Below are positions 1 to 64,000 of a DNA stretch of 64,000 nt, in pieces. The DNA comes from Haloterrigena gelatinilytica. GTDB taxonomy: Archaea > Halobacteriota > Halobacteria > Halobacteriales > Natrialbaceae. The DNA lies in assembly GCF_013342145.1 (NCBI RefSeq), contig NZ_JABUQZ010000001.1:2108001-2172000 (forward strand). The letters run 5' to 3'. The first letter of the stretch is position 1. The number at the start of each line of letters is the position of its first letter. A program made the translations under genes and the position numbers. The notes under the pieces were generated by a model. The model saw nothing but the letters and a program-made list of their open reading frames with translations. It was not told the DNA's origin and made no database searches.

Positions 1-481
1 GGTAGTCTGTCGCGCCGAGACGTAACTGACGGACGGTCGACGCACAAATAGTACTGGATTCGAGTTGGCGAATGTGGGCTGCATCGCACGCGACAGACCA
101 GTGTCGATCGACACACCACCGCGAGAGGGCCCACATCGCGGCGCCGCGAGCGAGAGCCGCGATTACGTCCTCGCCGTCCGGTGATATGCTCCTCGAGCGG
201 ATAGTCGTTCTGCCAAGATTATTAGGTGAGACTGAGTCACACAGCTGTCGACAAATCGGTGGCTCCCCGAACCGAACGCTCGAGACCGCGGTACGGAGAC
301 GAGGTCGACCACGGGCAGTGAGCGGTCGAGAAATAGGGGTGGAACAGTCGCGGGGTCGCCACACGCTACAGACAGTCTCTCAGGAGGTGACCCGTGGCGT
401 CACTCGAGGGCGTCGATCAGGGCGACACCCGCCGCTGAGGGGGGTTCGCAAAACGGACGGTGCCCGGACGCACCAACGACG
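1..481. other. Left edge, no gene recognised
   Basis: I see no supportable gene in this stretch on either strand. The one long open frame on the plus strand (from about 72) encodes an Arg/Ser-rich, basic protein, the opposite of the acidic proteins nearby, so it looks like a shadow. The stretch lies downstream of the deacetylase-like gene at 482-1312. A short AT-rich patch near 218-228 is the only feature. It may be the 3' region of the glycan operon. Confidence 0.5.
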
Positions 482-1312
482 TTAGCCTGAGAGTTCCAGC
501 GACCGAGCCGAGAGCTGGTCGTTCCAGCCGTCGTGGTTCGGACCGACCGAGACGAGTTCGTCGTACACCCGCTCGTTCAGCGCATCGAACGATTCAATGA
601 CAGTGAGGAACCGCTCGGTCGGCGGTTCGTGCTCCGCTGCCCACCAGACCGGATGCGTCAGCACCTGCATAACGTCCGTTGTGTCACGCCCGGTTATTCT
701 CTCGATCGGTTCTCCCTCGCGCCACCGGCCGGCGGAGTCGGAGATGTACGCCGACATCAGGGCTTCGCTGTAGGCGTTGACCATTCCCGCTATCGTCGAC
801 GGACCCGCGAGTACTCGGTCCACCGGTTGGTGGAACGAAAGCGACGTGATGGGCCCGATACCGATCGATTCCAGCTGACGCCGAGCGGCTTCGATTTGCT
901 TTCGTTCCGCGTGAGACAGCCCACTCTCACCGGTCTCCTCCGCTTCCCGGTCGCTGCCTGCTCCCCAGTCCACAGCACAGTGGAGGCCGATTTCGTGCCC
1001 TAGCTCCGCGATCTCGCACAGGTGCGCTCTCTCGTTAGCAACGTCGTACAACGGCGTATTCGGAATGACCATGTACGTCGACTGAACGCCGAACTCGTGT
1101 TCGAGCTTCGCCATCTCGACTGCCCGGTCGATGCAGACGTCGATGTCGTGTCGCATGAACGCCGCGCGCTCGCCGTTCGAACGGCAGTCGGGGTACTCCG
1201 AGAGCGTACGTACCTCGTAGTTCGTCCGGAGCGCCCGGAGCAGTTTCCGGTAGTAGTCGTAGCTGAAGTTTTCAGCCCACCCGTCCAGGGGATCGACGTT
1301 GAGACTACTCAT
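482..1312 (-). CDS. polysaccharide deacetylase-like (NodB superfamily, WbmS-type)
   Basis: A 276-residue protein likely acting on a surface polysaccharide or its sugar precursor, as a metal-dependent carbohydrate deacetylase or related hydrolase. The MRHDID segment (residues 53-58) corresponds to the first NodB metal-binding motif. GHEIGLH (105-111) corresponds to the H-x-x-x-H type second motif, and SFHQP (about 158-162) adds a third conserved His. There is no signal peptide, so it should be cytoplasmic. Its start overlaps the end of the WbqC-like gene by 8 bp, which indicates one transcript and probably a shared pathway. The deacetylase-like fold assignment is good. The actual substrate, and whether it deacetylates at all, is inference. 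Confidence 0.75.
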   Translation of the reverse strand: MSSLNVDPLDGWAENFSYDYYRKLLRALRTNYEVRTLSEYPDCRSNGERAAFMRHDIDVCIDRAVEMAKLEHEFGVQSTYMVIPNTPLYDVANERAHLCEIAELGHEIGLHCAVDWGAGSDREAEETGESGLSHAERKQIEAARRQLESIGIGPITSLSFHQPVDRVLAGPSTIAGMVNAYSEALMSAYISDSAGRWREGEPIERITGRDTTDVMQVLTHPVWWAAEHEPPTERFLTVIESFDALNERVYDELVSVGPNHDGWNDQLSARSLELSG

Positions 1313-2045
1313 GGTCGGTTATCGAGTGGAGGAGGTCGTACGTCCCGTCCGCTCCGAGGTTCATGAGCGCGTCGACGATCGATAAGTTCGGGACGAAGTC
1401 GCCGAACCGCTGTTCGTACTGCGGGTGATCGATGGACTGATACTCGAGGGCGATACCCGCCGCCTCGAACTGCGTGCGATCGTTGTACGATCGAGCGCCC
1501 GTACCGGAGAAGTACCGATCGGCGCCGAGTTCGTCACAGAGTCCGACGATTCGCTCGCTGCGTGTCGCATCGACGTCGAGGTCCGACGAGCGGACGAATC
1601 GGCACTCGAGCCCGAGTCGATCCGCGAGGCTCCGAACGAGATGGATATTCAATTCGCACAACGATTCCCACGACTGTGCGTACGTCTGCTCGAAGAGATC
1701 GATGACGTCGTCGAAATACGCGGCTTTTCCGTAGTTCTGCTGGAGGCTTTTTTCGTGGCTGTTTCGCCACCCGTCGTCGGCGATCTCGGCGTCCGCGATC
1801 GGCCCGCTGGATCCGCGAACGGGCACGGTGAGCCACGTCCATCCGTCGGGCGTTTTGATCTTGTTACGGTTGATCCAGGAGTTCGACGTGTACTCGACGG
1901 TGTCGAGAAAGACGAAGACGTCAGACCGATGGATCTTGTGAAAGTAGCCGAGCCAGGGCAGATAATTCGGTTGATGAATGGCGACGGTGAGATCATCCGT
2001 GTGGTAACGCCGCCCGTCGTAGCTCTCTTCGTCGAACGTGCTCAT
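1305..2045 (-). CDS. WbqC family protein
   Basis: A 246-residue cytoplasmic protein of the WbqC family, which is found in O-antigen and archaeal surface-glycan clusters and is linked to modified amino-sugar formation. The family signature is obvious: IHQPNYLPWLGYFHKI at about residues 23-38, then a conserved WINRNKIKTPDGW segment, and SGTGARSY later on. It is the upstream partner of the deacetylase-like gene, overlapping it by 8 bp. The start shares an ATGA with the stop of a doubtful 68-codon frame (2042-2248). The exact reaction of WbqC proteins is not settled, so only the family and glycan context are claimed. Confidence 0.85.
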   Translation of the reverse strand: MSTFDEESYDGRRYHTDDLTVAIHQPNYLPWLGYFHKIHRSDVFVFLDTVEYTSNSWINRNKIKTPDGWTWLTVPVRGSSGPIADAEIADDGWRNSHEKSLQQNYGKAAYFDDVIDLFEQTYAQSWESLCELNIHLVRSLADRLGLECRFVRSSDLDVDATRSERIVGLCDELGADRYFSGTGARSYNDRTQFEAAGIALEYQSIDHPQYEQRFGDFVPNLSIVDALMNLGADGTYDLLHSITDHE

Positions 2046-2248
2046 TGGGAATCACTCCGCGAGACGCAACAGGAACGAGCACCAGGGACGGCACAGGTAG
2101 CACGGTGATCGATCGCGCGGACGTCCGGCCGATTGGGACGAATCGACTCGTCGAGAACCGGTGAGACGTCACGCGCCCCACTCCCCTGAATTTCACTGGC
2201 TCTGCCCGAGTCGATCCATCCACAGTTCTGCTGCTTGTCCACTTTCAT
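2042..2248 (-). CDS. doubtful short hypothetical protein before WbqC
   Basis: An open frame of 68 codons whose stop overlaps the wbqC-like start as ATGA, the usual sign of translational coupling. A TATA-like aatagtata on the minus strand (about 2278-2286) sits about 30 nt before its ATG. The product is Cys- and Arg-containing, has no recognisable domain and lacks the strong acidity of its neighbours. It could be a real leader gene, a decayed remnant of an upstream glycan gene, or chance. I favour chance or a remnant. Confidence 0.25.
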   Translation of the reverse strand: MKVDKQQNCGWIDSGRASEIQGSGARDVSPVLDESIRPNRPDVRAIDHRATCAVPGARSCCVSRSDSQ

Positions 2249-2409
2249 TGACAGTACGACCGGAGAAGACGCTCATCTATACTATTGTTAATGAGTTTTT
2301 GAACTGTATATATGACTAACATGGCGAACGAGTCAATGTGATGCGCGCGAAGGGCGTGACTACCGTCTGAACTGGGTCGTCGCGACGGCCGATGCGTACC
2401 CGTCGCGAT
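2249..2409. other. AT-rich intergenic region, probable promoter
   Basis: About 160 bases without a gene. The segment near 2275-2325 is strongly AT-rich, unlike the surroundings, and contains several TATA-like words (tatactatt, tatatatgac). It most likely holds the promoter of the minus-strand wbqC operon. The other side abuts the broken thiolase fragment. Confidence 0.4.
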
Positions 2410-2569
2410 CTAGTTGAGGGAAACCGAAAGGTGGTCGACGTCGCTGGCATCGACGCCTGCATCCTCGAGACACTCGATCCCGGCCTCCGCGAGGAGTTCG
2501 AGGATCCGTTCCTCGCGCTGGCCGAATCGGGTCATCGACGCGCCGATCACCGCGACCGATGCTTACCAT
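2410..2569 (-). pseudogene. thiolase (acetyl-CoA acetyltransferase) N-terminal remnant
   Basis: Reading the minus strand from an ATG at 2569 gives four codons (M-V-S-I). After skipping one extra G the frame becomes VAVIGASMTRFGQREE and continues through LLAEAGIECLEDAGV and DASDVDHLSVS to a TAG at 2410-2412. This is the start of a haloarchaeal thiolase (typical form VIGASMT-FGQR ... VDHLYVSNMASGE). Only about 45 of the usual 380-390 residues remain. There is an early +1 shift and a premature stop. The start lies about 18 nt from a shared TATA element (2584-2590), so the original promoter is still recognisable. No other thiolase segment is obvious further downstream, so most of the gene was deleted. 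Confidence 0.75.
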
Positions 2570-2583
2570 TGCACGCTTGACAA

Positions 2584-2590
2584 TTATAAG
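2584..2590. promoter_or_regulatory. shared TATA element between thiolase remnant and membrane protein gene
   Basis: The word TTATAAG lies 44 nt before the ATG at 2634 (plus) and about 18 nt from the remnant start at 2569 (minus). On the plus strand a transcription start about 27 nt downstream would give a leader of roughly 20 nt for the membrane protein gene. Confidence 0.4.
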
Positions 2591-2633
2591 CGCTCTCGAC
2601 GCACTCTCAGTGACCCCGTTTCGGGCCAGTCCC

Positions 2634-3428
2634 ATGGCACCCGCGATCGTCCACTTCCTCGTCGGCGCGTCGATACTGCTCGTCCTCGCGACGCCGATCG
2701 CGTTGCACGACGAGCGCGTCCGACGGGTGGATTTGTGGCTCGTCCTCGGGGGCGGCGTGTGGGGGCTGGGCCCGGACCTCCACAACGTCGCGCCGGCGTT
2801 CCGATCGCAACTCTACGCGTTCCACGACTCCCTCTGGGCGATTCCGTTCGCCTTTCACTACGCGCTCGACAGCCAGGCCGTTCGAGATCGTCCCCTCGCG
2901 GGAATCGCCGGGTCGATCCTCCTGTTTTGCCTCGCCGTCGGCGGCTTCACGGCGGCCGCTCGGGCCGACCCGGAGCGGGCCCGACGCACGAAACGGTTCG
3001 TCTCGAGGCTCGGCATCCCCGTTGCAGCGCTGGCCGCGGCCGCGATCCTCGGCACGATGTTGGCCGCGACCGGGCGCGTCGAGACCGTGGCCGCGCTGGT
3101 CGGCGCCGACGGAACGCTCGCCAGCGCGGCCCTGCTGCTCGTCGCGAGCGTCGCGGGGAGTTACGCCGTCGCGGTGGCCGTCCCGGACCGCTACGCGCGC
3201 CGGCCGTTCGTCGGCTCGCTGCTCGGACTCCAGCTGGGGCTCGTCGCCTGGGTGGTCGGAATCGTGCTCGTCCTCCCGCTGTGGGCGCGGGTCGTCCTCG
3301 AGGCGTCCCCGCCCGTGCCGCTCGTCGACTGGCCGAGTCTGCTGGCGCTCGCGGTCGCCGGGACGCTGGTCGGCGCCTGCGTCACGACCGTGCGTCGGGT
3401 CGCCCTGCCGGCGCCCGCGGATCGCTGA
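2634..3428 (+). CDS. multi-pass membrane protein, unknown function
   Basis: An integral membrane protein of 264 residues from the ATG at 2634. An upstream in-frame start at 2559 would add a 25-residue tail that crosses the presumed promoter, so I prefer 2634. It begins with a hydrophobic helix (IVHFLVGASILLVLATPI), followed by an HDERVRRVDLWL turn and a GPDLHNVAP motif with His and Asp. Five or six further helices follow. The His/Asp-containing loops resemble metal-dependent membrane hydrolases of the YdjM/DUF457 type, but I cannot assign it. No operon partner is obvious; the next gene, a zinc-ribbon protein, is on the other strand. Confidence 0.7.
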   Translation: MAPAIVHFLVGASILLVLATPIALHDERVRRVDLWLVLGGGVWGLGPDLHNVAPAFRSQLYAFHDSLWAIPFAFHYALDSQAVRDRPLAGIAGSILLFCLAVGGFTAAARADPERARRTKRFVSRLGIPVAALAAAAILGTMLAATGRVETVAALVGADGTLASAALLLVASVAGSYAVAVAVPDRYARRPFVGSLLGLQLGLVAWVVGIVLVLPLWARVVLEASPPVPLVDWPSLLALAVAGTLVGACVTTVRRVALPAPADR

Positions 3429-3523
3429 CCGAGGCACGCGCTACTCGAGTCCGTCAATCGATTCCGAAGCGGAGAACCGTTCTCCTGTCCGCTACCGCAC
3501 GCCTGCCCACCCCGTCCGTCGGA

Positions 3524-3661
3524 TCACGCGTTCGAATCCGGAATATTCGATCCGCACGAGGTACAGATGTCGGGTTGCCACGGGACGGTTTGTTTGATGG
3601 ATCGTTCGTCGCCACACTCCGGACAAACAGCTGTCAGTTGCTGCTCGAGATTTTCCCCCAT
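3524..3661 (-). CDS. 45-residue zinc-ribbon microprotein
   Basis: A very short gene read on the minus strand: ATG at 3661, TGA at 3524-3526, 45 residues. It has two Cys knuckles, VCPECGDE (residues 12-19) and ICTSCGS (32-38), spaced 15 residues apart. That is a classical C-x2-C ... C-x2-C zinc ribbon and little else. Haloarchaea carry many such one-domain zinc-finger proteins of under 70 residues, some shown to affect biofilm formation or motility. A TATA-like AATATTATAT (3701-3710) lies 40-50 nt upstream, which supports independent transcription. It may act by protein or nucleic-acid binding; no specific partner can be named. Confidence 0.72.
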   Translation of the reverse strand: MGENLEQQLTAVCPECGDERSIKQTVPWQPDICTSCGSNIPDSNA

Positions 3662-4025
3662 GCTGCAACAGTTACAGTAAGCACTAATGAATGTTTCTCA
3701 ATATAATATTTGTCTGCTCGAGGAAGTTATGACATCCGTAACTAGGGATAATACTGGAGAGGGCGCCCCTAATCGGAAGGCCGAGGTCGAGAAAAATTCC
3801 GGAAAACTACGGAGATATCAATGTCGTGACGGTGGCGTACGGCTCGCGTAACGGCCGCCGAATCCGGATCAGAGGGACGTGCAGTTTCGGCGGTCGAGAC
3901 CCGCAATTGAGCGAGAGACAACCGACGGCGGCGCCCCGGAGCTGACGATTGCGTTCTCCCGCCCCGAGTTAGGCGGATGCAAACTATGGCCGAAGGGGTG
4001 GACGTGATGATCGTCCCATCCGAAC
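3662..4025. other. 364-bp divergent intergenic region
   Basis: This separates the zinc-ribbon gene (minus) from the ABC transporter operon (plus). It contains the zinc-ribbon TATA element at 3701-3710, an isolated TTCCGGAA palindrome at 3797-3804, and AT-rich patches near 3715-3760. The ABC operon promoter is less clear; a weak candidate is around 3978-3988 (caaactatgg). No gene is seen. Confidence 0.5.
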
Positions 4026-4775
4026 ATGGCAAGCGAATCGTCCGCGAGGAGCGACGCCCGCGTATCGCCCGATCGATCCGTCACGATCCGCTGTGACGGC
4101 GTCATCCACGAGTACGATGGGCGGTCCGGCTGGATCGGGTCCGGCTCCGATCGGTCGGTCACCGCCCTCGAGGACGTCTCCCTCGAGATCGAGACCGGCG
4201 AGGTCGTCGGGCTGATCGGGCCCAGCGGCAGCGGGAAGTCGACGGTCCTGCACGTGCTCGCCGGCCTGATCGTGCCCGACGACGGAACCGTCGAACTCCT
4301 CGGGGACGATCTCACCGCCCGCTCCGAACGCGAACGAACCCGACTCCGCCGCGAGCGGGTCGGCCTCGTTTTCCAGCAGTTCCACCTCCTCCCGTCGCTG
4401 ACGGCCGTCGCGAACGTCGCCCTGCCGCTCGTGCAGTTAGGCTACGGCCGAGCGGAACGACGCCGAAGGGCCGAACGGCGGCTCGAGCAGGTCGGGCTGG
4501 GCGACCGGACCACCCACCGACCCGGCGAACTCAGCGGCGGCGAACGGCAACGCGTCGCCATCGCCCGCGCGCTGGTGACCGACCCCGACGTGATCCTGGC
4601 CGACGAACCGACGGGGGAACTGGACACGGAAACGGGGATGGCCGTCCTCGACGATCTCGTCGACGCCGCCGAGGAGCGAACCGTCGTTCTGGCGACCCAC
4701 GACGAGCGGGCGGTCGACCGCACGGAGCGCGCGATTTCCCTTCTCGACGGAGCGGTGGTCGACGATGGTCGATGA
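4026..4775 (+). CDS. ABC transporter ATP-binding protein (MacB/LolD type)
   Basis: A 249-residue ATPase that powers the two following FtsX-fold permeases. All nucleotide-binding motifs are present: Walker [10 protein letters not shown] (65-73), Q-loop Gln in VFQQFH (about 117), signature LSGGERQ (169-175), Walker B VILADEP (189-195) and the H-loop in ATHDE. The family comprises MacB/LolD-type complexes, which work as mechanotransmission machines at the membrane rather than as classic solute pumps. The last 11 bases overlap the next gene, which points to coupled translation. The first 20 residues are a poorly ordered acidic extension; a later start is possible but no better candidate is seen. 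Confidence 0.92.
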
Positions 4776-6036
4776 GGAGTCGAGCGACCGCTCCGCGCTC
4801 GGCCGCTGGCTCGCCCTCGTTCGCTTCGCCGCCGGCCGGATCGCCACGCAGGCCCGGCGGACGCCGCGCCGGACCGCCGTGACGGTCGGTCTCGTCGCGA
4901 TCACGATCGCGCTCCTCGTGATCGTCACCGGGATCAGCGTCGCGCTCGCGGGCGACACGGCTGCCGACGACAACGAGGCCGATCTCCGCGTCGTGCCCCA
5001 CGAGGGCGGCACCTTCTCCCCGGTCGTCGGGGTCGAGGGGCCGCGGCTCAGCGACGTCCACGACCGAACCGAGACGATCGACGACCGGGCCGACGTCGAC
5101 TACGCGACGCCGGTGCTCATGGAGGTCGTCCAGGCCCGATCGCCCGAGGGGAACGGGTCGGTGAACGTCATGGCCGTCGGTGTCGTCCCGCGCGAGTCGT
5201 CGCCGCCGGTCGGCGGCGTCCCGACGGACCCGCTGGAGCCGGGCGATCCCCACTACGCGAACGGGAGCTACGACGGCACCCGAACCGGCGACGTCGTCCT
5301 CTCGACGGCGGCGTCCGACCAGCTCGAGGCGTCCGAGGGGGCGTCGCTGGTGGTCAGGGGGTCGCAGATGACCGCCAACGCCAGCGCCGGAACCTACGAG
5401 GTGACCGCCGTCGAGGAGGCCGACACCGCGAGCCTCTCGGACGGCCTCCCGGTGGTGGTCCTCCGGTTGAGCGAACTCCAGACGCTGACCGGCGCCGACG
5501 ACGAGGACCTGGCCGATCAGGTGCTCGTGGGCACGGACTCGGACGACGCTCACGAGGCCATCGAGGAGACGTATCCGAACGCGACGGTCGAGTCGGGCAC
5601 CGAGCCCGGGCTGGCCGCGCTCCAGGAGGACGACCTCGCGCTGGCGACGAGCCTCATCACGCTGATCGTCGGGATCGGCATCTGTACGCTGTTCGTCACG
5701 ACCGCGACGGGGCTGCTCGTCGAACGCGAACGCCGGACCCTCGCCGTCCTCTCGGCGGTCGGCTTCCCCGGCCGCTCGCGGCTCGCCGTCGTCGCCGTGA
5801 TGACGCTGACGCTGACGGTCGTCGGCGCCGCGGTCGGGATCGCGCTCGGCTACGCGGGCGTCGCGGTCACGAACTGGATCGCGACGTCGACGGTGACGTC
5901 GTCGCCGATCGCGACGACCGATCCGCTGTTCGTCCCGTACGCGCTCGCGATCGCCGTCGTCGCCGGCCTGTTCGCGCTTCCCTACCCGCTGTACCTCACG
6001 ACGAAAACGGACGTCGTCGCCGAACTCAGACAGTAA
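4765..6036 (+). CDS. ABC transporter permease, FtsX/MacB-like (first)
   Basis: A 423-residue permease of the MacB/FtsX class. One transmembrane helix near the N-terminus (about 32-56) is followed by a long extracytoplasmic domain of about 230 residues. A cluster of three helices ends the protein (about 292-318, 340-368, 393-412). This is the usual 1+3 arrangement. The periplasmic-type domain is acidic and contains predicted N-glycosylation sequons such as NGS and NAS, in keeping with exposure outside the cell. It overlaps the ATPase gene and is followed 2 nt later by a second permease, so the complex is probably a heterodimeric permease plus an ATPase dimer. Substrate unknown; a lipoprotein or envelope role is inference. 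Confidence 0.88.
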
Positions 6037-6038
6037 CC

Positions 6039-7274
6039 ATGGCTCACAGACTCCGCAAACTCGCCGCGACCGCGCGCCTCTCGGCGGCCCAGCTCCGCCA
6101 CGAGATCGGTCGCTCCGTACTGGTGATCGTCGCGATCGCGCTGGCCGTCCTCGCGGTGACCCTGCTCGCGGGGCTCGGCCTCGGCGTCCTCGAGACCGGA
6201 CAGGATCGGTTCGACGAGGCCGACCAGGACGTCTGGATCTCGGGCGGCGCGGTCGAACTCACGGCCGGCGGCGGCATGGAGAACCCGATCGCCGACTCCC
6301 ATCAACTCGCGGCCGACGTCGAGGAGCGCGAGGACGTCCAGAGCGCGTCGCCGATCGCGTTTCACGCGATCTACGTGGGCACGGAGCCGGAGCCGTCGGA
6401 GCTCGAACTCGTCTCGGGCGTCGGGGTGCCGAGCGAACACGGCGGGCTGACCCTCGAGGAGGGCGACGGCTTCTCGGAGGGGGACGTCCACTACGGCGAG
6501 GGCGACTACGACGGGCCGATGACCCGCGAAGTGATCGTGGACCCGCGCATGGCCGAGCGGTTCGACCTCGAGGTCGGCGACACGATCTACGTCGGGACGA
6601 GCCCGTCGACCGCGGCCGAGGAGGAGTTCACCGTCGTCGGGATTTCCTCGTCGTACTCGCAGTTCCTGGGGACCACGACCGCGACGATGCCGCTGAGCGA
6701 ACTCCAGGAGATCACCGGGACGACGGGATCGGATCGCGCGGCCTTCGTGACCGCGACCGTCGCTCCCGGCGCCGACCGAGGCGCCGTCAGCGACGAGATA
6801 CAGGCGGCGCATCCGGAGTACGACGTGCGCACGAGCGAGGAACAGTTCGAGTCGATGTTCGAAGATCAGGTCCTCTTGCTGGCCAGCGGGACCGCCCTCG
6901 TCGTGCTCGCCGTCGTCGCGGGCGTGGTGTTGACGGTCAACCTCCTGGCGCTGGTCGCGTCCCGACAGCGCGGGGAGCTGGCGGCGTTGCGCGCGCTCGG
7001 GCTCTCGCGGTGGCTCCTCACGGGGATCATCGGCGGCCAGGGGATCGTGCTCGGGCTCTGCGGCGGCCTCCTCGGACTGCTCGCGACGCCCCCGACCGCG
7101 TTCGCCTTGAACCACCTCGCCGCCTCGCTGGTCGGCTTCGAGAACCTGTTGCGGACGCCGCCGATCGTCTACCTCGCCGGCGGGGCGATCGCGGTCGTCG
7201 TCGGCACGCTCGGCGCCGCCGTCGCCGGCTGGCGAACCAGTCGGTACGCTCGCCTCGAGCACCTCGCGGAGTGA
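6039..7274 (+). CDS. ABC transporter permease, FtsX/MacB-like (second)
   Basis: A 411-residue second permease with the same 1+3 topology: an N-terminal helix (about 26-50), a large acidic extracellular domain, and three C-terminal helices separated by the conserved cytoplasmic segment SRQRGELAALRALGLSRW. That segment is the coupling region that contacts the ATPase in FtsX/MacB proteins. It starts 2 nt after the stop of the first permease, so the three genes form a tight operon. The paralogous pair points to a heteromeric complex. No substrate-binding protein is encoded nearby. Confidence 0.88.
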   Translation: MAHRLRKLAATARLSAAQLRHEIGRSVLVIVAIALAVLAVTLLAGLGLGVLETGQDRFDEADQDVWISGGAVELTAGGGMENPIADSHQLAADVEEREDVQSASPIAFHAIYVGTEPEPSELELVSGVGVPSEHGGLTLEEGDGFSEGDVHYGEGDYDGPMTREVIVDPRMAERFDLEVGDTIYVGTSPSTAAEEEFTVVGISSSYSQFLGTTTATMPLSELQEITGTTGSDRAAFVTATVAPGADRGAVSDEIQAAHPEYDVRTSEEQFESMFEDQVLLLASGTALVVLAVVAGVVLTVNLLALVASRQRGELAALRALGLSRWLLTGIIGGQGIVLGLCGGLLGLLATPPTAFALNHLAASLVGFENLLRTPPIVYLAGGAIAVVVGTLGAAVAGWRTSRYARLEHLAE

Positions 7275-7367
7275 CTCCGGGCCGGTGCGGGCCGCGACCC
7301 GAGCCGGAGACGGTCGCGGGAAAGGGACGGAACCGGCCGATAGCGCCCCGCGTCTTCGGTCGCCGGC

Positions 7368-8567
7368 CTAGAGTTCGCCGACGCCGACGAACGTGTACGG
7401 TTCGGGCACGTCGAAATCGCCGTAGACGACGAGCGGTCGTGACCGGTCGCCCTGCAGCGAGCGCCGGACCCGTCCGGGAACGAACTCGGCGCGGACGGTC
7501 CCGTCCGAGACGTCGACGCCGTCCGCGGTCGCGGCGTCGTTCGCCCACGGGGTCCCCGGTATCGGCGGTGAGACGGGCGAGTAGGGGGCGAGCCGGACCG
7601 AATCCGGATCGATATCCGACGCGGAAACGATCCGTTCGTCCGCGGCCAGCGAGAACGACGCCGTGAACCGACCGCCGCCCCGTCCGTGCGGAGCGCTGAA
7701 CGAGGGGTCCACGGCGAGCGCGGCCGGAAGCGGCCGCTCCTCGCCGGCGACCTCGAGCCCGTTGTAATAGGCCTCGGTCACCGCGCCGTCCAGGGCGCCG
7801 GTGCCGATCCCCAGTCCGAGGACGGCGGCGTCGCCGCCGAACCGATCGGTGAGGTCCGAGACGGACTCGATACCGCCCGAGACCATCGCTATCAATCCGC
7901 CGATATCGGCGATATCGACGCCGCTACCGGCGAGCTGTCGCTGGAGCATCCCGAGGTCGAGCTCGCCCGCGTCGACCTCGATCGCCCGCCAGCCGTCCGC
8001 GGTCAGTTCGCTCGAGACCGCGCGCGTCTCCCACGTTCCGGACCGCTCGGCGTCGGCGCCGCGGACCGCGACGGCGAACGCGGTCGGCCCCGTCTGCAGG
8101 AAGAGAAACGCGTCGTCGGGCACGCGGCGGGTCGTCTCCGCGTCCTTGTAGTAGTCGTAGGCGATCGGTGCGTCGCCGCCGACAGCAGCGAGCGTGAGCG
8201 AGTCCGCTCGGAGGTCGATTCCCGCGGCGACGTAGTCGCGGGAAGACTCGCCGCGGGACGTCACGTGAACCGCAGCGTCTCGGCGCTCCCCCGACGGATC
8301 GCCGACCAGTTGCGTCTCGGTCGTGAGCGAACCGCTTCCGTCCGTATCGACGACGAACGCTTCGGTCCGCAGTCGGCCGAGAAGCCGTTGCGGTGACGCT
8401 CCCGAGCGCTCGTCGTCGGACTCGTACCGGCCCGTCGTCCCTCCGTCCTCGTCGCCGAGAACGGTCGGTCCGCTCGCGATACCGCCGAGAACGAGCCCCC
8501 CGAGACCGAGGAGCGTCGACCGTCGACCGAATCGTCGATCGGCGTCGTTCGCACTGGGATCTGTCAT
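7368..8567 (-). CDS. Tat-exported protein of unknown function
   Basis: A 399-residue protein starting with a twin-arginine signal: RRFGRRSTLLGLGGLVLGG, a short n-region followed by a hydrophobic stretch. Export by the Tat route is the norm for haloarchaeal secreted proteins. The mature part is acidic, with repeated predicted beta segments and no motif I recognise; the phrase AYDYYKDAET may be conserved. The start at 8567 rather than 8573 is preferred because a TATA-like GTTTATG (minus strand, 8594-8600) lies 27-30 nt upstream, which would make the mRNA leaderless. It converges on the ABC permease operon. It may sit on the cell surface or be secreted. Confidence 0.72.
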   Translation of the reverse strand: MTDPSANDADRRFGRRSTLLGLGGLVLGGIASGPTVLGDEDGGTTGRYESDDERSGASPQRLLGRLRTEAFVVDTDGSGSLTTETQLVGDPSGERRDAAVHVTSRGESSRDYVAAGIDLRADSLTLAAVGGDAPIAYDYYKDAETTRRVPDDAFLFLQTGPTAFAVAVRGADAERSGTWETRAVSSELTADGWRAIEVDAGELDLGMLQRQLAGSGVDIADIGGLIAMVSGGIESVSDLTDRFGGDAAVLGLGIGTGALDGAVTEAYYNGLEVAGEERPLPAALAVDPSFSAPHGRGGGRFTASFSLAADERIVSASDIDPDSVRLAPYSPVSPPIPGTPWANDAATADGVDVSDGTVRAEFVPGRVRRSLQGDRSRPLVVYGDFDVPEPYTFVGVGEL

Positions 8568-8573
8568 CCACAC

Positions 8574-8997
8574 CTACCCATGGAGAAACCTGTCATAAAC
8601 GCCCGTTATCGTCGGGCGGACGGTCTGTAATTACGAAATATGTTCGAACGGGGCGCCGTCGTCGCCGATGACGGCAGTTGCGATCCCGTTCGGTCGGATC
8701 GATTTTCGCGGTCGACGGTCGGTATCCGGACGGAATCGTTCAAGTGACGGTAATATGACCCTTACCGCCGCGAACGGACGACGGGAGCCGCGTACCCCGG
8801 TCGCGGTACGGAAACGTTCAGTTACGGGTGCCGGTTCGAAACGCACCGGCTCGACTCGAGCCCGACGGCCGCCAAAGAACCAGTAGTCGCTCGAGTACCT
8901 CTCCTCCGCGACCGCTGTCCGCTCGAGCACTCCTCTCCGCAATGGCCGTCCGCTCGAGTAGCTATCGTCTGCTGGCTGTCAGTTCCAGTCGGTTCCG
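8574..8997. other. 424-bp gap with promoter and small inverted repeats
   Basis: This region separates the Tat-signal gene (minus) from the 3' end of the DUF1616 gene (minus). It holds the Tat-gene TATA word at 8594-8600, a GCCCG/CGGGC inverted repeat (8601-8605 and 8613-8617) directly upstream of it, and a GTAATTAC palindrome (8627-8634). The remainder, about 8650-8990, is GC-rich with only basic, Arg-rich open frames on both strands, which I take as non-coding. Confidence 0.5.
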
Positions 8998-10077
8998 TCA
9001 CTCCTCGCTCACGTTGACCCAGAGGTGCGCCGAGTACTCCGTCGTGTCCGCCGACGGCTCCTCGGGGACGTCCCCGCCGGGGTAGAGCAGCCAGACGAGC
9101 CGAACGTTCTCCCCGGTCATCGTCGGCTCGAGCTCGTGTTGATGGTGCCAGCTCTCGTTGTGGCCGAGCCGGGTCTCGAACCGGTCGAGTTCGCGTTGCT
9201 CCTCGACGGTCGTCTCGTTGTCCGCGACCGAGACCCGCTGTTCGACCAGAACGGCGGTGTAGTCGACGGTCCGGTGTTCGTGGTTGTCGACCCCGAGGAC
9301 GATCTCCTCGGATTCGCCCTGCGTGAACTCGGTCGGGTAGTTGTCGGCCGTGAGCTCGCCGTCGTCGTCCTCGGTGAGGATGTAGACGGCCGAGAACTGT
9401 TCGCCGTCGGGCGGCACCGCGACCGCGTAGCCGACGCTGCCGACCGCGAGCAGCAGGGAGAGGACCAACACGACGTTCAACGCGGCGTCCGCGCGGGTGT
9501 CCGGCTCGAGCAGTTCGGCGCGGCCCGCCGCGTACCACGCGCGGTAGGGTACCCGGAACCGCTCGTCCGGGGGAAGCTCCCACCGGCGAACGGCGGCGAC
9601 GGCGGCCGCGCCGACGGTGAACACGCTGATGGCGAGCATGATCGGTCCCAGCCGGATTCCCCACGGCGTGAAATTCAACACGAGGCCGATCAGGGGGGTA
9701 ACGGCGATACTGAGACCGAAGGAGAGGGCGACGCGTTCGATGCCGTCGATCCCCGACCGATCGTCGAGGAGGGGACCGACCGGGAGCGGGCCGCGATTCG
9801 CACCGTCGGCGAGGTCCCCGTCGCTATCGCCGTCGGCCTCCGGATCGCCGGTCGGATCGTCGCCGGCTTCGGGAAACAGCGCCGCGATGAACGCGTACCC
9901 GGGCACGAAGAGGACGAACGCGAGCCCGAGCGGGACGCGAAGCGACGTCTCGCGGAGCACGGGCGCGAGCGCGGCGACGTTCGTCAGGACCACGAGTGCG
10001 AACACGGCGGCGAGATCGGCCGGGAGCGTCCGAACCGGCCGCGGAAGCAGTGCCACCAGTGATCGCGTCTCAGCCAT
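8998..10077 (-). CDS. DUF1616 domain membrane protein
   Basis: A 359-residue membrane protein with the DUF1616 layout. Five hydrophobic helices lie in the first two thirds, including LAFVLFVPGYAFIAALFP, ERVALSFGLSIAVTPLIG and LNVVLVLSLLLAVGSVGYAVAV. They are followed by an exported C-terminal beta-rich domain with glycosylation sequons (NES, NVS). A 35-residue acidic loop separates helices 2 and 3. DUF1616 proteins are common in haloarchaea and often lie with glycosylation or surface genes; their activity is unknown. The gene lies downstream of the winged-helix regulator, in the same direction, separated by a 329-bp gap that carries the CTAG cluster. Confidence 0.85.
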   Translation of the reverse strand: MAETRSLVALLPRPVRTLPADLAAVFALVVLTNVAALAPVLRETSLRVPLGLAFVLFVPGYAFIAALFPEAGDDPTGDPEADGDSDGDLADGANRGPLPVGPLLDDRSGIDGIERVALSFGLSIAVTPLIGLVLNFTPWGIRLGPIMLAISVFTVGAAAVAAVRRWELPPDERFRVPYRAWYAAGRAELLEPDTRADAALNVVLVLSLLLAVGSVGYAVAVPPDGEQFSAVYILTEDDDGELTADNYPTEFTQGESEEIVLGVDNHEHRTVDYTAVLVEQRVSVADNETTVEEQRELDRFETRLGHNESWHHQHELEPTMTGENVRLVWLLYPGGDVPEEPSADTTEYSAHLWVNVSEE

Positions 10078-10406
10078 TGGCTGCTACGTACTGTGGACGT
10101 GCCCAAAAGCGAACCGATCGTCGCGTGCGACGGGTCGCCACGACCCGCTGTCGTCGCCACTCGCAGCCGTCGCTCGAGCGATCGGCGTCCGGCCCCCGAC
10201 CGCTACCGACTATCGGAACCGGTGTACTAGCGCTGGCGACACGATAGCACTAGCGATACTAGTGCACTAGTGACTCTCACTCGAGCTAGTCCGCTAGTAC
10301 TCTAGCACTAGTGGAGAGACTAGCGGAGTGATAGTAGCACAGGTCCGTCGCGACCGGCTGCGAGCCGACGAGTACGGCGGGCAGAAAACGTCCGTGAATC
10401 GGAGTC
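10078..10406. other. 329-bp gap upstream of the DUF1616 gene
   Basis: No gene is seen. The half nearer the regulator contains nine CTAG tetranucleotides (10227-10323), described separately. The half nearer the DUF1616 gene (10078-10220) looks like ordinary GC-rich sequence without a strong TATA word. The DUF1616 promoter should be here if the gene is not read from the regulator gene. Confidence 0.5.
10227..10323. repeat. dense cluster of CTAG motifs with a 14-bp palindrome
   Basis: Nine CTAG tetranucleotides start at 10227, 10250, 10259, 10267, 10286, 10294, 10302, 10308 and 10320. Several are spaced 8-9 bp. The block includes the perfect palindrome ACTAGTGCACTAGT (10258-10271), and CTC-rich then GAG-rich arms give it partial dyad symmetry. 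CTAG is strongly avoided in haloarchaeal genomes and is a known m4C methylation target (the Zim methyltransferase in Haloferax). Elsewhere in this window I find it only sporadically. The block sits between two genes of the same orientation, so it could be a methylation-responsive control site, a protein-binding array or a scar. Confidence 0.85.
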
Positions 10407-11573
10407 CTATACGGAGTTCGTCGAATTGCCGTCTCTCTCCGTGGCCGCACCGGTCGCGGTGACGTCGCGGAGCAGTCGCAGTTCCTCCTCCTCGCTGATC
10501 CGATCGGAGTGGACGCACGCGTGGACGATCTTGTGTGCGAGCTCGGGGTCGGCGAGCGCCGACGACTCGGTGCCGCCCTCCCGGTCGGTCGTCCCTCGCT
10601 CGCGGTCCTCGAGTTCGCGCTCGATCGCGGCCAGCCGGTCGGCGAGTTCGTCGACGCGGTCGGTCAGTTCGGCCAGTTGCGCGTCCGCGTCCGCGTCTGC
10701 CCGGTCGGTCGCGTCCGCGTCCGCGGGCGCTCGTTCCGACCGGGACGCGGACGAGTCGGTTCGCCGCCGCGTGCGATCGCTCGATTCGTCGCGGGACTCG
10801 TCGGCCGCGTCCCCGGAACCGTCGTCGCCGTCCCGCTCGCTCGCATCGGGGCCGTCGTCGCTGTCGTCGGCGTGGGGCATGCGTGTTTCCTCCTCGCCGT
10901 CGGACTCGAACAGCGGCGCGACGAGCGCGTTTCGGTCGGACCAGTCGAAGCCGTCGATCGAGTTGACGCGCTGACTGATCGTCGGGCTGCTGACGCCGAG
11001 CCTGTCGGCGAGCTCCGCCTGCGTCGCGTCGGGATGGTCGTAGATCGCCCGCAACGTCTCGCGTTGTTTCTCGGTCAGCGTCGATCGGTCGATGGGGAGG
11101 TCGGGTTCGCCGTCGCGAGCCGCGTTCCGTTCGGTCGGTGCCGGCCCCTCGGTCGTCGAATCGCTGGTGACTGCGGCGGTGGCGGTCTCCGACGCCGCCC
11201 CGCCGTCGGTCACCGTGACGTCGGGATCCGAGGGCCGTTCGTCGACCTCGGTCTCGTTCGACGGCGGGGCGGTGTCGTCTCCTGGCGGCTCGGAATCCAC
11301 CGATTCCGCGCCGGTCACTGCTGTCTCGACACCGTTCGGTTCCGCGTCGTCCGTCGGCGACGGCTCGCTCGCCGAGCCGGCCGCCGGATCGCCGTACTCC
11401 TCGAGGACGCGTTCGACCGTCGACGTCGTGGCGCCGCTGACGGCGTCGGCGATCGCTTCCATCGACTCGTCCGGGTTCGCTTCCGCGTGATCGAGAATCT
11501 GTTTGTGGATGATTGCACGCGGCGCGTTCTGTTCGATATCGAGGGTTGCGTTCGAATCGGTGGTTTCACCCAT
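10407..11573 (-). CDS. winged-helix transcriptional regulator with C-terminal coiled coil
   Basis: A 388-residue, highly acidic regulator. A first helical region (about 16-61) looks like a small HTH/UBA-like unit that includes an AIADAVSGAT turn. A long disordered linker follows. The main HTH is at residues 165-210, with LTEKQRETLRAIYDHP, AELADRLGVS as the turn and SPTISQRVNSI as the recognition helix. A coiled coil (about 297-325, heptad-like LAELTDRVDELADRLAAIE) and a short C-terminal helical domain (about 343-372) follow. The coiled coil suggests dimerisation. A striking CCGG-centred triple site overlaps its promoter (11576-11618), which suggests autoregulation. Target genes are unknown; the DUF1616 gene is the closest candidate. 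Confidence 0.82.
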   Translation of the reverse strand: MGETTDSNATLDIEQNAPRAIIHKQILDHAEANPDESMEAIADAVSGATTSTVERVLEEYGDPAAGSASEPSPTDDAEPNGVETAVTGAESVDSEPPGDDTAPPSNETEVDERPSDPDVTVTDGGAASETATAAVTSDSTTEGPAPTERNAARDGEPDLPIDRSTLTEKQRETLRAIYDHPDATQAELADRLGVSSPTISQRVNSIDGFDWSDRNALVAPLFESDGEEETRMPHADDSDDGPDASERDGDDGSGDAADESRDESSDRTRRRTDSSASRSERAPADADATDRADADADAQLAELTDRVDELADRLAAIERELEDRERGTTDREGGTESSALADPELAHKIVHACVHSDRISEEEELRLLRDVTATGAATERDGNSTNSV

Positions 11574-11575
11574 CT

Positions 11576-11618
11576 ACTCCGGTCCTATTCCGGAACGTCA
11601 CTTATAGGTTTCCGGAGT
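11576..11618 (-). promoter_or_regulatory. phased triple CCGG operator around the regulator TATA box
   Basis: Three CCGG cores begin at 11579, 11590 and 11612, with spacings of 11 and 22 bp, so they lie on the same face of the DNA. The outer two are arranged as the inverted repeat ACTCCGG (11576-11582) and CCGGAGT (11612-11618). The middle one is the perfect palindrome TTCCGGAA (11588-11595). The TATA word CCTATAAG on the minus strand (about 11601-11608) falls between the second and third sites and is about 30 nt before the regulator ATG at 11573. A protein bound here would cover the promoter. Confidence 0.6.
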
Positions 11619-11696
11619 TACACCCCCTATTCTTAGATTTATCACCTATAATAAAACGCGCTGAGGCCGCGAGCGGTACGCTAGGGTCGCTCTCCG

Positions 11697-13805
11697 CTAA
11701 TCGTCAGCCGGACCGGTCCGGGTCGCCTCGGAACACAGTTCGCGAGCCCGCTCGAGGACCGCCTCGGCTTCGCGTTCGGAGACGCCGTCGGGCCCGAACG
11801 CCGCCCGTTCGTACCCCTCGGTGACGTCCCGGAGCGGGGCCGACTCCGTCTCGGCGTCCGCCGACCGATCGCTGTACCGGCGGTAGAACTCCCAGTGAGT
11901 CAGGGGACCGGACGCGGCGAACCGGGACTCGAGGGACTGCCGAACGGCGGCGTAGCAGTCCCGGACCGCATCGTTCGGATTGCCGCTCGAGAGCTGATCG
12001 CTCGCTCGCGACAGGAGCGTCCGAGACGAGACGGGGTCGGACGTCCCGGCCGTCGTCGGCGCGTCGTCGTCGGCCTCGTCCGGGTCGGTCGGTATCGGCG
12101 CCGACGCCGACGCTCGATCGCGATACCAGTAGCCGCCGGCGCCGACGGCCGCGACGAACAGTCCGAGCGCCAGCCAGGCCCACGTGGGCAACAGCGAGTC
12201 GGCGGACGTCGGGAAGGAGACCGTCGTCGCGGCCTCCGTCCGCGCCAGGTTGGTCCCCTCGTCGTCGTGGACGGCGACCAGTTGCACCTCGCCGGTGGCC
12301 GTCTCCTCGGGGACCGTGACCGAGGCGCCGAACGCGCCGTCCGCGTCCGTCGAGACCGTCTCGAGAACCGTCCCGTCGGCGACGAGTCGAACCGATTGCC
12401 CCTCGACGCCGCCGCCGGTCGCCTCGAGCGTGCCGTTGACCGTGACCTCCCGCTCGCCGGTGGGACTCGCGGAGACGGAGAGTTCGGGCTCCGTTTCCGC
12501 GACGGTGACCGTCGTCGAGGTGGCGACGCTCGCGAGCGCGCGATCCTCGAAGGGGAGGGAGATCCGGAGGTCGCGCTCGCCGGACGGGACGTCCGCCGGC
12601 ACCGTCGAGTTCCCGGTGGTCGACCCGTTGCTGGAGCCGAAGAGTCCGATCGGCGTCCCGTCGACCGAGACGGCTACCGGGACGTCGTCGACCCGTTCGT
12701 CGCCGACGCGGAGGTCGTAGTCGACGTCGACGCGATCGCCGTACGCGACGGTGTCGGGCTCGACGTCATCGATCGCGATCGTCGGCTCGACCTGTTCGAT
12801 ATCGACCGGGACGCTGGTCTCGCTCCCGAGGTACGTCGATTCGTTCTCGGGGACGTACTCGACCGTCACCGAGTCGGCCGACAGCGGCACGGAGATCGGC
12901 CGGTACTCGAAATCGAACCACCCGCTTTCGTCCGTCTCGGTTCGGATCTCCTGATTCCCGACCTCGAGACGGATCTCCCGGTTCGCGATCGGCGTTCCGT
13001 TTTCGGTTTCGACCGTGCCGCTCGCGACGAGCGGGTCGGTAAACGAAATGTATTCGGACGTCGCCTCGATGCTCAGTTCCGTTTCGACGAACGACTCCTC
13101 GCGAATCGCCGCCTGTTCGGTCTGGACCTCCTCGTTTACGTCTTCGATCTCCTCGGCGGCGTCGGTCAGGTCGATATCGCTGTCGTTGCTGATCGAGTCG
13201 TAGTGGTCCTGGACGTTCTGACTCGAGTTCCCGATCTCCTCGGCCAGCGACTCGAGTTCGCGGGCGAGTTCGCGGGCGCGTTCCTCGTCGCCCGCTTCGC
13301 GCGCCGCCTCGTACTCTTCTTTCGTCTCCTCGTACTCGCTGACCGCCTCGGTCATTCGCTTCTGCTCGTTCTGCGCTTGGTCGAAGGCTTCGGCCCGTTC
13401 GGCGTCGCCGGTCACCTCGACGTACTGCTCGAGCCTGTCGCTGTACTCCTCTCCGACGAACTGGCTCGCGAGGTCGGCCTCGCCCTCGCTGAGCTGGATC
13501 GCCCCGTCTTCGAGCTGTCCCGACAGCCTGTCGGAGAGCCACCGCTCGAGTTCGGCCTGATCGGCCCCTTCGTCGTACTCGTCGGGATTGCGGTGGCGAA
13601 CGGTGTCGTTGTCAGCGGCGTCGTCCCCGCCGGCGTCCGGCGCCTCCTGTTGGGCCGCGACGCCGGCCAGCGCCGAGCCGTCGTCGACGCTCCCCGCGGA
13701 AGCGGCGGCGATTCCGCCACCCGTCGCGCTCAACGGGAAGCAGACGAGCAGGAAGGCGAGGACGAGCGTTCGACCGACGGCGTTTGTCACAGGGGTTCGG
13801 TTCAC
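11697..13805 (-). CDS. DUF4129 domain transmembrane protein
   Basis: A protein of 702 residues from the GTG at 13805. The longer frame to 13928 adds a basic tail without a signal and I reject it. A signal peptide (TLVLAFLLVCFPLSATGGG) leads into an acidic helical region with a long coiled-coil-like segment (residues about 110-240 of the mature protein). Several beta-sandwich repeats of the Big/transglutaminase-associated kind follow, then one transmembrane helix (LPTWAWLALGLFVAAVGAGGYWY). The cytoplasmic DUF4129 domain comes last (RDCYAAVRQSLESRF ... LTHWEFYRRYSD). DUF4129 proteins belong with MoxR, DUF58 and DUF4350 in membrane-anchored chaperone clusters, and those partners are all present within 8 kb. 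It is divergent from the DUF58 operon. Confidence 0.85.
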   Translation of the reverse strand: MNRTPVTNAVGRTLVLAFLLVCFPLSATGGGIAAASAGSVDDGSALAGVAAQQEAPDAGGDDAADNDTVRHRNPDEYDEGADQAELERWLSDRLSGQLEDGAIQLSEGEADLASQFVGEEYSDRLEQYVEVTGDAERAEAFDQAQNEQKRMTEAVSEYEETKEEYEAAREAGDEERARELARELESLAEEIGNSSQNVQDHYDSISNDSDIDLTDAAEEIEDVNEEVQTEQAAIREESFVETELSIEATSEYISFTDPLVASGTVETENGTPIANREIRLEVGNQEIRTETDESGWFDFEYRPISVPLSADSVTVEYVPENESTYLGSETSVPVDIEQVEPTIAIDDVEPDTVAYGDRVDVDYDLRVGDERVDDVPVAVSVDGTPIGLFGSSNGSTTGNSTVPADVPSGERDLRISLPFEDRALASVATSTTVTVAETEPELSVSASPTGEREVTVNGTLEATGGGVEGQSVRLVADGTVLETVSTDADGAFGASVTVPEETATGEVQLVAVHDDEGTNLARTEAATTVSFPTSADSLLPTWAWLALGLFVAAVGAGGYWYRDRASASAPIPTDPDEADDDAPTTAGTSDPVSSRTLLSRASDQLSSGNPNDAVRDCYAAVRQSLESRFAASGPLTHWEFYRRYSDRSADAETESAPLRDVTEGYERAAFGPDGVSEREAEAVLERARELCSEATRTGPADD

Positions 13806-13950
13806 CGCCCACGACAAAAAACTATTCTCTCTGCGAGGGTGACAGCTCGCGCTCGTCGGCGCGCCCGCATCCGACCGCGCCGGCCGAGCGCGTTCGCTGC
13901 AGCCGTCGAACACCAATACCTTCAACAAGATTCACGGAGACCGGTCGGAC

Positions 13951-15423
13951 ATGAAACCCACGCGTCGACTGTGGGCCGTCGCTTCCCTCGCGGCCTTTCT
14001 CGCGGGCGTCGCAGTCGTTACTGCCCGTCCGCTCCTCCTCGGCGGCGCCGGGCTGGTCGGCTCGTGGATCGTCGCGCGCCAGTATCGGTTCTACCGCACG
14101 CTCGAGGAGACGGTCGACGCGCTGGCCGTCGAGCAGTCGGCCGCCCGCGCGGGCGTTCGAACGGGCGAAACCGTGCCGGTCACGCTCTCGGCGAGGCTGG
14201 CCGCGCCGTCGCCGCTCGCCGTCGCGATCGAGGGCGGACTCCCGACGGCCGCCGCGGCCGACGACTCGCTCTCGCTGTCCCTCGATCCGACGACGTCCGC
14301 GACCACCCGAACGGTCGACGTCACGTGGCCGACCGCGGGCCACCACCGGTTCGACGAACCGACCGTGACCGCGACGGACGGATTCCTCCGCGAGACGGTG
14401 TCGCTCGGAACGGCCCCGACGGTCACCGTCGAGCCCCGCGGTCCGCGGACCATCCACGTCGGCGAGGGCGGCGATCGGATCACGATGGCCTACGGCGAAC
14501 ACGAGGCCGGTCGCCTCGGGTCGGGGATCGAGCCCGCGGAACTCCGCGAGTACATGCCCGGCGATACGGCCGATCGGATCGACTGGAAGGCCACGGCCAG
14601 GCTGGCGACGCCCCACGTCCGCGAGTACGAGGCCGAGACCGACCGGCGGACGCTACTGGTCGTCGATCACCGCGCCTCGCTGGCGACGGGGCGACCGGAC
14701 GAAACCGAACTCGACTACCTCCGCGAGGTCGCGCTCGCGACGGCCGCGAGCGCGCACCGCCTCGGCGATCCCGTCGGACTGCGTACCGTCGGCGACGAGG
14801 GGATCACGTTTCGCCTCGACCCGACGACGACGCCGGTGGCGTACGATCGGATCCGGCGTCGGTTGCTCGACCTCGAGCCGACGGCCGATCCGTCGGCCGC
14901 CGGCGGAATCGACCGGGAGAGCCGGCGGAGGCGGACCCCGCCGCTCCGGAGCAGCGGCTTCACCGCGGCCGACGCCCGGGCGAAACGCACCGGCCTCGGT
15001 GACGACGACGACCGGTTCGCCGCGACCCTTCGCCCGTTCTACGCCGCGCGGGAGGGGTACCGCGAACGCATCGAATCGGACCCGCTCTACGGCGCCGTCA
15101 GGCGGGCCCACAGCGGTAACACCGAGGGGCTGTGGACGATCCTCTTCACTGACGACTCGCGGCCGGCGGAGCTCCGCGAAACGGTCAAACTCGCCCGCGG
15201 AAACGGCAACTCGGTGCTGGTGCTGCTCGCGCCGACGGTGCTCTACGAGCCCGACGGCCTCGCGGACGTCGAGGACGCCTACGATCGCTACGTCGAGTTC
15301 GAGGACCTGCGCCGGGACCTCGCCCGGATGTCCCGCGTGACCGCCCTCGAGGTCGGCCCGCAGGATCGCCTCTCGACGGTCCTCTCGGACGGACGCGCCC
15401 GCCCTCGAGGTGAGCGCGCATGA
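13951..15423 (+). CDS. DUF58 domain-containing protein
   Basis: A 490-residue protein with two hydrophobic helices at the start (about 7-24 and 28-42), an immunoglobulin-like extracellular part and the DUF58 domain. The hallmark sequence EYMPGDTADRIDWKATAR lies near residue 200, followed by a von Willebrand A-like region with LLVVDHRAS. DUF58 proteins are partners of MoxR-type AAA+ ATPases in assembly or maturation of membrane or surface complexes. It overlaps the next gene by 4 bp and shares a 145-bp divergent promoter region with the DUF4129 gene. No MIDAS residues were assigned with certainty. Confidence 0.88.
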   Translation: MKPTRRLWAVASLAAFLAGVAVVTARPLLLGGAGLVGSWIVARQYRFYRTLEETVDALAVEQSAARAGVRTGETVPVTLSARLAAPSPLAVAIEGGLPTAAAADDSLSLSLDPTTSATTRTVDVTWPTAGHHRFDEPTVTATDGFLRETVSLGTAPTVTVEPRGPRTIHVGEGGDRITMAYGEHEAGRLGSGIEPAELREYMPGDTADRIDWKATARLATPHVREYEAETDRRTLLVVDHRASLATGRPDETELDYLREVALATAASAHRLGDPVGLRTVGDEGITFRLDPTTTPVAYDRIRRRLLDLEPTADPSAAGGIDRESRRRRTPPLRSSGFTAADARAKRTGLGDDDDRFAATLRPFYAAREGYRERIESDPLYGAVRRAHSGNTEGLWTILFTDDSRPAELRETVKLARGNGNSVLVLLAPTVLYEPDGLADVEDAYDRYVEFEDLRRDLARMSRVTALEVGPQDRLSTVLSDGRARPRGERA

Positions 15424-15956
15424 GCGCGACCCCGACGGCCGATCCGGCGACCCGGGGCGAACGCCCCCGGCCGACGATCGGTGCACTCGCCGTCCTCACC
15501 GCGGCGCTGGCGCTCCTCGCCGGGCCGACCGGCGCGGTGGCCGGGCTCGCGACGGCGCTGACCTGGTACGGGCTCGGGACGCCGTACGCGCTCGCGGCCG
15601 GACACGTCGTGCTCGCGGCCGCGTTCCCGGACGGGATCGGTCTCGAGACGTTCCTGCTCGTCGAACTCGCGTTCGTCGCGGTCCTGCTCGCCGCCGTCGT
15701 CCGGACCCCGACGGCGCTGCGAGACGCCGTCGTCGTCCTCGCCAGCGCGATCGCGTTCGTCGGGACGGGCTGGATCGTCGCCGACTCCCGCTCCGTCTGG
15801 ACCGCCGCGGGGACGCTCCTCTTCCTCCTCGCGCTCGCGGCCTACGCCCTCCACCGGTACGAACTCGTCCGTCTCGGGCTCGTCCCCGACGCCGTCGACA
15901 CCCCGCCGGACGCAAACGTAGACGCCGACGCCGATTCACCGACCCATGAGCAGTAA
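15420..15956 (+). CDS. membrane protein of the MoxR/DUF58 cluster (DUF7519-like)
   Basis: A 178-residue protein with five hydrophobic helices between about residues 20 and 143, and a short acidic C-terminal tail (PPDANVDADADSPT). It overlaps DUF58 by 4 bp at the start and the next gene by 11 bp at the end, so it is cotranscribed. Small membrane proteins of this kind are standard members of haloarchaeal MoxR clusters; I believe DUF7519 is the matching family but did not verify it. A role in membrane anchoring of the complex is inference. Confidence 0.75.
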   Translation: MSATPTADPATRGERPRPTIGALAVLTAALALLAGPTGAVAGLATALTWYGLGTPYALAAGHVVLAAAFPDGIGLETFLLVELAFVAVLLAAVVRTPTALRDAVVVLASAIAFVGTGWIVADSRSVWTAAGTLLFLLALAAYALHRYELVRLGLVPDAVDTPPDANVDADADSPTHEQ

Positions 15957-16938
15957 CAACATCGACACGACCGAGTCGTCCGCGTCGCCGGCAGCCGCCT
16001 CGAGCACTGGCGCCGACGCGGACGCGGACTCAGAGACGGAGACAGCCACCGACGCGGAGGCGACGACCGACGACGGCCGTCGGGAACTCGCCGCGCAGGT
16101 CGAACTCCTCGCCGACGAGAACCGACGGCTGCGCGAGGAGTACGTCCGCGCCCGCCAGTCCCGGTATCGGGCCACCGCGATCGGTCTCGGCGCGATCGGG
16201 ATCGTCGCCGCCCTGGGAAGCCTCGCCTTCCCCGACGCGCGGGAGGTGCTCGTCGCGCTCGGGGCGACCGGGCTCTTCGGCGCCCTGCTGACCTACTACC
16301 TCACGCCCAGCCGGTTCGTCGCGGCCGACGTGGGCGAACGCGTCTACACCGCCTCGACCGCGAACGTCGCCGCGATCGGCGACGAACTCGGCCTCCGCGA
16401 CGAGCGGGTGTACCTCCCCGGCGAGACGGCGCCGGCCCGGCTCTACGTCCCCCAACACGCCGACTACTCGCTCCCCGACGAGCGCGCCGGCCCGATCGTC
16501 GTCGACGACGACTCCCGGGGCCTCCTGCTCGAGGCGACCGGGGCCGAACTCTTCCGGCCGTTCGAGCGGGCGCTGACCGGCGACCTCGCCGCCGACCCGG
16601 CGCCGCTGGCCGCCCAGTTGACCGACGGCCTCGTCGAGCAGTTCGAACTCGCGCGAAGCGCCGAGTCGGACGTCGACGCCGGCGACGGGCGCGCCACGAT
16701 CGCGGTCAGCGACAGCGCGTTCGGCCCGATCGATCGCTTCGATCATCCGATCCCCTCCTTCCTCGCCGTCGGCTTCGCCGCCGGCCTCGAGCGGCCGGTC
16801 CGACTCGAGATCGCCCCGGGCGACGACCGGGCCGACTGGTTGGTCACCTGCCGGTGGGACCTCGAGACCGACCCCGAAGACGAGACGGCGGCCGGCGACG
16901 CGGAGTCGACGGCGGATGCGGAGGCGGCAGTTCAGTAG
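15946..16938 (+). CDS. coiled-coil and two-TM membrane protein of the MoxR/DUF58 cluster
   Basis: A 330-residue protein. The first 40 residues are disordered and acidic. A coiled coil follows (about 44-72, AAQVELLADENRRLREEYV), then two adjacent transmembrane helices (about 77-95 and 101-118) and a large soluble domain (about 125-310). The soluble domain contains the conserved-looking segment VYLPGETAPARLYVPQ and a GLLLEATGAELFRPFE motif. It is the last gene of the DUF58 operon, overlapping the preceding gene by 11 bp. It is common in haloarchaeal clusters of this sort without a known activity. The hairpin topology puts both ends in the cytoplasm. Confidence 0.75.
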   Translation: MSSNNIDTTESSASPAAASSTGADADADSETETATDAEATTDDGRRELAAQVELLADENRRLREEYVRARQSRYRATAIGLGAIGIVAALGSLAFPDAREVLVALGATGLFGALLTYYLTPSRFVAADVGERVYTASTANVAAIGDELGLRDERVYLPGETAPARLYVPQHADYSLPDERAGPIVVDDDSRGLLLEATGAELFRPFERALTGDLAADPAPLAAQLTDGLVEQFELARSAESDVDAGDGRATIAVSDSAFGPIDRFDHPIPSFLAVGFAAGLERPVRLEIAPGDDRADWLVTCRWDLETDPEDETAAGDAESTADAEAAVQ

Positions 16939-17092
16939 TCGAGGGAACGGAGCGAGTAGTCGCGGATCTGCGCCTTCTATTCAGTCAGAGCCGTTACCGC
17001 TACGGTTGAGACGCCTTGTCGCACCAATCAGCGCGTTGCACATCCAGCGGATATCATTAACCGCCGTACGTTCATGTGTAACTAATGCGACA

Positions 17093-18589
17093 ATGATCGA
17101 TCCGCTAGTCGCGGCGATGATCGCTTACTTCGTGATCACTATCGGTATCGCCTGGTGGTACGGGCGAGGAGCGGGTGCGGGCTACGTCGAGTTTACGCTT
17201 GCGGGGAAGAACCTCGACCTGCTCCCCTTCACGATGACGTATTTCGCCACGTTCGTCGGCGGGGGACTCACGATGGGAATTGCACAAAAGGCGTTCCTCG
17301 ACGGCATCAGCGCCCAGTGGTACGCGATGACCCAAGGGATCGCTTGGATCACGATCTCGCTGGTGATCGGCTACCTCTACGCGTTCGACGTCGTCAGTGT
17401 CCCGGAACTCTTGGGGCGCGTCTTCGGACCGTCGACGAAATACTTCGCGGCTTTCGCCACGGTAATCGGGCAGATCGCGTTAACGGCGGGCCAGACGATC
17501 GGCATGGCGACGATCATCGCGACGGTCACTGAGATCCCACTTAACGTAGCGTTCTGGATGAGTACCGTCGTCTTCGTCGGGATCACGGTCTGGGGCGGGA
17601 TGAATTCAGTGGCGTGGGCGGATACGCTCCACGGGATCATTATCATCGTCGGCATGGCTACCGCGATACCGATTTCACTCGCAAACACCGGCGGCGTCGG
17701 CGCAGTCACTAGCGGTCTTCCGACGGGCCATACCGACTGGTTCGGCGTGGGACTCATCCAGATCGGGACGTGGTATCTCCTGTATATCACCGTCGCCGGT
17801 GCACAGCAACACCTCCTCCAACGGACGTGGTCGGCGAAAGACGCCGACACGGCCAAGCGCGGCGTCTTTCTCGCCGGTCTCGTTATCACCGGCTACGGTA
17901 TTCTGACCGCTACCGCGGGGCTAATTGCGTACGCGCAGGGCGCCGGGGTCGATTCCTCGATGGCGTTCGCGTGGACGCTACAAAATACCATGCACCCCGT
18001 TCTCGGCGGAATTCTGTTAGCCGCTGCTGTCGGAGCGGTGATGAGCGGGGCCGACTCGATGCTGCTCGCCGGCGCGACCACCTTCGTAAACGACATCTAC
18101 GTGCCATGGCGGGGCGGGATGGAGAACGTTTCGCAGACGCACCTCGTGCGGGTAACGCGGGCAGTGATTCTGGTCTTCGGGATCGGCGCTGCGGTCATCG
18201 CACTCAGCGGCGTTGAAATCGTCGTTATCGACAACCTCGGAATGGGCGTCATGTCGGTGTTGTTCGCGGGCGTGCTCGCTCTGTTCTGGCAGCAGACGGA
18301 TCGGCGAGCCGGTTTCCCCGGCCTGCTCGTGGGCGGAGCGGTCTTCATCGTCTGGCGGTTTCTTCTCGGGGAACCGGAATTCTTCGGCGAGGGATCGGTC
18401 GAGGCGGCAGTCCCGGGAACGCTCGCCGCACTAGTCACGATCGCCGTCCTCAGCTACGCGTGGTTCGGTAGCGAGACGTTCACAGTCGAGGAGATCCGGC
18501 ACGCGGCGACACGTGACATGAACCGGTTCACCCAGCGGGATCTGATGACGAGCGATACTGATCCCGATGCGCCGTCCACGGATGATTGA
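17093..18589 (+). CDS. sodium:solute symporter (SSS family)
   Basis: A 498-residue secondary transporter that couples Na+ entry to solute uptake. About 13 transmembrane helices are evident, and the core SSS features can be read: GRGAGAGYVEFTLAGKNLD after TM1, then GGGLTMGIAQKAFLDG, AGQTIGMATIIA, and GAVMSGADSMLLAGATTFVNDIY, where the conserved Na2-site serines lie. The start at 17093 is preferred over a long upstream extension. A TATA-like ATATCATTAA (17051-17060) is 33-42 nt upstream. Third positions are visibly less GC-rich than in the neighbours and the gene interrupts the MoxR cluster, both hinting at later arrival. Substrate unknown. Confidence 0.9.
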   Translation: MIDPLVAAMIAYFVITIGIAWWYGRGAGAGYVEFTLAGKNLDLLPFTMTYFATFVGGGLTMGIAQKAFLDGISAQWYAMTQGIAWITISLVIGYLYAFDVVSVPELLGRVFGPSTKYFAAFATVIGQIALTAGQTIGMATIIATVTEIPLNVAFWMSTVVFVGITVWGGMNSVAWADTLHGIIIIVGMATAIPISLANTGGVGAVTSGLPTGHTDWFGVGLIQIGTWYLLYITVAGAQQHLLQRTWSAKDADTAKRGVFLAGLVITGYGILTATAGLIAYAQGAGVDSSMAFAWTLQNTMHPVLGGILLAAAVGAVMSGADSMLLAGATTFVNDIYVPWRGGMENVSQTHLVRVTRAVILVFGIGAAVIALSGVEIVVIDNLGMGVMSVLFAGVLALFWQQTDRRAGFPGLLVGGAVFIVWRFLLGEPEFFGEGSVEAAVPGTLAALVTIAVLSYAWFGSETFTVEEIRHAATRDMNRFTQRDLMTSDTDPDAPSTDD

Positions 18590-18698
18590 ACGAGGCTCGA
18601 ATACTCTATACTGTGAACGGAGCGGCGTCTCGAGTCCGCCGACGAAAATCGAACGTCGAGAAACGAGTCGCCTATCGACGGGGACTGCCCTCGATCGA

Positions 18699-19730
18699 CT
18701 ACTCGCGCTTCGTTCCGCCGTCGCTCACCGGCTGGAGTTCGACGGCTTCGGCGCCCGGCGGCGTCACCGAGTCGACGATGTCCGCGACGACGTCGGCGGG
18801 CGCCACGTCGCTCAGGTCGGCGTCGGTGCTCAACACGAGCCGGTGGGCGAGGATCGACTCGGTCAGGGCCTTCACGTCGTCGGGGATGACGTACTCGCGG
18901 CCGTGGATCGCGGCCCGCGCCTTCGCGCCGTCGAGAAACGCCAGCGACGCGCGAGGCGAGGCGCCGTGGGTGACGTCGGGGTGGTCCCGGGTCGCCGCGA
19001 CGAGGTCGAGGACGTACTCCTTGATCGGCTCGGCGACGTGAATTTCCGAGATGGACTCCCGCGCCGCGAGGAGGTCCGACACCGCGACGACCTGGTCGAC
19101 GGTCTCGGGACCGAGGTCGGGGTCGGCGTCGAACCGCTCGAGCAACTCGCGTTCGTCCCCTCGACCGGGGATATCGACGGTGAGTTTGAACTGGAAGCGG
19201 TCGCGCTGGGCCTCCGGCAGCTCGAAGACCCCCTCCATCTCGATCGGGTTCTGCGTCGCGACGACCATGAAGGGCGTCGGTAGAGCCAGCGTCTCGCCCT
19301 CGATCGTCACGCGCCGTTCCTGCATCGCTTCGAGCAGCGCCGACTGGGTCTTCGGCGTCGCGCGGTTGATCTCGTCGGCGACGACCATGTTCGCGAAGAT
19401 CGGTCCTCGCTGGAGTTCGAACGTGCCCTGGGACTCCCGGTAGACGTGGGTCCCCGTGATGTCCGCCGGCAGGATGTCCGGCGTCATCTGGATGCGGGTG
19501 TAGTCGAGGCCGGTCACGCGGGCGAACAGGTTCGCGAGCGTCGTCTTCGCGACGCCCGGAACGCCCTCGAGGAGGACGTGGCCCCGCGTAAACAGCGCGA
19601 TCGTGAGGTGTTCGATCGCCGATTCGTTGCCGATCAGCACTCGGCCCATCTCCTCGCGGACGGCGTCGTAAATTCGCTCGGCGTCAGGTTCGCCCATTGG
19701 ACTGCCGTCGACGGGGTCGTCGCCGTTCAT
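18699..19730 (-). CDS. MoxR family AAA+ ATPase
   Basis: A 343-residue AAA+ ATPase of the MoxR group. It carries Walker A GVPGVAKT (56-63), Walker B VVADEINR (116-123), the sensor-1 segment ATQNP (158-162) and an Arg-finger region in PEAQRDRFQFK. MoxR ATPases act as chaperones together with DUF58/VWA proteins to activate or insert large complexes. The start overlaps the DUF4350 gene stop by 4 bp, so it is the last gene of the minus-strand operon (20919-21182, DUF4350, MoxR). Its DUF58 partner lies 3.3 kb away on the plus strand, across the symporter gene. Confidence 0.93.
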   Translation of the reverse strand: MNGDDPVDGSPMGEPDAERIYDAVREEMGRVLIGNESAIEHLTIALFTRGHVLLEGVPGVAKTTLANLFARVTGLDYTRIQMTPDILPADITGTHVYRESQGTFELQRGPIFANMVVADEINRATPKTQSALLEAMQERRVTIEGETLALPTPFMVVATQNPIEMEGVFELPEAQRDRFQFKLTVDIPGRGDERELLERFDADPDLGPETVDQVVAVSDLLAARESISEIHVAEPIKEYVLDLVAATRDHPDVTHGASPRASLAFLDGAKARAAIHGREYVIPDDVKALTESILAHRLVLSTDADLSDVAPADVVADIVDSVTPPGAEAVELQPVSDGGTKRE

Positions 19731-20851
19731 TGATCGTCCGGTTCCATATCGTCACGGTTAAGCGCTGCTATCACGCGCCGGACACGATCCTCGTCCCAGT
19801 CGGGGTGGCGGTCCCGGAGCGCGGCCGCCCGACGCTCGTCGACGTCGTCCGCTGACGGCACGGCGACCGACGCGTCGGCCGGGTCGTTCCGGCGGGCGAG
19901 TCGCGTCCGGACGCGCTCGAGCGACGGCCGGAGGCGACGACGCGAGAGGGTCGCGATGCCGGCGATCCCCGCGGCGCCGAGGAGGACCTGCAACAGCGGC
20001 AGTTCCCGGACCGTCAGGACGGCGGCGGTCAACGGCGGCAGGTCCTCGGAGTGGGAGAGGTCGATGAGCACGTGGTCGGCGTCGGCTGACAGTCGCTGTA
20101 AGAACGCCGCGTTATCGGGTTCGTCGATCATCGCGTTGATGGCGATGCTCGGGTCCCCGACGACGACGACCTGCCCCTCCGAGACGTTCTCGACCGCCGC
20201 GACGGGATAGCTGTCGAGCGTCTCGTTATCGTCGAGTTCGTCGTTGCGATTGACGTCGCGGTAGGCGTACTCGCTGGTCCGGACGAGCACGGTCGCCTCC
20301 TCCTCGTCCGTCTCGAGCGCGGAGGCGTAGTTGAGCGTCAACTGGTCGACGCCCTCGGTGTAGGTGTGGTTCTCGACGCCGGTCGCGACCGGCATCGTCG
20401 GCCCGCGGTAGTACTCCTGTTCGTCCCGGAGCACGGCGCCGTCGGTCCGCGTCTCGGCGCCGACGTCGGCCAGCAGTCGGTTCCCGTTCGTCCCGAAGTT
20501 CTCGAGGACGACGAGGGTCCCGCCGTTATCGACGAACTGTCGGATTCGATCCACGTCCTCGTCCGCGTACGTCTCGTCGGGGGCGACGACGAACGCGACC
20601 GTCTCGTTGGGCTCGTAGTCGCCGTATCGGGCCGTGTCGCGGATCAGTTCGCTCTCGGCGCCCGACGCCGACGCGGTCTGCTGTCGGAGTTCGGACGTGC
20701 CGTCCCACGACGGATTATAGGGACCGAACGCGGCCGACGAGGTCGCGGCGGCGACGAGCAGCGCGACGACCACGGTGGCCGACAGCGCAGCGAGGAGCAC
20801 GCGGGGCCAATCGAGCCCCCCGCCGTCGCGGAGCCACTCGCGGACGGTCAT
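19727..20851 (-). CDS. DUF4350 domain membrane protein
   Basis: A 374-residue protein with a transmembrane helix near the N-terminus (LLAALSATVVVALLVAAATS). An exported domain of about 240 residues follows, with the DUF4350 features TARYGDYEPNETVAFVVAP, DNGGTLVVLENFG and GQVVVVGDPSIAINAM. A second helix (LPLLQVLLGAAGIAGIATL) leads to a basic cytoplasmic tail. DUF4350 resembles a GATase1-like fold and is a regular partner of MoxR/DUF58/DUF4129. It overlaps the MoxR gene by 4 bp. Its position outside the membrane with a cytoplasmic tail suits a link between the ATPase and an extracellular target; this is inference. Confidence 0.87.
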   Translation of the reverse strand: MTVREWLRDGGGLDWPRVLLAALSATVVVALLVAAATSSAAFGPYNPSWDGTSELRQQTASASGAESELIRDTARYGDYEPNETVAFVVAPDETYADEDVDRIRQFVDNGGTLVVLENFGTNGNRLLADVGAETRTDGAVLRDEQEYYRGPTMPVATGVENHTYTEGVDQLTLNYASALETDEEEATVLVRTSEYAYRDVNRNDELDDNETLDSYPVAAVENVSEGQVVVVGDPSIAINAMIDEPDNAAFLQRLSADADHVLIDLSHSEDLPPLTAAVLTVRELPLLQVLLGAAGIAGIATLSRRRLRPSLERVRTRLARRNDPADASVAVPSADDVDERRAAALRDRHPDWDEDRVRRVIAALNRDDMEPDDQ

Positions 20852-20918
20852 CGGCTCACCTCCGCTGGGACGTGAGAGCCCAACTCACTGTCGACCCGCG
20901 AGCCGTCGTCGACGATCG

Positions 20919-21182
20919 CTACCACGGCAACACCTCCGGCGGCAGGATCTCGAGGATACGGCGGACGACGACGGCCGCGAAGCCGACGAGGCCGAGCGCG
21001 ATGAGCCACCGGAGGCGACGGCGCCAGTCGGGCGTGACCGCGAACGGCGCCGTCAGTTCGGTGACGATCAGCAGGCCGATCAGCGAGAGCACGAAAAACA
21101 GCTCGTAGGAGAACGATCCGAGTAGCGAAAGCACGAGCACGGCCGCGAGCATCCAGGCGAGCTGTCCCCGGATGAATCGCAT
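20919..21182 (-). CDS. small two- to three-helix membrane protein, first gene of MoxR operon
   Basis: An 87-residue protein from ATG 21182; an ATG six codons earlier (21200) is also possible. Three hydrophobic stretches are seen: LAWMLAAVLVLSLLGSFSY, LFFVLSLIGLLIVTELTA and LRWLIALGLVGFAAVVV. A basic turn (RRRLR) lies between the last two. It ends 67 bp before the DUF4350 gene and is transcribed in the same direction. Small proteins in this position are typical of haloarchaeal MoxR clusters; the family name (possibly DUF7269) is not certain. Confidence 0.65.
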   Translation of the reverse strand: MRFIRGQLAWMLAAVLVLSLLGSFSYELFFVLSLIGLLIVTELTAPFAVTPDWRRRLRWLIALGLVGFAAVVVRRILEILPPEVLPW

Positions 21183-21335
21183 GCGTCGATGTGTCGGCAT
21201 CTAGTACCGGAGGCGACGCCGGCCACCGTAAACCCTCGGGGTTTCGCCGGCGGGTGGACGGGGCCGGTTCCGACGACGGCGATCGAGTCCCGACGGAACG
21301 CGAGCCGCGGCCCCCTTTGTGGCGAACTCGAGACC

Positions 21336-22517
21336 CTACCGGTCTCGCTCGACGCTCTCGCCGGGACGCGTCGTCGCGCCGGTCGTGAGTTTCAGTCCGG
21401 GCGAGAGACTCGAGTTGATGCCGGTCTTGACGCCGTCGCCGGCGACGACGCCGAACTTGCGCCGGCCCGTCGAGACGCGCTCGCCTTTCACGGTGAATTT
21501 AATATCCGCGTCGTCGTGGCGGAGGTTCGCGACGTTCGTCCCGGCGCCGAAGTTGACGTCGCGCCCGAGGACGCTGTCGCCGACGTACGAGAGGTGGCTG
21601 ACCGACGTCCCGCGGGAGACGACGCTGTTCTTGACCTCGACGGCGTGGCCGACCGACGCGTCCTCGCCGATCAGCGTCGCGCCGCGGACGTAGGCGTTCG
21701 GTCCGACGGTCGCGCCCGAGCGGATCAGCGCCGGCCCTTCGACGACGACGCCCGGTTTCACCGTCGCCCCCTCCTCGACGACCACGTCGCCCTCGAGGTG
21801 GGCGTCGTCGCTGACCCGACCGTCGATCCGGCGGTCGAGGTCGGCGATCTTCCACTCGTTGGCCTCGAGGAGTTCCCAGGGGCGGCCGACGTCGAGCCAC
21901 CGATCGAGCGTGACCGGCGTCACGTCGAACTCCTCGATCACGCTCGCCAGCACGTCGGTGATCTCGTGTTCGCCGCGCTCGCTTTCGGGGACCTCGAGCC
22001 ACTCGCGGGCGCGTTCGGGGAAGGCGTAGGCGCCGGCGTTGGCGAGGTTCGTCGGCGGCTCCGAGGGCTTCTCGACGATGCCGGTGACCGAGTCGCCGTC
22101 GGTGCTGAGCACCCCGTAATTGCGCGGCTCGTCGACGGCGATCGCGCAGACGGCCGGACAGTGTTCGAAGAGTCGATCGACCGCGGCCGGATCGTAGAGG
22201 TTGTCGCCGTTCAGGACGGCGAAGGGACCGTCGATGTGTTCTCGAGCGGTGTTGACGGCGTGGGCCGTCCCGGCCTGTTCGGTCTGGACGGCGTAGGAGA
22301 TCGGCACGTCGCGGTACTCGTCGCCGAAGTAGTCGCGGACGGTCTCGCCCTCGTAGCCGATCACGAGGACGATCTCGTCGGCGCCGGCGTCGATCGCCGC
22401 GTCGATCGTGTGGGCCACGAGCGGTCGGTCGGCCACCGGCAGCATCGGTTTCGGGATCGAATCCGAGAGCGGTCGAATGCGCGTGCCCTGTCCCGCTGCG
22501 AGAACGACTGCTTTCAT
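21336..22517 (-). CDS. glmU: bifunctional sugar-1-phosphate nucleotidylyltransferase/acetyltransferase, GlmU-like
   Basis: A protein of 393 residues from ATG 22517, where the canonical start MKAVVLAAGQGTRIRP begins; an ATG six codons earlier is less likely. The N-terminal nucleotidyltransferase domain shows the G-x-G-T-R-x-x-P loop, the IPKPM lysine, VLNGDNLYD for metal binding and VEKP. The C-terminal half is a left-handed beta helix with many hexapeptide repeats (for example VVEEGATVKPGVVV), as in acetyltransferases that make N-acetylated sugar phosphates. It likely makes UDP-GlcNAc or dTDP/UDP-glucose precursors for glycans. The haloarchaeal enzymes vary in whether both activities are kept. 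It is a single gene, transcribed toward the MoxR cluster. Confidence 0.8.
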   Translation of the reverse strand: MKAVVLAAGQGTRIRPLSDSIPKPMLPVADRPLVAHTIDAAIDAGADEIVLVIGYEGETVRDYFGDEYRDVPISYAVQTEQAGTAHAVNTAREHIDGPFAVLNGDNLYDPAAVDRLFEHCPAVCAIAVDEPRNYGVLSTDGDSVTGIVEKPSEPPTNLANAGAYAFPERAREWLEVPESERGEHEITDVLASVIEEFDVTPVTLDRWLDVGRPWELLEANEWKIADLDRRIDGRVSDDAHLEGDVVVEEGATVKPGVVVEGPALIRSGATVGPNAYVRGATLIGEDASVGHAVEVKNSVVSRGTSVSHLSYVGDSVLGRDVNFGAGTNVANLRHDDADIKFTVKGERVSTGRRKFGVVAGDGVKTGINSSLSPGLKLTTGATTRPGESVERDR

Positions 22518-22610
22518 ACGTGCGGACGATTCCATGACCTCTCGGATAAGCAGTTCGCTACCTCGCAGGGAGATCCAGTTCGGCCGCTGACAGCAGGGCG
22601 TCGTCGACCC

Positions 22611-22841
22611 CTACTCGGACCGAGCCGCGGCGCGATCCTCGACGGTAAATCGCTTCACCGGCACCAGGACGATCACGAACGCGACCGCGGTGAGACCCAT
22701 CGAGGCCAGCCTCGAACCCCACCGACTCGGGTCCGGAGATCCGGTCCGGTATATCAGGACGGCCTCGAGCGTCGCAGCGACGAGAACGCCGCTGACGATA
22801 TCGCGCCGGTCGAGGGGGAGTCGCTCGAGTATCGAGCCCAT
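22611..22841 (-). CDS. small two-TM membrane protein
   Basis: A 76-residue protein from ATG 22841 with two hydrophobic helices, IVSGVLVAATLEAVLIYRT and LASMGLTAVAFVIVLVPV, and a charged C-terminal end. The start at 22841 (rather than 22862) is supported by a TATA-like TTTATTACTT on the minus strand (22861-22870), about 26 nt upstream, which makes it leaderless. No family was recognised. It lies 93 bp upstream of the glmU-like gene in the same direction, so it may be cotranscribed. Confidence 0.65.
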   Translation of the reverse strand: MGSILERLPLDRRDIVSGVLVAATLEAVLIYRTGSPDPSRWGSRLASMGLTAVAFVIVLVPVKRFTVEDRAAARSE

Positions 22842-22901
22842 AATACCGCTCGAACGCCCCAAGTAATAAAATGAGTCGGAATCGGTGCGCTCGCCGCGTG
22901 C

Positions 22902-24440
22902 TCAGTCCTCGGAGGTCGTGATGTCGGCGGACAGCCCCTGAGCCATCTCGATGTCCGTCGAGTTGTTCATCGTCCAGGCGGTGCGCTCGGTGACGGCCTC
23001 GATGGCCTCGCGCGCGCTCGGGTAGCCGTTACCGGACTTCTTGACGCCGCCGAAGGGCAACTGCACCTCCGCGCCGATACACGGGAGGTTCGCGTAGGCG
23101 AGGCCGAGGTCCGCTCGGTCGCGGAAGGCGTTGAGCTGGCGGTAGTCCTCGGAGATGACCGCCCCGGCCAGCCCGTAGGGGGTGTCGTTGTGGATCTCGA
23201 GGGCCCGATCGACGTCGCCGTCGTACTCGATGAGCGCGACGTGGGGGCCGAAACACTCCTCCTGCAGACAGCGCAGTTCGTCGTCGGAATCGTAGTCGAC
23301 TTCGTAGACGAACGGCCCGACCCAGTTGCCGTCCTCGTGGCCGTCGGGGATCTCGTCGTCGTCGAGTTCGAAGCGATCGACGAGCACGTCGGCGCCCTCC
23401 TCCCGGGCCAGGTCGTTGTGCTGGCGGATCTTCTCGACGTGGTCGGGCTCGATCGCCGGCCCCATGAACGTGTCCTCCTCGAGGGGGTCGCCGACCGCGA
23501 TCTTCTCCGCGACGTCGACGAACTGCGCCTTGAACTCGTCGTAGATGTCCGAGTGAACGATCAGGCGCTCGCTCGAGACGCAGCGCTGCCCGGTTGTCTT
23601 GAACGAACTCATCACGGCCGAGTGGACGGCGATGTCCAGGTCCGCTTCGTCGGTGATGACGATCCCGTTCTTGCCGCCCATCTCGCAGGCGGCGAGCTTG
23701 CCGGGCTCGTTGCCGACCTTGCCGGCGATCTCGTGGCCGACCTCCGCCGAACCGGTAAAGAGGACCGTGTCGACGCGGCCGTCGTCGGTGATCGCCGCGC
23801 CGGCGTCGCCGTAGCCCTGGACCATGTTGAAGACGCCGTCGGGAATCCCGGAATCGTCCATCATCTCCGCGATGATCTGGCCGCACCACGGCGTCTGCTC
23901 GGCGGGCTTCCAGACGACGGTGTTGCCCTCGACCAAGGCGATGGCCATGTGCCAGAAGGGGATGGCGACCGGGAAGTTCCACGGCGTGATGCAGCCGACG
24001 ACGCCCCGCGGTTTCCGGCGCATGTAGGCGTCCTTGCTTCCGATCTCGCTGGGTACCACGTCGCCGTGGGGGTGGCGGGCGTTGCCCGCGGCCCACTCGA
24101 CCATGTGCCAGGCCTCGGTCACGTCCGCCTTCCCCTCGGAGATCTCCTTCCCGCACTCCTTGGTGACGATCTCCCCCAGTTCCTCGTGGCGATCCCGGAG
24201 TTCGTGGTAGATGTCCCAGAGGTACTCCGCGCGGTCGATATACGACAGTTCGCGCCACTCCTCGAAGGCGTCTTCCGCGGCCTCGAGGGCGGCGTCGACG
24301 TCGTCTTCGGTCCCGCGCTGGAACGTCGCCAGCGTCTCGCCGGTGGCCGGGTTTCGGCTCTCGAACGTCTCGTCCGCGCCGTCAGTCCACTCGCCGCCGA
24401 TGTAGTGGCCGTGCACCTGCTCGGTTGCTTGCTGGCTCAT
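22902..24440 (-). CDS. NAD(P)-dependent aldehyde dehydrogenase
   Basis: A 512-residue enzyme of the ALDH superfamily that oxidises an aldehyde to the carboxylic acid. The catalytic Cys is C287 in GQRCVSS and the general base is E253 in CEMGGK; their 34-residue spacing is exactly that of the family. The cofactor-binding segment VLFTGSAEVG and the IPDGVFNMV loop are also present. The length is normal. The start ATG at 24440 follows a clean haloarchaeal start. The closest known relatives of this type include semialdehyde and aminoaldehyde dehydrogenases, but the substrate cannot be told. It stands alone, 116 bp from the next gene. Confidence 0.92.
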   Translation of the reverse strand: MSQQATEQVHGHYIGGEWTDGADETFESRNPATGETLATFQRGTEDDVDAALEAAEDAFEEWRELSYIDRAEYLWDIYHELRDRHEELGEIVTKECGKEISEGKADVTEAWHMVEWAAGNARHPHGDVVPSEIGSKDAYMRRKPRGVVGCITPWNFPVAIPFWHMAIALVEGNTVVWKPAEQTPWCGQIIAEMMDDSGIPDGVFNMVQGYGDAGAAITDDGRVDTVLFTGSAEVGHEIAGKVGNEPGKLAACEMGGKNGIVITDEADLDIAVHSAVMSSFKTTGQRCVSSERLIVHSDIYDEFKAQFVDVAEKIAVGDPLEEDTFMGPAIEPDHVEKIRQHNDLAREEGADVLVDRFELDDDEIPDGHEDGNWVGPFVYEVDYDSDDELRCLQEECFGPHVALIEYDGDVDRALEIHNDTPYGLAGAVISEDYRQLNAFRDRADLGLAYANLPCIGAEVQLPFGGVKKSGNGYPSAREAIEAVTERTAWTMNNSTDIEMAQGLSADITTSED

Positions 24441-24556
24441 ACGGTATCGAACGGCGAGCGCGGTGAAAACGCTGATGGTGGTTCACGCATGTCGCAATAA
24501 TTGTTCACGCACGCCTGCCGCCCGCGCGCGAAGGACGGAGACTGCGGGAACCGACG

Positions 24557-25084
24557 CTACCGATCTTCCTCCTCGCCGCGCTCCTTGGTCACGGTCCGGT
24601 CGCCCTGGGGCGGCTGTCCGTCGTCGTCGGGGTGGCGCTCCGCCCCCGACTCCGTCATCTCGTCCGTTTCCGGCTCGAGGCCCTTTCCGGACCGGCCCTC
24701 GCCTTCGGCCGCCGTCTTCTCGTTCGGCGAATCGCCGGTCTCGGGACCCATGCCTCGCTGTTCGGACCCGGTGTCCTCGTGGACGGTCGTCTCGTCGCGC
24801 TCGATGACGGGATCGGTCCCTTCCGCCGACTCCGAACCGGCGGAGACGTCGCGCTCGAGTCGGATCGCGTCCGATTCGACGTCCCGGACGTCATCTGCAT
24901 CGATCGGGACGACCTCCTCGGCGTCGCCGTCCCAGTCGAGGACCGCTTTGATCGACTCGATCGCCCCCGACTCGAGGTCGACGTACGCCGTGTCCGCCTC
25001 GGTCATCGTCACGACGCCGATCGAGTCGCCGTCGGCCGTCTCGACTCGTTTGTCGACGTCGTCGTCGGTGAACGCTGGGCTCAT
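24557..25084 (-). CDS. acidic protein with N-terminal PRC-barrel-like domain
   Basis: A 175-residue protein from ATG 25084. The first 75 residues look like a PRC-barrel-type small beta domain (DKRVETADGDSIGVVTMT, then VVPIDADDVRDVESDAIRL). The remaining 100 residues are a low-complexity acidic tail rich in Glu, Asp, Thr and Gly. PRC barrels bind RNA-processing or photosynthetic proteins; in haloarchaea similar small proteins are widespread with no known task. There is no TM segment or signal. A start six codons earlier is possible. The call rests on sequence feel and not on a verified match. Confidence 0.6.
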   Translation of the reverse strand: MSPAFTDDDVDKRVETADGDSIGVVTMTEADTAYVDLESGAIESIKAVLDWDGDAEEVVPIDADDVRDVESDAIRLERDVSAGSESAEGTDPVIERDETTVHEDTGSEQRGMGPETGDSPNEKTAAEGEGRSGKGLEPETDEMTESGAERHPDDDGQPPQGDRTVTKERGEEEDR

Positions 25085-25209
25085 GTGCGCGCCTACTGCC
25101 AACGGCCGAAAGCCGGTGGTGCCTGCAGTGGCCGGCGGTCGACGGGTCGCGGGCGCGCGCTCGAGAGAAGAAAAACTCGGTTACACGGCGGGACGGAGAG
25201 CCGCGCCGA

Positions 25210-25869
25210 TCACGGCGGACCGTTGCCGGGCGGCCCGTCGCCGTCGGACGGTCCGGCATCGTCCGGCGGCCCGGCGTCGTCTGGCGGGCCGCCGTCGTCC
25301 GATTCGTCGTCCTCGTCGAACAGCTCGGACGAGAACTCCTCGTCGTCGAACAGGCTGTCGTCGGAGTCCGGCTCGTCGTCGTCGTCGAACGGGCTCTCGT
25401 CGGAGCCGTCCGGCGAGTCCCTGTCGAACGGATCGGACGGCTCTCCGTCGTCGAAGGGCCCCGTCGGGACGTCGTCGTCCTCGGACGGCGGCTCGTCGTC
25501 GACGGCGGGGTCGGTCTCGGGTTCGGCCGATTCGTCGCCGGAATCGGTCTCGGGGTCGTCGCTCGAGTCGTCGACATCGGCCGCGGGGTCGCCGCCGGAC
25601 TCCGACCCGCCGTCGGACTCGTTGCTGGCGTTCGGTTCGTCGTCGCCGTCGGCGACCGAGGACGCCGCGCTCGAGTCGTTCGCCGCCGTCTCGGCGTCGA
25701 CGCCGTCCGGATCGTCGGCCGACCGCTCCGCGGAGTCGTCGTCCGGCCCGATCGGATCGGGGCCGACGTCGGAGACGGCCACGACGCCGACCGCGAACGT
25801 GAGCAGGACGACGGCGAGGGTCACGAGCAACGTCCCAGTCGCCGGCGTCGAATCGTCGTCTGGAGCCAT
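25210..25869 (-). CDS. hyperacidic single-TM surface protein
   Basis: A 219-residue protein from ATG 25869. A short n-region, one hydrophobic helix (TGTLLVTLAVVLLTFAVGVVAV) and then about 185 residues are composed mainly of Asp, Ser, Glu, Pro and Gly. The C-terminal end has a GPPDDAGPPDDAGP repeat. The helix is a signal anchor or an uncleaved signal, and the rest should lie outside the cell as an unstructured, strongly negatively charged stalk. Sequons (NDS, NAS, NES) suggest glycosylation. No domain was recognised. The upstream 59 codons of the long frame cross the promoter of leuS and are not used. Confidence 0.55.
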   Translation of the reverse strand: MAPDDDSTPATGTLLVTLAVVLLTFAVGVVAVSDVGPDPIGPDDDSAERSADDPDGVDAETAANDSSAASSVADGDDEPNASNESDGGSESGGDPAADVDDSSDDPETDSGDESAEPETDPAVDDEPPSEDDDVPTGPFDDGEPSDPFDRDSPDGSDESPFDDDDEPDSDDSLFDDEEFSSELFDEDDESDDGGPPDDAGPPDDAGPSDGDGPPGNGPP

Positions 25870-26045
25870 TCGTCGCTCGCCCGTTTCGGTTCCAGGGGCT
25901 TTGTTAATCTCACCCCAAAAGCGGCGGCGTCGCTCGCGGCCGCGAATCGGCGGCGAGGGTCGTCGTCTCGAGGGCGATTCTGGCGGCGAGTGGCGAACAA
26001 TGATATGGCCGGCACGCCCAGTACTCGGCAGGACTGCTCGCCACA

Positions 26046-28853
26046 ATGACGACGCACTACGATCACGCGCAGGTCCAGGAGTTCTGGCAGTACGTCTGGG
26101 AGCGCGACGACGTCTACGAGCTCCCGGCGGACGCCGACGACCCCACGTACGTCCTCGGGATGTTCCCCTACACGTCGGGGACGCTCCACATGGGCCACGT
26201 GCGCAACTACGCGATCACCGACGCCTACGCGCGCTACCGGCGGATGCAGGGCGACGACGTGCTCCACCCGATGGGGTGGGACGCCTTCGGGCTGCCCGCC
26301 GAGAACGCCGCGTTCGAGCGCAAGACCGACCCCGAGTCCTGGACGCAGGCGTGTATCCGTCGCATGCGCGACGAACTCGAGACCATGGGCTTCGGCTACG
26401 ACTGGTCCCGGGAGGTCACGACCTGCGAGCCGGAGTACTACCGGTGGAACCAGTGGTTCTTCAAGCGGCTCTACGAGGAGGATCTCGTCGAGTACGAGGG
26501 CGCGTCGGTCAACTGGTGTCCCGACTGCGAGACCGTTCTCGCGGCGGCCCAGGTGGAGGAACGCGAGATCGAACGCAGCGAGATCTCGGAAGGAGCGAGC
26601 GGCGACGCCGCGAGCCGCGAGGTCGAGCGCAGCGAGACCTCGGATAGGGAGAGCGATGAAACCGCGAGCCGCGACACCGAGCGCGTCTGCTGGCGCTGCG
26701 AGACGCCCGTCGGCCGGCGCGAACTCGACCAGTGGTTCTTCACGATCACCGACTACGCCGAGGAACTTCACGACGGACTGGACGACCTCGAGGGGTGGCC
26801 CGACGGCGTCCGCGAGATCCAGCGCAACTGGATCGGCCGACAGGAGGGCGCGCGGATCGGATTCGAAGTCGCCGGTGCCGCCGGCGACGCCGAGACCGCC
26901 AGCGATGAGGCCGGCACCGCGACGACTACCGTCGACGTCTTCAGCACCCGACCGGAGACGGTCTACGGCGCGACCTACCTCGCGGTCTCGCCCGGTCACG
27001 ACCTCGCCGACGAACTCGCCGCCGAGGACGACGACGTCGCGGCGTACGTCGAGGACGTCCGCGAACGGGACCCCGGCGAGGTCGGCTTCTCGGGCGTCGA
27101 AACCGACGCGACCGCGACCCACCCGCTCACCGGCGCGGAGCTCCCCGTCTACGTCGCCGGCTACGTCTTAGAAGACGTCGGGACCGGCGCCGTGATGGGC
27201 GTCCCCGCGCACAACGAGCGCGACCACGCGTTCGCGCTCGAGCACGACCTACCGATCGAGGGCGTCGTCGCGCCGAAGGACGCGAGCGTCGACGTCGACC
27301 TCGAGTCGGACGCCTACACCGGCGAGGGAATCCTCGAGAACAGCGGCGAGTACAGCGGGCTCGAGAGCGAGACCGCCCGCGAACGGCTCCTCGAGGAGGT
27401 CGCGGCCATCGAGGACGACGTCACCTACCGCCTGCGCGACTGGCTGATCTCCCGCCAGCGGTACTGGGGGACGCCGATTCCGGTCGTCCACTGCGACGAC
27501 TGCGGCCGCGTGCCGGTGCCCGACGAGGACCTGCCGATCGAGTTGCCGGAGTTCGTCCGAACGACCGGGAACCCGTTGGACGCCGCCGAGGAGTGGAAGC
27601 AGACGACCTGTCCCGACTGCGGCGGCCCGGCCGAGCGGGAGACCGACACGATGGACACCTTCGTCGATTCCTCGTGGTACTTCCTGCGCTTTCTCTCGCC
27701 CGGCCTCGAGGACGCCCCCTTCGACGCCGAACTGGCCGACGACTGGCTGCCGGTCGACGTCTACGTCGGCGGCGAGGAACACGCCATCCTCCACCTGCTC
27801 TACACGCGCTTCTTCACGAAGGCGCTGGCCGATCTGGGGCTGCTCGAGCGACGCGAGCCCATTCGGGAGCTCAAGAGCCAGGGGACGGTGCTGTACGACG
27901 GCGAGAAGATGTCGAGTTCGAAGGGCAACGTCGTCGCGCCCCAGGAGTACGGCGCGGAGACGACGCGGCTGTTCGTCCTCTCGGCGGCCCACCCCGAACA
28001 GGACTTCGAGTGGACCGCGAACAACGTCCGCGGCGCCTACGAACTCCAGCAGGACCTCTACGGGATGGCCTCGGCGTTCGTCGAGGAGGGCGACACGCGC
28101 GTCAAGCGCCGCCCCCACGACGGCTATCTCGCCCGCGAGATCGACCGCACGATCGTCGCGGTCACCGACGAGTACGAGCGATTCCGCTTCCACCGAGCCG
28201 CCACTGAGATCCGAGAACTGGCGCGGCTGCTCCGCCGGTACCGGGAGTACGACCGCCCCCACGGCGAGGTCTATCGGCGGGGACTGCTGACGCTTTCGGC
28301 GCTGATCGCGCCGATGGCGCCCCACCTCGGCGAGGAGTGCTGGAACAAGCTCCGCGGCGAGGGACTGGTCGTCGAGGCCGACTGGCCCGCGCCCGAGAGC
28401 GACGTCGAGGACTACCGACGCGAGCGCCGGCTGGTCGAGACGACGCTCGCGGACGTCCGGGACATCGTCGACACCGCGGCGATCGACGACCCCGAGCGGA
28501 TCGACCTCGTCGTCGCCCAGGACTGGAAGTACGAGACGATCCGGCTGCTCCGCGACGACGTCGACTCGATCGAGGGAACGGGTACCGAGTCGCTCGTCGA
28601 TCGCGTCCTCGAGGCCGGAGTCGACGCGGAGCGCGAGACCGTCGCCCCGTTCGTGGCAGACCTGCTGGCTCGCGGCGATCACACGGAACTCGAGGAGGTC
28701 TCCGACGCCGCGTCGGAACGCTCGATCCTCGAGCGAAGCGCCTGGCTGGTCACCGACGAGTTCGACGCCGACGTCACCGTGCGTCAGGCGACCGACGGCG
28801 ACGAACTGGCGGAGGCGGCGCGGCCGGGCAAGCCGGCGATTCACATCAGTTAA
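26046..28853 (+). CDS. leuS: leucyl-tRNA synthetase, bacterial type
   Basis: A 935-residue class I synthetase that attaches leucine to tRNA-Leu. The HIGH motif is GTLHMGHV (45-52) and the KMSKS motif is KMSSSK (621-626). The segment VLHPMGWDAFGLPAENAA, the editing domain (threonine-rich region TGAVMGVPAHNERDH, about residues 380-394) and the C-terminal anticodon-binding part match bacterial LeuRS rather than archaeal LeuRS. Haloarchaea are known to have such bacterial-type enzymes. A 41-residue insert of tandem 18-residue units lies in the zinc-ribbon module (see 26562-26684). Its stop is followed by a hairpin-rich intergenic region. A second LeuRS gene elsewhere in the genome is possible. 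Confidence 0.95.
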   Translation: MTTHYDHAQVQEFWQYVWERDDVYELPADADDPTYVLGMFPYTSGTLHMGHVRNYAITDAYARYRRMQGDDVLHPMGWDAFGLPAENAAFERKTDPESWTQACIRRMRDELETMGFGYDWSREVTTCEPEYYRWNQWFFKRLYEEDLVEYEGASVNWCPDCETVLAAAQVEEREIERSEISEGASGDAASREVERSETSDRESDETASRDTERVCWRCETPVGRRELDQWFFTITDYAEELHDGLDDLEGWPDGVREIQRNWIGRQEGARIGFEVAGAAGDAETASDEAGTATTTVDVFSTRPETVYGATYLAVSPGHDLADELAAEDDDVAAYVEDVRERDPGEVGFSGVETDATATHPLTGAELPVYVAGYVLEDVGTGAVMGVPAHNERDHAFALEHDLPIEGVVAPKDASVDVDLESDAYTGEGILENSGEYSGLESETARERLLEEVAAIEDDVTYRLRDWLISRQRYWGTPIPVVHCDDCGRVPVPDEDLPIELPEFVRTTGNPLDAAEEWKQTTCPDCGGPAERETDTMDTFVDSSWYFLRFLSPGLEDAPFDAELADDWLPVDVYVGGEEHAILHLLYTRFFTKALADLGLLERREPIRELKSQGTVLYDGEKMSSSKGNVVAPQEYGAETTRLFVLSAAHPEQDFEWTANNVRGAYELQQDLYGMASAFVEEGDTRVKRRPHDGYLAREIDRTIVAVTDEYERFRFHRAATEIRELARLLRRYREYDRPHGEVYRRGLLTLSALIAPMAPHLGEECWNKLRGEGLVVEADWPAPESDVEDYRRERRLVETTLADVRDIVDTAAIDDPERIDLVVAQDWKYETIRLLRDDVDSIEGTGTESLVDRVLEAGVDAERETVAPFVADLLARGDHTELEEVSDAASERSILERSAWLVTDEFDADVTVRQATDGDELAEAARPGKPAIHIS
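26562..26684 (+). repeat. in-frame 54-bp tandem repeat inside leuS
   Basis: Two 54-bp units (26562-26615 and 26616-26669) plus a 15-bp partial third unit encode residues 173-213 of LeuRS. Their first 29 bases differ by only a few changes. The peptides are REIERSEISEGASGDAAS and REVERSETSDRESDETAS, then RDTER. The repeat sits between the CPDC and CWRC knuckles of the zinc-binding module, where most LeuRS proteins have only a short loop. The DNA resembles the CGCGAG/CGCAGCGAG-rich short repeats seen scattered in haloarchaeal genomes. Confidence 0.85.
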
Positions 28854-28855
28854 GA

Positions 28856-28878
28856 ACCGTTTTAACTATCAAAACGGT
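28856..28878 (+). terminator. stem-loop after leuS stop
   Basis: ACCGTTTT (28856-28863) and AAAACGGT (28871-28878) form a perfect 8-bp stem around a 7-nt loop, starting 2 nt after the leuS stop codon. A second stem, CCCGTC/GACGGG (28889-28894 and 28900-28905, 5-nt loop), lies 10 bp later. No long U tract is seen, so an intrinsic archaeal terminator is not proved; mRNA 3'-end protection is an alternative. Confidence 0.5.
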
Positions 28879-28953
28879 GATATCAGTACCCGTCACTGAG
28901 ACGGGGGCTCAAGAACGATCGATAATTTGCCGTCGAACGGCCATCTCCGAAAA

Positions 28954-28969
28954 CCTTCGATATCGAAGG
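28954..28969. promoter_or_regulatory. 16-bp perfect palindrome upstream of the HalOD1 gene
   Basis: CCTTCGATATCGAAGG is a perfect 16-bp palindrome, with its centre 83 bp before the ATG at 29045 and about 55 bp before the TATA word TTTTATT (29013-29019). A small GCCGT/ACGGC repeat (28929-28941) lies just upstream. Dimeric regulator binding is the likeliest meaning. Confidence 0.5.
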
Positions 28970-29044
28970 CTGACGGGCGGATTTCTGCCAAGAACGAGAT
29001 TAAGAAGGACAGTTTTATTCCATCGGATTTGGTAGGGTGGTAAT

Positions 29045-29341
29045 ATGACGGAGGGGGACGGCGATAGCGTCGACACCACGTGTCGGAGATCGCCAAGCCG
29101 GACAGTTATCGAAGCCGTCGCCGAAGCCGAGGGTGTACCGACCGAGGAGCTCCGGCCGCCGACGTACGCATCGCTCCACGACATCGTCGATCCGGAAGCG
29201 CTGGACTCGCTCTTCGCGCCGCGCTCGAACGGGACGCCACGATCCGACGGGGAGGTCTCGTTCCCGTACTGTGGCTACCACGTCACCGTCGAGGCCGACG
29301 GATCGATAACGCTCGAGGAAACGGACGATCGAACCGAGTAG
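29045..29341 (+). CDS. HalOD1 output domain protein
   Basis: A 98-residue single-domain protein of the halobacterial output domain 1 family. The conserved elements are LRPPTYASLHDIVDPEALDSLF in the middle and a terminal strand pair FPYCGYHVTVEADGSITL. HalOD1 occurs as the output part of response regulators in haloarchaea and also as free-standing small proteins; its partners are unknown. A TATA word TTTTATT at 29013-29019 is 26-32 nt before the ATG, which gives a leaderless transcript. Four inverted repeats lie in the 191-bp region between leuS and this gene. Confidence 0.85.
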   Translation: MTEGDGDSVDTTCRRSPSRTVIEAVAEAEGVPTEELRPPTYASLHDIVDPEALDSLFAPRSNGTPRSDGEVSFPYCGYHVTVEADGSITLEETDDRTE

Positions 29342-29429
29342 TCGTCGACGTTCCGGACGGTCGGGCTGAACGAAAGGACGCTATCCGGACGGAAAGACTC
29401 TTTTCGACGAAGTACGGTAGTACGGATCA

Positions 29430-30185
29430 ATGGAGAGCCACTACGAGGTCCTCGGGCTCTCGCCGACCGCCGACGAACGCGAGGTGCGGCGAGCCTACAG
29501 GACGCTGCTGAAGGAACACCATCCCGATCAGGGTGGCTCTCGAGAACGGTTTCTCCAGATCAAGGAGGCCTACGAGGCGCTCGTGGGCGAACGACCGCCG
29601 ACCGATCCGGAAGCGGACGACGACGCGACCTCGCGCGTCGGGGACGGGTCGACGCCGACGGCGAGCGATCCGACGTACGATCCGGATCTCGCCGACGTCG
29701 ACGACCCCGGACACCAGGCCCTCTCCGTCGACGGCGAGCAACTCAGCCTGACGCTCGCGGGACTCGTCCAGCACGTCTCCCTCGAGCGACTCGTGGACGG
29801 CGTCCCGGCGGCGACCGACCGGACGGTCGCGTTCTTCCGCGTCCGGAACACGGGCTCGACGACGATTTCCTGGGACGGCGCGGCGAACGCGGGTTTCATC
29901 GGCGACGACGGCTTCCTCTACCAGGGGTCGAATATCGTGTCGCCCCACGCGGATCGGCTGCCGGAGCGGTGGAGCGTGTCCGCCGCCGAGATCGATCCCG
30001 GCCGGGCGCTCGACGCCGCCGTCATCGCGCAGGAGCTCCCCGCGGACGTGACCGTCGAGCAGGTCGTGTACACCCACCACGCCGGCGGGGACGGGGCGGG
30101 GGCGGACGCGGACACCGAACGCTACCTCTTCGAACTGCGACCGCTCGTCCGCGAACGACTCAATCGCCTCCCCTACCGCCGCTAG
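29430..30185 (+). CDS. DnaJ-domain protein with C-terminal beta domain
   Basis: A 251-residue protein with an N-terminal J domain (residues 4-55): HYEVLGLSPTADEREVRRAY, the catalytic HPD at 31-33, and FLQIKEAYEAL. It lacks the Gly/Phe and zinc-finger parts of DnaJ. After an acidic linker the C-terminal 160 residues contain a beta domain with GSTTISWDGAANAGFIGDDGF. The J domain should stimulate an Hsp70; the C-terminal part probably selects the client. Haloarchaea have several such J-domain proteins. It stands as a single gene. Confidence 0.85.
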   Translation: MESHYEVLGLSPTADEREVRRAYRTLLKEHHPDQGGSRERFLQIKEAYEALVGERPPTDPEADDDATSRVGDGSTPTASDPTYDPDLADVDDPGHQALSVDGEQLSLTLAGLVQHVSLERLVDGVPAATDRTVAFFRVRNTGSTTISWDGAANAGFIGDDGFLYQGSNIVSPHADRLPERWSVSAAEIDPGRALDAAVIAQELPADVTVEQVVYTHHAGGDGAGADADTERYLFELRPLVRERLNRLPYRR

Positions 30186-30266
30186 CGCGCCGCCTCCGGC
30201 CGCCATCGCTGACAGCGGCGTTTCGGAATGGCAAGACAGATACGGGATTGCTCCCAACGGTCGACA

Positions 30267-30869
30267 ATGGCAACCGCCGACGCGAGACGACGGCTTCGAG
30301 AGCAGCCGATCGGCGCCACGATCCTCCTGACGATCGTCGGCTACACGCTCGTCCTCGGAACGTTCCTCCTCGACGTCCCGATCTATCCGGATCTCTCCCT
30401 CGAGCAGGTCAACCTGCTCACCGACCTGATCGCGGTCAACAACGCGATCGCGACGCTCCTCCTGGTCGCGGGCTGGTACTGGATCCGGGCCGGCGAGATC
30501 GCGAAACACCGGCTCGCGATGATCGCCGCGTTCGGACTGATCCTCGTGTTTCTGGTCCTCTATCTCCTCAAAGTCGGCGGCGGCGGCACCAAACACTTCG
30601 AGGGACCGCAACTGGTGAAGTACGCCTACCTGCTCATGCTCGCCGTCCACATCCTCCTCTCGATCGTCTCGGTCCCGGTCGTGCTGTTCGCGCTGATCCT
30701 CGGACTGACGCACACGCCCGCGGAACTCCGCCGGACGGCCCACGCGCGGATCGGCCGCATCGCCGCGGGCGCGTGGATCCTGAGCCTCGTGCTCGGCGTC
30801 GTCACCAACCTGATGCTCAACCACATCTACGGCTACGAGTTCGGCATCGTGCTCGCCCCGCTGCTCTGA
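30267..30869 (+). CDS. DUF420 family membrane protein
   Basis: A 200-residue protein from ATG 30267 (an upstream in-frame ATG at 30228 adds 13 residues of unlikely sequence). Six hydrophobic helices are present, with conserved His in EIAKHRLAM, TKHFEGPQLVKYAYL and AVHILLSIV. DUF420 proteins are associated with heme-copper oxidase and cytochrome biogenesis loci, and their buried His residues suggest heme or copper handling. Here the gene is not next to an oxidase, but a heme A/O gene lies 18 kb away. Confidence 0.82.
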   Translation: MATADARRRLREQPIGATILLTIVGYTLVLGTFLLDVPIYPDLSLEQVNLLTDLIAVNNAIATLLLVAGWYWIRAGEIAKHRLAMIAAFGLILVFLVLYLLKVGGGGTKHFEGPQLVKYAYLLMLAVHILLSIVSVPVVLFALILGLTHTPAELRRTAHARIGRIAAGAWILSLVLGVVTNLMLNHIYGYEFGIVLAPLL

Positions 30870-30931
30870 GCGGCTCGTCGAGACGCCACACTCGGTGGCG
30901 GTATTTTGGTCGTCGCGGTCGTACGAACGGT

Positions 30932-31435
30932 ATGCGAGTACGCGGGAGTCTCTCACCGGCGAGGATCACCGACCTCCTCGAGGACGCAACGATTCCGATC
31001 CGACTGGCCTGTCGAACGCCCGAGGACAACCTCTGGATGTGCTCGCTGTGGTACCGACTCGAGCGAACAGAGGCCGACGAGCCCGCGAACGGCGAGACCG
31101 ACGGCGGGTGGCGGCTCCGGTGTGCCACCGCGGCGTCCGCAGATATCGTCTCCTTTCTCGAGGCCGATCCCCGGGTCGCCTTCGAGGTGTCGACGAACCA
31201 GCCGCCGTACGCGGGCGTCAGGGGTCGCGGGGCCGTTTCGATCGACCCCGACCCGGAGAAGGAGACGCTTCGGGACCTCCTCGAGCGGTATCTCGGCGAT
31301 ACGGAGTCGCAACTGGCCGGGGCGTTACTGGACGAGGATCGCGAGGAGGTGACGACCACGATCGAGCCGGCGGTGGTATACGGCTGGGACTTCGCGGAGC
31401 GGATGGCGGACGTCGAGGCGACGGACTCGTCGTGA
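30932..31435 (+). CDS. pyridoxamine 5'-phosphate oxidase-like flavin split-barrel protein
   Basis: A 167-residue protein. The ATG at 30932 lies 24-32 nt after the AT-rich word GTATTTTGG (30900-30908). It has the split-barrel layout of the PNPOx-like superfamily: PIRLACRTPEDNLWMCSLWYRLE, ATAASADIVSFLEADPRVAFEVSTN, YAGVRGRGAVSI. Such proteins bind FMN, F420 or heme and are diverse, so the reaction is not assigned. It is not part of an obvious operon. The longer frame starting at 29969 overlaps two other genes and is a shadow. Confidence 0.75.
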   Translation: MRVRGSLSPARITDLLEDATIPIRLACRTPEDNLWMCSLWYRLERTEADEPANGETDGGWRLRCATAASADIVSFLEADPRVAFEVSTNQPPYAGVRGRGAVSIDPDPEKETLRDLLERYLGDTESQLAGALLDEDREEVTTTIEPAVVYGWDFAERMADVEATDSS

Positions 31436-31462
31436 TCGCCGCCGATTCCGGCCGACGCCCGA

Positions 31463-32929
31463 TCAGTAGGGTAGGACGTACAGCGCGATCGTCAGGAACG
31501 GGATCAGCGCGAGCAACATCGCGACCGCGTAGCCGAACATCTCGCGGGCCCGGATGTCCGTGATCGCCAGCAGCGGCAGCGCCCAGAACGGGTTCGCCAG
31601 ATTGGTGTGGGCGTCGCCGACCGCGTAGGCCATCGTCGCGTGGCCGGTCTCGATCCCCAGTTCGTGGGCCGCCTCGAGGACCGAGGGGCCGAGGACGATC
31701 CACTCGCCGCCGCCGGAGGGGACGAAGAAGTTGACGATCGCGCCGGTGATCCACGCGATGACCGGGAACGTCTCCGGCGTCGAGACGGCGAGCAGCCCGG
31801 TGGCGATCGTCTCCGCGAGGCCGGAGCCGGCCATCATCCCCTGGATCCCCGCGAAGAAGGGGAACAGCAGGATGATACCGGCGGCGGCCTCGGACGCCTC
31901 GCCGAACCGGTCCCGGTAGGCCATCGGTCGCGTGTAGATCGCCAGCCCGACGAAGAGGAACGCGAAGTTCAGAACGTTCAGGTTCAGCGCGTCGAGCCCC
32001 TGCGAATAGAATTGCCAGGCGACCACGGCGACGCCGGTCAGCGCGATGACGCCGCCCAGCAGTCGACTGTTATCGATTTTCTCGGCCGGGAGCCGGGCGT
32101 CGGTTTCCCCGGTCGAGTCGGTCGCGGGCGAGCCGCCGTCGACCGCGAGATCGTCCGACTCGTCGGTCGTCGGCTCCGTCCCCGGCTTCGCCTCGAGCAG
32201 TTCGTCCTCGGAGACGTACGCGGAGATGTCCCGGGAGCGCTCCGGCGAGGGCGACAGCAGGTAGAGCACGATCGCCGCGAAGACGATCGACAGGCCGGTG
32301 AGCGCGAGCGCGTACGTGCTGAAGATGGTCGCGGACGTGCCGACGGTGTCGTCGACGACGCCGAGTTCGACGAACTCGTTGCCCGGCGTCGCCAGCAGGA
32401 GCGGGGCGGAGCCCGACAGCCCCCAGTGCCAGGTGAGGCCCAGCCCCATGTAGCCGGCCACGCAGAGCAGCGGATAGTGGACGTCGATGTCCCGTCGATA
32501 CGCGGCCTTGCCCATCTCTCGAGCGAAGATGGCCCCGACGACGAGGCTCAGTCCCCAGTGGATCCAGGCCAGCGCCATCGAGACGACGCCGACGAGGACG
32601 ACGGCCTGTCGGCCGCTGTCGGGAAACGTCGCCAGCCACTGGAGCGCGTCGTTGACCCGCGGATGGTACGCGATCACGAACCCGGTCATGATGATCAGCA
32701 CCATCTGCATCGCGAAGGTCAGGAACGACCAGAACCCGTCGTACCAGAAGCCGACCATCTCCGTCGGTCCCTGCCCCTCGACGACCATGCCGACGACGAA
32801 GACGACGTACGACAGGATGATCGCGAACAGGAACGGACTCGGCATCCACCGTTCGACGACGTCCGCGATCCCCTCCCCCGCTCGTTCGATGACGGTGCCA
32901 CGCGGCTCCGACTCCACCGGTGCGGACAT
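31463..32929 (-). CDS. short-chain fatty acid transporter (AtoE family)
   Basis: A 488-residue permease from ATG 32929, with about 12 hydrophobic helices. The AtoE family signatures are WHWGLSGSAPLLLATPGN, MMAGSGLAETIA, and near the end FFVPSGGGEWIVLGP and GDAHTNLANPFWALPLL. An acidic loop of about 60 residues (about 240-300) interrupts helices in the middle. The family takes up butyrate or other short-chain acids. A TATA word (GTTTATC, minus strand, 32954-32960) is about 28 nt upstream, giving a leaderless start and supporting this ATG over upstream extensions. It is divergent from the MFS carrier at 32993, with a shared 63-bp promoter region. Confidence 0.88.
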   Translation of the reverse strand: MSAPVESEPRGTVIERAGEGIADVVERWMPSPFLFAIILSYVVFVVGMVVEGQGPTEMVGFWYDGFWSFLTFAMQMVLIIMTGFVIAYHPRVNDALQWLATFPDSGRQAVVLVGVVSMALAWIHWGLSLVVGAIFAREMGKAAYRRDIDVHYPLLCVAGYMGLGLTWHWGLSGSAPLLLATPGNEFVELGVVDDTVGTSATIFSTYALALTGLSIVFAAIVLYLLSPSPERSRDISAYVSEDELLEAKPGTEPTTDESDDLAVDGGSPATDSTGETDARLPAEKIDNSRLLGGVIALTGVAVVAWQFYSQGLDALNLNVLNFAFLFVGLAIYTRPMAYRDRFGEASEAAAGIILLFPFFAGIQGMMAGSGLAETIATGLLAVSTPETFPVIAWITGAIVNFFVPSGGGEWIVLGPSVLEAAHELGIETGHATMAYAVGDAHTNLANPFWALPLLAITDIRAREMFGYAVAMLLALIPFLTIALYVLPY

Positions 32930-32953
32930 ATGCGAACTGCCATCAGACACCGT

Positions 32954-32967
32954 GATAAACATTATGT
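32954..32967. promoter_or_regulatory. overlapping divergent promoters of AtoE-type and MFS genes
   Basis: GATAAACATTATG carries a TATA word for each strand: GTTTATC on the minus strand, about 28 nt from the ATG at 32929, and CATTATG on the plus strand, about 28 nt from the ATG at 32993. The two boxes abut, so polymerase assembly on one may exclude the other. Confidence 0.5.
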
Positions 32968-32992
32968 GCCGTGACATGGGGCTTCGAATCGA

Positions 32993-34291
32993 ATGCGAAC
33001 CGACGGCGGCTCGGCCCCCGACGGCGGATCGAACGCCGTCCGCGGCGCCGACTCGAGCGGGCCCGGCTTCTACCGCGGCTGGCGCGTCGTCGCCGGCGGC
33101 TTCGTCGGCGCGCTCGTCGTCTTCGGGCTCTCCTACGCGTTCGGCGTCTTCCTCGAGCCGATCCAGCGGGAGCTCGGCCTCTCCCGGTCGGGCGTCTCCG
33201 TCGTCTTTTCCCTGCAGACGGTCGTCATCTACCTCGCGGCGGCGGTCCTGGGAGTGCTCGCCGACCGGTTCGGCGTGCGACGTCTGCTGTCGGCCGGCGC
33301 GGCCGTCCTCGCGGTCGGAGGCCTCTGGACGAGCCGCGCCGACACCTACGCGGGCCTCCTCGTCGCCTACGGCGTCTGTACCGCGGTCGGTCTCGGCGCC
33401 ATCTACGTCGTCTCGTACGCGACCGTCCCGCGGTGGTTCGGCCGCCGTCGCGGCCTCGCGACGGGCATCGCGACCGCCGGACTCGGGATCGGAATGGTCG
33501 CGCTCGCACCCGCCGCGAGCGCGCTCGTGGCCGCGCTGGGGTGGCGGCTCGCGATCCTCGCGCTCGTCCTCGTCTCCGCGGCCGCCGTCGCCGGCGTCGT
33601 GCCGCTGTTCGCCGACGATCCGTCCTCGAGCGACGCTCCCGTCGACGCCGAGCGGGAGTTTCCCGACGGCGTTCCGGACCGGGAGCCGCCCGACTGGGAC
33701 GCGTACCGGCGCGAACTCGCCGCGGTCGCGCTCTCCCGTCCGTTCCTGCTGGTGTTCGCGGGCTGGGTGCTCGTGTACGCGACGCTGTACGTCGTGCTCG
33801 TCCACGTCGTCCCCCACGCGAGCGACGCCGGACTCGGCGACGGGACGGGCGCGACGGCCATCGCCGTCGTCGGCGCGACCACGGCCGTCGCGCGGATCGG
33901 GATCGGCGGACTCGCCGATCGGCTGGGCCGCGTCCGGACGTTCGTCGCGTGTTCGGCCGTCATGGGCCTCTCGACGCTGTGGCTCCCGCTCGCCGGCTCC
34001 GCGATCGGACTGTACGCCTTCGCGGTCGTCTTCGGCGTCGCCTACGGCGGCAACGGCGCGCTGCTCTCGCCGCTCACGGTCGACCTCTTCGGATCGGCGA
34101 ACCCGAACGCGATCTTCGGACTCGTCTCGCTGTCGTTCGCCGTGTCGGGGTCGATCGCGCCGTGGCTCGCCGGGCTCACGTACGATCTCACCGGGACGTA
34201 CACGCCCGCGTTCGTCGGCGCGGGACTCGCGGGACTGGTCGGCTCGATACTAATTGCGGGCGCCGACGCGAGTCTCGAAACCGACTCGTGA
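32993..34291 (+). CDS. MFS transporter (oxalate:formate/monocarboxylate-like)
   Basis: A 432-residue major facilitator with 12 hydrophobic helices. The first, GWRVVAGGFVGALVVFGLS, and the motif A-like GVLADRFGVRRLL, and DRLGRVRTF in the second half, are typical of the OFA/monocarboxylate branch. The acidic N-terminal 25 residues are poorly ordered. Divergent pairing with a short-chain fatty acid permease suggests uptake or exchange of small carboxylates, but this is context only. A leaderless start fits the CATTATG word upstream. Confidence 0.85.
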   Translation: MRTDGGSAPDGGSNAVRGADSSGPGFYRGWRVVAGGFVGALVVFGLSYAFGVFLEPIQRELGLSRSGVSVVFSLQTVVIYLAAAVLGVLADRFGVRRLLSAGAAVLAVGGLWTSRADTYAGLLVAYGVCTAVGLGAIYVVSYATVPRWFGRRRGLATGIATAGLGIGMVALAPAASALVAALGWRLAILALVLVSAAAVAGVVPLFADDPSSSDAPVDAEREFPDGVPDREPPDWDAYRRELAAVALSRPFLLVFAGWVLVYATLYVVLVHVVPHASDAGLGDGTGATAIAVVGATTAVARIGIGGLADRLGRVRTFVACSAVMGLSTLWLPLAGSAIGLYAFAVVFGVAYGGNGALLSPLTVDLFGSANPNAIFGLVSLSFAVSGSIAPWLAGLTYDLTGTYTPAFVGAGLAGLVGSILIAGADASLETDS

Positions 34292-34321
34292 CGTGAGCCG
34301 ACCCGCGTCCGTCGTCCGATC

Positions 34322-35095
34322 TCAGTCCGTCCGCGGGATCGACCGCGCGCCGAGGGCGAACGCGACCGCGGCGACGACCGCCAGCACGGCGAGGTTCGAC
34401 AGCGCCGGGTCGACGCCGGCCACCCCGGCGACGTCGGCGTCGGCGTACGTCGCCGCACGGACGCCGCGGGCGAAGTAGGTCAGCGGCGAGAGGTTCACCA
34501 GCGGCTCGAACCAGCCGGGAAGCTGCTCGAGCGAGACGAACGTCTCGGAGAGGAAGAGCAGCGGAAGGCCGATGGCGTTGCTGGCGGCGACGGCGCCGTC
34601 CTGGGAGTCGGTGTAGCTGCCCAGCATCGCGCCGACGCCGCAGAAGGCGACGACGCCGACGAGGATGTAGGGGACCAGCAGCGGCGAGAACGCGATTTCG
34701 GCGCCCGTCAGGACGACCACCATCGCGAGGATCAGCAGGCTCGCCAGACCGATGATCACGGCGTTGACGGCGGTCTGGGCGAGCAGCCACTCGCCGCGGG
34801 TCAACGGCGTCGTCGCGAGCTTCTCGAAGCGGTTCCCCTCGCGGTGGCGCGCGACCTCGCTGCCCATCCGCGACAGCGGCGTGAAGAGCACGACGACGGC
34901 GAGGTAGCCCGGCACGTAGTAGGCCGCCGGCTCCGTGAACAGCCCCCCGCCCGTCGGATCCGTCTGGACGAGCGCGCCGAAGATGGCGATCAGGATCACC
35001 GGGAAGAAGAACGTGAAGAAGACCGCCGTCCGGCGGCGGACGAACGACCGCCAGCCCGCGCCCGTCGCCGCGCGAACGCGACCGACCCGAGTCAC
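34322..35095 (-). CDS. ABC-2 type permease
   Basis: A 257-residue permease with six hydrophobic helices, the first after a short basic N-terminal segment (RRRTAVFFTFFFPVILIAIFG). The ABC-2 signature region is GNRFEKLATTPLTRGEWLLAQ, a cytoplasmic coupling element between helices 2 and 3. It overlaps the preceding ATPase gene by 4 bp. The pair is an exporter of drug/lipid/polymer type; the substrate cannot be read from sequence. Confidence 0.88.
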   Translation of the reverse strand: MTRVGRVRAATGAGWRSFVRRRTAVFFTFFFPVILIAIFGALVQTDPTGGGLFTEPAAYYVPGYLAVVVLFTPLSRMGSEVARHREGNRFEKLATTPLTRGEWLLAQTAVNAVIIGLASLLILAMVVVLTGAEIAFSPLLVPYILVGVVAFCGVGAMLGSYTDSQDGAVAASNAIGLPLLFLSETFVSLEQLPGWFEPLVNLSPLTYFARGVRAATYADADVAGVAGVDPALSNLAVLAVVAAVAFALGARSIPRTD

Positions 35096-36093
35096 GCCGT
35101 CTCACCCGCGCGAGCGAGATCGTCGGCGTCCGCTTCGCCGTCGCCGTTCCCGCCGGCCCGGCCGGTTCGGTCGCGTTCCGTCGCGTCGGCCAGCGCGAGG
35201 TAGACGTCCTCCAGGTCGGGTTCGGCCCACGTCAGCCCGGAGTACTCGAGGCCGCGGTCCTCGAGGTAGTCGACGACGGTCCCGATTTCGGCGGGACCGA
35301 CGTCGCGGACGACGAGCGCGCCGTCCGCTCGGGCGCCGCGAGGACCGCGACCGCGGGCCGGCCGTTCGACCGGATACTCGAGTCCGTCGAAGGCCTCGGG
35401 AGTCGCCGTCGTCGCGATCGTGAGCCGGCTCGAGCCGCCGTGTTCGGCGACGAGTTCCGCGGGGGTGCCGCGGGCGACGACGGCGCCGTCGGCGAGCAGG
35501 CCCACGCGGTCGGCCAGCCGCTCGGCCTCGGCCATGTCGTGGGTCGTCAACAGGACGGTCGTCCCCGCGTCGGCGAGGTCCTCGATCAGCCGCCAGACGG
35601 TGCGCCGGCCGGCGGGATCGATCCCGGTCGTGGGCTCGTCCAGAAAGAGCACGTCGGGATCGTTGACCAGCGTCGCGCCGACGCAGACCCGACGCTGCTG
35701 GCCGCCCGAGAGGTCCTCGTACCAGGTGTCGCCGGCGTCCGCGAGGCCGACGTCGGCGAGGACGTCGTCGGGGTCGCGGGGGTCGTCGTACAGCCCCGCG
35801 TAGTAGTCGAGGAGTTCGCGGGCGCTCAGGCGATCCGGCGGCGAGAAATCCTGCGGGAGGACGCCGAGCCGGTCCCGGTCGATCGCCGCCGGCGACTCGC
35901 CGAGCACGCGAGCCGCGCCGGAATCGGGCTCGGTCGTCCCGGTCAGCGCGCGCACGAGCGTCGTCTTCCCGGCCCCGTTCGGACCGATCAGCGCGAAGAC
36001 CTCGCCGGCGGAGACGGAGAGCGACGCCCCCGACAGCGCCGTCGTCTCGCCGTACGTCTTCTCGAGGTCCGTCGCGTCGACTACGGCAGACAT
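35092..36093 (-). CDS. ABC transporter ATP-binding protein (exporter type)
   Basis: A 333-residue ATPase from ATG 36093; the longer frame to 36465 overlaps the metallophosphoesterase gene and is rejected. It has Walker A GPNGAGKTT (37-45), Q-loop LPQDFSP (79-85), signature DLSGGQQRR (127-135), Walker B VLFLDEPTTG (148-157) and H-loop TTHDM. The C-terminal 110 residues contain an acidic, Gly/Arg-rich stretch that may be disordered. It overlaps the ABC-2 permease by 4 bp. It is the DRR/CcmA-like type that exports antibiotics, lipids or polymers. Confidence 0.92.
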   Translation of the reverse strand: MSAVVDATDLEKTYGETTALSGASLSVSAGEVFALIGPNGAGKTTLVRALTGTTEPDSGAARVLGESPAAIDRDRLGVLPQDFSPPDRLSARELLDYYAGLYDDPRDPDDVLADVGLADAGDTWYEDLSGGQQRRVCVGATLVNDPDVLFLDEPTTGIDPAGRRTVWRLIEDLADAGTTVLLTTHDMAEAERLADRVGLLADGAVVARGTPAELVAEHGGSSRLTIATTATPEAFDGLEYPVERPARGRGPRGARADGALVVRDVGPAEIGTVVDYLEDRGLEYSGLTWAEPDLEDVYLALADATERDRTGRAGGNGDGEADADDLARAGETA

Positions 36094-36161
36094 ACGGTCG
36101 AGTTCCGGCGCGTCGGGGGTAAGGGGTTCGATTCGAGACTCGATGGGCCGACTCGAGTCGA

Positions 36162-37541
36162 TCAGTCGGTCGCTTCCGGCGCGGGAACCGTCTCCGGCTC
36201 CGGATCCTCGACGACGTGGCGATCCGGCAGGTCGGGCGTGGGCTCGCGGCCGACCGTGAAGAACCGCTCGGTGCGCGTCAGTTCCTCCGTCGCCGGGCTC
36301 GGTTTCGTGAACCGTTCGAACTCGACGGCGACGCCCGACGAATCGGACGCGGACGCGCTCTCGGCCTCGGGCGCGATGCGGACCGCGGCCAGCTGGTACG
36401 ACGGGTAGAACACCGGCGGGAGGATGCCGATGATCCCGTCCCGACGGTGGAGGCGCTTGAGCCACGTCCCGGTGTTGACCAGCACGCCGCCGTCGACCTC
36501 CTTCAACATCGGGCGGTGGGTGTGCCCGAAGCAGAAGATCGTCGTCTCCGGCTCGTCCGCGAAGACCGTTCGAGCCCGCTCCTCGTAGGACGCGACCGGA
36601 TCGACGGTGAGTTCGGTCTCGAAGACGCCGAAGCGGTCGACCGTCTTCCTGATGTCCCGGCGGATGAAGTACAGCGGAATGCCCGCGAGCAAGAGCACGC
36701 CGACGACGGCGACGTTGAGCGTGAGGAGGAACCAGGCCGCGCTGCCGGCCCTGCCGAACTGGCCGAGGAACGCTTCCGTCTGGGTGACCGGCACCGACCA
36801 GATCCCCGCCAGATGCAGCCCCGCCAGCACCGCGAGGACGGCGCTGATGTTAAAGAGCAACAGGAACGGCACCAGCGAGTACCGTAGCAGCGGGTTCATC
36901 TCCCGGTAGAAGTACTTCGAGAAGAGCCAGATCGGCATCCGCTCGGTCGGCGTGACCGCCTGCACGTCCTTCAGCCAGTTGTACCGCCCGCGGTCGGAGA
37001 GCTGGCCCGCTCGGCTCGTGACGAGCGTGTTGTAGTAGTAGCCGAGCGGCGTCGCGTGGGGGTTCCCCCAGTCGTCGATCTGGTTGTTGGCGTCCTGCTG
37101 GTGGCCGTGTTCGAAGTGGATCGCCTGGTCGCCGACCGGTCTGGTGATCGACTCGTCCTGGACGAGGTCGACGTTGTACTCCGCGAAGCGATCGACGTAC
37201 TCGTCGTACGCCGCGAGTTCGTGGTCGTGGTTCCCCGGCAACAGCGTGATGGGGACGTTCTCCCCCGTCGCCCGGAGTTGCTCGAACAGCGTCGGATACG
37301 TCTCCGCTAAGACCTCGAACTTCTCGATTCCGTCGACCGTCGTGAACTCCCAGAGTCCGAAGGCGTCGCCGTTGATGATCAGTTCGGCGTTTTCGTCGGT
37401 CCGTTCCAGCCGCTCGAGGAAGGAGCGCAACTCGTCGAGAAACTCGACGTCCTCGAGCTGTTCGTCGCCGCCGATGTGGAGGTCGCTGATGACGTAGTAG
37501 ACCCGATCGTCGTCGTCGCCGTCATCGGTCTCGGTGGCCAT
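36162..37541 (-). CDS. membrane-anchored metallophosphoesterase
   Basis: A 459-residue protein from ATG 37541. The calcineurin-like motifs are in place: ISDLHIGG (18-25), IINGDAFGLWEF (55-66), LPGNHDHE (101-108), FEHGHQQD and C-terminal CFGHTHRPM. Between the H-G-H and G-H-T-H motifs lie two strongly hydrophobic segments (VPFLLLFNISAVLAVLAGL and WFLLTLNVAVVGVLLLAGIP), so part of the enzyme is membrane-embedded. The substrate may be a phospholipid head group or nucleotide (UDP-diacylglucosamine and related lipids are known for the family). It is divergent from the GNAT gene. Confidence 0.85.
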   Translation of the reverse strand: MATETDDGDDDDRVYYVISDLHIGGDEQLEDVEFLDELRSFLERLERTDENAELIINGDAFGLWEFTTVDGIEKFEVLAETYPTLFEQLRATGENVPITLLPGNHDHELAAYDEYVDRFAEYNVDLVQDESITRPVGDQAIHFEHGHQQDANNQIDDWGNPHATPLGYYYNTLVTSRAGQLSDRGRYNWLKDVQAVTPTERMPIWLFSKYFYREMNPLLRYSLVPFLLLFNISAVLAVLAGLHLAGIWSVPVTQTEAFLGQFGRAGSAAWFLLTLNVAVVGVLLLAGIPLYFIRRDIRKTVDRFGVFETELTVDPVASYEERARTVFADEPETTIFCFGHTHRPMLKEVDGGVLVNTGTWLKRLHRRDGIIGILPPVFYPSYQLAAVRIAPEAESASASDSSGVAVEFERFTKPSPATEELTRTERFFTVGREPTPDLPDRHVVEDPEPETVPAPEATD

Positions 37542-37744
37542 TCGTTCCCAGCCAATGGCTCCACTTCGAAAGCTGTTGTCGTCTGTATCTCGCAGCGAAC
37601 CGCGGTCGCGTCGACGGGTTCGAGCCGCGCTAACGAGATATGACGTATTTATCCGGCATATCGGCACCGTACACGAAACGGGGGAGGGGGCGGGGTCGGC
37701 CATCCCTCCGCATAACGAAGGGCCGCTCCGTCGATCTGTAGCCG

Positions 37745-38839
37745 ATGGCGGGGCAGGGACAATCGGAGCGCATCGACGAGTACAGGGTGAGACCGTACGA
37801 GCGAGGGGACCGGGACGGCGTCCTCTCGTTGCTCGAGACCGAGTGGGGGCACCGACCCGGTCGCGACTGGTTCGAGTGGAAGTACGTCGACGATCCGTAC
37901 CTCTCGCACGTCCCGATCACGCTCGCCGAGCGAGACGGCGAAATCGTCGCCGTGCAGGGGTACGTGCCCTGCCGGCTCCGCCGCGGCGAGCGCACCGTCC
38001 CGGCGCTCAAACCGGTCGACGCGGTCGTCCACCCGGACCACCGTCGCAACGGGCTCTACTCTCGGATTACCGAACGCGGAATCCGTCGCTACCGGCAGCG
38101 GGAGTCGGCGCTGTTTTTCAACTTCCCGAACGCGGCGTCGCTCGGCGCACAGCAGCAACTCGGCTGGTCCGAAGTGGCGGTCGTGCCGACGTACTACAGG
38201 GTCCACCGGCCGGGCGAACTGCTTCCGGACGGGCCGGCCGCCGGCTCGGTCGGGCGAGCGGCGGACGCCGTTACGCGAACCGGACTCCGCCTCTGCGATC
38301 GGTTTTCGCCGGCGGACGGGACGTACGACGTCGAGCGATACGCGTCGCCGCCCGCCGACCTCCTCGAGTCGATCTACGAGACGCGGGTTCCCCGGGCGTT
38401 CCACGCCCTTCGCGAGGCGAAGTACTACCGGTGGCTCTTCGACGCGCCGACGCTGGCGCACACCGCGTACGTGGCCACCCGCGACGACCGCCCCGTCGCC
38501 GCGCTCGTCACGCGATCCGGCGGCGAGGACGGCGTGCTCGTCTTCGATTCGGTGCCGCTGGCGTCGCGCCACGACGCGTTCGCCGACCTGCTCGCGGCGG
38601 TCGTCGCCGACAACGCGGACGCCGACGTGCTGTCGGTGACCGGCGGGACCCTGCCGCCGTCGCTGCTCGCCCGCTTCGGCTTCGTCAGTTACGAACTGCC
38701 GCTCGTCTCGCGGTTCTGTCACCCCACGTACATGGCGGTTCGGCCCCTCGCGAACGGGGACGACGGCGGGCGGTTCTCGCGGCGCGCGCTCGCCGATCCG
38801 GAGAACTGGTGCGTTTCTTTCCTCGAGGTCAAAGATTAG
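37745..38839 (+). CDS. GNAT family N-acetyltransferase
   Basis: A 364-residue protein with an N-terminal GNAT domain (residues about 10-160): YRVRPYERGDRDGVLSLLE, the acetyl-CoA-binding loop region HPDHRRNGLYSRITERGI, and FPNAASLGAQQQLGW. The C-terminal half is a second, weaker GNAT-like fold. Haloarchaeal proteins of this length resemble peptidoglycan or lipid acyltransferase relatives, but the acceptor is unknown. The 203-bp region before it is shared with the metallophosphoesterase promoter. Confidence 0.8.
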   Translation: MAGQGQSERIDEYRVRPYERGDRDGVLSLLETEWGHRPGRDWFEWKYVDDPYLSHVPITLAERDGEIVAVQGYVPCRLRRGERTVPALKPVDAVVHPDHRRNGLYSRITERGIRRYRQRESALFFNFPNAASLGAQQQLGWSEVAVVPTYYRVHRPGELLPDGPAAGSVGRAADAVTRTGLRLCDRFSPADGTYDVERYASPPADLLESIYETRVPRAFHALREAKYYRWLFDAPTLAHTAYVATRDDRPVAALVTRSGGEDGVLVFDSVPLASRHDAFADLLAAVVADNADADVLSVTGGTLPPSLLARFGFVSYELPLVSRFCHPTYMAVRPLANGDDGGRFSRRALADPENWCVSFLEVKD

Positions 38840-38944
38840 GTTGTCAACGGCGCCACCGTGGATACGCTGCGGGCGCCGGCCGTCGCGACTTCTTGCCCTC
38901 GCAGGGTCAACCGTTACCCGCCGATTCGTGGTACCGGTTCGGGA

Positions 38945-39901
38945 ATGCCCCGAATCGGTTACACCCTCTCGAGCGAGGAGAACGGCCCGAACGAACTCGT
39001 CGACATCGCCCGGCGCGCGGAGGAGGCGGGCTTCGACTTCCTTTCCATCTCGGACCACTTTCATCCGTGGGTCTCGGCGCAAGGCGAGTCTCCCTTCGTC
39101 TGGTCGACGCTGGGCGCGATCGCCAACGAGACCGACGAGATCGAGGTCGGCGTCGGCGTCACCTGCCCGACGATCCGGATCCATCCGGTCAACGTCGCCC
39201 ACGCCGTCGCCACCGTCGACGAACTGTTCGGCGACCGCTTCACGTTCGGCGTCGGCACCGGCGAGAACTTGAACGAGCACGTCACCGGCGAACGCTGGCC
39301 GGAACACGACGTCCGCCTCGAGATGTTGGACGAGGCGATGGACGTCATGCGGAAGCTGTGGACCGGCGAGACGACGAGCCACCACGGCGAGCACTACACG
39401 GTCGAGAACGCCCGGCTCTACACCTGTCCCGACGAGCAGCCGACGACGATCGCCAGCGCGTTCGGTCCCCAGACCGCGAAGTGGACCGCCGACAACGCCG
39501 ACGGCCTCTGGTGTTCCGGCCCGAAGGGAGCGCCCGTCGAGGCCTACGAGGACGCCGGCGGCGACGGCCCCACGTACACGCAACTGCACGGCTGCTACGC
39601 CGACAGCGAGGAGGAAGCGATCGAAACGATCTACGAGCAGTGGCCCAACGGCTCGATTCCGGGCGAACTCGGCCAGGAACTGCCGACGCCGGCCCACTTC
39701 GAGCAGGCCGCCCAGATGGTCGAGAAGGAGGACATCGCCGAGGCCGGGACGACCACCGAGCCGGACGCGCAGGCCCACATCGACAGCATCGAGGAGGCGC
39801 TCGAGGCCGGCTACGACCACGTCTACTTCCACCAGGTCGGGGACGAACAGGAGAAGGCGATCGAGCTCTACGAGGAGGACGTGCTGCCGTCGTTCCAGTG
39901 A
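38945..39901 (+). CDS. F420-dependent LLM class oxidoreductase (TIGR03557 type)
   Basis: A 318-residue TIM-barrel enzyme of the luciferase-like group that uses coenzyme F420, as in glucose-6-phosphate dehydrogenase-like and dehydrogenase branches. It begins MPRIGYTLSSEENGPNEL. The segments ISDHFHPWVSAQGESPFVW and GVGTGENLNEHV are the family's cofactor and active-site regions. The start at 38945 is preferred over an upstream extension to 38858. The substrate is unknown. The gene stands alone, between GNAT and the frameshifted GrpB gene. Confidence 0.88.
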   Translation: MPRIGYTLSSEENGPNELVDIARRAEEAGFDFLSISDHFHPWVSAQGESPFVWSTLGAIANETDEIEVGVGVTCPTIRIHPVNVAHAVATVDELFGDRFTFGVGTGENLNEHVTGERWPEHDVRLEMLDEAMDVMRKLWTGETTSHHGEHYTVENARLYTCPDEQPTTIASAFGPQTAKWTADNADGLWCSGPKGAPVEAYEDAGGDGPTYTQLHGCYADSEEEAIETIYEQWPNGSIPGELGQELPTPAHFEQAAQMVEKEDIAEAGTTTEPDAQAHIDSIEEALEAGYDHVYFHQVGDEQEKAIELYEEDVLPSFQ

Positions 39902-39991
39902 GGCCGACGGTATGCGTTCGGCGCCGTCGATTCCGCTCCGGGAACCCGCTCGAGGAGAACCTTCAAGTGCGATATCCGTGTCTGCGAAACA

Positions 39992-40560
39992 ATGGTCAGT
40001 CCGAACGAGGATCCGATCGAACTCGTTCCGTCCGGACACGAACGGTGGCGCGAGCGGTTCGTCGCCGAACGCGACCGCGTACGCGATACCCTCCGTAACG
40101 CGTCGCTCGAGGACGCCGTCGAACGGATCGAACACGTCGGCTCGACCGCCGTCCCCGACCTCGCGGCGAAGGATATCGTGGACCTCGACATCGTCGTCGC
40201 GGACGACGCAGTGGTCGACGTGTCACGAGCCCTCGAGTCCGAACTCGGCGGCGATCGGGTCGAGAACAGCGTCCAATGGCATCCCGTGTTTCGCCGCGAG
40301 AGCGGTCAACGGTTCAACGACCACGTCTTCGCGGCCTCGAGCGACGGCTGGAAGCGAAGCGTCGTCACGCGCGACGTGCTCGAGACTCATCCCGCGCTCC
40401 GGCGGGAATACGAGTCGCTGAAACGCGATCTGACCGCTGAACACGACGATCTAGTCGCCTACTCCGAGGGGAAACCGCGTTCCTCGGCCGCGTCCTCGAG
40501 GTCGCTCGAACGGCCGACGCGTTCGACTTCGAGTTTTCGGTGCCGACGCTCGAGTCGTGA
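39992..40560 (+). pseudogene. GrpB (UPF0157) family gene with a C-terminal frameshift
   Basis: The first 160 codons encode a clean GrpB/nucleotidyltransferase-fold protein (ERIEHVGSTAVPDLAAKDIVDLDI, WKRSVVTRDVLETHP, DLVAYSEGK). At 40471-40475 the sequence reads GAAACC. Adding one A to that run restores TAFLGRVLEVARTADAFDFEF and a stop at 40558-40560, exactly the expected GrpB ending. Without it the frame becomes a Ser/Arg-rich tail and overruns the next gene. So either a base was lost in the A run or the sequence has an error. Known GrpB proteins are small nucleotidyltransferase-like enzymes. It could still give a stable N-terminal product. Confidence 0.8.
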
Positions 40561-40605
40561 CGAGAACGATCGGTATCCCCGGGAAGAGCGGACTCAATCC
40601 CCGAA

Positions 40606-42231
40606 TCAGACGGCCAGTGCGACGAACCGGTTGATCGCGTCGTCGTCGCCGGCGACGATTAACGCGTCGTCCGCGTTGACGACGAACTCCGGGCCGAGGT
40701 CGGTCAGCAGTTCGCCGTCGCGCTCGACCGCGACGACGGTACAGCCGGTCCGCGCCCGCAGGTCGACCTCCCCGAGGCTCTTCCCGGCGATCTGGGGCGC
40801 GGTCGTCCGGACGAGTTCGAACTGCGTCTCGGGCGTGAGGATCTCCTCGTCCTCGATCAGCACGGAGGCGAGCATCCGACCGGTAACCGTCGACAGCGAG
40901 AGGACGTACTCCGCGCCGGCGCGGTAGAGTTTCGGGATGTTCTCCGTCTCGTTGGCCCGCGCGATGATCTCGATATCCGGGGCGACCTGTTTGAGAACCA
41001 GCGTCGCGTAGATCGTCGTCGCGTCGTCGTTGACGGTCAGCAGAACCGAGCGGGCCTCGTCCGCGCCGGCGGTCTCGAAGACGTCCTCGTCGGTGATGCT
41101 GCCGACGACGTCGACGCCCGGCTCGTCCGCGAGGTCGACGACGGTGGTCGAGACGCCGTTGCCCGCCAGCGTCTCCACCGCGGTCCGGCCGACGACGCCG
41201 TAGCCGCCGACGATCACGTTTTCCGGCCGGTGCTCGAGCGTCGAGACCGCCCGCGCTTTCAGTTCCGTGAGGTCGTCGCGCCGGCCCGCGACGAGCAGGA
41301 TCGTGTTGCCGTCGATCCGGTGATCCGGGCCGGGAACGGGGACGAACTCGCCGTTGAACCACGCGCCGATGACGGTGATCCCCATCCGATCCCGGATCCC
41401 CGACTCGGCGACCGTCCGACCGACGAGGTCGCTGTCGTCCTGGACGAGCAGCTCGGTCACCTCGAGGTCCTCGCTGAGTTCGATCGTGTCCCGGAGTTCG
41501 GCCGACAGCGTCGTCGTCGCCTTCGTCGCGAGGCTCTGGCCCAGCACCCGCCGCGGGCGGACGGTCTCGTCGGCGCCGGCGTAGCGGTGGTAGCTCGCGA
41601 CGTCCTCGTCCTCGACCACGCTGACGATCGTGAGGTCGCTCGAGAACTCCCGGGCGGTGAGGATCACGACCGCGTTGGTCTCGTCGTCGACGTCGGTGAC
41701 GAGCGACCGCGCCTCGCCGGCGTTGGCCGCGCGAAGCGTCTCCTCCTGATCGAGTTCGCCGTAGATGGCCTCGGTCCCGTCGTTTGAGAGGTCGACGACG
41801 AGTTCGGGATCGTCGTCGACGAAGACGTAGGGCACGTTCGCCGCCTCGAGTTCGTCCGCGAGCACGTCCGATCGCGGCGAGTAGCCGCAGATGACGACGT
41901 GGTCGGTGAGGTCGGTCGACTCCGGCGGACGGTCCTGCAGGGCCTGCTGGAACAGCGGGACGACCAGCAGCGGTAAGGCGAGAAAGACCAGCAGCACGCC
42001 CGTGAGGTTCATCCCCACGACGAAGAGGTTCATCGCGGTGCTGTCCCAGCCCGCGTCACCGCCGAAGCCCGCGGTCGTCAGCGACTCGATGACGATCTGG
42101 AGCGCCTGCGCGAACGTCTTCGTCTCGCCTTCGAAGGCGGCCATCCCGAGCTGATAGAGCCACGCGTAGACGACGACGAGGGCGAAGACGGCGCCCAGCG
42201 AGAGCGCGAGTCGGCGCCACCAGTAATTCAT
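40606..42231 (-). CDS. two-TM potassium channel with double RCK (TrkA) domains, copy 1
   Basis: A 541-residue protein: two transmembrane helices (about 8-32 and 68-95) flank a pore loop with TTAGFGGD (53-60), a variant of the K+ filter. Two RCK/TrkA-N and TrkA-C modules follow, beginning at DHVVICGYSPRSDVL and ENVIVGGYGVVGRTAV, each a GxGxxG-like NAD-binding start. They gate the channel by nucleotide or ion binding. It is similar in layout to the gene at 47160. The start codon is preceded by an AT word (gttacatagg, minus strand) about 27-34 nt upstream. Its 3' end faces the GrpB gene. Confidence 0.87.
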   Translation of the reverse strand: MNYWWRRLALSLGAVFALVVVYAWLYQLGMAAFEGETKTFAQALQIVIESLTTAGFGGDAGWDSTAMNLFVVGMNLTGVLLVFLALPLLVVPLFQQALQDRPPESTDLTDHVVICGYSPRSDVLADELEAANVPYVFVDDDPELVVDLSNDGTEAIYGELDQEETLRAANAGEARSLVTDVDDETNAVVILTAREFSSDLTIVSVVEDEDVASYHRYAGADETVRPRRVLGQSLATKATTTLSAELRDTIELSEDLEVTELLVQDDSDLVGRTVAESGIRDRMGITVIGAWFNGEFVPVPGPDHRIDGNTILLVAGRRDDLTELKARAVSTLEHRPENVIVGGYGVVGRTAVETLAGNGVSTTVVDLADEPGVDVVGSITDEDVFETAGADEARSVLLTVNDDATTIYATLVLKQVAPDIEIIARANETENIPKLYRAGAEYVLSLSTVTGRMLASVLIEDEEILTPETQFELVRTTAPQIAGKSLGEVDLRARTGCTVVAVERDGELLTDLGPEFVVNADDALIVAGDDDAINRFVALAV

Positions 42232-42242
42232 TGGGAAACCGT

Positions 42243-42255
42243 GCCCGTTGCGGGC
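42243..42255 (-). promoter_or_regulatory. small inverted repeat between TATA word and start of channel copy 1
   Basis: GCCCG (42243-42247) and CGGGC (42251-42255) form a 5-bp inverted repeat with a 3-bp spacer. It lies between a candidate TATA word (about 42256-42265) and the ATG at 42231. A bound repressor here would block initiation. The arms are short, so chance is possible in this GC-rich DNA. Confidence 0.3.
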
Positions 42256-42462
42256 CTATGTAACTTCCCAACTGTCTCCGTATCGTCCGTTGAGCGTCGC
42301 AGGGAGGGGTTCGCACTCGATACCGGCGACGGTCGCATCTCCGTCCGCCGGACCGGGAACGAACGGGAGAAGCCGATCGAATTCCGCGAAGAGGACACCT
42401 CGCTGCTGTTCCGAAGGAGGGCGGTAACGGACGGGGTCCGGACGAGAGGCCGCGGCGGCTCG

Positions 42463-43605
42463 CTACGCTCTCGAGCGGGATTCGATCTCGATACCCGACT
42501 CGGACACCGCCGTCACCTCGCCGGCGATAGAGGCGTGCTGCGGGTTACTGATCCCGTCGGAACTCGGCCTCGCGATCGGATCGCCGACATCGACGCGGTC
42601 GCCGACCTCGACGCGGTCGCCGACCTCGACGATCGGCACGGCTGGTTCGACGACGTCCGGCTCCGGATTCGTCGCGAGCGGGATCCGGACGCGGGACGGT
42701 TCGATCGTCGCGGTCGGCTCGGTTTCCACCTCCCGGTCGCTCCACTCGTACGCCTCGAGCACGTCGATTCGGCCCTCGCCGTACGTGTTTTCCGCGACGG
42801 TTTCCTCGTCGAGGACGAGCAGGCAGTTCGTGTGCTTGCGGACGCCGTACTCGTCGAGCGGCGCGTCGACCGGGAAACACCAGCCCGGCCCGCCGTCGGC
42901 GATCGCGGCGTCGGCCGGCAGCGTTTCGGGCGGGCAGTCGGCCGCTCGCAACAGTTCGCTCGCGGGCGTCCCGATCGGCACCTCGAGGAACCGATCTCGC
43001 GGCACGTCGCCGCTGACGTGGACGTACTTGCGGGTCACGGGGTCGCCGTCCGAGAGGGCACGAGAGATGTTGTACAGCGTTTCGGTGTTCTGGACGAGCC
43101 AGCCGTGATCGGTGGGGAGGTCGTTTCCGATGACCGTGCCGTCGACGGTCTTGAGGAGGACGCTCTCCATCCCGTACTGGTACGTGTTCTCCGTGTAGGC
43201 GAACACGACGCCGGATTCCGCGTCCCGATCGAGGGGCAGTTCGTCCGGCGGGAGCACCGTGCCGCCGGTTTCGGCCTCGAGGGCCCGCACGTACTCGTCG
43301 CGGTCCTTCCACTTCGCGCTGACGACGATCAGGTCGACCACCTGCTCGAGCAGCGCGTCGAACAGCGCGGCGAACGTCTCCGCCTTCGTTTTGCCGAGCC
43401 ACTTGTCGATGCGGTAGTTCGGCTCGCTCTCCTGGTGGTTCACGAGGAGCGCGTCGACGTCCTCGAGGGCCGTCCACTTCGCGTAGGACGGAAAGCCGGC
43501 GCCGCCCGCGCCCGCGACGCCGGCCGCCCGGATCAGGTCGCTTCCCTGCGCTCGGATATCCGGCCACTCCGCGGCTCGAGTCGACTGCACGCGTGGGGTC
43601 GTCAT
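42463..43605 (-). CDS. RnfC/NuoF-like flavoprotein without Fe-S motifs
   Basis: A 380-residue protein that resembles the FMN- and NADH-binding core of complex I NuoF and of RnfC. The key loop is GAGGAGFPSYAKW (33-45). The segments LLVNHQESEPNYRID, KYVHVSGDVPRD (SLBB-like) and GGPGWCFPVD also fit. It lacks the C-x2-C-x2-C cluster motif of RnfC/NuoF, having only a few isolated Cys. The C-terminal part includes a VEVGDRVEVGDRVDVGD repeat, probably a biotinyl/lipoyl-like hammerhead. It may carry electrons from NADH to an unknown acceptor. No partner genes are adjacent. Confidence 0.75.
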   Translation of the reverse strand: MTTPRVQSTRAAEWPDIRAQGSDLIRAAGVAGAGGAGFPSYAKWTALEDVDALLVNHQESEPNYRIDKWLGKTKAETFAALFDALLEQVVDLIVVSAKWKDRDEYVRALEAETGGTVLPPDELPLDRDAESGVVFAYTENTYQYGMESVLLKTVDGTVIGNDLPTDHGWLVQNTETLYNISRALSDGDPVTRKYVHVSGDVPRDRFLEVPIGTPASELLRAADCPPETLPADAAIADGGPGWCFPVDAPLDEYGVRKHTNCLLVLDEETVAENTYGEGRIDVLEAYEWSDREVETEPTATIEPSRVRIPLATNPEPDVVEPAVPIVEVGDRVEVGDRVDVGDPIARPSSDGISNPQHASIAGEVTAVSESGIEIESRSRA

Positions 43606-43774
43606 AGCGTGTCGAACGTGGGGTCGGTGCGATCGTACGCCTTTAGCCGCAGCTATGCGGGACGTTTATACCGTCGGTGAACGGCGGTTTTCCGCCACTC
43701 GCTCGCGCGGGAATCCGTTCCGTGATCGAACGGTACGTTTGTAGGCGCCGGCGAACGTATTCGGACGCGACCGA

Positions 43775-44443
43775 ATGCGCTACCTCGACGTGAGCCTTCG
43801 GCAGCCGCCGGCCGAACGGCATCCCATGCACCAGTTCCTCGTCGATCACGACGAGTACGACGCGTCCCGATTGCTCTACGGGAACCAGTACGCCGCCGAC
43901 GAGCACGCGGTACTGTTCCACGTCGATGGTCCCCCGCGGGAGCCCTACGAGCGCGCCCTCGAGGACGTATCGTCGCTACTCGCGTTCGAACTCTCGCCCT
44001 GTCGCGACGAGTCCTTTTACCTCTACGTCCGGGAACGGCTGACGGATTCCGACCGGACGTTCGTGGACGCGGTCGAGCAGCCGGGACTGATCCTCATCCC
44101 GCCGCTCGAGTTCCGGGCCGACGGAACGATCCGACTGAAAGCGGTCGGTCCCGACGATGCCGTCCAGACGATCGTCGACGACGTTTCCGAGGTGATGCGG
44201 GTCGACGTTCGCTCGGTCGGCGAGTACTGCGCCGGGCGGATCGACGCTCGAGTGGACCTGACCCGGCGTCAGTTCGAAGCCGTCTCCGCGGCCGTCGACT
44301 GCGGCTACTACCGCGCAACGCGCGACGGGTCCCTCGAGGACGTCGCCGAGCGACTCGGCTGCTCGAGCGGGACGGCGGGGGAGTTGCTCCGACGGGCCGA
44401 ACGGACCGTCATGCGAGGGGTCGTCGACGGCGGGCCGTTCTGA
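43775..44443 (+). CDS. HTH_10 (Bat-type) transcriptional regulator, copy 1
   Basis: A 222-residue regulator. The N-terminal 150 residues form the Bat-like sensor-type domain typical of HTH_10 proteins (RYLDVSLRQPPAERHPMHQF, YEDVSSLLAFELSP-like segments). The C-terminal HTH_10 starts at DLTRRQFEAVSAAVDCGYY and ends with DVAERLGCSSGTAGELLRRAE. HTH_10 regulators control bacterio-opsin and many other haloarchaeal genes. A second member lies at 56356-57006. It stands alone between RnfC-like and aldo/keto reductase genes. Confidence 0.87.
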   Translation: MRYLDVSLRQPPAERHPMHQFLVDHDEYDASRLLYGNQYAADEHAVLFHVDGPPREPYERALEDVSSLLAFELSPCRDESFYLYVRERLTDSDRTFVDAVEQPGLILIPPLEFRADGTIRLKAVGPDDAVQTIVDDVSEVMRVDVRSVGEYCAGRIDARVDLTRRQFEAVSAAVDCGYYRATRDGSLEDVAERLGCSSGTAGELLRRAERTVMRGVVDGGPF

Positions 44444-44555
44444 GGGCGCCGCCTCGTCTCGAATCGAACACGGGACCAGAGTCGGGATCGGGGTCGGAAT
44501 CGTGCGGATTGCCCCGAAGGCAAGGCATACCCGAGACTATCCGCATCGATCACAC

Positions 44556-45545
44556 ATGAACCACCGACGACTCGGTTCGACCGGACGCGACGTCTCGGAG
44601 GTCGGCCTCGGCACCTGGAACATCGGCGGCAGTTGGGGCGACGTCGACGACGAGACCGGTCGCGAGGTCGTTCGCGCCGCCCTCGAGGCGGACGTCGACT
44701 TCATCGACACCGCGGACGTCTACGGCGACGGCCGCAGCGAGCGACACATCGGTCACGTGCTCGACGAGCGCGACGCCCACGACGACGTCTTCGTCGCGAC
44801 GAAGGCAGGCCGGCGACTCGATCCCCACGAGGCCGATCGGTACGACTACGATCACCTCTCCGAGTTCGTCGCCCGGAGCCAGGAGTACCTCAACGAGGAG
44901 ACGCTGGATCTCTTGCAACTGCACTGTCCGCCGACGGAGGCGTACTATCAGCCCGAGACGTTCGACGCCCTCGAGCGGCTCGAATCGGAGGGCGAGATCG
45001 CCCACGCGGGCGTCAGCGTCGAGACGGTCGAGGAGGCGCTGAAGGCGATCGAGTACGACGTCGTCGAGACGGTCCAGATCATCTTCAATCCGTTCCGCCA
45101 GCGCCCGAACGAACTGTTCTTCGAGCAGGCGAAAAAGAACGATATCGGCGTTATCGTCCGCGTCCCCTACGCCTCGGGCCTGCTGACCGGCGCGCTCGAG
45201 CGCGATCAGGAGTTCGCCGAGGACGACCACCGCAACTTCAACCGCGAGGGCGAGGCCTTCGACGTCGGCGAGACGTTCGCGGGCGTCCCCTACGAGACGG
45301 GCCACGACGCCCTCGAGGCGCTCGAGCCCCACGTCCCCGAGAGCCTCTCGCTGGCCGAGTTCACGCTGCGCTGGATCCTCGACCACGAGGCCGTCTCGAC
45401 GGTCATCCCCGGCACGACCTCGCCGGACCACGTCCGCTCGAACGCCGCGGTCTCGGACCTCGACTCGCTGTCGAATCGGGCCCACGGCGCGGCGCGGGAC
45501 GTCTACGAAGAGCACGTCGCGGAGCACGTCCACCACCGCTGGTAG
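44556..45545 (+). CDS. aldo/keto reductase, first of two
   Basis: A 329-residue TIM-barrel reductase using NADPH. The catalytic tetrad is complete: D51 and Y56 in FIDTADVYG, K83 in ATKAGRR, H123 in LLQLHCP. The start at 44556 (MNHRRLGSTGRDV) is preferred over an 18-codon upstream extension. The nearest family members reduce aldehydes or quinones, and the substrate is not known. It is followed 83 bp later by a second reductase of the same superfamily but different subgroup. Confidence 0.92.
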   Translation: MNHRRLGSTGRDVSEVGLGTWNIGGSWGDVDDETGREVVRAALEADVDFIDTADVYGDGRSERHIGHVLDERDAHDDVFVATKAGRRLDPHEADRYDYDHLSEFVARSQEYLNEETLDLLQLHCPPTEAYYQPETFDALERLESEGEIAHAGVSVETVEEALKAIEYDVVETVQIIFNPFRQRPNELFFEQAKKNDIGVIVRVPYASGLLTGALERDQEFAEDDHRNFNREGEAFDVGETFAGVPYETGHDALEALEPHVPESLSLAEFTLRWILDHEAVSTVIPGTTSPDHVRSNAAVSDLDSLSNRAHGAARDVYEEHVAEHVHHRW

Positions 45546-45628
45546 CGTCGCGGTCGGTCGTCGAGTGAGTCGAAACCCGGTTCGCCGCTTCCCCATCCGT
45601 TTTGCCGTTCGCGCCGAAACCGTCGCGC

Positions 45629-46633
45629 ATGGAGTACACGACCCTCGGTAACACGGGCACGACCGTCTCGAGACTGTGTTTCGGTACCTGGCGCTTCGCG
45701 AAGGAGAGCGGCGGCACCGTCGAAACCGACCGCGAGGAGGCCCACGACCTGCTCGACGCGGCGTGGGAGCGGGGCATCAACTTCATCGACACCGCGAACG
45801 TCTACGGCGATCCCAACGGCACCAGCGAGGAGTGGATCGGCGAGTGGCTCGCGGACCGCGATATTCACCGCGAGGACGTCGTCATCGCCTCGAAGGTCTA
45901 CTTCCCCTTCGACGGCCGGGGCGAGCCCGGCCCGAACGACTCCGGGCTCGGGCGCAAGCACATCCGCGCCCAGATCGAGGGGACCCTGGAGCGGCTCGGC
46001 ACTGACTACCTCGACGTCTACTACATCCACCGCTGGGACGAGGACACGCCGATCCGAGAGACCATGCGGACCCTCACCGAACTCGTCCGCGAGGGGAAGG
46101 TCCGCTACCTCGGCGCCTCCACGATGGCCGCCTGGCAGCTGACGAAGGCGCTGTGGACCAGCGACGTCGAGGGCTTAGAGCGGTTCGACGTCACCCAGCC
46201 GATGGTCAACGCGGCCCAGTACGACGAGGTCGGCGACTACCTCGACGTCTGCGCCGATCAGGACCTGGCGGTCTGCCCCTACTCGCCGCTGGCGGGCGGC
46301 TTCCTGACCGGCAAGTACGACCGCGCCGAGGACGGCTCCGTCGAGGCGCCCGACGGCTCTCGAGGCAGCTTAGACGAGATGTTCGACGAGTACTACGCGA
46401 CCGAGCAGGCCTGGGACGTCCTCGAGGCCGTCGAGTCCGTCGCCGACGAAGTCGACGCCTCTCCGGCCCAAGTTTCGCTGCGCTGGCTGATGGATCAGGA
46501 TCGCTTCACCTGCGTCCCGATCGTCGGCGCGCGAACGCCCGAGCAACTCGAGGAGAACGTCGGCGCGGTCGAGGTCGACCTCACCGACGAGCAGTTCGAG
46601 CGGATCGACGCGGCCCGCAGTAGCGACGAGTAA
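45629..46633 (+). CDS. aldo/keto reductase, second of two
   Basis: A 334-residue reductase of the aldo/keto superfamily from ATG 45629. The tetrad is D54 and Y59 in FIDTANVYG, K89 in ASKVYF, H134 in YYIHRWD. The motif LGTDYLDVYYIH and the SPLAGGFLTGKYDR loop are of the YajO/YhdN-like group, different from the first reductase. Tandem aldo/keto reductases may reflect substrate overlap or an old duplication. The promoter may lie in the 83-bp gap. Confidence 0.92.
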   Translation: MEYTTLGNTGTTVSRLCFGTWRFAKESGGTVETDREEAHDLLDAAWERGINFIDTANVYGDPNGTSEEWIGEWLADRDIHREDVVIASKVYFPFDGRGEPGPNDSGLGRKHIRAQIEGTLERLGTDYLDVYYIHRWDEDTPIRETMRTLTELVREGKVRYLGASTMAAWQLTKALWTSDVEGLERFDVTQPMVNAAQYDEVGDYLDVCADQDLAVCPYSPLAGGFLTGKYDRAEDGSVEAPDGSRGSLDEMFDEYYATEQAWDVLEAVESVADEVDASPAQVSLRWLMDQDRFTCVPIVGARTPEQLEENVGAVEVDLTDEQFERIDAARSSDE

Positions 46634-46645
46634 CGGACCGCACCC

Positions 46646-47029
46646 TCAGAACGACCGAGTGACGACGGGCACGAGGTCGTCCAGCGCGGGGACGCCGAAC
46701 ACCTCGATCGTCGCGACGCCGGCGGCCGCGAGAACCGTGAGGACGACCGCGACGGTCGCCCACGCGATCGCCGCGATCGAGGCCGCATCGACCCAGTCAC
46801 CGGGATACCGTCGCCCGATGACCGCGACATAGACGACGAACAGCAGGACCTGTCCGAGCAGGGGCACCCAGCCGAACAGCGCCCCGACGACGACCAACAC
46901 GACCGCGCCGAGCAGCCCGGTGATCGCGGCGTTGACGTAATCCCTCGAGCCGACGACGTAGCGGGCACCGAGATAGATCCCCAACCCGCCGGTCAGCAGG
47001 CTGACGGCGAACGTGGTGAGGACGACCAT
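46646..47029 (-). CDS. four-helix membrane protein, unknown function
   Basis: A 127-residue protein with four hydrophobic helices (about 5-25, 33-50, 53-70, 80-102): LLTGGLGIYLGARYVVG, ITGLLGAVVLVVVGALFGW, LLGQVLLFVVYVAVIG and AWATVAVVLTVLAAAGV. It ends with an acidic loop. Similar small haloarchaeal membrane proteins exist, but no function is assigned. It converges with the reductase gene and is divergent from the second RCK channel gene. Confidence 0.7.
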   Translation of the reverse strand: MVVLTTFAVSLLTGGLGIYLGARYVVGSRDYVNAAITGLLGAVVLVVVGALFGWVPLLGQVLLFVVYVAVIGRRYPGDWVDAASIAAIAWATVAVVLTVLAAAGVATIEVFGVPALDDLVPVVTRSF

Positions 47030-47159
47030 TTCCGGCGCTAACCGGTCGGGACCGAGGTAGCTATCGCCTGCACGTGCGAGCGACCGTCCGCGGGACGGGG
47101 CGCTTGCGGATCCGGTGCAATCGTCACAGATTCTTAAGTCGACCGGCGAATGATGGCGT

Positions 47160-48788
47160 ATGGAGCGCTGGCAACGGCGAGCGGCGAAGACGGTCGGCGG
47201 CGTGATAGCCCTCGTTTTCGTGATGTCGCTGCTGTACCACTATCTCATGGTCGCCGTTGAGGGCCGATCCACGAGCTACTTCCACTCGACGCAGGTCGTC
47301 GTCGAGACGTTCACGGGAACCGGATACGGCTCCGACTCTCCGTGGGACGCACCGCTGGCGAATCTCTTCGTGATGGCGATGGATCTGGGAACGTTCCTCG
47401 TCCTGTTTACCGTCGTCCCCTACGTCTTTCAGCCGCTCCTCGAGAAATCGCTCTCCCCGGAACCGCCGCGGACGACGGACGCGACCGACCACGTCATCGT
47501 CTGCGGCTACTCCTCGCGGAGCGAACGCCTCGTCGAGGAGTTCGAGAGTCGCGGCGTCGCCTACGCCGTCGTCACCGACGACGAGCGCGAGGCGCTGGAC
47601 CTCGACGACGGCGGGAGGACCGTGGTCTACGGCGATCCGACGGCCGTCGAGACGCTCCGGCGGGTCAACGTCGACGCGGCGACGGCCGTCGTGGTCGACA
47701 CCGCCGACGAGGTCACGGCGAGCACCGTACTGGCGGTCAGGGAGCGGTCGGCGTCGATACGCGTCGTCGTCCTGTGTAGCGATCCCACGCTCGAGCGGCC
47801 GCTGAAGTACGCGGGCGCCGACGTCGTCGTGACGCCGCGGCACCTGCTCGGCGACCGGATCGCCGAACGGGTCCGCGCCGAGATCGATCCGCGACTCAGC
47901 GACGTGACGAGCCTCGGCGACGGCGCCTTCCTCGTCGAGGTGTCGATCTTCGAGGACAGCCCCATCTGCGGGCGACCGCTCGGCGAGACCGGACTCCTCG
48001 AGGACCGAGAGATGAGTCTGGTCGGGCTGTGGACGGACGGCGAGTTCGTCACCGATCCGTCCCCGGACGTTCGGATCGACGCCGACACCGTGTTGCTCGC
48101 CGCCGGCAGCGAATCGCGACTGAAAGCCCTCGAAGCCCGGACCGCGCCCGACCGGACGAACGGCGCCAGGGTCGTCGTCGCCGGCCACGGCGAGGTGGGG
48201 TCGACGGTCGCCGACCGGCTGCGAAAGAGCGGCGTCGACTGCACCGTCGTCGACCGCGAGGACGGGCCGGGCGTCGACGTCGTCGGCGACGCGACTGACG
48301 AATCGGTCCTCGAGCGAGCTGACCTCGAGACGGCGACGGCCTTCGTCGTCGCGATCGCGGACGACGACGCGGCGATCCTCTCGATACTGGTCGCTCGCGA
48401 ACTCGCGTCCGACCTCGACGTCGTCGTCCGGGCCAACGACGCGGACAGCGAAACCAAGATGCGACGGGCCGGCGCGGACTACGTGCTCGCGCTGCCCGAC
48501 ATCAGCGGTCGACTGCTCGCCTTGGACGTCCTCCGCGAGGAGATCCTCTCCTACGACCGTCAGCTAACCGTCGTCCGGTTCGAACCCGGTCGCTTCGCGG
48601 GCCGGACGCTCGGCGAGACGGCGATTTCCGAGAGCGACTGTACCCTCGTCGCCGTCAAGCGAGACGGCGAGATCATCACGGACGTGCCGCTCGAGTTCCG
48701 GTTCGAGACCGACGACAGCCTCCTGCTTGCCGGCGACGACGAGGCGATCGACGCGCTCGATCCCGGTTTCGACTCGAGTTCGGCGTGA
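47160..48788 (+). CDS. two-TM potassium channel with double RCK (TrkA) domains, copy 2
   Basis: A 542-residue paralogue of the protein at 40606. Helices at about 12-34 and 66-92 flank the pore segment TGTGYGSD (about 51-58), closer to the canonical TVGYGD. Two RCK repeats begin at DHVIVCGYSSRSERLV and ARVVVAGHGEVGSTVA. A TATA-like ttcttaag (47131-47138) sits about 26 nt before the ATG, suggesting a leaderless transcript. The two copies differ in filter and in RCK residues, so they may respond to different ligands or ions. Confidence 0.87.
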   Translation: MERWQRRAAKTVGGVIALVFVMSLLYHYLMVAVEGRSTSYFHSTQVVVETFTGTGYGSDSPWDAPLANLFVMAMDLGTFLVLFTVVPYVFQPLLEKSLSPEPPRTTDATDHVIVCGYSSRSERLVEEFESRGVAYAVVTDDEREALDLDDGGRTVVYGDPTAVETLRRVNVDAATAVVVDTADEVTASTVLAVRERSASIRVVVLCSDPTLERPLKYAGADVVVTPRHLLGDRIAERVRAEIDPRLSDVTSLGDGAFLVEVSIFEDSPICGRPLGETGLLEDREMSLVGLWTDGEFVTDPSPDVRIDADTVLLAAGSESRLKALEARTAPDRTNGARVVVAGHGEVGSTVADRLRKSGVDCTVVDREDGPGVDVVGDATDESVLERADLETATAFVVAIADDDAAILSILVARELASDLDVVVRANDADSETKMRRAGADYVLALPDISGRLLALDVLREEILSYDRQLTVVRFEPGRFAGRTLGETAISESDCTLVAVKRDGEIITDVPLEFRFETDDSLLLAGDDEAIDALDPGFDSSSA

Positions 48789-48894
48789 GAACTGGTACCG
48801 TTTGCGCGAACGTCCCGCGCAGGCGCCGCTAACGTGTGGTGTGGCGATCAGGTCACGGACGGCTGAAGCAACGGTGACGGAGCGACTCGGCGAC

Positions 48895-50343
48895 TCAGAA
48901 CAGCGACCCGGTCAGGACGAGCGCGTCGACCAGCACCGCGACGAGGACGGCCCCGAGGAAGGCGTTCGAGGCGTGGAACGCCCGGAACGCCGCGGCCTCG
49001 GTCTGCTCGAAGTGGAGTCGGACGGCGGCCCAGAGGAAGATCCCGCCGAAGACCGCGACCGTGGCGGCGTACAGCGCGCCGAGGTCGGTGATCCAGGCCA
49101 GCGCGACCGTGCTCACGAGCGTCGCCGCGAGGTAGTAGATGATCTGCTTTCGCGTCTCGGTCTCGCCGCGGACGACGGGCATCATCGGGAAGCCGCCGCG
49201 GGCGTAGTCGTCCTTGTAGGCCAGCGCGAGGTTGTAGAAGTGCGCCGGCGTCCAGAGGAAGATCACGCCCGCGAGCGCCAACCCGGGGAGCCCGATCTCG
49301 TTGGTGACCGCGGCCCAGCCGATCAGCGCCGGGAGCGCGCCCGCGGCTCCGCCGATGACCGTGTTCTGGACGGTGTTCGGCTTGAGGACGAGGGTGTAGA
49401 CGACGCTGTAGAAGATGATCGCCGCGAGGCCGAGCGCGGCCGCCAGCCGGTTGATCGTCAGGAAGACGCTCAGCGAGGCGACCGTCAACAGCCCGCCGAA
49501 GGCCAAGGCGTTGCGAACGGGGATCAGGTCGGTCGCCAGCGGGCGGTCCGACGTGCGGGACATCTTCCGGTCGACGTCGCGCTCGAGGACGTGGTTGAAC
49601 GTCCCCGAGGCGCCGATGGCGAGGACGCCGCCGCCGAGCGTCGCCAGAATGGTATAGCGGTCGAGCGACGGGCCGGCGGCCAGGGCCATCCCCGCGGCGG
49701 CGACCAGACAGAGCAGCCACATCAGCCGCGGCTTCATCATCTTGAAGTACGCAAAGGCGGTGAGCCGGGCTCGAGCGAGCCCCCCTTCGGGCAGAGTGCG
49801 ACCGCCGCCGGCCGCTCCCTCGCTGACCGCGCCCTCCTCGAGGGGTTCGGGCTCGATCGCGTCGTCGTCGCTGCCGGTCGCGACCTCGAGATCCCATGCG
49901 AGCGCGAGGACGATCGTTCCGAAGATCACGAGGCCGAGCGAGAGGTGGAGGCCGGGGACGATCGCCGCGGAGCCGAACAGCGCCGTCGCGGCGCCGACGC
50001 CGACCTGGATAACGTAGAGGACGGCGCCGAGGACGATCGCCGCCGTGACGCGTCTCGAGGCGACGCCGAGGACGGCGGTGACGGCCGTCGCGGCGACGAG
50101 CAGGCCGACGACGACGGCCGCGATCCGGTGGCCCCACGCGACGACGAGTTGGGTCTGACTCAGCGGATCGACGGGTGCGTGACAGGTCGGCCAGGTCGAA
50201 CACGCCGCGGTCGCGTTCGTCAGCGAGGTCGTCGCGCCGACGATCAACAGGAGGTAGACGCCCAGCGCGGTCGCTGTCAGTAGTGCGGAGAAGCGCTGTC
50301 GAGTGCCGATCGGACGGGGAAACGACGCTGATTCGGTTGCCAC
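48895..50343 (-). CDS. ctaB: fused half-size CtaA (heme A synthase-like) and CtaB (heme O synthase)
   Basis: A 482-residue fusion. The first 160 residues have four helices, the CSTWPTCHAP Cys-pair loop (about 48-57), and His in VAWGHRIA and PGLHLSLG. That is half a normal CtaA/Cox15 protein, a form seen in some archaea. The rest (about 200-480) is the UbiA-type farnesyltransferase CtaB, with NHVLERDVDRKMSRTSDRPL as the first Asp motif and YKDDYARGGFPMMPV as the second region. CtaB makes heme O from protoheme and farnesyl diphosphate. The half CtaA may supply the next step to heme A, or assist. The fusion ties two consecutive steps of oxidase heme synthesis. Confidence 0.87.
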   Translation of the reverse strand: MATESASFPRPIGTRQRFSALLTATALGVYLLLIVGATTSLTNATAACSTWPTCHAPVDPLSQTQLVVAWGHRIAAVVVGLLVAATAVTAVLGVASRRVTAAIVLGAVLYVIQVGVGAATALFGSAAIVPGLHLSLGLVIFGTIVLALAWDLEVATGSDDDAIEPEPLEEGAVSEGAAGGGRTLPEGGLARARLTAFAYFKMMKPRLMWLLCLVAAAGMALAAGPSLDRYTILATLGGGVLAIGASGTFNHVLERDVDRKMSRTSDRPLATDLIPVRNALAFGGLLTVASLSVFLTINRLAAALGLAAIIFYSVVYTLVLKPNTVQNTVIGGAAGALPALIGWAAVTNEIGLPGLALAGVIFLWTPAHFYNLALAYKDDYARGGFPMMPVVRGETETRKQIIYYLAATLVSTVALAWITDLGALYAATVAVFGGIFLWAAVRLHFEQTEAAAFRAFHASNAFLGAVLVAVLVDALVLTGSLF

Positions 50344-50505
50344 GGCTATTCTCGTCTACACCGTTCGACTCCGCGTATTTATCGTTCCCGCTTCGTCCCG
50401 CTTCTCGGGAATCGGCGCGCGGGCGGACGCCGCCCGATCGTCCTCGCGTCGCGATCGCTGAAACGAAGGCGGAGATCAATACGTGACGGTCGCGTAGGAG
50501 GCGGT

Positions 50506-50820
50506 GTGCACCCGACCGACCGATCGCGGTCGACCGCCGATACCGACGGCGGAGCCGCGAGCCACGCGGAGATCGACCTCCGGGGAGACGAACCGGCCGC
50601 GCGGTGTCCCTACTGCGGCCGGCCGTTTCGCGAGCGGCGCCTCGAGGCGCTCCACCGGGGCTTCGACCACCCCGACCGGCTCTCGGACCGCGATCGGGCC
50701 GCCTTCGAGCGGGCCTATCTCGAGGAGCGGACGGAGATCCGCCGGTATCGGTTGCTCGCGCTCGGCGCAGTGATCCTGTGTTACTTCTGTTTTCTGTTCG
50801 TCTACGCGCTCGTTCTCTGA
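50506..50820 (+). CDS. small C2H2-like zinc-finger and one-TM protein
   Basis: A 104-residue protein from GTG 50506, with a GGAGG element (50497-50501) 4 nt upstream. CPYCGRPF (residues about 34-41) and LHRGFDH (about 49-55) form a C2H2-like zinc site. The middle is basic/acidic and helical, and a single transmembrane helix follows (LALGAVILCYFCFLFVYALVL). So the finger should face the cytoplasm from a C-terminal anchor. It is divergent from the heme O gene; small proteins of this type are found beside haloarchaeal ctaB genes, perhaps DUF7410, but I did not verify this. Confidence 0.72.
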   Translation: MHPTDRSRSTADTDGGAASHAEIDLRGDEPAARCPYCGRPFRERRLEALHRGFDHPDRLSDRDRAAFERAYLEERTEIRRYRLLALGAVILCYFCFLFVYALVL

Positions 50821-50896
50821 ATCCGCTCGCGTCGTCGGGCTCGGAGCGATCCGCGACGGCCGTCGGACTCCGTCCCCGACGGGTACAGTCCGGCGG

Positions 50897-51208
50897 TCAC
50901 ATTCCCATGTCGTCGGCCGCCGCGGGCACCGGCAGGTCGTGCGGGGCGACGCCGAGCAACTCCGCGACGTGGTCTAAGGCCATGTCGAACCCGTAGTAGC
51001 GCTCGAGTTCGTCGCCGTCGGCCGTCGGTCGCACCTTCAGCATAGCGTAGCCCTCGATGTTCTGGGCGATCGCGGCGGTCGCGCCCGGGCGGGCCGCCGC
51101 GGCGTCGTCGGCGACCTCGAACGCGAGGCGGCGTTCCGACTCGGTCTCCGTGTACGTCGCCCTGATCCCCTGTTCCGCGGCGGTTCGGTCGTCGGTCTCG
51201 TCGCTCAT
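50897..51208 (-). CDS. small conserved haloarchaeal protein (DUF7111-like)
   Basis: A 103-residue soluble acidic protein from ATG 51208. The region IAQNIEGYAMLKVRP and YYGFDMALDHVAELLGV looks highly conserved in haloarchaea. I believe the family is DUF7111 but this is not checked. No catalytic motif. The upstream 62 codons of the long frame overlap the divergent DUF3267 gene and are not used. Confidence 0.7.
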   Translation of the reverse strand: MSDETDDRTAAEQGIRATYTETESERRLAFEVADDAAAARPGATAAIAQNIEGYAMLKVRPTADGDELERYYGFDMALDHVAELLGVAPHDLPVPAAADDMGM

Positions 51209-51338
51209 GTCGACCACTCGCGGGTCGAAGACCGGGAAGCTATCGGTTTCCCTCGCGGTCGCCGCGCCCGAAGCGGGTCGCATCGCTCGAGCGCGGGGAA
51301 CCGGTACCGATTTTTCGGTTCCGCGAGAGGCTCCGGTC

Positions 51339-52262
51339 GTGAACCGGACGGAGCCTCGCGAGTCCCCGCGCCTGATCGCGACGTTCCGACGCACGCGATC
51401 GGTCGCCGTCCAGTGGGTCGTCGTCTCTACGGTCGGCTTTTTCGGCTTCGCCTACCTGTTCGGCCACGTCCGTGCGGCGATTCTGGGCACGTCGCTCGAG
51501 CCGATCGTCGTGCCGGTGTTCGCGCCGCCGGACGCGGTGCCCTGGCTCGTCGCCTCGGCGGGTCTCGTCGCGCTGATCGTCGTCCCCCACGAGCTGCTCC
51601 ACGGCGTCTTCATGGCCCGCTACGGCGGCGACGTCGGCTACGGAGTCGACGTCGCGTACTTCGTCCTCCCGTACGCCTACGCGGAGACCGACGGGACGAG
51701 CTACACGCGCAACCAGTTGCTCGTCGCCCTGCTGGCGCCGTTCGTCGGCATCACGGCCGTCGGACTGGCGGCGATGATCGTCCGCCCCTCCCCGCTGGTG
51801 ATCGTCCCGCTGGCGGCCAACGCCGCGGGCTCGATCGGCGACCTCTGGATGGCCGGCGTCCTCCTGCAGTATCCCGCGGACGTCCGCGTCGGCCCGCTGC
51901 CCGACGGCGACGCGCAGGGCTTTGGCATCTACGGCTCGGAGTCGATACCCGCAGGCGGCCGCCGGCCGGAAATGCGGTTCCTCTCGCGGCTCGTCGTCGG
52001 CGCCGTCGGGACGCTGGCGCTGCTCGCGACCGCGCTCGTCGCGACGGTGTTCGTCTCGCTGGCCGCCGGCTCGGGGACCGTCGTGATCGGCGAGCCCGGA
52101 ACCCGGTGGTTCCTCTTCCGTCACGAACTCGCCTCCGGAGCGGGGGCGGTCCTCCTCGAGTTCGGAACCGTCGCGGGACTCGCCGCCGCGGCCGCCGGCG
52201 GACTCGCGTGGGCGGGGGTCCGGGAGTGTTATCGCGCCTTCGTCCTCGATCGGATCGATTGA
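51339..52262 (+). CDS. DUF3267 domain membrane protein, metalloprotease-like
   Basis: A 307-residue membrane protein from GTG 51339. Six or seven hydrophobic helices carry the HExxH-type motif PHELLHGVF (about residues 86-94), followed by VDVAYFVLPYAYAET and, later, ANAAGSIGDLWM, where an Asn/Asp ligand is expected. DUF3267 proteins resemble membrane-embedded site-2-like zinc proteases, but activity is not shown. It lies 53 bp before a PadR regulator in the same direction, so they may be cotranscribed. Confidence 0.82.
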   Translation: MNRTEPRESPRLIATFRRTRSVAVQWVVVSTVGFFGFAYLFGHVRAAILGTSLEPIVVPVFAPPDAVPWLVASAGLVALIVVPHELLHGVFMARYGGDVGYGVDVAYFVLPYAYAETDGTSYTRNQLLVALLAPFVGITAVGLAAMIVRPSPLVIVPLAANAAGSIGDLWMAGVLLQYPADVRVGPLPDGDAQGFGIYGSESIPAGGRRPEMRFLSRLVVGAVGTLALLATALVATVFVSLAAGSGTVVIGEPGTRWFLFRHELASGAGAVLLEFGTVAGLAAAAAGGLAWAGVRECYRAFVLDRID

Positions 52263-52314
52263 CGACCGCAATCGGAACCGTAACGCTCGAGCGGTCGGGC
52301 GATCGAAGACGGGT

Positions 52315-52614
52315 ATGAGCAAGTGGCTCCGGAGCGGCCGCCGCCGCGACATCTGTTTCCTGCTGGCCGGGTCCGAGGACGGCGAACTGCGAAGTCAGCA
52401 GCTGAAATCGCGCCTCGAGTCCCACTACGACGAGCACCTCGAGCCGAAGTCGTTCTACGGCTCGCTGTCGGCGCTCGAGGACGCGGGCTTCGTCGAGAAA
52501 CACACCGAAGGGCTGTACGACGTTTACGCGCTCACCGAGGCCGGCGAGCGGCGGGTCCGGGACCACTACGAGTGGGTTCGGGACTGTCTCGAGGACGACG
52601 ACGCGAGCGAGTAG
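52315..52614 (+). CDS. PadR family transcriptional regulator
   Basis: A 99-residue winged-helix regulator: RRRDICFLLAGSEDGELRSQ, KSFYGSLSALEDAGFVEKH and LYDVYALTEAGERRVRDHY, as in PadR proteins. It lacks a long dimerisation C-terminal helix but has a short one. PadR proteins sense small molecules or stress and often control a neighbouring membrane gene, here perhaps the DUF3267 protein. No ligand can be assigned. Confidence 0.82.
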   Translation: MSKWLRSGRRRDICFLLAGSEDGELRSQQLKSRLESHYDEHLEPKSFYGSLSALEDAGFVEKHTEGLYDVYALTEAGERRVRDHYEWVRDCLEDDDASE

Positions 52615-53135
52615 CCCGTTCGGTCGCCCTCGTTCGACGTCCGCGTCGACGGACGTGCCGTGACTGTCGGTCGAAACCGGCTGACTGCGGTCGGCGTTGC
52701 GCCCGTCTTGTCTTTCTCTCCGACGCAGTTCGTTGCGAGTCGACGCCGTCCGCTCGCTGACTGCGACCGTCGGCGGAGTCGTCGGAGAAATAGCGTGGAA
52801 TATATCGCCCCAACAATGTTATTCAGGCAACACTATTTAGTGGTGTCATTTATGCAACACCATCTCGAAATAAGATAATTTTGGATATGAAACCTAGGCT
52901 AGATTTAATTCGTATTCGACGAAATATAGACTCTGGAGAGGAGACAAGTACGGACGGCCGAATTCTGAACGGTGTTGCTAACGCGCGCCTCCGACGCCGA
53001 GACGTCGGTCACGAATCTGTTAGTAATCACAGACGATCAGCAATATACTAGATTCAACTGCGGATCAGTGTATGAACAATTTCACAAATTGGTAGAGAAG
53101 GTTTATGTTCGGCCAAATTCCTTCTCAATTACTGA
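52615..53135. other. 521-bp AT-rich gap with repeats
   Basis: From about 52794 to 53135 the DNA is clearly AT-rich relative to the window and encodes no supportable protein. It contains GCAACAC at 52827-52833, GCAACACC at 52854-52861 and the reverse form GGTGTTGC at 52971-52978, a CACTA/TAGTG inverted repeat (52831-52842), three CTAG sites (about 52900-53050) and the CAATTT/AAATTG operator at 53077-53091. The first part, 52615-52790, is GC-rich and empty. It may be the scar of a mobile element or a long control region. Confidence 0.6.
53077..53091 (+). promoter_or_regulatory. CAATTT-CAC-AAATTG inverted repeat upstream of DUF7344-type gene
   Basis: A perfect 6-bp inverted repeat with a 3-bp spacer (CAATTTCACAAATTG). 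It sits just upstream of the TATA word TTTATG (53102-53107), which is itself about 29-34 nt before the ATG at 53136. This position suits an activator or repressor site next to the BRE/TATA region. Confidence 0.5.
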
Positions 53136-53780
53136 ATGGTGCGAAACGTAGGACGTCGATCCCGCCCTTCGATAGAGTCCTCCGGGGATTCACGATCCGA
53201 CGAGCCGCGCGAACTCTCTCAGGACGAGATCTTCCACATCCTCCAGACGAATCGCAGACGAGACGTGATCGCCTATCTGCTGGACAGAACGGAAACGGAT
53301 CCCGTCAAGATGCGCGACATCGCCGAACTCGTCGCGGCGAAAGAAAACGAGACGACCGTCGAAAACCTGACCTCGACCCAGCGCCAGCGCGTCTACATCC
53401 CGCTGTACCAGAGCCATCTGCCGAAACTGGACGAGGAGGGGATCATCGAGTACGACAAACCCCGCGGCATCGTTCACCCGACCGATCGACTCGAGATCTT
53501 TCGGCCGTATCTCGACGCGGCGAACGCTACCGCCGGCGACGAACGGTCTACCGACGGCGCTCCTCACGGATCAGTTGCGCGTTCGAACAGCGAGTACTAC
53601 GTCGGGGCGATCGGCGCGGGCGTCGGTCTGCTGGCGGCCTCCGCGTCCGGTTTGCTCCCGGTTTCCGGACTGCTTCTCGCGGCGATCACCGTCGCGCTGT
53701 TCGGTCTGGCTCACGTCGCCGCGACGCTCGCCGTCCCCCGCTCGACCGACGGGGACGACGAAAGTCGCCCGCTCTACTGA
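53136..53780 (+). CDS. HTH protein with two C-terminal TM helices (DUF7344-like)
   Basis: A 214-residue protein. Residues about 28-120 form the DUF7344-type winged helix (LSQDEIFHILQTNRRRDVIAYL, TSTQRQRVYIPLYQSHLPKL, GIIEYDKPRGIVHPT), a family common in haloarchaea and thought to be transcriptional. An acidic linker leads to two transmembrane helices (AIGAGVGLLAASASGLLPV and LLLAAITVALFGLAHVAATL), so the regulator is tethered to the membrane. The TATA word upstream gives a nearly leaderless start. Its target genes are unknown. Confidence 0.82.
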   Translation: MVRNVGRRSRPSIESSGDSRSDEPRELSQDEIFHILQTNRRRDVIAYLLDRTETDPVKMRDIAELVAAKENETTVENLTSTQRQRVYIPLYQSHLPKLDEEGIIEYDKPRGIVHPTDRLEIFRPYLDAANATAGDERSTDGAPHGSVARSNSEYYVGAIGAGVGLLAASASGLLPVSGLLLAAITVALFGLAHVAATLAVPRSTDGDDESRPLY

Positions 53781-53841
53781 CGGGAGGCGTCCGAGCGGAC
53801 GGCCGTACGGGAGGGTACTCGATCGGCGATCGCTGGTCGTC

Positions 53842-54987
53842 TCACTCCTCGAGCAGCTGGTCGCCGATCGTGTTCCGCAGCACCTCGCTGGTGCCCTCGT
53901 AGATCTCGTTGAGCTTGGCGTCGCGGTAGAACCGCTGGGCGGCGAAGTCCTTGGTGTAGCCGTAGCCGCCGTGGATCTGGATCCCCTCGTTGGCGACCTC
54001 GCGGCTCACCTCGGAGGCGTACAGTTTGGCCTGGGAGGCGTCCTTGATGTAGTTCTCGCCGCGGATCTTCTTGTCCGCGGCTTTGTGCATGAGCATCTTC
54101 GCGGCCTGGATCTTGGTGTCCATGTCGGCCAGCTTGTGCTTGATCGACTGGAACTCGCCGATGGGCTGGCCGAACTGCTCGCGCTCGGTGGCGTAGTCGC
54201 GGGCCTCCTCGAAGGCCGCGCGGGCGATGCCGACTCCGCGAGCGGCGATGGTGATCCGACCGCCGTTGAGCGTCTTCAGCGCGTGGACGAAGCCCTCGCC
54301 CTCCTCGCCGAGCCGTCGCGATTCCGGGATCCGGAGGTCGTCGAACCGGAGCTCCGCGGTCGGACACCCCTTGTCGCCGAGTTTCTCCTCCGTGCCCTCG
54401 ACGATGAAGCCGTCGTCCTCCTCGGGCCGGACGATAAAGGAGGAGATGCCCTTGTTGCCCGCGTCGGGATCGGTCTTCGCGAAGAGGGTGACCGTGTCGG
54501 CGACGGAGCCGTTCGAGATCCAGAGCTTGCCGCCGTTGATGACGTACTCGTCGCCGTCTTTCTCCGCCCGCGTCTCCATTGCGGGAACGTCGCTTCCGGC
54601 CCCTGCCTCCGAGAGCGCGAACGCGCCGATATCTCGCCCCTCCGCCAGCGGCGTCAGGTACTCCTCCTTCTGGGACTCGTCGCCGAACTCGTAGAGCATG
54701 TTCCCGGCCAGCGACGTGTGGGCGGCGACGATCGTGCCGAGACCGCCCGAACCGCGGGAGATCTCCTCGAGGCCGATCGCGTAGGAGTGGTAGTCCAGTC
54801 CGGCGCCGCCGTACTCCTCGGGGAAGGGCATCCCCATCAGCCCCAGTTCGGCCATCTCGCTCACGAGGTCCGCGGGGAACTCGTCGTCGTGATCGATCTC
54901 GTCGGCGATCGGGACGACCTCCTCGTCGACGAACTCCGACACCATGTCGCGGATCTGTTCCTGCTCGGCTGAGAGTGAGAAGTCCAT
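53842..54987 (-). CDS. acyl-CoA dehydrogenase
   Basis: A 381-residue flavoenzyme that introduces the alpha-beta double bond in acyl-CoA. The catalytic Glu is E364 in IYEGTSEVLRNT, as in short/branched-chain types. The segments FALSEAGAGSD and INGGKLWISNG bind FAD and substrate. The start at 54987 (MDFSLSAEQEQIRDM) is clear; the longer frame upstream runs over the nuoH gene. No partner electron-transfer flavoprotein is adjacent. The related 3-hydroxyacyl-CoA dehydrogenase lies 8 kb away. Confidence 0.93.
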   Translation of the reverse strand: MDFSLSAEQEQIRDMVSEFVDEEVVPIADEIDHDDEFPADLVSEMAELGLMGMPFPEEYGGAGLDYHSYAIGLEEISRGSGGLGTIVAAHTSLAGNMLYEFGDESQKEEYLTPLAEGRDIGAFALSEAGAGSDVPAMETRAEKDGDEYVINGGKLWISNGSVADTVTLFAKTDPDAGNKGISSFIVRPEEDDGFIVEGTEEKLGDKGCPTAELRFDDLRIPESRRLGEEGEGFVHALKTLNGGRITIAARGVGIARAAFEEARDYATEREQFGQPIGEFQSIKHKLADMDTKIQAAKMLMHKAADKKIRGENYIKDASQAKLYASEVSREVANEGIQIHGGYGYTKDFAAQRFYRDAKLNEIYEGTSEVLRNTIGDQLLEE

Positions 54988-55211
54988 GCGCGAGCTATCG
55001 AGGCGGGCGTTGTTAGTGGTATCGTTCCGCACGGACGGTTTCGACGCTCGGTCGGGCGAAACGAGTCCGACTACGACGGCCGGGGAACGGCGGCTCCGAG
55101 CCGAAACGAGTCGCGAGCGACGTTCAGTTCGGGGCGATCGTCTCGAGACGCGGACGCCGTCGATCCCTCGGGGCGTCTGCTTCCGGTATTCTCCCCTCCC
55201 GACACCCGTCT

Positions 55212-56270
55212 TCAACCGGCCAGGAGACCGACGACGATGGCCGTGAGCAGTAGGTTGCCGAACGAGAGGACGAGCAGTCCCTTCCACCCGATCTCGATGA
55301 GTTGGTCGATCCGGATCCGCGGCAGCGCGGAGCGGGCCCACTGCGTAAACAGGAACACGGCCCAGATCTTGACGAGGAACCAGACGAACCCGGGGAGGAG
55401 CGGACCGGCCGGCCCGCCGAGGAAGATCGTCGCGACGAGCGCACCGCCCAGGAAGACGTGCACGAACTCGCCCATGTAGATGAGTACGAAGTAGACCGAG
55501 GAGTACTCCGTCTGGTAGCCGGCGACGAGTTCGGTCGGCGCCTCCGGCGTGTCGAAGGGGTTGCGCCCCACTTCCGCGAGGTTCGCGAGCAGGAAGAGGA
55601 CGAACGCGAAGGGGTTGACGATCGCGTACCACGACGGGATCACCAGCCCGCCGAGTTCGACGAGCGTCGTCTGCTGGGCGGCGACGATCTCGCTCGTCTG
55701 GAGCGTGCCGGCGAAGATCACGACCGACAGCCCGGTGACGACCAGCGGGATCTCGTAGGCGATGTTCTGCGCGACCGCGCGCAGACCGCCGAGCATCGAG
55801 TACTTGTTCGCCGACGCGTAGCCGCACATCGTCAGCCCGAGCGTAGCGAGCGACGCGACCGCGAAGACGTACGCGAGCCCCGTTTCGGGGTCTGCCAACT
55901 GGACGGTGACGCCGGCGATCGATCCCATCGGAACGACCGCGAATCCGATAACGGCCGAGAAGGCGACGAGGACCGGACCGAGGTCGTACGCCGGGCGGTC
56001 GGCGTTCTCGGGGACGACCAGTTCCTTCGAGAGCAGGCGGACGGCGTCGGCGACGATGATCAGCGTTCCGAACGGACCGAGTCGGTTCGGGGCGATCCGG
56101 TCGGTGAACGCGGCCGTTACCTTGCGTTTCGCCCAGATGACGATCGCCGCACACGTCAGCGGAATCAGCGCGACAAGACCGGCGGCTGCGATCGCGGCGA
56201 CGGCCCGTTCCAGCGCGGTCGGCGAGGCGCCGAACAGCGTCCGCGCCATCGCCTCAGGGAGTAACGTCAT
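55212..56270 (-). CDS. nuoH: NuoH-type complex I membrane subunit, solitary copy
   Basis: A 352-residue membrane protein of complex I, the subunit that forms the quinone-binding junction. Eight hydrophobic helices and the typical cytoplasmic loop AFTDRIAPNRLGPFGTLIIV (about 56-75) are present; further conserved segments are NPFDTPEAPTELVAGYQTEYS and RIRIDQLIEIGWKGLL. In haloarchaea nuoH normally lies inside the nuo operon; no other nuo gene is near it here. It is divergent from an HTH_10 regulator, with 85 bp between the starts. It may be a second copy or a displaced one. Confidence 0.88.
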   Translation of the reverse strand: MTLLPEAMARTLFGASPTALERAVAAIAAAGLVALIPLTCAAIVIWAKRKVTAAFTDRIAPNRLGPFGTLIIVADAVRLLSKELVVPENADRPAYDLGPVLVAFSAVIGFAVVPMGSIAGVTVQLADPETGLAYVFAVASLATLGLTMCGYASANKYSMLGGLRAVAQNIAYEIPLVVTGLSVVIFAGTLQTSEIVAAQQTTLVELGGLVIPSWYAIVNPFAFVLFLLANLAEVGRNPFDTPEAPTELVAGYQTEYSSVYFVLIYMGEFVHVFLGGALVATIFLGGPAGPLLPGFVWFLVKIWAVFLFTQWARSALPRIRIDQLIEIGWKGLLVLSFGNLLLTAIVVGLLAG

Positions 56271-56355
56271 GTCCGGCGGTTCGAGTCGCTCCCGGAGTCA
56301 GATTCTGCGATACATATTCGGACTTTTATATTACCGCCGATCGAACCGCCGACCG

Positions 56356-57006
56356 ATGAGGTATCTCCGACTGACCGTCCGGCCGACGGACCGCGAAATC
56401 CATCCGGTACACACGGCCATGACGGAACGGGGGTTCATCGACCGCGTCCGAATGCTCCACTGGAACATCGCGGACGTCGACGTCCCCGCGATCCTGTTCC
56501 ACGTCGTCGGTGATCCCGAGCGCCTCGCGGAGGAACTCGAGTCGATTCCCGAGATCGAGTCGTTCGGCGTCACTCGAATCGGCGAACGGCGGTGCTACTG
56601 TTACACGCAGGGACGGACGACCGACGTCGAGCGGACGCTGTACGACGCGTTCACCCGGGACGGACTGGTCGTCCTCCCGCCGTTGACCTACGAGAACGAT
56701 GGCGGGGTTCGCTTCGGGGTCGTCGGGGAGGCCGACGCGCTCCGGGCGGTGCTGGCGGCCGTTCCGGACGGGATCGACGTCACGGTCGAACGCGTCGGGG
56801 AGTACGACGCGCCGCGGGAGACCGTCGACGCCGCGCTCACGTCGCGCCAGCGGGAGACGCTCGCCGCCGCGAAGGCGGTGGGATACTACGAGACCCCGCG
56901 CGAGGCGACGATCGAAGACGTGGCCGCGGAACTGGACTGTGCGCGCAGTACCGCGGCGGAGCACCTCCAGAAGGCGGAGTCGCGTCTCATCCGAACGGTT
57001 CTCTGA
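56356..57006 (+). CDS. HTH_10 (Bat-type) transcriptional regulator, copy 2
   Basis: A 216-residue regulator from ATG 56356. The N-terminal part (MRYLRLTVRPTDREIHPVHT) is the Bat-like domain seen in the gene at 43775. The HTH_10 at the C-terminus begins with ALTSRQRETLAAAKAVGYY and ends DVAAELDCARSTAAEHLQKAE. An AT-rich word (cttttatatt), about 27 nt upstream, suggests a leaderless start. It is divergent from nuoH, so nuoH is the nearest candidate target. Confidence 0.86.
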   Translation: MRYLRLTVRPTDREIHPVHTAMTERGFIDRVRMLHWNIADVDVPAILFHVVGDPERLAEELESIPEIESFGVTRIGERRCYCYTQGRTTDVERTLYDAFTRDGLVVLPPLTYENDGGVRFGVVGEADALRAVLAAVPDGIDVTVERVGEYDAPRETVDAALTSRQRETLAAAKAVGYYETPREATIEDVAAELDCARSTAAEHLQKAESRLIRTVL

Positions 57007-57070
57007 CCGCAGCGACGACGGGTGCTTCGTCGAGGCGGTCCGAACGCACTACGTACGCGTACGCCTCCCG

Positions 57071-57712
57071 TCATCGCGGCGCGATCGTCTCGAGGGCCTC
57101 CGCGATCGGTTCGTCGCCCGAGAGGAGTTCGAACGTCTCACCGATCAGTTCGTCGTGCTCGAGCGCGACCACGAGCGTCCGGGCGACGTCCTCGCGGGGG
57201 ATGTCGCCGGCGTCCAGTCCGATGTCGTCGCCGACTTCGACCGTCCCGGTGCCGGAGTCGGTCGTCAGTTCGCCCGGCCGGACGATCGTCTCCTGCAGGT
57301 CGCTCTGGCGGAGGTACTCGTCGGCCTCGGCCTTGGCGATCAGGTAGTCCTCGAGGGCGTCGGGGCCCGACTCCGGGTCGTCGGCGCCCATCGAGCTGAG
57401 CATGACGAAGCGGTCGACGCCCGCGTCTTCGGCGGCGTCGATCAGGTTGATCGCGCCGTCGCGGTCGACGCCGTAGACGTCCTCGCCGCCGGAGCCGGCA
57501 GCGAAGATAATCGCGTCGCAGCCCTCGACCGCGTCCGCGACGTCCTCGGTCAGATCCGCCACGACGGGGTCGCCGCCGAGCGCTTCCACCTCGTCGGTCT
57601 GGCCCGGGTCGCGGACCATCGCTCGAGCGGTGTCGCCGCGCTCGGCGAGCAGTTCTGTGACGTGCTGTCCCACCTGTCCGTGTGCGCCGGCGACGAGTAC
57701 GGTCCGAGTCAC
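57071..57712 (-). CDS. NAD(P)-binding protein, atypical SDR
   Basis: A 213-residue Rossmann-fold protein from GTG 57712. The nucleotide-binding motif is VLVAGAHGQVGQHVT, with the GxxGxxG spacing of atypical SDRs. Downstream segments AIIFAAGSGGEDVYGVDRDG and VMLSSMGADDPESG are typical of the NmrA/YwnB-like group. Many such proteins sense redox state or reduce quinones; here the role is unknown. An upstream extension to 58072 overlaps the divergent squalene/phytoene synthase gene and is rejected. Confidence 0.83.
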   Translation of the reverse strand: MTRTVLVAGAHGQVGQHVTELLAERGDTARAMVRDPGQTDEVEALGGDPVVADLTEDVADAVEGCDAIIFAAGSGGEDVYGVDRDGAINLIDAAEDAGVDRFVMLSSMGADDPESGPDALEDYLIAKAEADEYLRQSDLQETIVRPGELTTDSGTGTVEVGDDIGLDAGDIPREDVARTLVVALEHDELIGETFELLSGDEPIAEALETIAPR

Positions 57713-57889
57713 GACCGCGCTTTGGCCGCGCGGCGGGAAACGAATTGCGGCGGGAACTGCCGGGCCGCCGGCGCGCTCTCGCCGCTCCTCTCCCGTCCCC
57801 GGGTTTGGTCGCCGACGTTCACGTCGACCGGAAGAACACGCCGCGACCGGGGTGTTTTTCCCGGGAGAGGTCGAAATGGACTCGAGTAG

Positions 57890-58936
57890 ATGACCACGGG
57901 CCAGCCCGAACCTCCAACTGACGCCGACCTGGAGTGGTGTTACGACGCGGTTCACGGCGTTTCGCGGACCTTTTCGATAACGATCGATCGGCTCGAGGAG
58001 CCGATGGCGAGACACATCTGTCTGGGATACCTCCTCTGTCGGGTCGCCGACACGATCGAAGACGCGGGACACATTCCGCCGGAAACGCAGACGGAATTGC
58101 TCACCGAATACGATCGCGTGCTCGATCCGGACGCCGACCGAACCGTCTCGGAGTTCATGGCCGACGTCGAGCCGTGGCTCCCCGAGGAACGCAGCGACGA
58201 CTGGGAGGTCGTCGCCCAGACGCCGCGGGTGCTGGGGACCTTCGAGTCGCTTGCCGACGAACCCCGCGAGATCATGCGCGAACCGGTTCGGGAACTCGTC
58301 GACGGCATGGCGATGTTCACCGACCGCTACGCCACCGAGGGCGGACTGCGTTTACAGACCGTCGAGGAACTCGAGGAGTACTGCTGGTACGCCGCCGGTA
58401 CCGTCGGGACGCTGATCACCGGGCTGGTCGCCCGCGGCACCTCCCGAGAGCGGGCCGACGAGATGCGGGAGAACGCCCGTTCGTTCGCCCTCCTCTTGCA
58501 ACTGGTCAACATCGCGAAGGACGTCGAGGACGACTACCACGAGGAGAACAACGTCTACCTCCCCGCCGAGTGGCTCGCGGCGGAGAACGTCGACGTCGAG
58601 GCGGTCACCGACGAGGCCCACCACGGTGGCGTCACGAACGTCATCAAGCGGGTGACAGGCCGCGCCGAGCGCTACCTCGACGACGCCCAGCGGTACCTCG
58701 AGGTCGTCCCCGAACACCACGGCAACCGGCTCTCCGCGTGGGCGATTCCCTACCTGCTGGCCGTCGGGACGCTCCGCGAACTGCGAGAGCGCCCCGAGGA
58801 CGTCGTCCGCGAGGGCGACGTCAAGGTCTCTCGAGCCGAGGTCTTCGCGTTGCTCCAGCAGTTCGAGGACGGCGTCTCGCGGTCGAACCTGGCCGAACTG
58901 CGCAAGGAGATGGCGGAGAAACCGTTACACCACTGA
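57890..58936 (+). CDS. squalene/phytoene synthase
   Basis: A 348-residue isoprenoid synthase joining two prenyl diphosphates head to head. The Asp-rich motifs are DTIED (54-58) and NIAKDVEDD (207-215). YCWYAAGTVGTLITGLV (164-180) resembles squalene synthase more than phytoene synthase. The product would feed C30 squalene or C40 carotenoid routes, both present in haloarchaea. It stands alone. I lean to squalene synthase on the second motif and the YCxYxAGxVG segment. Confidence 0.85.
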   Translation: MTTGQPEPPTDADLEWCYDAVHGVSRTFSITIDRLEEPMARHICLGYLLCRVADTIEDAGHIPPETQTELLTEYDRVLDPDADRTVSEFMADVEPWLPEERSDDWEVVAQTPRVLGTFESLADEPREIMREPVRELVDGMAMFTDRYATEGGLRLQTVEELEEYCWYAAGTVGTLITGLVARGTSRERADEMRENARSFALLLQLVNIAKDVEDDYHEENNVYLPAEWLAAENVDVEAVTDEAHHGGVTNVIKRVTGRAERYLDDAQRYLEVVPEHHGNRLSAWAIPYLLAVGTLRELRERPEDVVREGDVKVSRAEVFALLQQFEDGVSRSNLAELRKEMAEKPLHH

Positions 58937-59078
58937 CCGACTTCTCTCGGTCGTCGGTTTCGCACGCGTCCAACGGCGCGACGCGACGCTCGCGCGATGC
59001 TCGAGTCGGTCGACGATCCCGAGACCACCACTTCGAGTCTGCTGGCGCCGAGTACGGCGCTGATGGCGTTCCGTACGC

Positions 59079-59336
59079 TTATCCTTCCCCTTCTGACTGG
59101 TAGGGCTCGCCGACGGCGTGGCGAGGGAGGAGGTTGAACACTTCCGATTGCAGATCGTCCGTCGACGAGAACTCGTCGGCGCCCGATCCGGCGACGAGTT
59201 CGCCGAGGTTCTCCTCGCCGTCGGCCAGGACCAGCGTCACGTCGTCGCACTGGTCGGCGACCGCGTCCCGAGAGACCGGATAGTCGAGTTCCTCGAGCAC
59301 CGACTCGATGTCGTTGAGGTGGACGTTTCGACCCAT
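59079..59336 (-). CDS. DUF5789 family small protein
   Basis: An 85-residue protein from ATG 59336. The sequence MGRNVHLNDIESVLEELDYPVSRDA, with ADQCDDVTLVLADGEENLGELV following, is the DUF5789/DUF2795-like pattern common in haloarchaea: a small helical domain. Function unknown. It is transcribed away from the membrane protein at 59461-60747 in the same direction (97-bp gap after 60747's stop side). Confidence 0.78.
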   Translation of the reverse strand: MGRNVHLNDIESVLEELDYPVSRDAVADQCDDVTLVLADGEENLGELVAGSGADEFSSTDDLQSEVFNLLPRHAVGEPYQSEGEG

Positions 59337-59460
59337 ACCGGGTCCTTCGACGCCAGTCAGCTTACAGCTACGCATGCGTCAGCGATCGGAACGGTCCGCG
59401 CCGAACGGCTCGCTCGTTCGCTTTCCGACCGCCGTTCGGTCCGATTCCGACCTCGAGCGG

Positions 59461-60747
59461 TCAGTCGGCGCCGAGCGCGAGCCGTCGGCCGAGCAGCGCG
59501 AGCGGGTAGCCGAAGGCGGCGACGGCCGCGACCCACGGCAACAGGAGGAGACCGTACAGGGCCGGCCCGTAGCCGAACGCGGAGACGGGAGCGACGCTCG
59601 CGATCGCGGCGATCGGCGCGACCGCGGCGCCCGCGACGAGCGCGACCGGGAACCGTCCGCGCTCGGCGACGTACCCGATCGGAAGACAGAGCGCGGTGGC
59701 CGCGCCGAAACAAAGCGGGATCGCGTACACCGGCGGGCCGGCGAGCGGGAGGGCGATCCCGCCGGCGACGAGCGTCGCGAGGAGCGACAGTCCGACGAGC
59801 CCGCGGGTCTCGAGCCGACGGCCGAGGCGGCGCGCCCCGCTCCCCAGCAGGGCGTAGCCGACCCCGAGCGAGGCCAGCGCGACGGGGCCCGACGCGAGGC
59901 CGGCGTCCGTCGCGACCACGCCGACGACGAGGAAGCCGACTGCCCCGACGACGCCGACGGCTGCGATCAGTCGCTCGAGCGTCGCGGCGTCGAAGACGGC
60001 GATCCCCAGATCGGTTCGACAGACTGCGACGCCGACGAGTCCGACGAGTAGCCCGAGCGCGGCGCCGCCGCGCACCCCGTGTTCGAGGGCCGTCGGCCCG
60101 ACCTCGAGACCGATCGTGGCGTAGCCGGCCGCCGCTCCGAGAACGCCGCCGCTGCCGTAGGTGACGTACGTCTGCCTGTCGAACTCGGCGTCGTCCGTCC
60201 ACGTCGCGGTATTCTCGTCAACCGCGGCGTCCGGGACGCGGTTCGTGATTTCCGTCCCCTCGGGCGCGTGGATCGTCACGCGCTCGGCCGTCCGGCCGTA
60301 GCGAGCGTTCGACGCCCCGAGAGCGAAGTAATCGACGATCCAGGCGTCGCCGACGCCCTGCCTGGCGAGGTCGTCGACGGCGTACTCGACGACCACCGTC
60401 TCCCCGTCGAGCGTCGACTCGACGGCGCCGACGTCGCCCTCGGCCGCGTGATAGGGCGCCCACGCGTCGTCGACCGCGGCCTCGAGGGCGCTCTCGTTGG
60501 CCCGGTACCGCTCGGCGGTCGAGGAGTCGACGGGAACGCGGGCCCGCCAGAGCGAATCGCCGCGTTCGTCGACGTAGATATCGAGCGTCCCCGCCCCGGT
60601 CGCCCCGTCGATCCCCGCTTCGTCGGTCACGTCGGAGCTACAGACCCCGCAGAGTTGGGTCGGCGGCGGTGCGCCCGCGACGGCGGCGATTCCCGCGAGG
60701 GTGACGAGACAGAGGAGAGCGACGATCGCGAGGGGGGAGGTGCGCAT
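59461..60747 (-). CDS. signal-bearing protein with extracellular domain and about eight TM helices
   Basis: A 428-residue protein. A signal peptide (MRTSPLAIVALLCLVTLAG) leads into an extracellular part of about 190 residues with a CGVCSSDVTDEAG segment. Eight or so hydrophobic helices then fill the C-terminal 220 residues. The start at 60747, not 60756, is favoured because the minus-strand TATA (TTTTATA, 60771-60777) is about 27 nt from it, a leaderless layout. The long frame that runs to 62331 is a shadow of the aminotransferase. No family was recognised. Confidence 0.75.
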   Translation of the reverse strand: MRTSPLAIVALLCLVTLAGIAAVAGAPPPTQLCGVCSSDVTDEAGIDGATGAGTLDIYVDERGDSLWRARVPVDSSTAERYRANESALEAAVDDAWAPYHAAEGDVGAVESTLDGETVVVEYAVDDLARQGVGDAWIVDYFALGASNARYGRTAERVTIHAPEGTEITNRVPDAAVDENTATWTDDAEFDRQTYVTYGSGGVLGAAAGYATIGLEVGPTALEHGVRGGAALGLLVGLVGVAVCRTDLGIAVFDAATLERLIAAVGVVGAVGFLVVGVVATDAGLASGPVALASLGVGYALLGSGARRLGRRLETRGLVGLSLLATLVAGGIALPLAGPPVYAIPLCFGAATALCLPIGYVAERGRFPVALVAGAAVAPIAAIASVAPVSAFGYGPALYGLLLLPWVAAVAAFGYPLALLGRRLALGAD

Positions 60748-60754
60748 ATTTTCC

Positions 60755-60777
60755 ATATTCGAATATAGGATATAAAA
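60755..60777. promoter_or_regulatory. divergent promoter with 12-bp palindrome
   Basis: ATATTCGAATAT (60755-60766) is a perfect 12-bp palindrome that overlaps the start region of the minus-strand membrane protein gene. TATAAAA (60771-60777) serves as a TATA box on the plus strand and as TTTTATA on the minus strand, about 27 nt from 60747. A dimeric repressor on the palindrome could block the minus-strand start. Confidence 0.5.
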
Positions 60778-60809
60778 ACATCGAGGTGAGTCTAACGGGG
60801 ACTCGACCG

Positions 60810-61016
60810 GTGGTCGCGGTCCGGAGTCGCGGCGTCGGGAATCAACAGGTCGCCTCGTCGATCTCGCACGCGGGGACGTCGATCGAACGCCACGGCCTCG
60901 ACGACTACATCCGGTCGGTCGCCCTCGCCGATGGCGCCCGTCTCGTCGCCATCGTCGAGGGAATCGTCGTCTTCGAAATGAGTGATCGCGGTTCGGGCAG
61001 TGATAGTGGTTCGTAG
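60810..61016 (+). CDS. possible short HalOD1-like protein
   Basis: A frame of about 68 codons from a GTG at 60810, 33-39 nt after the TATAAAA word. A second GTG at 60786 would precede the expected transcription start. The phrase LDDYIRSVALADGARLVAIVEGIVVFE weakly recalls the HalOD1 core (LDxxIDxxAL ... VxFE), but the usual N-terminal helix and last strands are missing. It could be a small free HalOD1 relative, a decayed one, or chance. Confidence 0.3.
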   Translation: MVAVRSRGVGNQQVASSISHAGTSIERHGLDDYIRSVALADGARLVAIVEGIVVFEMSDRGSGSDSGS

Positions 61017-61064
61017 ACCGTTTCTGCAGCTCTCTCGAGACGGCAGTGCCGACGACCGGGACGA

Positions 61065-62303
61065 TCACTCGGTGCCCAATTCGGTTCGAACTAGTTCCTC
61101 GAGCCGATCCAGTCCCAGTTCGAGGCGGTCGCGATCGTTCGCGAAACTCAGCCGGAGGTGTCCCTCGCCGCCGTCGCCGAAGGCCCGTCCGGGCGCCGTG
61201 ACGACGCCCTGCTCGTAGAGAAGTCGCTTGGCGACGTCCACGCTCGAGCCCTCGAGCGCGCTCACGTCGACGAACGCGTAGAAGGCCCCCTCGGGTCGAG
61301 CGACGGAAACGTGGGGTGTCGACTCGAGACGGTCGACGACGTAGTCCCGGCGAGAACGGAAGGCGGCGATCATCTCGCGAAACGGCTCCTGGGGACCGGT
61401 CAGCGCCTCGATCGCGGCGTGCTGGGCGGGCGTGTTGACGCAGGAGGTCGTGCTCTCGTGGATCTTCGCGATCTGTGCGACGACGTCCTCGGGACCGGAG
61501 AGCCAGCCGACCCGCCAGCCGGTCATCGCGTAGGCCTTCGAGAAGGAGTCGATCGAGAGCACCCGGTCGTCGCGGTCGGCGACGCTCGCGACTCGAGGCG
61601 GAATCTCGTCGTAGGTGAGTTGCCGGTAGACTTCGTCGGCGAGCACGTAGGCGTCGTGCTCGGCGGCGGCCTCGACGACGCGTTCGATCGCGTCCGCGGC
61701 GTACGCCCGACCGGTCGGGTTCGAGGGCGAGGTCAGCGTGACCGCCGCCGTGTTCGGGCCGATGGCGTCGACGATTCGATCGGCGTCGGGTTCGAATCCC
61801 TCCTCGGCCGGCATCGGCACCTCCACGGGGACGCCGTCGGCGAGTTTCGCCTGCGAGATCGGGTTCGGCCAGGCGGGCGTCGGTACGACGACCTCCGCGC
61901 CGGGGTCGACGACCGTCTGGATCGCGAGGTGCAGCGCCTCGACGCCGCCGTTCGTGACGACGAGTTCCGACTCGGGGTCGACCGTCAGATCGCCGTCGGC
62001 CGACAGCGTCTCGGCGATCGCCTCCCTGAGCGCCGGCAGTCCCGCGTTCGAAGTGTACCGGGTCGCTCCGTCGCGGGCGGCCTCGAACGCCGCGTCGACG
62101 ACGTGGTCCGGCGTGTCGAAGTCGGGTTCGCCGAACTCGAGGTGGACGAGGTCGACCTCGTCCCCGCGCTCGCGCTCGTACTCGGCGGCGAGTTCGAACA
62201 TCACGCGGATCCCCTGGGGCTCGATGTCGCGGACGCGGCCGGAGAGGCGATCGCTCTCGGTCCCGCGTTCGGTGTCGGGTTCGGAGGCGGACGATCGATT
62301 CAT
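61065..62303 (-). CDS. PLP-dependent class I/II aminotransferase
   Basis: A 412-residue fold-type I aminotransferase. The PLP lysine is K256 in SFSKAYAMTGWRVGW. The segments LTSPSNPTGRAY and VLADEVYRQL, the Arg-bearing GHLRLSFAN near the end, and the N-terminal VHLEFGEPDFDTP are typical of aspartate/aromatic-type transaminases. It converts an amino acid and 2-oxoacid pair; which one cannot be read. An acidic N-terminal extension of about 25 residues is poorly ordered. It is upstream of, but not overlapping, the hydroxyacyl-CoA dehydrogenase (153-bp gap). Confidence 0.9.
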   Translation of the reverse strand: MNRSSASEPDTERGTESDRLSGRVRDIEPQGIRVMFELAAEYERERGDEVDLVHLEFGEPDFDTPDHVVDAAFEAARDGATRYTSNAGLPALREAIAETLSADGDLTVDPESELVVTNGGVEALHLAIQTVVDPGAEVVVPTPAWPNPISQAKLADGVPVEVPMPAEEGFEPDADRIVDAIGPNTAAVTLTSPSNPTGRAYAADAIERVVEAAAEHDAYVLADEVYRQLTYDEIPPRVASVADRDDRVLSIDSFSKAYAMTGWRVGWLSGPEDVVAQIAKIHESTTSCVNTPAQHAAIEALTGPQEPFREMIAAFRSRRDYVVDRLESTPHVSVARPEGAFYAFVDVSALEGSSVDVAKRLLYEQGVVTAPGRAFGDGGEGHLRLSFANDRDRLELGLDRLEELVRTELGTE

Positions 62304-62455
62304 TGCGCGAACCGACGTCCGTAGACGGCAAGAAGATTCGGTGTCGGAACCGACGGAACCGGGTCGGTCAGTGGGACTCCGGTAACTCGCGTCCCTCGAC
62401 TCGAGGTGACGACTGCCGACTCGAGGGCGGCCTCGTACGGCTACCGCCCGAGACG

Positions 62456-63310
62456 TCACTCGTACTCGTAGAACCCCTCGCCCGTCTTCTTGCCGAGGTC
62501 GCCGGCCTCGACCTTCCGCTTGAGGAGGTAGGCGGGCGTATAGCGGTCGCCGAGTTCCTCGTGGAGGGTCTCGGAGGCGTGCAGGCAGACGTCCAGCCCG
62601 ATGTGATCCGCCAGCGTCAGCGGGCCCATGGGGACGTTCGTGCCGAGTTCCATCCCCGCGTCGATGTCCTCCTTCGTCGCGACGCCCTCGTCGAAGGCGC
62701 GGATCCCCTCGTTGATCCACGGCATCAGGATGCGGTTGGTGACGAAGCCGGGTTTATCGTCGGCCTCCCAGGTCGTCTTCTCTAACTCCTCGGCGAGGTC
62801 GTGTGCGAGCTCGGTCGCCGCCTCGGTCGTCTTCTCGCCGACGACCACCTCGACGCCCTCCATGATCGGGACGGGGTTCATGAAGTGCAGGCCGATCACC
62901 CGCTCGGGGTGCTCCAAGTCGCTCGCGATCGAGGTGATCGAGAGCGTGCTCGTGTTCGTCGCGAGCAGCACGTCCTCGTCGCAGACCCGCTCGAGATCGG
63001 CGAAGACGTCCTGCTTGACCTCGAGGTCCTCGAGGGCGGCCTCGACGACGAGGTCGCAGTCCGACAGTTCCTCGATGGTCGTCGTCCCCTCGATCCGATC
63101 GCGGATCGTCTCGGGATCGTCCTCGAGGGCGTCCCGACTCTCGAGTCGGTTGAGGCTGTCCGCGATGGTCTCGAAGCCGCTCTCGACGAACTCCTGCTCG
63201 ATGTCGCGCATCACGACGTCGTACCCGTTAGTCGCAGCGACCTGCGCGATGCCGCTGCCCATCGTTCCCGCGCCGACGACGCCGATCCGCTCGATTCGGT
63301 CGCGAACCAT
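62456..63310 (-). CDS. 3-hydroxyacyl-CoA dehydrogenase
   Basis: A 284-residue single-domain-type enzyme of beta-oxidation or its reverse (3-hydroxybutyryl-CoA dehydrogenase group). The Rossmann motif is VVGAGTMGSGIAQ (11-23). The catalytic dyad is H142 in GLHFMNPVP and E154 in EGVEVV, with ATNTS (117-121) holding the conserved Ser/Asn. The C-terminal domain with FVTNRILMPWINEGI is also present. No enoyl-CoA hydratase is fused or adjacent. It fits with the acyl-CoA dehydrogenase at 53842-54987 as a fatty-acid route. Confidence 0.93.
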   Translation of the reverse strand: MVRDRIERIGVVGAGTMGSGIAQVAATNGYDVVMRDIEQEFVESGFETIADSLNRLESRDALEDDPETIRDRIEGTTTIEELSDCDLVVEAALEDLEVKQDVFADLERVCDEDVLLATNTSTLSITSIASDLEHPERVIGLHFMNPVPIMEGVEVVVGEKTTEAATELAHDLAEELEKTTWEADDKPGFVTNRILMPWINEGIRAFDEGVATKEDIDAGMELGTNVPMGPLTLADHIGLDVCLHASETLHEELGDRYTPAYLLKRKVEAGDLGKKTGEGFYEYE

Positions 63311-63390
63311 GCCTCGAGTTCCACGCTCCGATTGGTAAACGTGGGGGCGTGAAACTAGAAATATAAGTCGCTGGGAAAGTCGGTTGAACC

Positions 63391-64000
63391 ATGCAACGGG
63401 ATGGCATCCAGTTCCACAACGTCGGCGATCGGCGACCGATCGAGGGTCGGGACGGACAGTTGCTCCAGCGCGTTCCGGAATCGGTACGGACGGAACTCAA
63501 CGACGGCGCGCAGTCCCGAATGCGCCATCCCGCGGGCGTCGAACTCCGGTTCGTTCCCGACGGTTCCGCGACGGTGACGCTCTCGACGGTCTCCGGCGGG
63601 AGCGCCGAGGAGGGAACCGTCCGCGTCTTCTGGGGGCCGATCCAGGGCTCGACGGAGGTCGTCGTCGGCTCCGAGCCGACGGATATCGAGGTCTCGCTGC
63701 CGGAGAAACTCGCCGACCTCGAGCCGTCGGCCGTCGAGGACCTCGCCTTCGACCCCCGCGTCTGTCGGATCCGGTTGCCGGGCGAGCACCGCGGCGGGCC
63801 GATGGTCTACCACGGCGTCGAGGGCGACGTCCGGCCGCCGCGAAACGAGGAACTCCCCGACCGGCGCTACCTCGCCTACGGCACCTCGATCACCGAGGGC
63901 GAGGCGCCCCTGGCCGAGCACCTGACCTACGTCGATCAGACGGCGCGCCGGCTGGACGCCGACCTCGTGAATCTCGGCTCCTGTGGCACCGCCTACTGCG
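63391..64000 (+). CDS. SGNH/GDSL-type hydrolase, cut by the window edge
   Basis: The start of a protein whose first 203 residues lie in the window. Residues about 1-150 form a beta-rich N-terminal domain. The SGNH nucleophile block is AYGTSITEG, with Ser166, and NLGSCGTAY follows, as in family block II. This is a carbohydrate esterase or lipase-like fold. TATAAG at 63362-63367 is 27 nt before the ATG at 63391, so the message is leaderless. The His/Asp end of the triad lies beyond the window. Confidence 0.8.
   Translation, partial: MQRDGIQFHNVGDRRPIEGRDGQLLQRVPESVRTELNDGAQSRMRHPAGVELRFVPDGSATVTLSTVSGGSAEEGTVRVFWGPIQGSTEVVVGSEPTDIEVSLPEKLADLEPSAVEDLAFDPRVCRIRLPGEHRGGPMVYHGVEGDVRPPRNEELPDRRYLAYGTSITEGEAPLAEHLTYVDQTARRLDADLVNLGSCGTAYC

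Follow-up and report, generated by a model that had tools for sequence, protein, structure and literature searches.

To our knowledge, few haloarchaeal operators have been defined to the base. Among the closest described systems is OxsR of Haloferax volcanii, a member of the TrmB family, for which a CG-rich motif located 3' of the BRE/TATA goes with repression (PMC9426492). Another is Lrs14 of Sulfolobus (given as Lsr14), a protein with a winged helix that reportedly covers the promoter of its own gene (PMC9426492). For the core promoter, the pattern reported in Haloferax volcanii is CGAAA/TTWT, leaderless transcripts make up 72% of the protein-coding ones in its TSS map, and a -10 WW element has been proposed for haloarchaea from Haloferax (PMC4983044). 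The Haloterrigena promoter described here resembles the OxsR system in serving a haloarchaeal winged-helix regulator and in the placement of its candidate operator 3' of the BRE/TATA. However, OxsR has a single domain and regulates many targets globally (PMC9426492), whereas the present regulator contains additional domains as well as a coiled coil, and its candidate motif is private to one promoter. Lrs14 is a small protein of Crenarchaeota whose footprint extends over 50 bp, and it is likened to the present regulator by its proposed mode of action. The promoter shares with the core promoter of Haloferax volcanii (PMC4983044) an A-rich BRE, a TATA box and a short distance to the ATG, as in leaderless genes, but differs from CGAAA/TTWT in reading GAAANNTATAAS, followed 12-17 bp on by a fixed G/YG element, an arrangement that is rare in the Natrialbaceae genomes examined.

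The window, that is, the whole stretch of DNA analysed, comprises 64,000 nt of a 4.55-Mb Haloterrigena genome (NZ_JABUQZ010000001.1, positions 2,108,001 to 2,172,000), and its relevant features are collected in Table 1.

Table 1. Features of the regulator gene and its promoter (nucleotide positions are those of the window; residues are those of the regulator).
Feature	Position	Strand	Description
Regulator gene	10407..11573	-	388 aa, winged-helix regulator
N-terminal domain of regulator	residues ~14-65		helical
Winged helix of regulator	residues 165-215		HTH_24/MarR type
Coiled-coil helix of regulator	residues 287-328		
C-terminal domain of regulator			helical
CCGG site 1	11579..11582		near expected transcription start
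Post-TATA element, candidate operator	11587..11595	-	TTCCGGAAT; contains CCGG site 2
CCGG site 2	11590		within post-TATA element
TATA box TATAAG	11601..11606	-	33 bp before ATG
BRE-like GGAAA	11609..11613	-	GG is half of CCGG site 3
CCGG site 3	11612..11615		overlaps BRE; outer CC not conserved
Upstream block TAAGAATAGG	11626..11635	-	kept in 5/5 close species

The regulator belongs with the winged-helix HTH proteins, matching HTH_24 of Pfam at 43.6 bits (cut-off, 21.9) and MarR_2 at 33.9 bits, above the curated cut-off of 27. A search against Pfam and solved structures returned generic HTH models only, and no solved structure was matched. The HTH helices are visible in an AF2 model built from the single sequence, which is of low confidence overall (mean pLDDT, 56); its long helix is locally confident (pLDDT 84-94), as expected of the predicted coiled coil. 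Two further blocks, residues 18-63 (PRAIIHKQILD...VERVLEEYGDP) and 343-380 (LAHKIVHAC..SEEEELRLL), are conserved and match no Pfam family. The gene upstream of the regulator (11697-13928) lies on the same strand across a gap of 123 bp, so that the promoter region formed by this gap serves only the regulator.

Judged by its sequence, the site constitutes the core promoter of the regulator gene, on the minus strand. The make-up of a haloarchaeal core promoter, in which BRE and TATA box stand a short and constant distance before the start codon, was found as GGAAACCTATAAG. The BRE GGAAA is present in 5/5 close Haloterrigena species in the promoter alignment, and TATAAG and its 33-bp distance to the ATG are identical in 6/6 Haloterrigena, including the more distant G005, which has CTATAAG at the same distance without any CCGG. 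We also anchored homologous promoters on TATAA, with one representative per branch (n = 17 Natrialbaceae). The BRE position is A-rich at the same place in all 17, and the TATA columns read TATA in 17/17, A5 in 15/17 and S6 in 17/17, although a TATA word was required when choosing the representatives and these columns are themselves no evidence. The original prediction had placed the promoter of the winged-helix regulator starting at 11573 at this site, and the BRE/TATA kept in congeners bears it out. The position of GGAAACCTATAAG 33 bp before the ATG implies that the transcript is probably leaderless or has a very short leader, which fits the leaderless majority in Haloferax. A 5' end would be expected about 25-30 bp after the TATA box of such promoters, and here at about 11573-11580. 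Two repeats were also observed around the promoter. GAATAGG is repeated directly on the minus strand at 11626-11632 and 11584-11590, exactly 42 bp apart; its upstream copy sits inside the TAAGAATAGG block, and both copies occur together in 4/5 close species. An 8-bp inverted repeat, TTATAGGT/ACCTATAA, spans 11602-11609 and 11644-11651 and includes the TATA box, its distal arm not being exactly kept in congeners.

The original prediction went further and read the site as an operator in which three CCGG half-sites are phased and inverted repeats are nested. Its letters and coordinates are all correct: CCGG occurs at 11579, 11590 and 11612, the outer arms are ACTCCGG (11576-11582) and CCGGAGT (11612-11618), TTCCGGAA is found at 11588-11595 and 3797-3804, and the TATA box lies between sites two and three (minus-strand TATAAG, 11606-11601). 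The sequence is as it was read in the window's genome alone, however, and such an operator is very improbable. The 44 bp immediately upstream of the ATG align gap-free among five close species (the window's genome and G001-G004), in which the window's genome has CTCCGGAAACCTATAAGTGACGTTCCGGAATAGGACCGGAGTAG, G001 has GTCCGGAA and CAGG at site 3, and G002, G003 and G004 have TTCTGGAA, the site-1 word of G003 being GCGG. The logic of nested palindromes fails at both levels, since TTCCGGAA is replaced by TTCTGGAA in three of the five and the outer arm ACTCCGG is restricted to the window's genome among the Haloterrigena compared. Site 1, which on the minus strand reads CYGG 11 bp after site 2, is CCGG in 4/5 close species and CTGG in G135, and G005 has no CCGG at site 3. 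The three words with their spacing are found together in 1/6 Haloterrigena promoters and, within 70 bp, in 1/34 homologous promoters, each time in the window's genome alone; conservation of the spacing in orthologues had been named beforehand as the check on the triplet, which it failed.

Nor do the counts confirm the argument that helical phasing makes chance unlikely. The window contains 725 CCGG against 725.5 expected from dinucleotide shuffles, and its CCGG triples within 44 bp include 5 phased (37 spacings) versus 7 anti-phased (45 spacings). The exact arrangement CCGG-N7-CCGG-N18-CCGG has 10 matches genome-wide, against 10 for the reversed control. The 7-bp CCGG arms are unremarkable here because the longer, 8-bp repeat TTATAGGT/ACCTATAA lies in the same 150 bp. 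Overall, all three CCGG words are incidental: half of site 3 belongs to the BRE and half of site 2 to the candidate operator, and site 1 falls near the expected start. The same arms could instead pair in read-through RNA as a terminator or leader hairpin, and both are paired in the predicted fold; yet the folding energy is no better than that of shuffles (z -0.87), a terminator-like site was looked for and none was found, and the upstream arm is unconserved and located before the expected start, all of which makes a hairpin scarcely credible.

The original prediction had also suggested scanning the genome for the palindrome TTCCGGAA in promoter gaps. It occurs 3 times in the window against 0.92 expected, a count reached by 6/100 shuffles, and at 95 sites genome-wide versus 34 for the reversed word. 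DNA was taken from this genome as 40 stretches surrounding listed sites. According to a home-made codon-usage gene caller, 46 of the 54 sites examined are coding and 8 are intergenic, while 18.6% of the DNA so examined is intergenic; the excess is thus largely coding, read as Phe-Arg (TTC-CGG), and TTCCGGAA was rejected as a regulon word. The second copy, at 3797-3804, is present as described but not conserved, being absent from the two congeners that align there.

The conserved feature of the region after the TATA box is a different one, an element at +12 to +20 (T of TATA as +1) with the consensus GGnYGGnRT across Natrialbaceae and the form TTCYGGAAT in Haloterrigena. The homologous promoters anchored on TATAA have in common the pattern tGAgAAAnnTATAAS followed by this element. 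Mean information at +13 to +20 is 0.60 bits versus 0.18 in the remaining columns after TATA (n = 17), and the highest 8-column block begins at +13. This block is reached in 15/20000 column-order shuffles, and the best 6-column block and best single column in 0/5000 within-sequence shuffles, values that overstate independence since the shuffles ignore the tree and the representatives share ancestry. A better control is given by the saturated columns +7 to +11 of the same sequences, which are close to random. Outside the branch of Haloterrigena and G135, G13 and R19 are each found in 14/14 promoters, and Y15 and G16 in 13/14. YG stands at +15/+16 in 15/17 promoters, the exceptions being G034 and G125, against at most 9/17 at any other tested offset. 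In the G034 promoter (L011), CTGGAAT was observed 10 bp farther downstream than elsewhere, about one helical turn. The post-TATA element as such is short and does not form a clean palindrome.

This promoter is unusually well kept across the family, pointing to constraint on its cis sequence. The homologous upstream regions of another gene of the window (2634-3428), taken from the same family at similar divergence, keep no common BRE/TATA. About ten of the regulator homologues examined have no such promoter, and none matching was found for the Haloarculaceae homologues inspected; hence, the element is claimed for Natrialbaceae only. Within this family, the strict motif has 45 matches in 125 genomes, 16 of which are the promoter of the regulator gene, and the remaining 29 do not exceed a control of about 37 (total summed by hand). 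TATAA-N8-YYGGAAT occurs once per genome in five Haloterrigena, each time at the regulator promoter, and the sixth genome has one unrelated match. From these counts, the candidate motif is private to the promoter of the regulator gene.

Is the element an operator or simply part of an unusual core promoter? Columns +12 to +20 might represent extended contacts of TFB/RNA polymerase in the -10 region of a constitutive promoter. At ~9-16 bp upstream of the expected start, the element falls within the polymerase footprint, it is less strongly conserved than the BRE/TATA in the 17 representatives, and R19/W20 fit, and may simply be, the proposed haloarchaeal -10 WW element (PMC4983044). Yet G13/Y15/G16 are not common to other promoters of the same genome: the five-position consensus G13/Y15/G16/R19/W20 is met by 10/17 regulator promoters (the Haloterrigena promoter, with T at +13 and no G13, is outside these ten) versus 1/19 other own-genome promoters, and elsewhere in Natrialbaceae the strict motif is no more frequent than by chance. 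We therefore regard a core promoter without an operator as a somewhat unlikely explanation.

The preferred reading, to which we give about an even chance, is that the post-TATA element is an operator between the TATA box and the start; the regulator itself would be the likeliest protein to bind there and would limit its own synthesis. A conserved cis element within the promoter of the gene that encodes the regulator is the arrangement expected of an autoregulatory repressor. A protein, most likely the encoded regulator, would bind the element and block the engagement of TFB/RNA polymerase, and the outcome would plausibly be autoregulatory repression; we infer repression because the element is situated between the TATA box and the start site, for which OxsR offers a published precedent in its motif 3' of the BRE/TATA (PMC9426492). 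The idea that the regulator may bind its own promoter thus survives in a form other than the CCGG triplet.

The cis evidence is silent on the identity of the binder, which might be the product of any gene in the genome, and the element could accordingly be an operator through which another regulator controls this gene. Such a cascade is improbable in our view: a regulator acting in trans usually has more than one target, yet the motif is confined to this one promoter, and variants of helix and element change on the same branch. Haloterrigena and G135 have in common the recognition helix PTISQRVNS and the element variant TCYGGAATAGGACYGG, while elsewhere the helix is mostly ATISQRVN and the element GGnYGG. 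This apparent covariation is suggestive but confined to a single branch.

The gene neighborhood adds to the picture of a candidate operator tied to the regulator. In Haloterrigena, DUF4129- and DUF58-type genes lie upstream of the regulator and a DUF1616 gene downstream; its homologue adjoins a nucleotidyltransferase-like gene in Natrialba and Halobiforma and a glycosyltransferase-like gene in Natronococcus, the latter two names being read from sequence. The adjoining genes differ among genera while the promoter stays, so that the element is tied to the regulator gene rather than to its neighbors. Gene 2634-3428 (plus strand) encodes a membrane-type protein without a Pfam match, and in G084, G025, G031, G088 and G027 a homologue of this gene is found within a few kilobases of that of the regulator; its protein is a possible functional partner of the regulator.

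More tentatively, and with less than even confidence, multi-domain winged-helix regulators of haloarchaea, often near genes of cell-surface or polysaccharide type, may carry a dedicated single-target operator fused to their core promoter, tGAgAAAnnTATAAS-N5-GGnYGG, with protein and site covarying, as a compact archaeal autorepression module that moves as a unit from one genomic context to another. The finding itself is modest, in that it adds one candidate operator to a kind already known, and the analysis corrects a plausible but wrong reading of the CCGG words. Conserved across genera at the promoter of one gene only, the post-TATA element would offer a short target for the study of archaeal autoregulation.

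Follow-up and report, generated by a model that had tools for sequence, protein, structure and literature searches.

Two elements, a BRE ('CGAAA') and a TATA box ('TTWT'), have been proposed for the core promoters of haloarchaea, and leaderless transcripts make up 72% of the coding transcripts of Haloferax volcanii, according to the available portion of PMC4983044. As for membrane-bound archaeal regulators, ArnR and ArnR1 of Sulfolobus acidocaldarius are membrane HTH proteins, and the accessible sections of the CsmR paper on such regulators (PMC13286277) make no mention of the DUF7344 family. The name DUF7344 was not found in the literature searched, where no role is given for this large family of predicted membrane winged-helix proteins. 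At least one DUF7344 relative was present in 95 of the 100 genomes searched (own genome counted). In the genome studied here (4.55 Mb), predicted winged-helix proteins of this kind form a large paralogous family, with 35 DUF7344-like matches at E 0.001.

The locus analyzed here carries one of these genes behind a long AT-rich region. Like the core promoters described for Haloferax volcanii (PMC4983044, same portion), it has a TTTA-type box near the start codon, preceded by an A-rich stretch that resembles a BRE; unlike them, its BRE reads GAGAAGG instead of CGAAA, and the AT-rich region further upstream is unusually long, the promoter here being predicted from sequence. The encoded protein shares with ArnR and ArnR1, as they are presented in the accessible sections of PMC13286277, an N-terminal HTH and a transmembrane part, a likeness in layout alone. 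The gene belongs to the same family (PF24035) as the other DUF7344 genes of Halobacteria and differs from them in its setting, a junction between a PadR-like gene and an acyl-CoA dehydrogenase gene that holds such a gene in this genus alone among 30 loci.

The GC content of positions 52794–53135 was 42%, as compared to 68% for the window (the whole stretch of 64,000 nt that was analyzed), which bears out the low-GC gap described by the first-pass annotation, and this gap was placed between the PadR-like open reading frame and the DUF7344 gene. Every short string that had been named there was also recovered in its place, namely GCAACAC at 52827, GCAACACC at 52854, GGTGTTGC at 52971, CACTATTTAGTG at 52831–52842, and CAATTTCACAAATTG at 53077–53091. 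The features considered are as follows:

52315–52614, + strand: PadR-like open reading frame, upstream neighbour (25 bits, just below the Pfam cut-off of 27)
52794–53135, no strand assigned: AT-rich upstream region of the DUF7344 gene (homologous region in four other genomes of the genus)
52817–52836, + strand: degenerate 20-nt direct repeat, copy 1 (contains GCAACAC; poorly conserved)
52844–52863, + strand: 20-nt direct repeat, copy 2 (contains GCAACACC)
52899–52908, + strand: CTAGATTTAA, first CTAGATTYAA box (CTAGATTTA kept in all five aligned genomes)
52971–52978, + strand: GGTGTTGC (in none of the four aligned relatives)
53048–53057, + strand: CTAGATTCAA, second CTAGATTYAA box (CTAGATT kept in four of five aligned genomes)
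53077–53091, no strand assigned: CAATTTCACAAATTG dyad
53095–53107, + strand: GAGAAGGTTTATG, predicted BRE/TATA core promoter
53136–53780, + strand: DUF7344 (PF24035) winged-helix protein with predicted C-terminal membrane helices
53842–54987, – strand: acyl-CoA dehydrogenase, convergent, downstream of the DUF7344 gene

Further upstream, an open reading frame at 51392–52262 encodes a membrane protein with an HELLH (HExxH) motif and without a Pfam match at E 0.001, which we take to be possibly metalloprotease-like from the meaning of the motif.

The product of 53136–53780 scored 94.1 bits against the Pfam model of DUF7344 over residues 33–113, above the curated cut-off of 27.8, and is thereby a member of this family. 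Its structure model (pLDDT 70.9 for the whole) has a confident winged-helix part at residues 29–134 and two C-terminal helices (152–170 and 178–198) of low to middling confidence (pLDDT ~46–75), and the hydrophobicity of residues 155–202 is sufficient for membrane spans. The membrane-tethered HTH gene that had been recognized downstream of the gap thus stands as a prediction, based on the winged-helix model together with the hydrophobic helices. A structure search with this protein returned no match at E 0.001 or better and weak winged-helix matches above this threshold, while no NCBIfam family was matched at E 1.

We read the gap as the 5′ regulatory region of the DUF7344 gene that is present here in five of the six genus genomes compared, and from the sequence comparisons we put the probability of this reading at roughly three in four. 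Most likely it is an ordinary, if long, upstream control region, most of whose repeats are not kept in related species. A 14-nt core-promoter-like motif begins 40 nt before the ATG of the gene. The predicted core promoter itself, GAGAAGGTTTATG, was exact in three of the five orthologues, whereas G002 differs from it at one position and G001 at two. In a Gibbs search over 100 bp of upstream sequence from 22 selected DUF7344 genes, 15 had a AGAAGGTTTAYG-like motif that starts between –40 and –44; it was not at this position in the other seven, among which L015 has it at –34 (the start codons of DUF7344 loci being estimates). The score was 250 (best of 12 starts) against 196–207 in five base-shuffled sets (best of 4 starts each), controls that are few and unequal, with fewer starts than the real set. 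These 22 loci were chosen out of 34 (L008–L041), the loci of the own genome (L042–L066) being excluded; 12 were left out as close orthologues (L009–L011), as near duplicates (L016, L017, L022, L025, and L033), or without a strict rule (L027, L029, L032, and L035). A putative A-rich BRE followed by a TATA-type box thus recurs at this distance before the start in many related genes, and both the position and the sequence of GAGAAGGTTTATG agree with a predicted BRE/TATA promoter of the haloarchaeal type. TFB and TBP would bind GAGAAGGTTTATG and give rise to a transcript whose leader is very short. Exact AGAAGGTTTAYG occurs at two places in the own genome (controls 0); at the second it stands 38 nt ahead of an ATG, as judged by eye. 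The exact 12-mer occurs too seldom to define a regulon, the motif of the family being less strict. The record of a core-promoter-like motif common to many DUF7344 members is one gain of this analysis.

The core promoter alone leaves the ~340-bp length of the AT-rich region unexplained, as most of the related genes have low GC chiefly over the final ~100 bp (by eye). The gap was shared within the genus: the same five genomes, own included, have both the gap and the DUF7344 gene, flanked together by the PadR-like gene on one side and the convergently oriented acyl-CoA dehydrogenase gene on the other. The distance from the PadR stop to the start codon was 521 bp in the own genome, 522 in G001, 521 in G002, 495 in G004, and 536 in G003, values taken from the match spans, as the aligned sequences of the relatives begin slightly ahead of the PadR stop. 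About 270 bp of the gap could be aligned across the five genomes. Among the four close genomes, 206 of 270 columns were invariant in 52867–53135 and 141 of 199 in the GC-rich spacer (52615–52793), i.e., a share of 0.76 vs. 0.71, and among all five these numbers were 139 of 270 and 64 of 199 (0.51 vs. 0.32). The segment that holds the repeats (52807–52866) was the least conserved part of the gap: of its 63 columns, 14 were invariant among the four close genomes and 7 among all five. The clustering of invariant columns did not exceed that of column shuffles (longest run, P 0.27; runs ≥ 8, P 0.10), and specific binding blocks are therefore not proven. The AT-rich DNA further upstream of the promoter would then be loosely constrained promoter-proximal sequence. 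Weak 24-nt matches to the gap in G008 and G068 fell within its GC-rich piece and were taken as chance.

How significant the repeats appear depends on the shuffle background, whole window or gap. GCAACAC occurs 8 times in the window, three of these inside the gap, against 2.67 expected, a number reached in none of 100 whole-window shuffles, and the palindrome (≤ 2 mismatches) occurs once against 0.02 expected (2 of 100 shuffles). Against 500 dinucleotide shuffles of the gap itself, some 7-mer was present three times on either strand in 19.2%, a perfect 6-3-6 dyad in 8.4%, and as many 6-bp dyads (spacer 0–20) as observed in 9.6%. The repeats hence look rare in comparison with the GC-rich window and weak in comparison with the AT-rich gap, the only uncommon one being the 20-nt direct repeat (16 of 20 positions identical between 52817–52836 and 52844–52863), which was equalled in 4 of 300 gap shuffles.

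The first-pass annotation had offered a multi-site control region for the HTH gene as one of its two readings. In the form considered here, GTGTY-N8-RACAC dyads within the 20-nt repeat and the CAATTT/AAATTG dyad would be the sites through which a regulator, possibly the DUF7344 protein, adjusts transcription. Apart from the rarity of the direct repeat and of the palindrome just given, this reading can draw on the single repeat copy of G004, which forms a perfect dyad (GTGTT-N8-AACAC) in the alignment, and on the nine places of GTGTY-N8-RACAC in the genome against one for the reversed control. The repeat, however, lies in that least conserved segment, ~273–319 nt from the start codon, and by eye no dyad of this kind remains there in G001 and G003. 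GCAACAC copy 1 was exact in two of the five aligned genomes, and GCAACACC of copy 2, GGTGTTGC, CACTATTTAGTG, and CAATTTCACAAATTG in one each; the CAATTT/AAATTG dyad was thus perfect in a single orthologue. In the ~450 bp upstream of 29 other DUF7344 loci (L013–L041), GCAACAC was found once (L035). Because the named operators are not conserved, the multi-site reading is not supported and we consider it unlikely, while a control region for the HTH gene in general agrees with the core-promoter-like motif common to related genes. In the alignment, the repeat unit is single in G004 and double in the own genome, which suggests that ~27 bp were duplicated in the other lineage or that G004 lost a copy; under our preferred reading, the GCAACAC copies would be the remains of such a local duplication rather than functional repeats. 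Equal gap lengths in relatives and repeats without conservation, the combination that the same annotation had set against its own two readings, are largely what was observed, the enrichment of repeats near promoters having been checked for DUF7344 genes only.

Two CTAGATTYAA boxes stand 149 bp apart in the gap, and the 10-mer occurs five times in the genome (control 1). CTAGATT is present at both places in the own genome, G002, G003, and G004 with spacings of 149, 149, 149, and 147 bp, respectively, and the second box of G001 differs by one base. If they were a genuine paired binding site, they could be bridged by a membrane-anchored DUF7344 regulator, or by some other factor, in a DNA loop that controls its own gene, which we regard as quite improbable; as the invariant runs are not more clustered than chance, the conserved pair is a candidate lead only. 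The other three places of the 10-mer, viewed as lists of open reading frames, had no common theme that we could see.

That the gap encodes a small RNA or a small peptide is less probable still, even with ~270 bp alignable in five genomes. Three open reading frames of ≥ 20 codons were considered in the own genome. The 27-codon one (52795–52878) is also open in G002 but broken in three of the four relatives, and the longest (52887–53051; 54 codons) is broken in all four. For the one on the reverse strand (52905–53030), the frame is open in G001 and G002, yet its start codon is lost in both of these and in G004, while G003 keeps the start and is interrupted by a stop late in the frame, at codon 39 of 42. 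No Rfam family matched the gap at E 1.

Hardly credible, finally, is the other reading of the first-pass annotation, the scar that a mobile element left behind on its loss, GCAACACC and GGTGTTGC being the terminal repeats, since the sharp drop in GC near 52800 (200-base windows) and the 8-bp inverted pair that the two form at 109 nt are outweighed by a gap of similar length in five of the six genus genomes, four of them without these repeats (inverted pair in one of the five aligned genomes, gap in all five, so that the supposed ends are not conserved), by the lack of a match in plasmid and phage collections at E 0.01 (from which records very near the own genome may be left out), by the gap matching only itself in its own genome, by a 20-nt repeat without a third copy within 3 mismatches, and by a genome-wide count of GGTGTTGC (154, i.e., 71 + 83) near that of its reversed control (133). 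The pair pattern GCAACACC-N(0–30)-GGTGTTGC had no occurrence in the genome, at a spacing limit shorter than the 109 nt of the local pair and hence with no bearing on pairs spaced like it. Another inverted pair of GGTGTTGC was seen among the matches listed (of 154), at C1:2306684 (+) and 2306806 (–). A false lead is thus removed, as the repeats are unlikely to be either the ends of an element or conserved operators.

The upstream control region of the DUF7344 gene, our preferred reading of the gap, has a particular genomic setting. PadR matches were obtained in 57 of 61 genomes, and the best 30 were taken as loci for the comparison of the junction. The five loci with a DUF7344 gene all belong to this genus, and the junction was without one in the other 25, including that of G005 (E 1e−6, ~1.5 kb on each side); eight of these 25 had no acyl-CoA dehydrogenase match within the ~1.5 kb examined. 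G005 gave no match to the gap, the match ends of its PadR and dehydrogenase genes are separated by 43 bp, and, in a comparison for target-site duplications, the bases of this short junction could not be aligned by eye to the flanks found here. Because the 25 other PadR loci have no DUF7344 match, the simplest view is that the gene was added to the junction along with the AT-rich region upstream of it, an addition that was probably gained in the genus and is absent or lost in G005. The DUF7344 gene and its promoter would have entered the junction as one unit.

This analysis also puts on record that the short genes held between these two conserved, convergent neighbours vary from one haloarchaeon to another. 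The match ends of the convergent genes were separated by 25 to 700 bp in the 15 DUF7344-free junctions inspected, several of which appear by eye to hold other short genes. At L088 and L093, ~1.4 kb separate the PadR-like gene from the dehydrogenase, leaving room for another gene. The PadR/dehydrogenase junction (52615–53841 here; loci L073–L096) looks like a variable slot that is nearly empty in some haloarchaea, and its contents elsewhere, as judged by eye, seem to include a cold-shock-type gene (L086), a lipoprotein-like gene (L096), and small membrane proteins (L074, L078, and L082).
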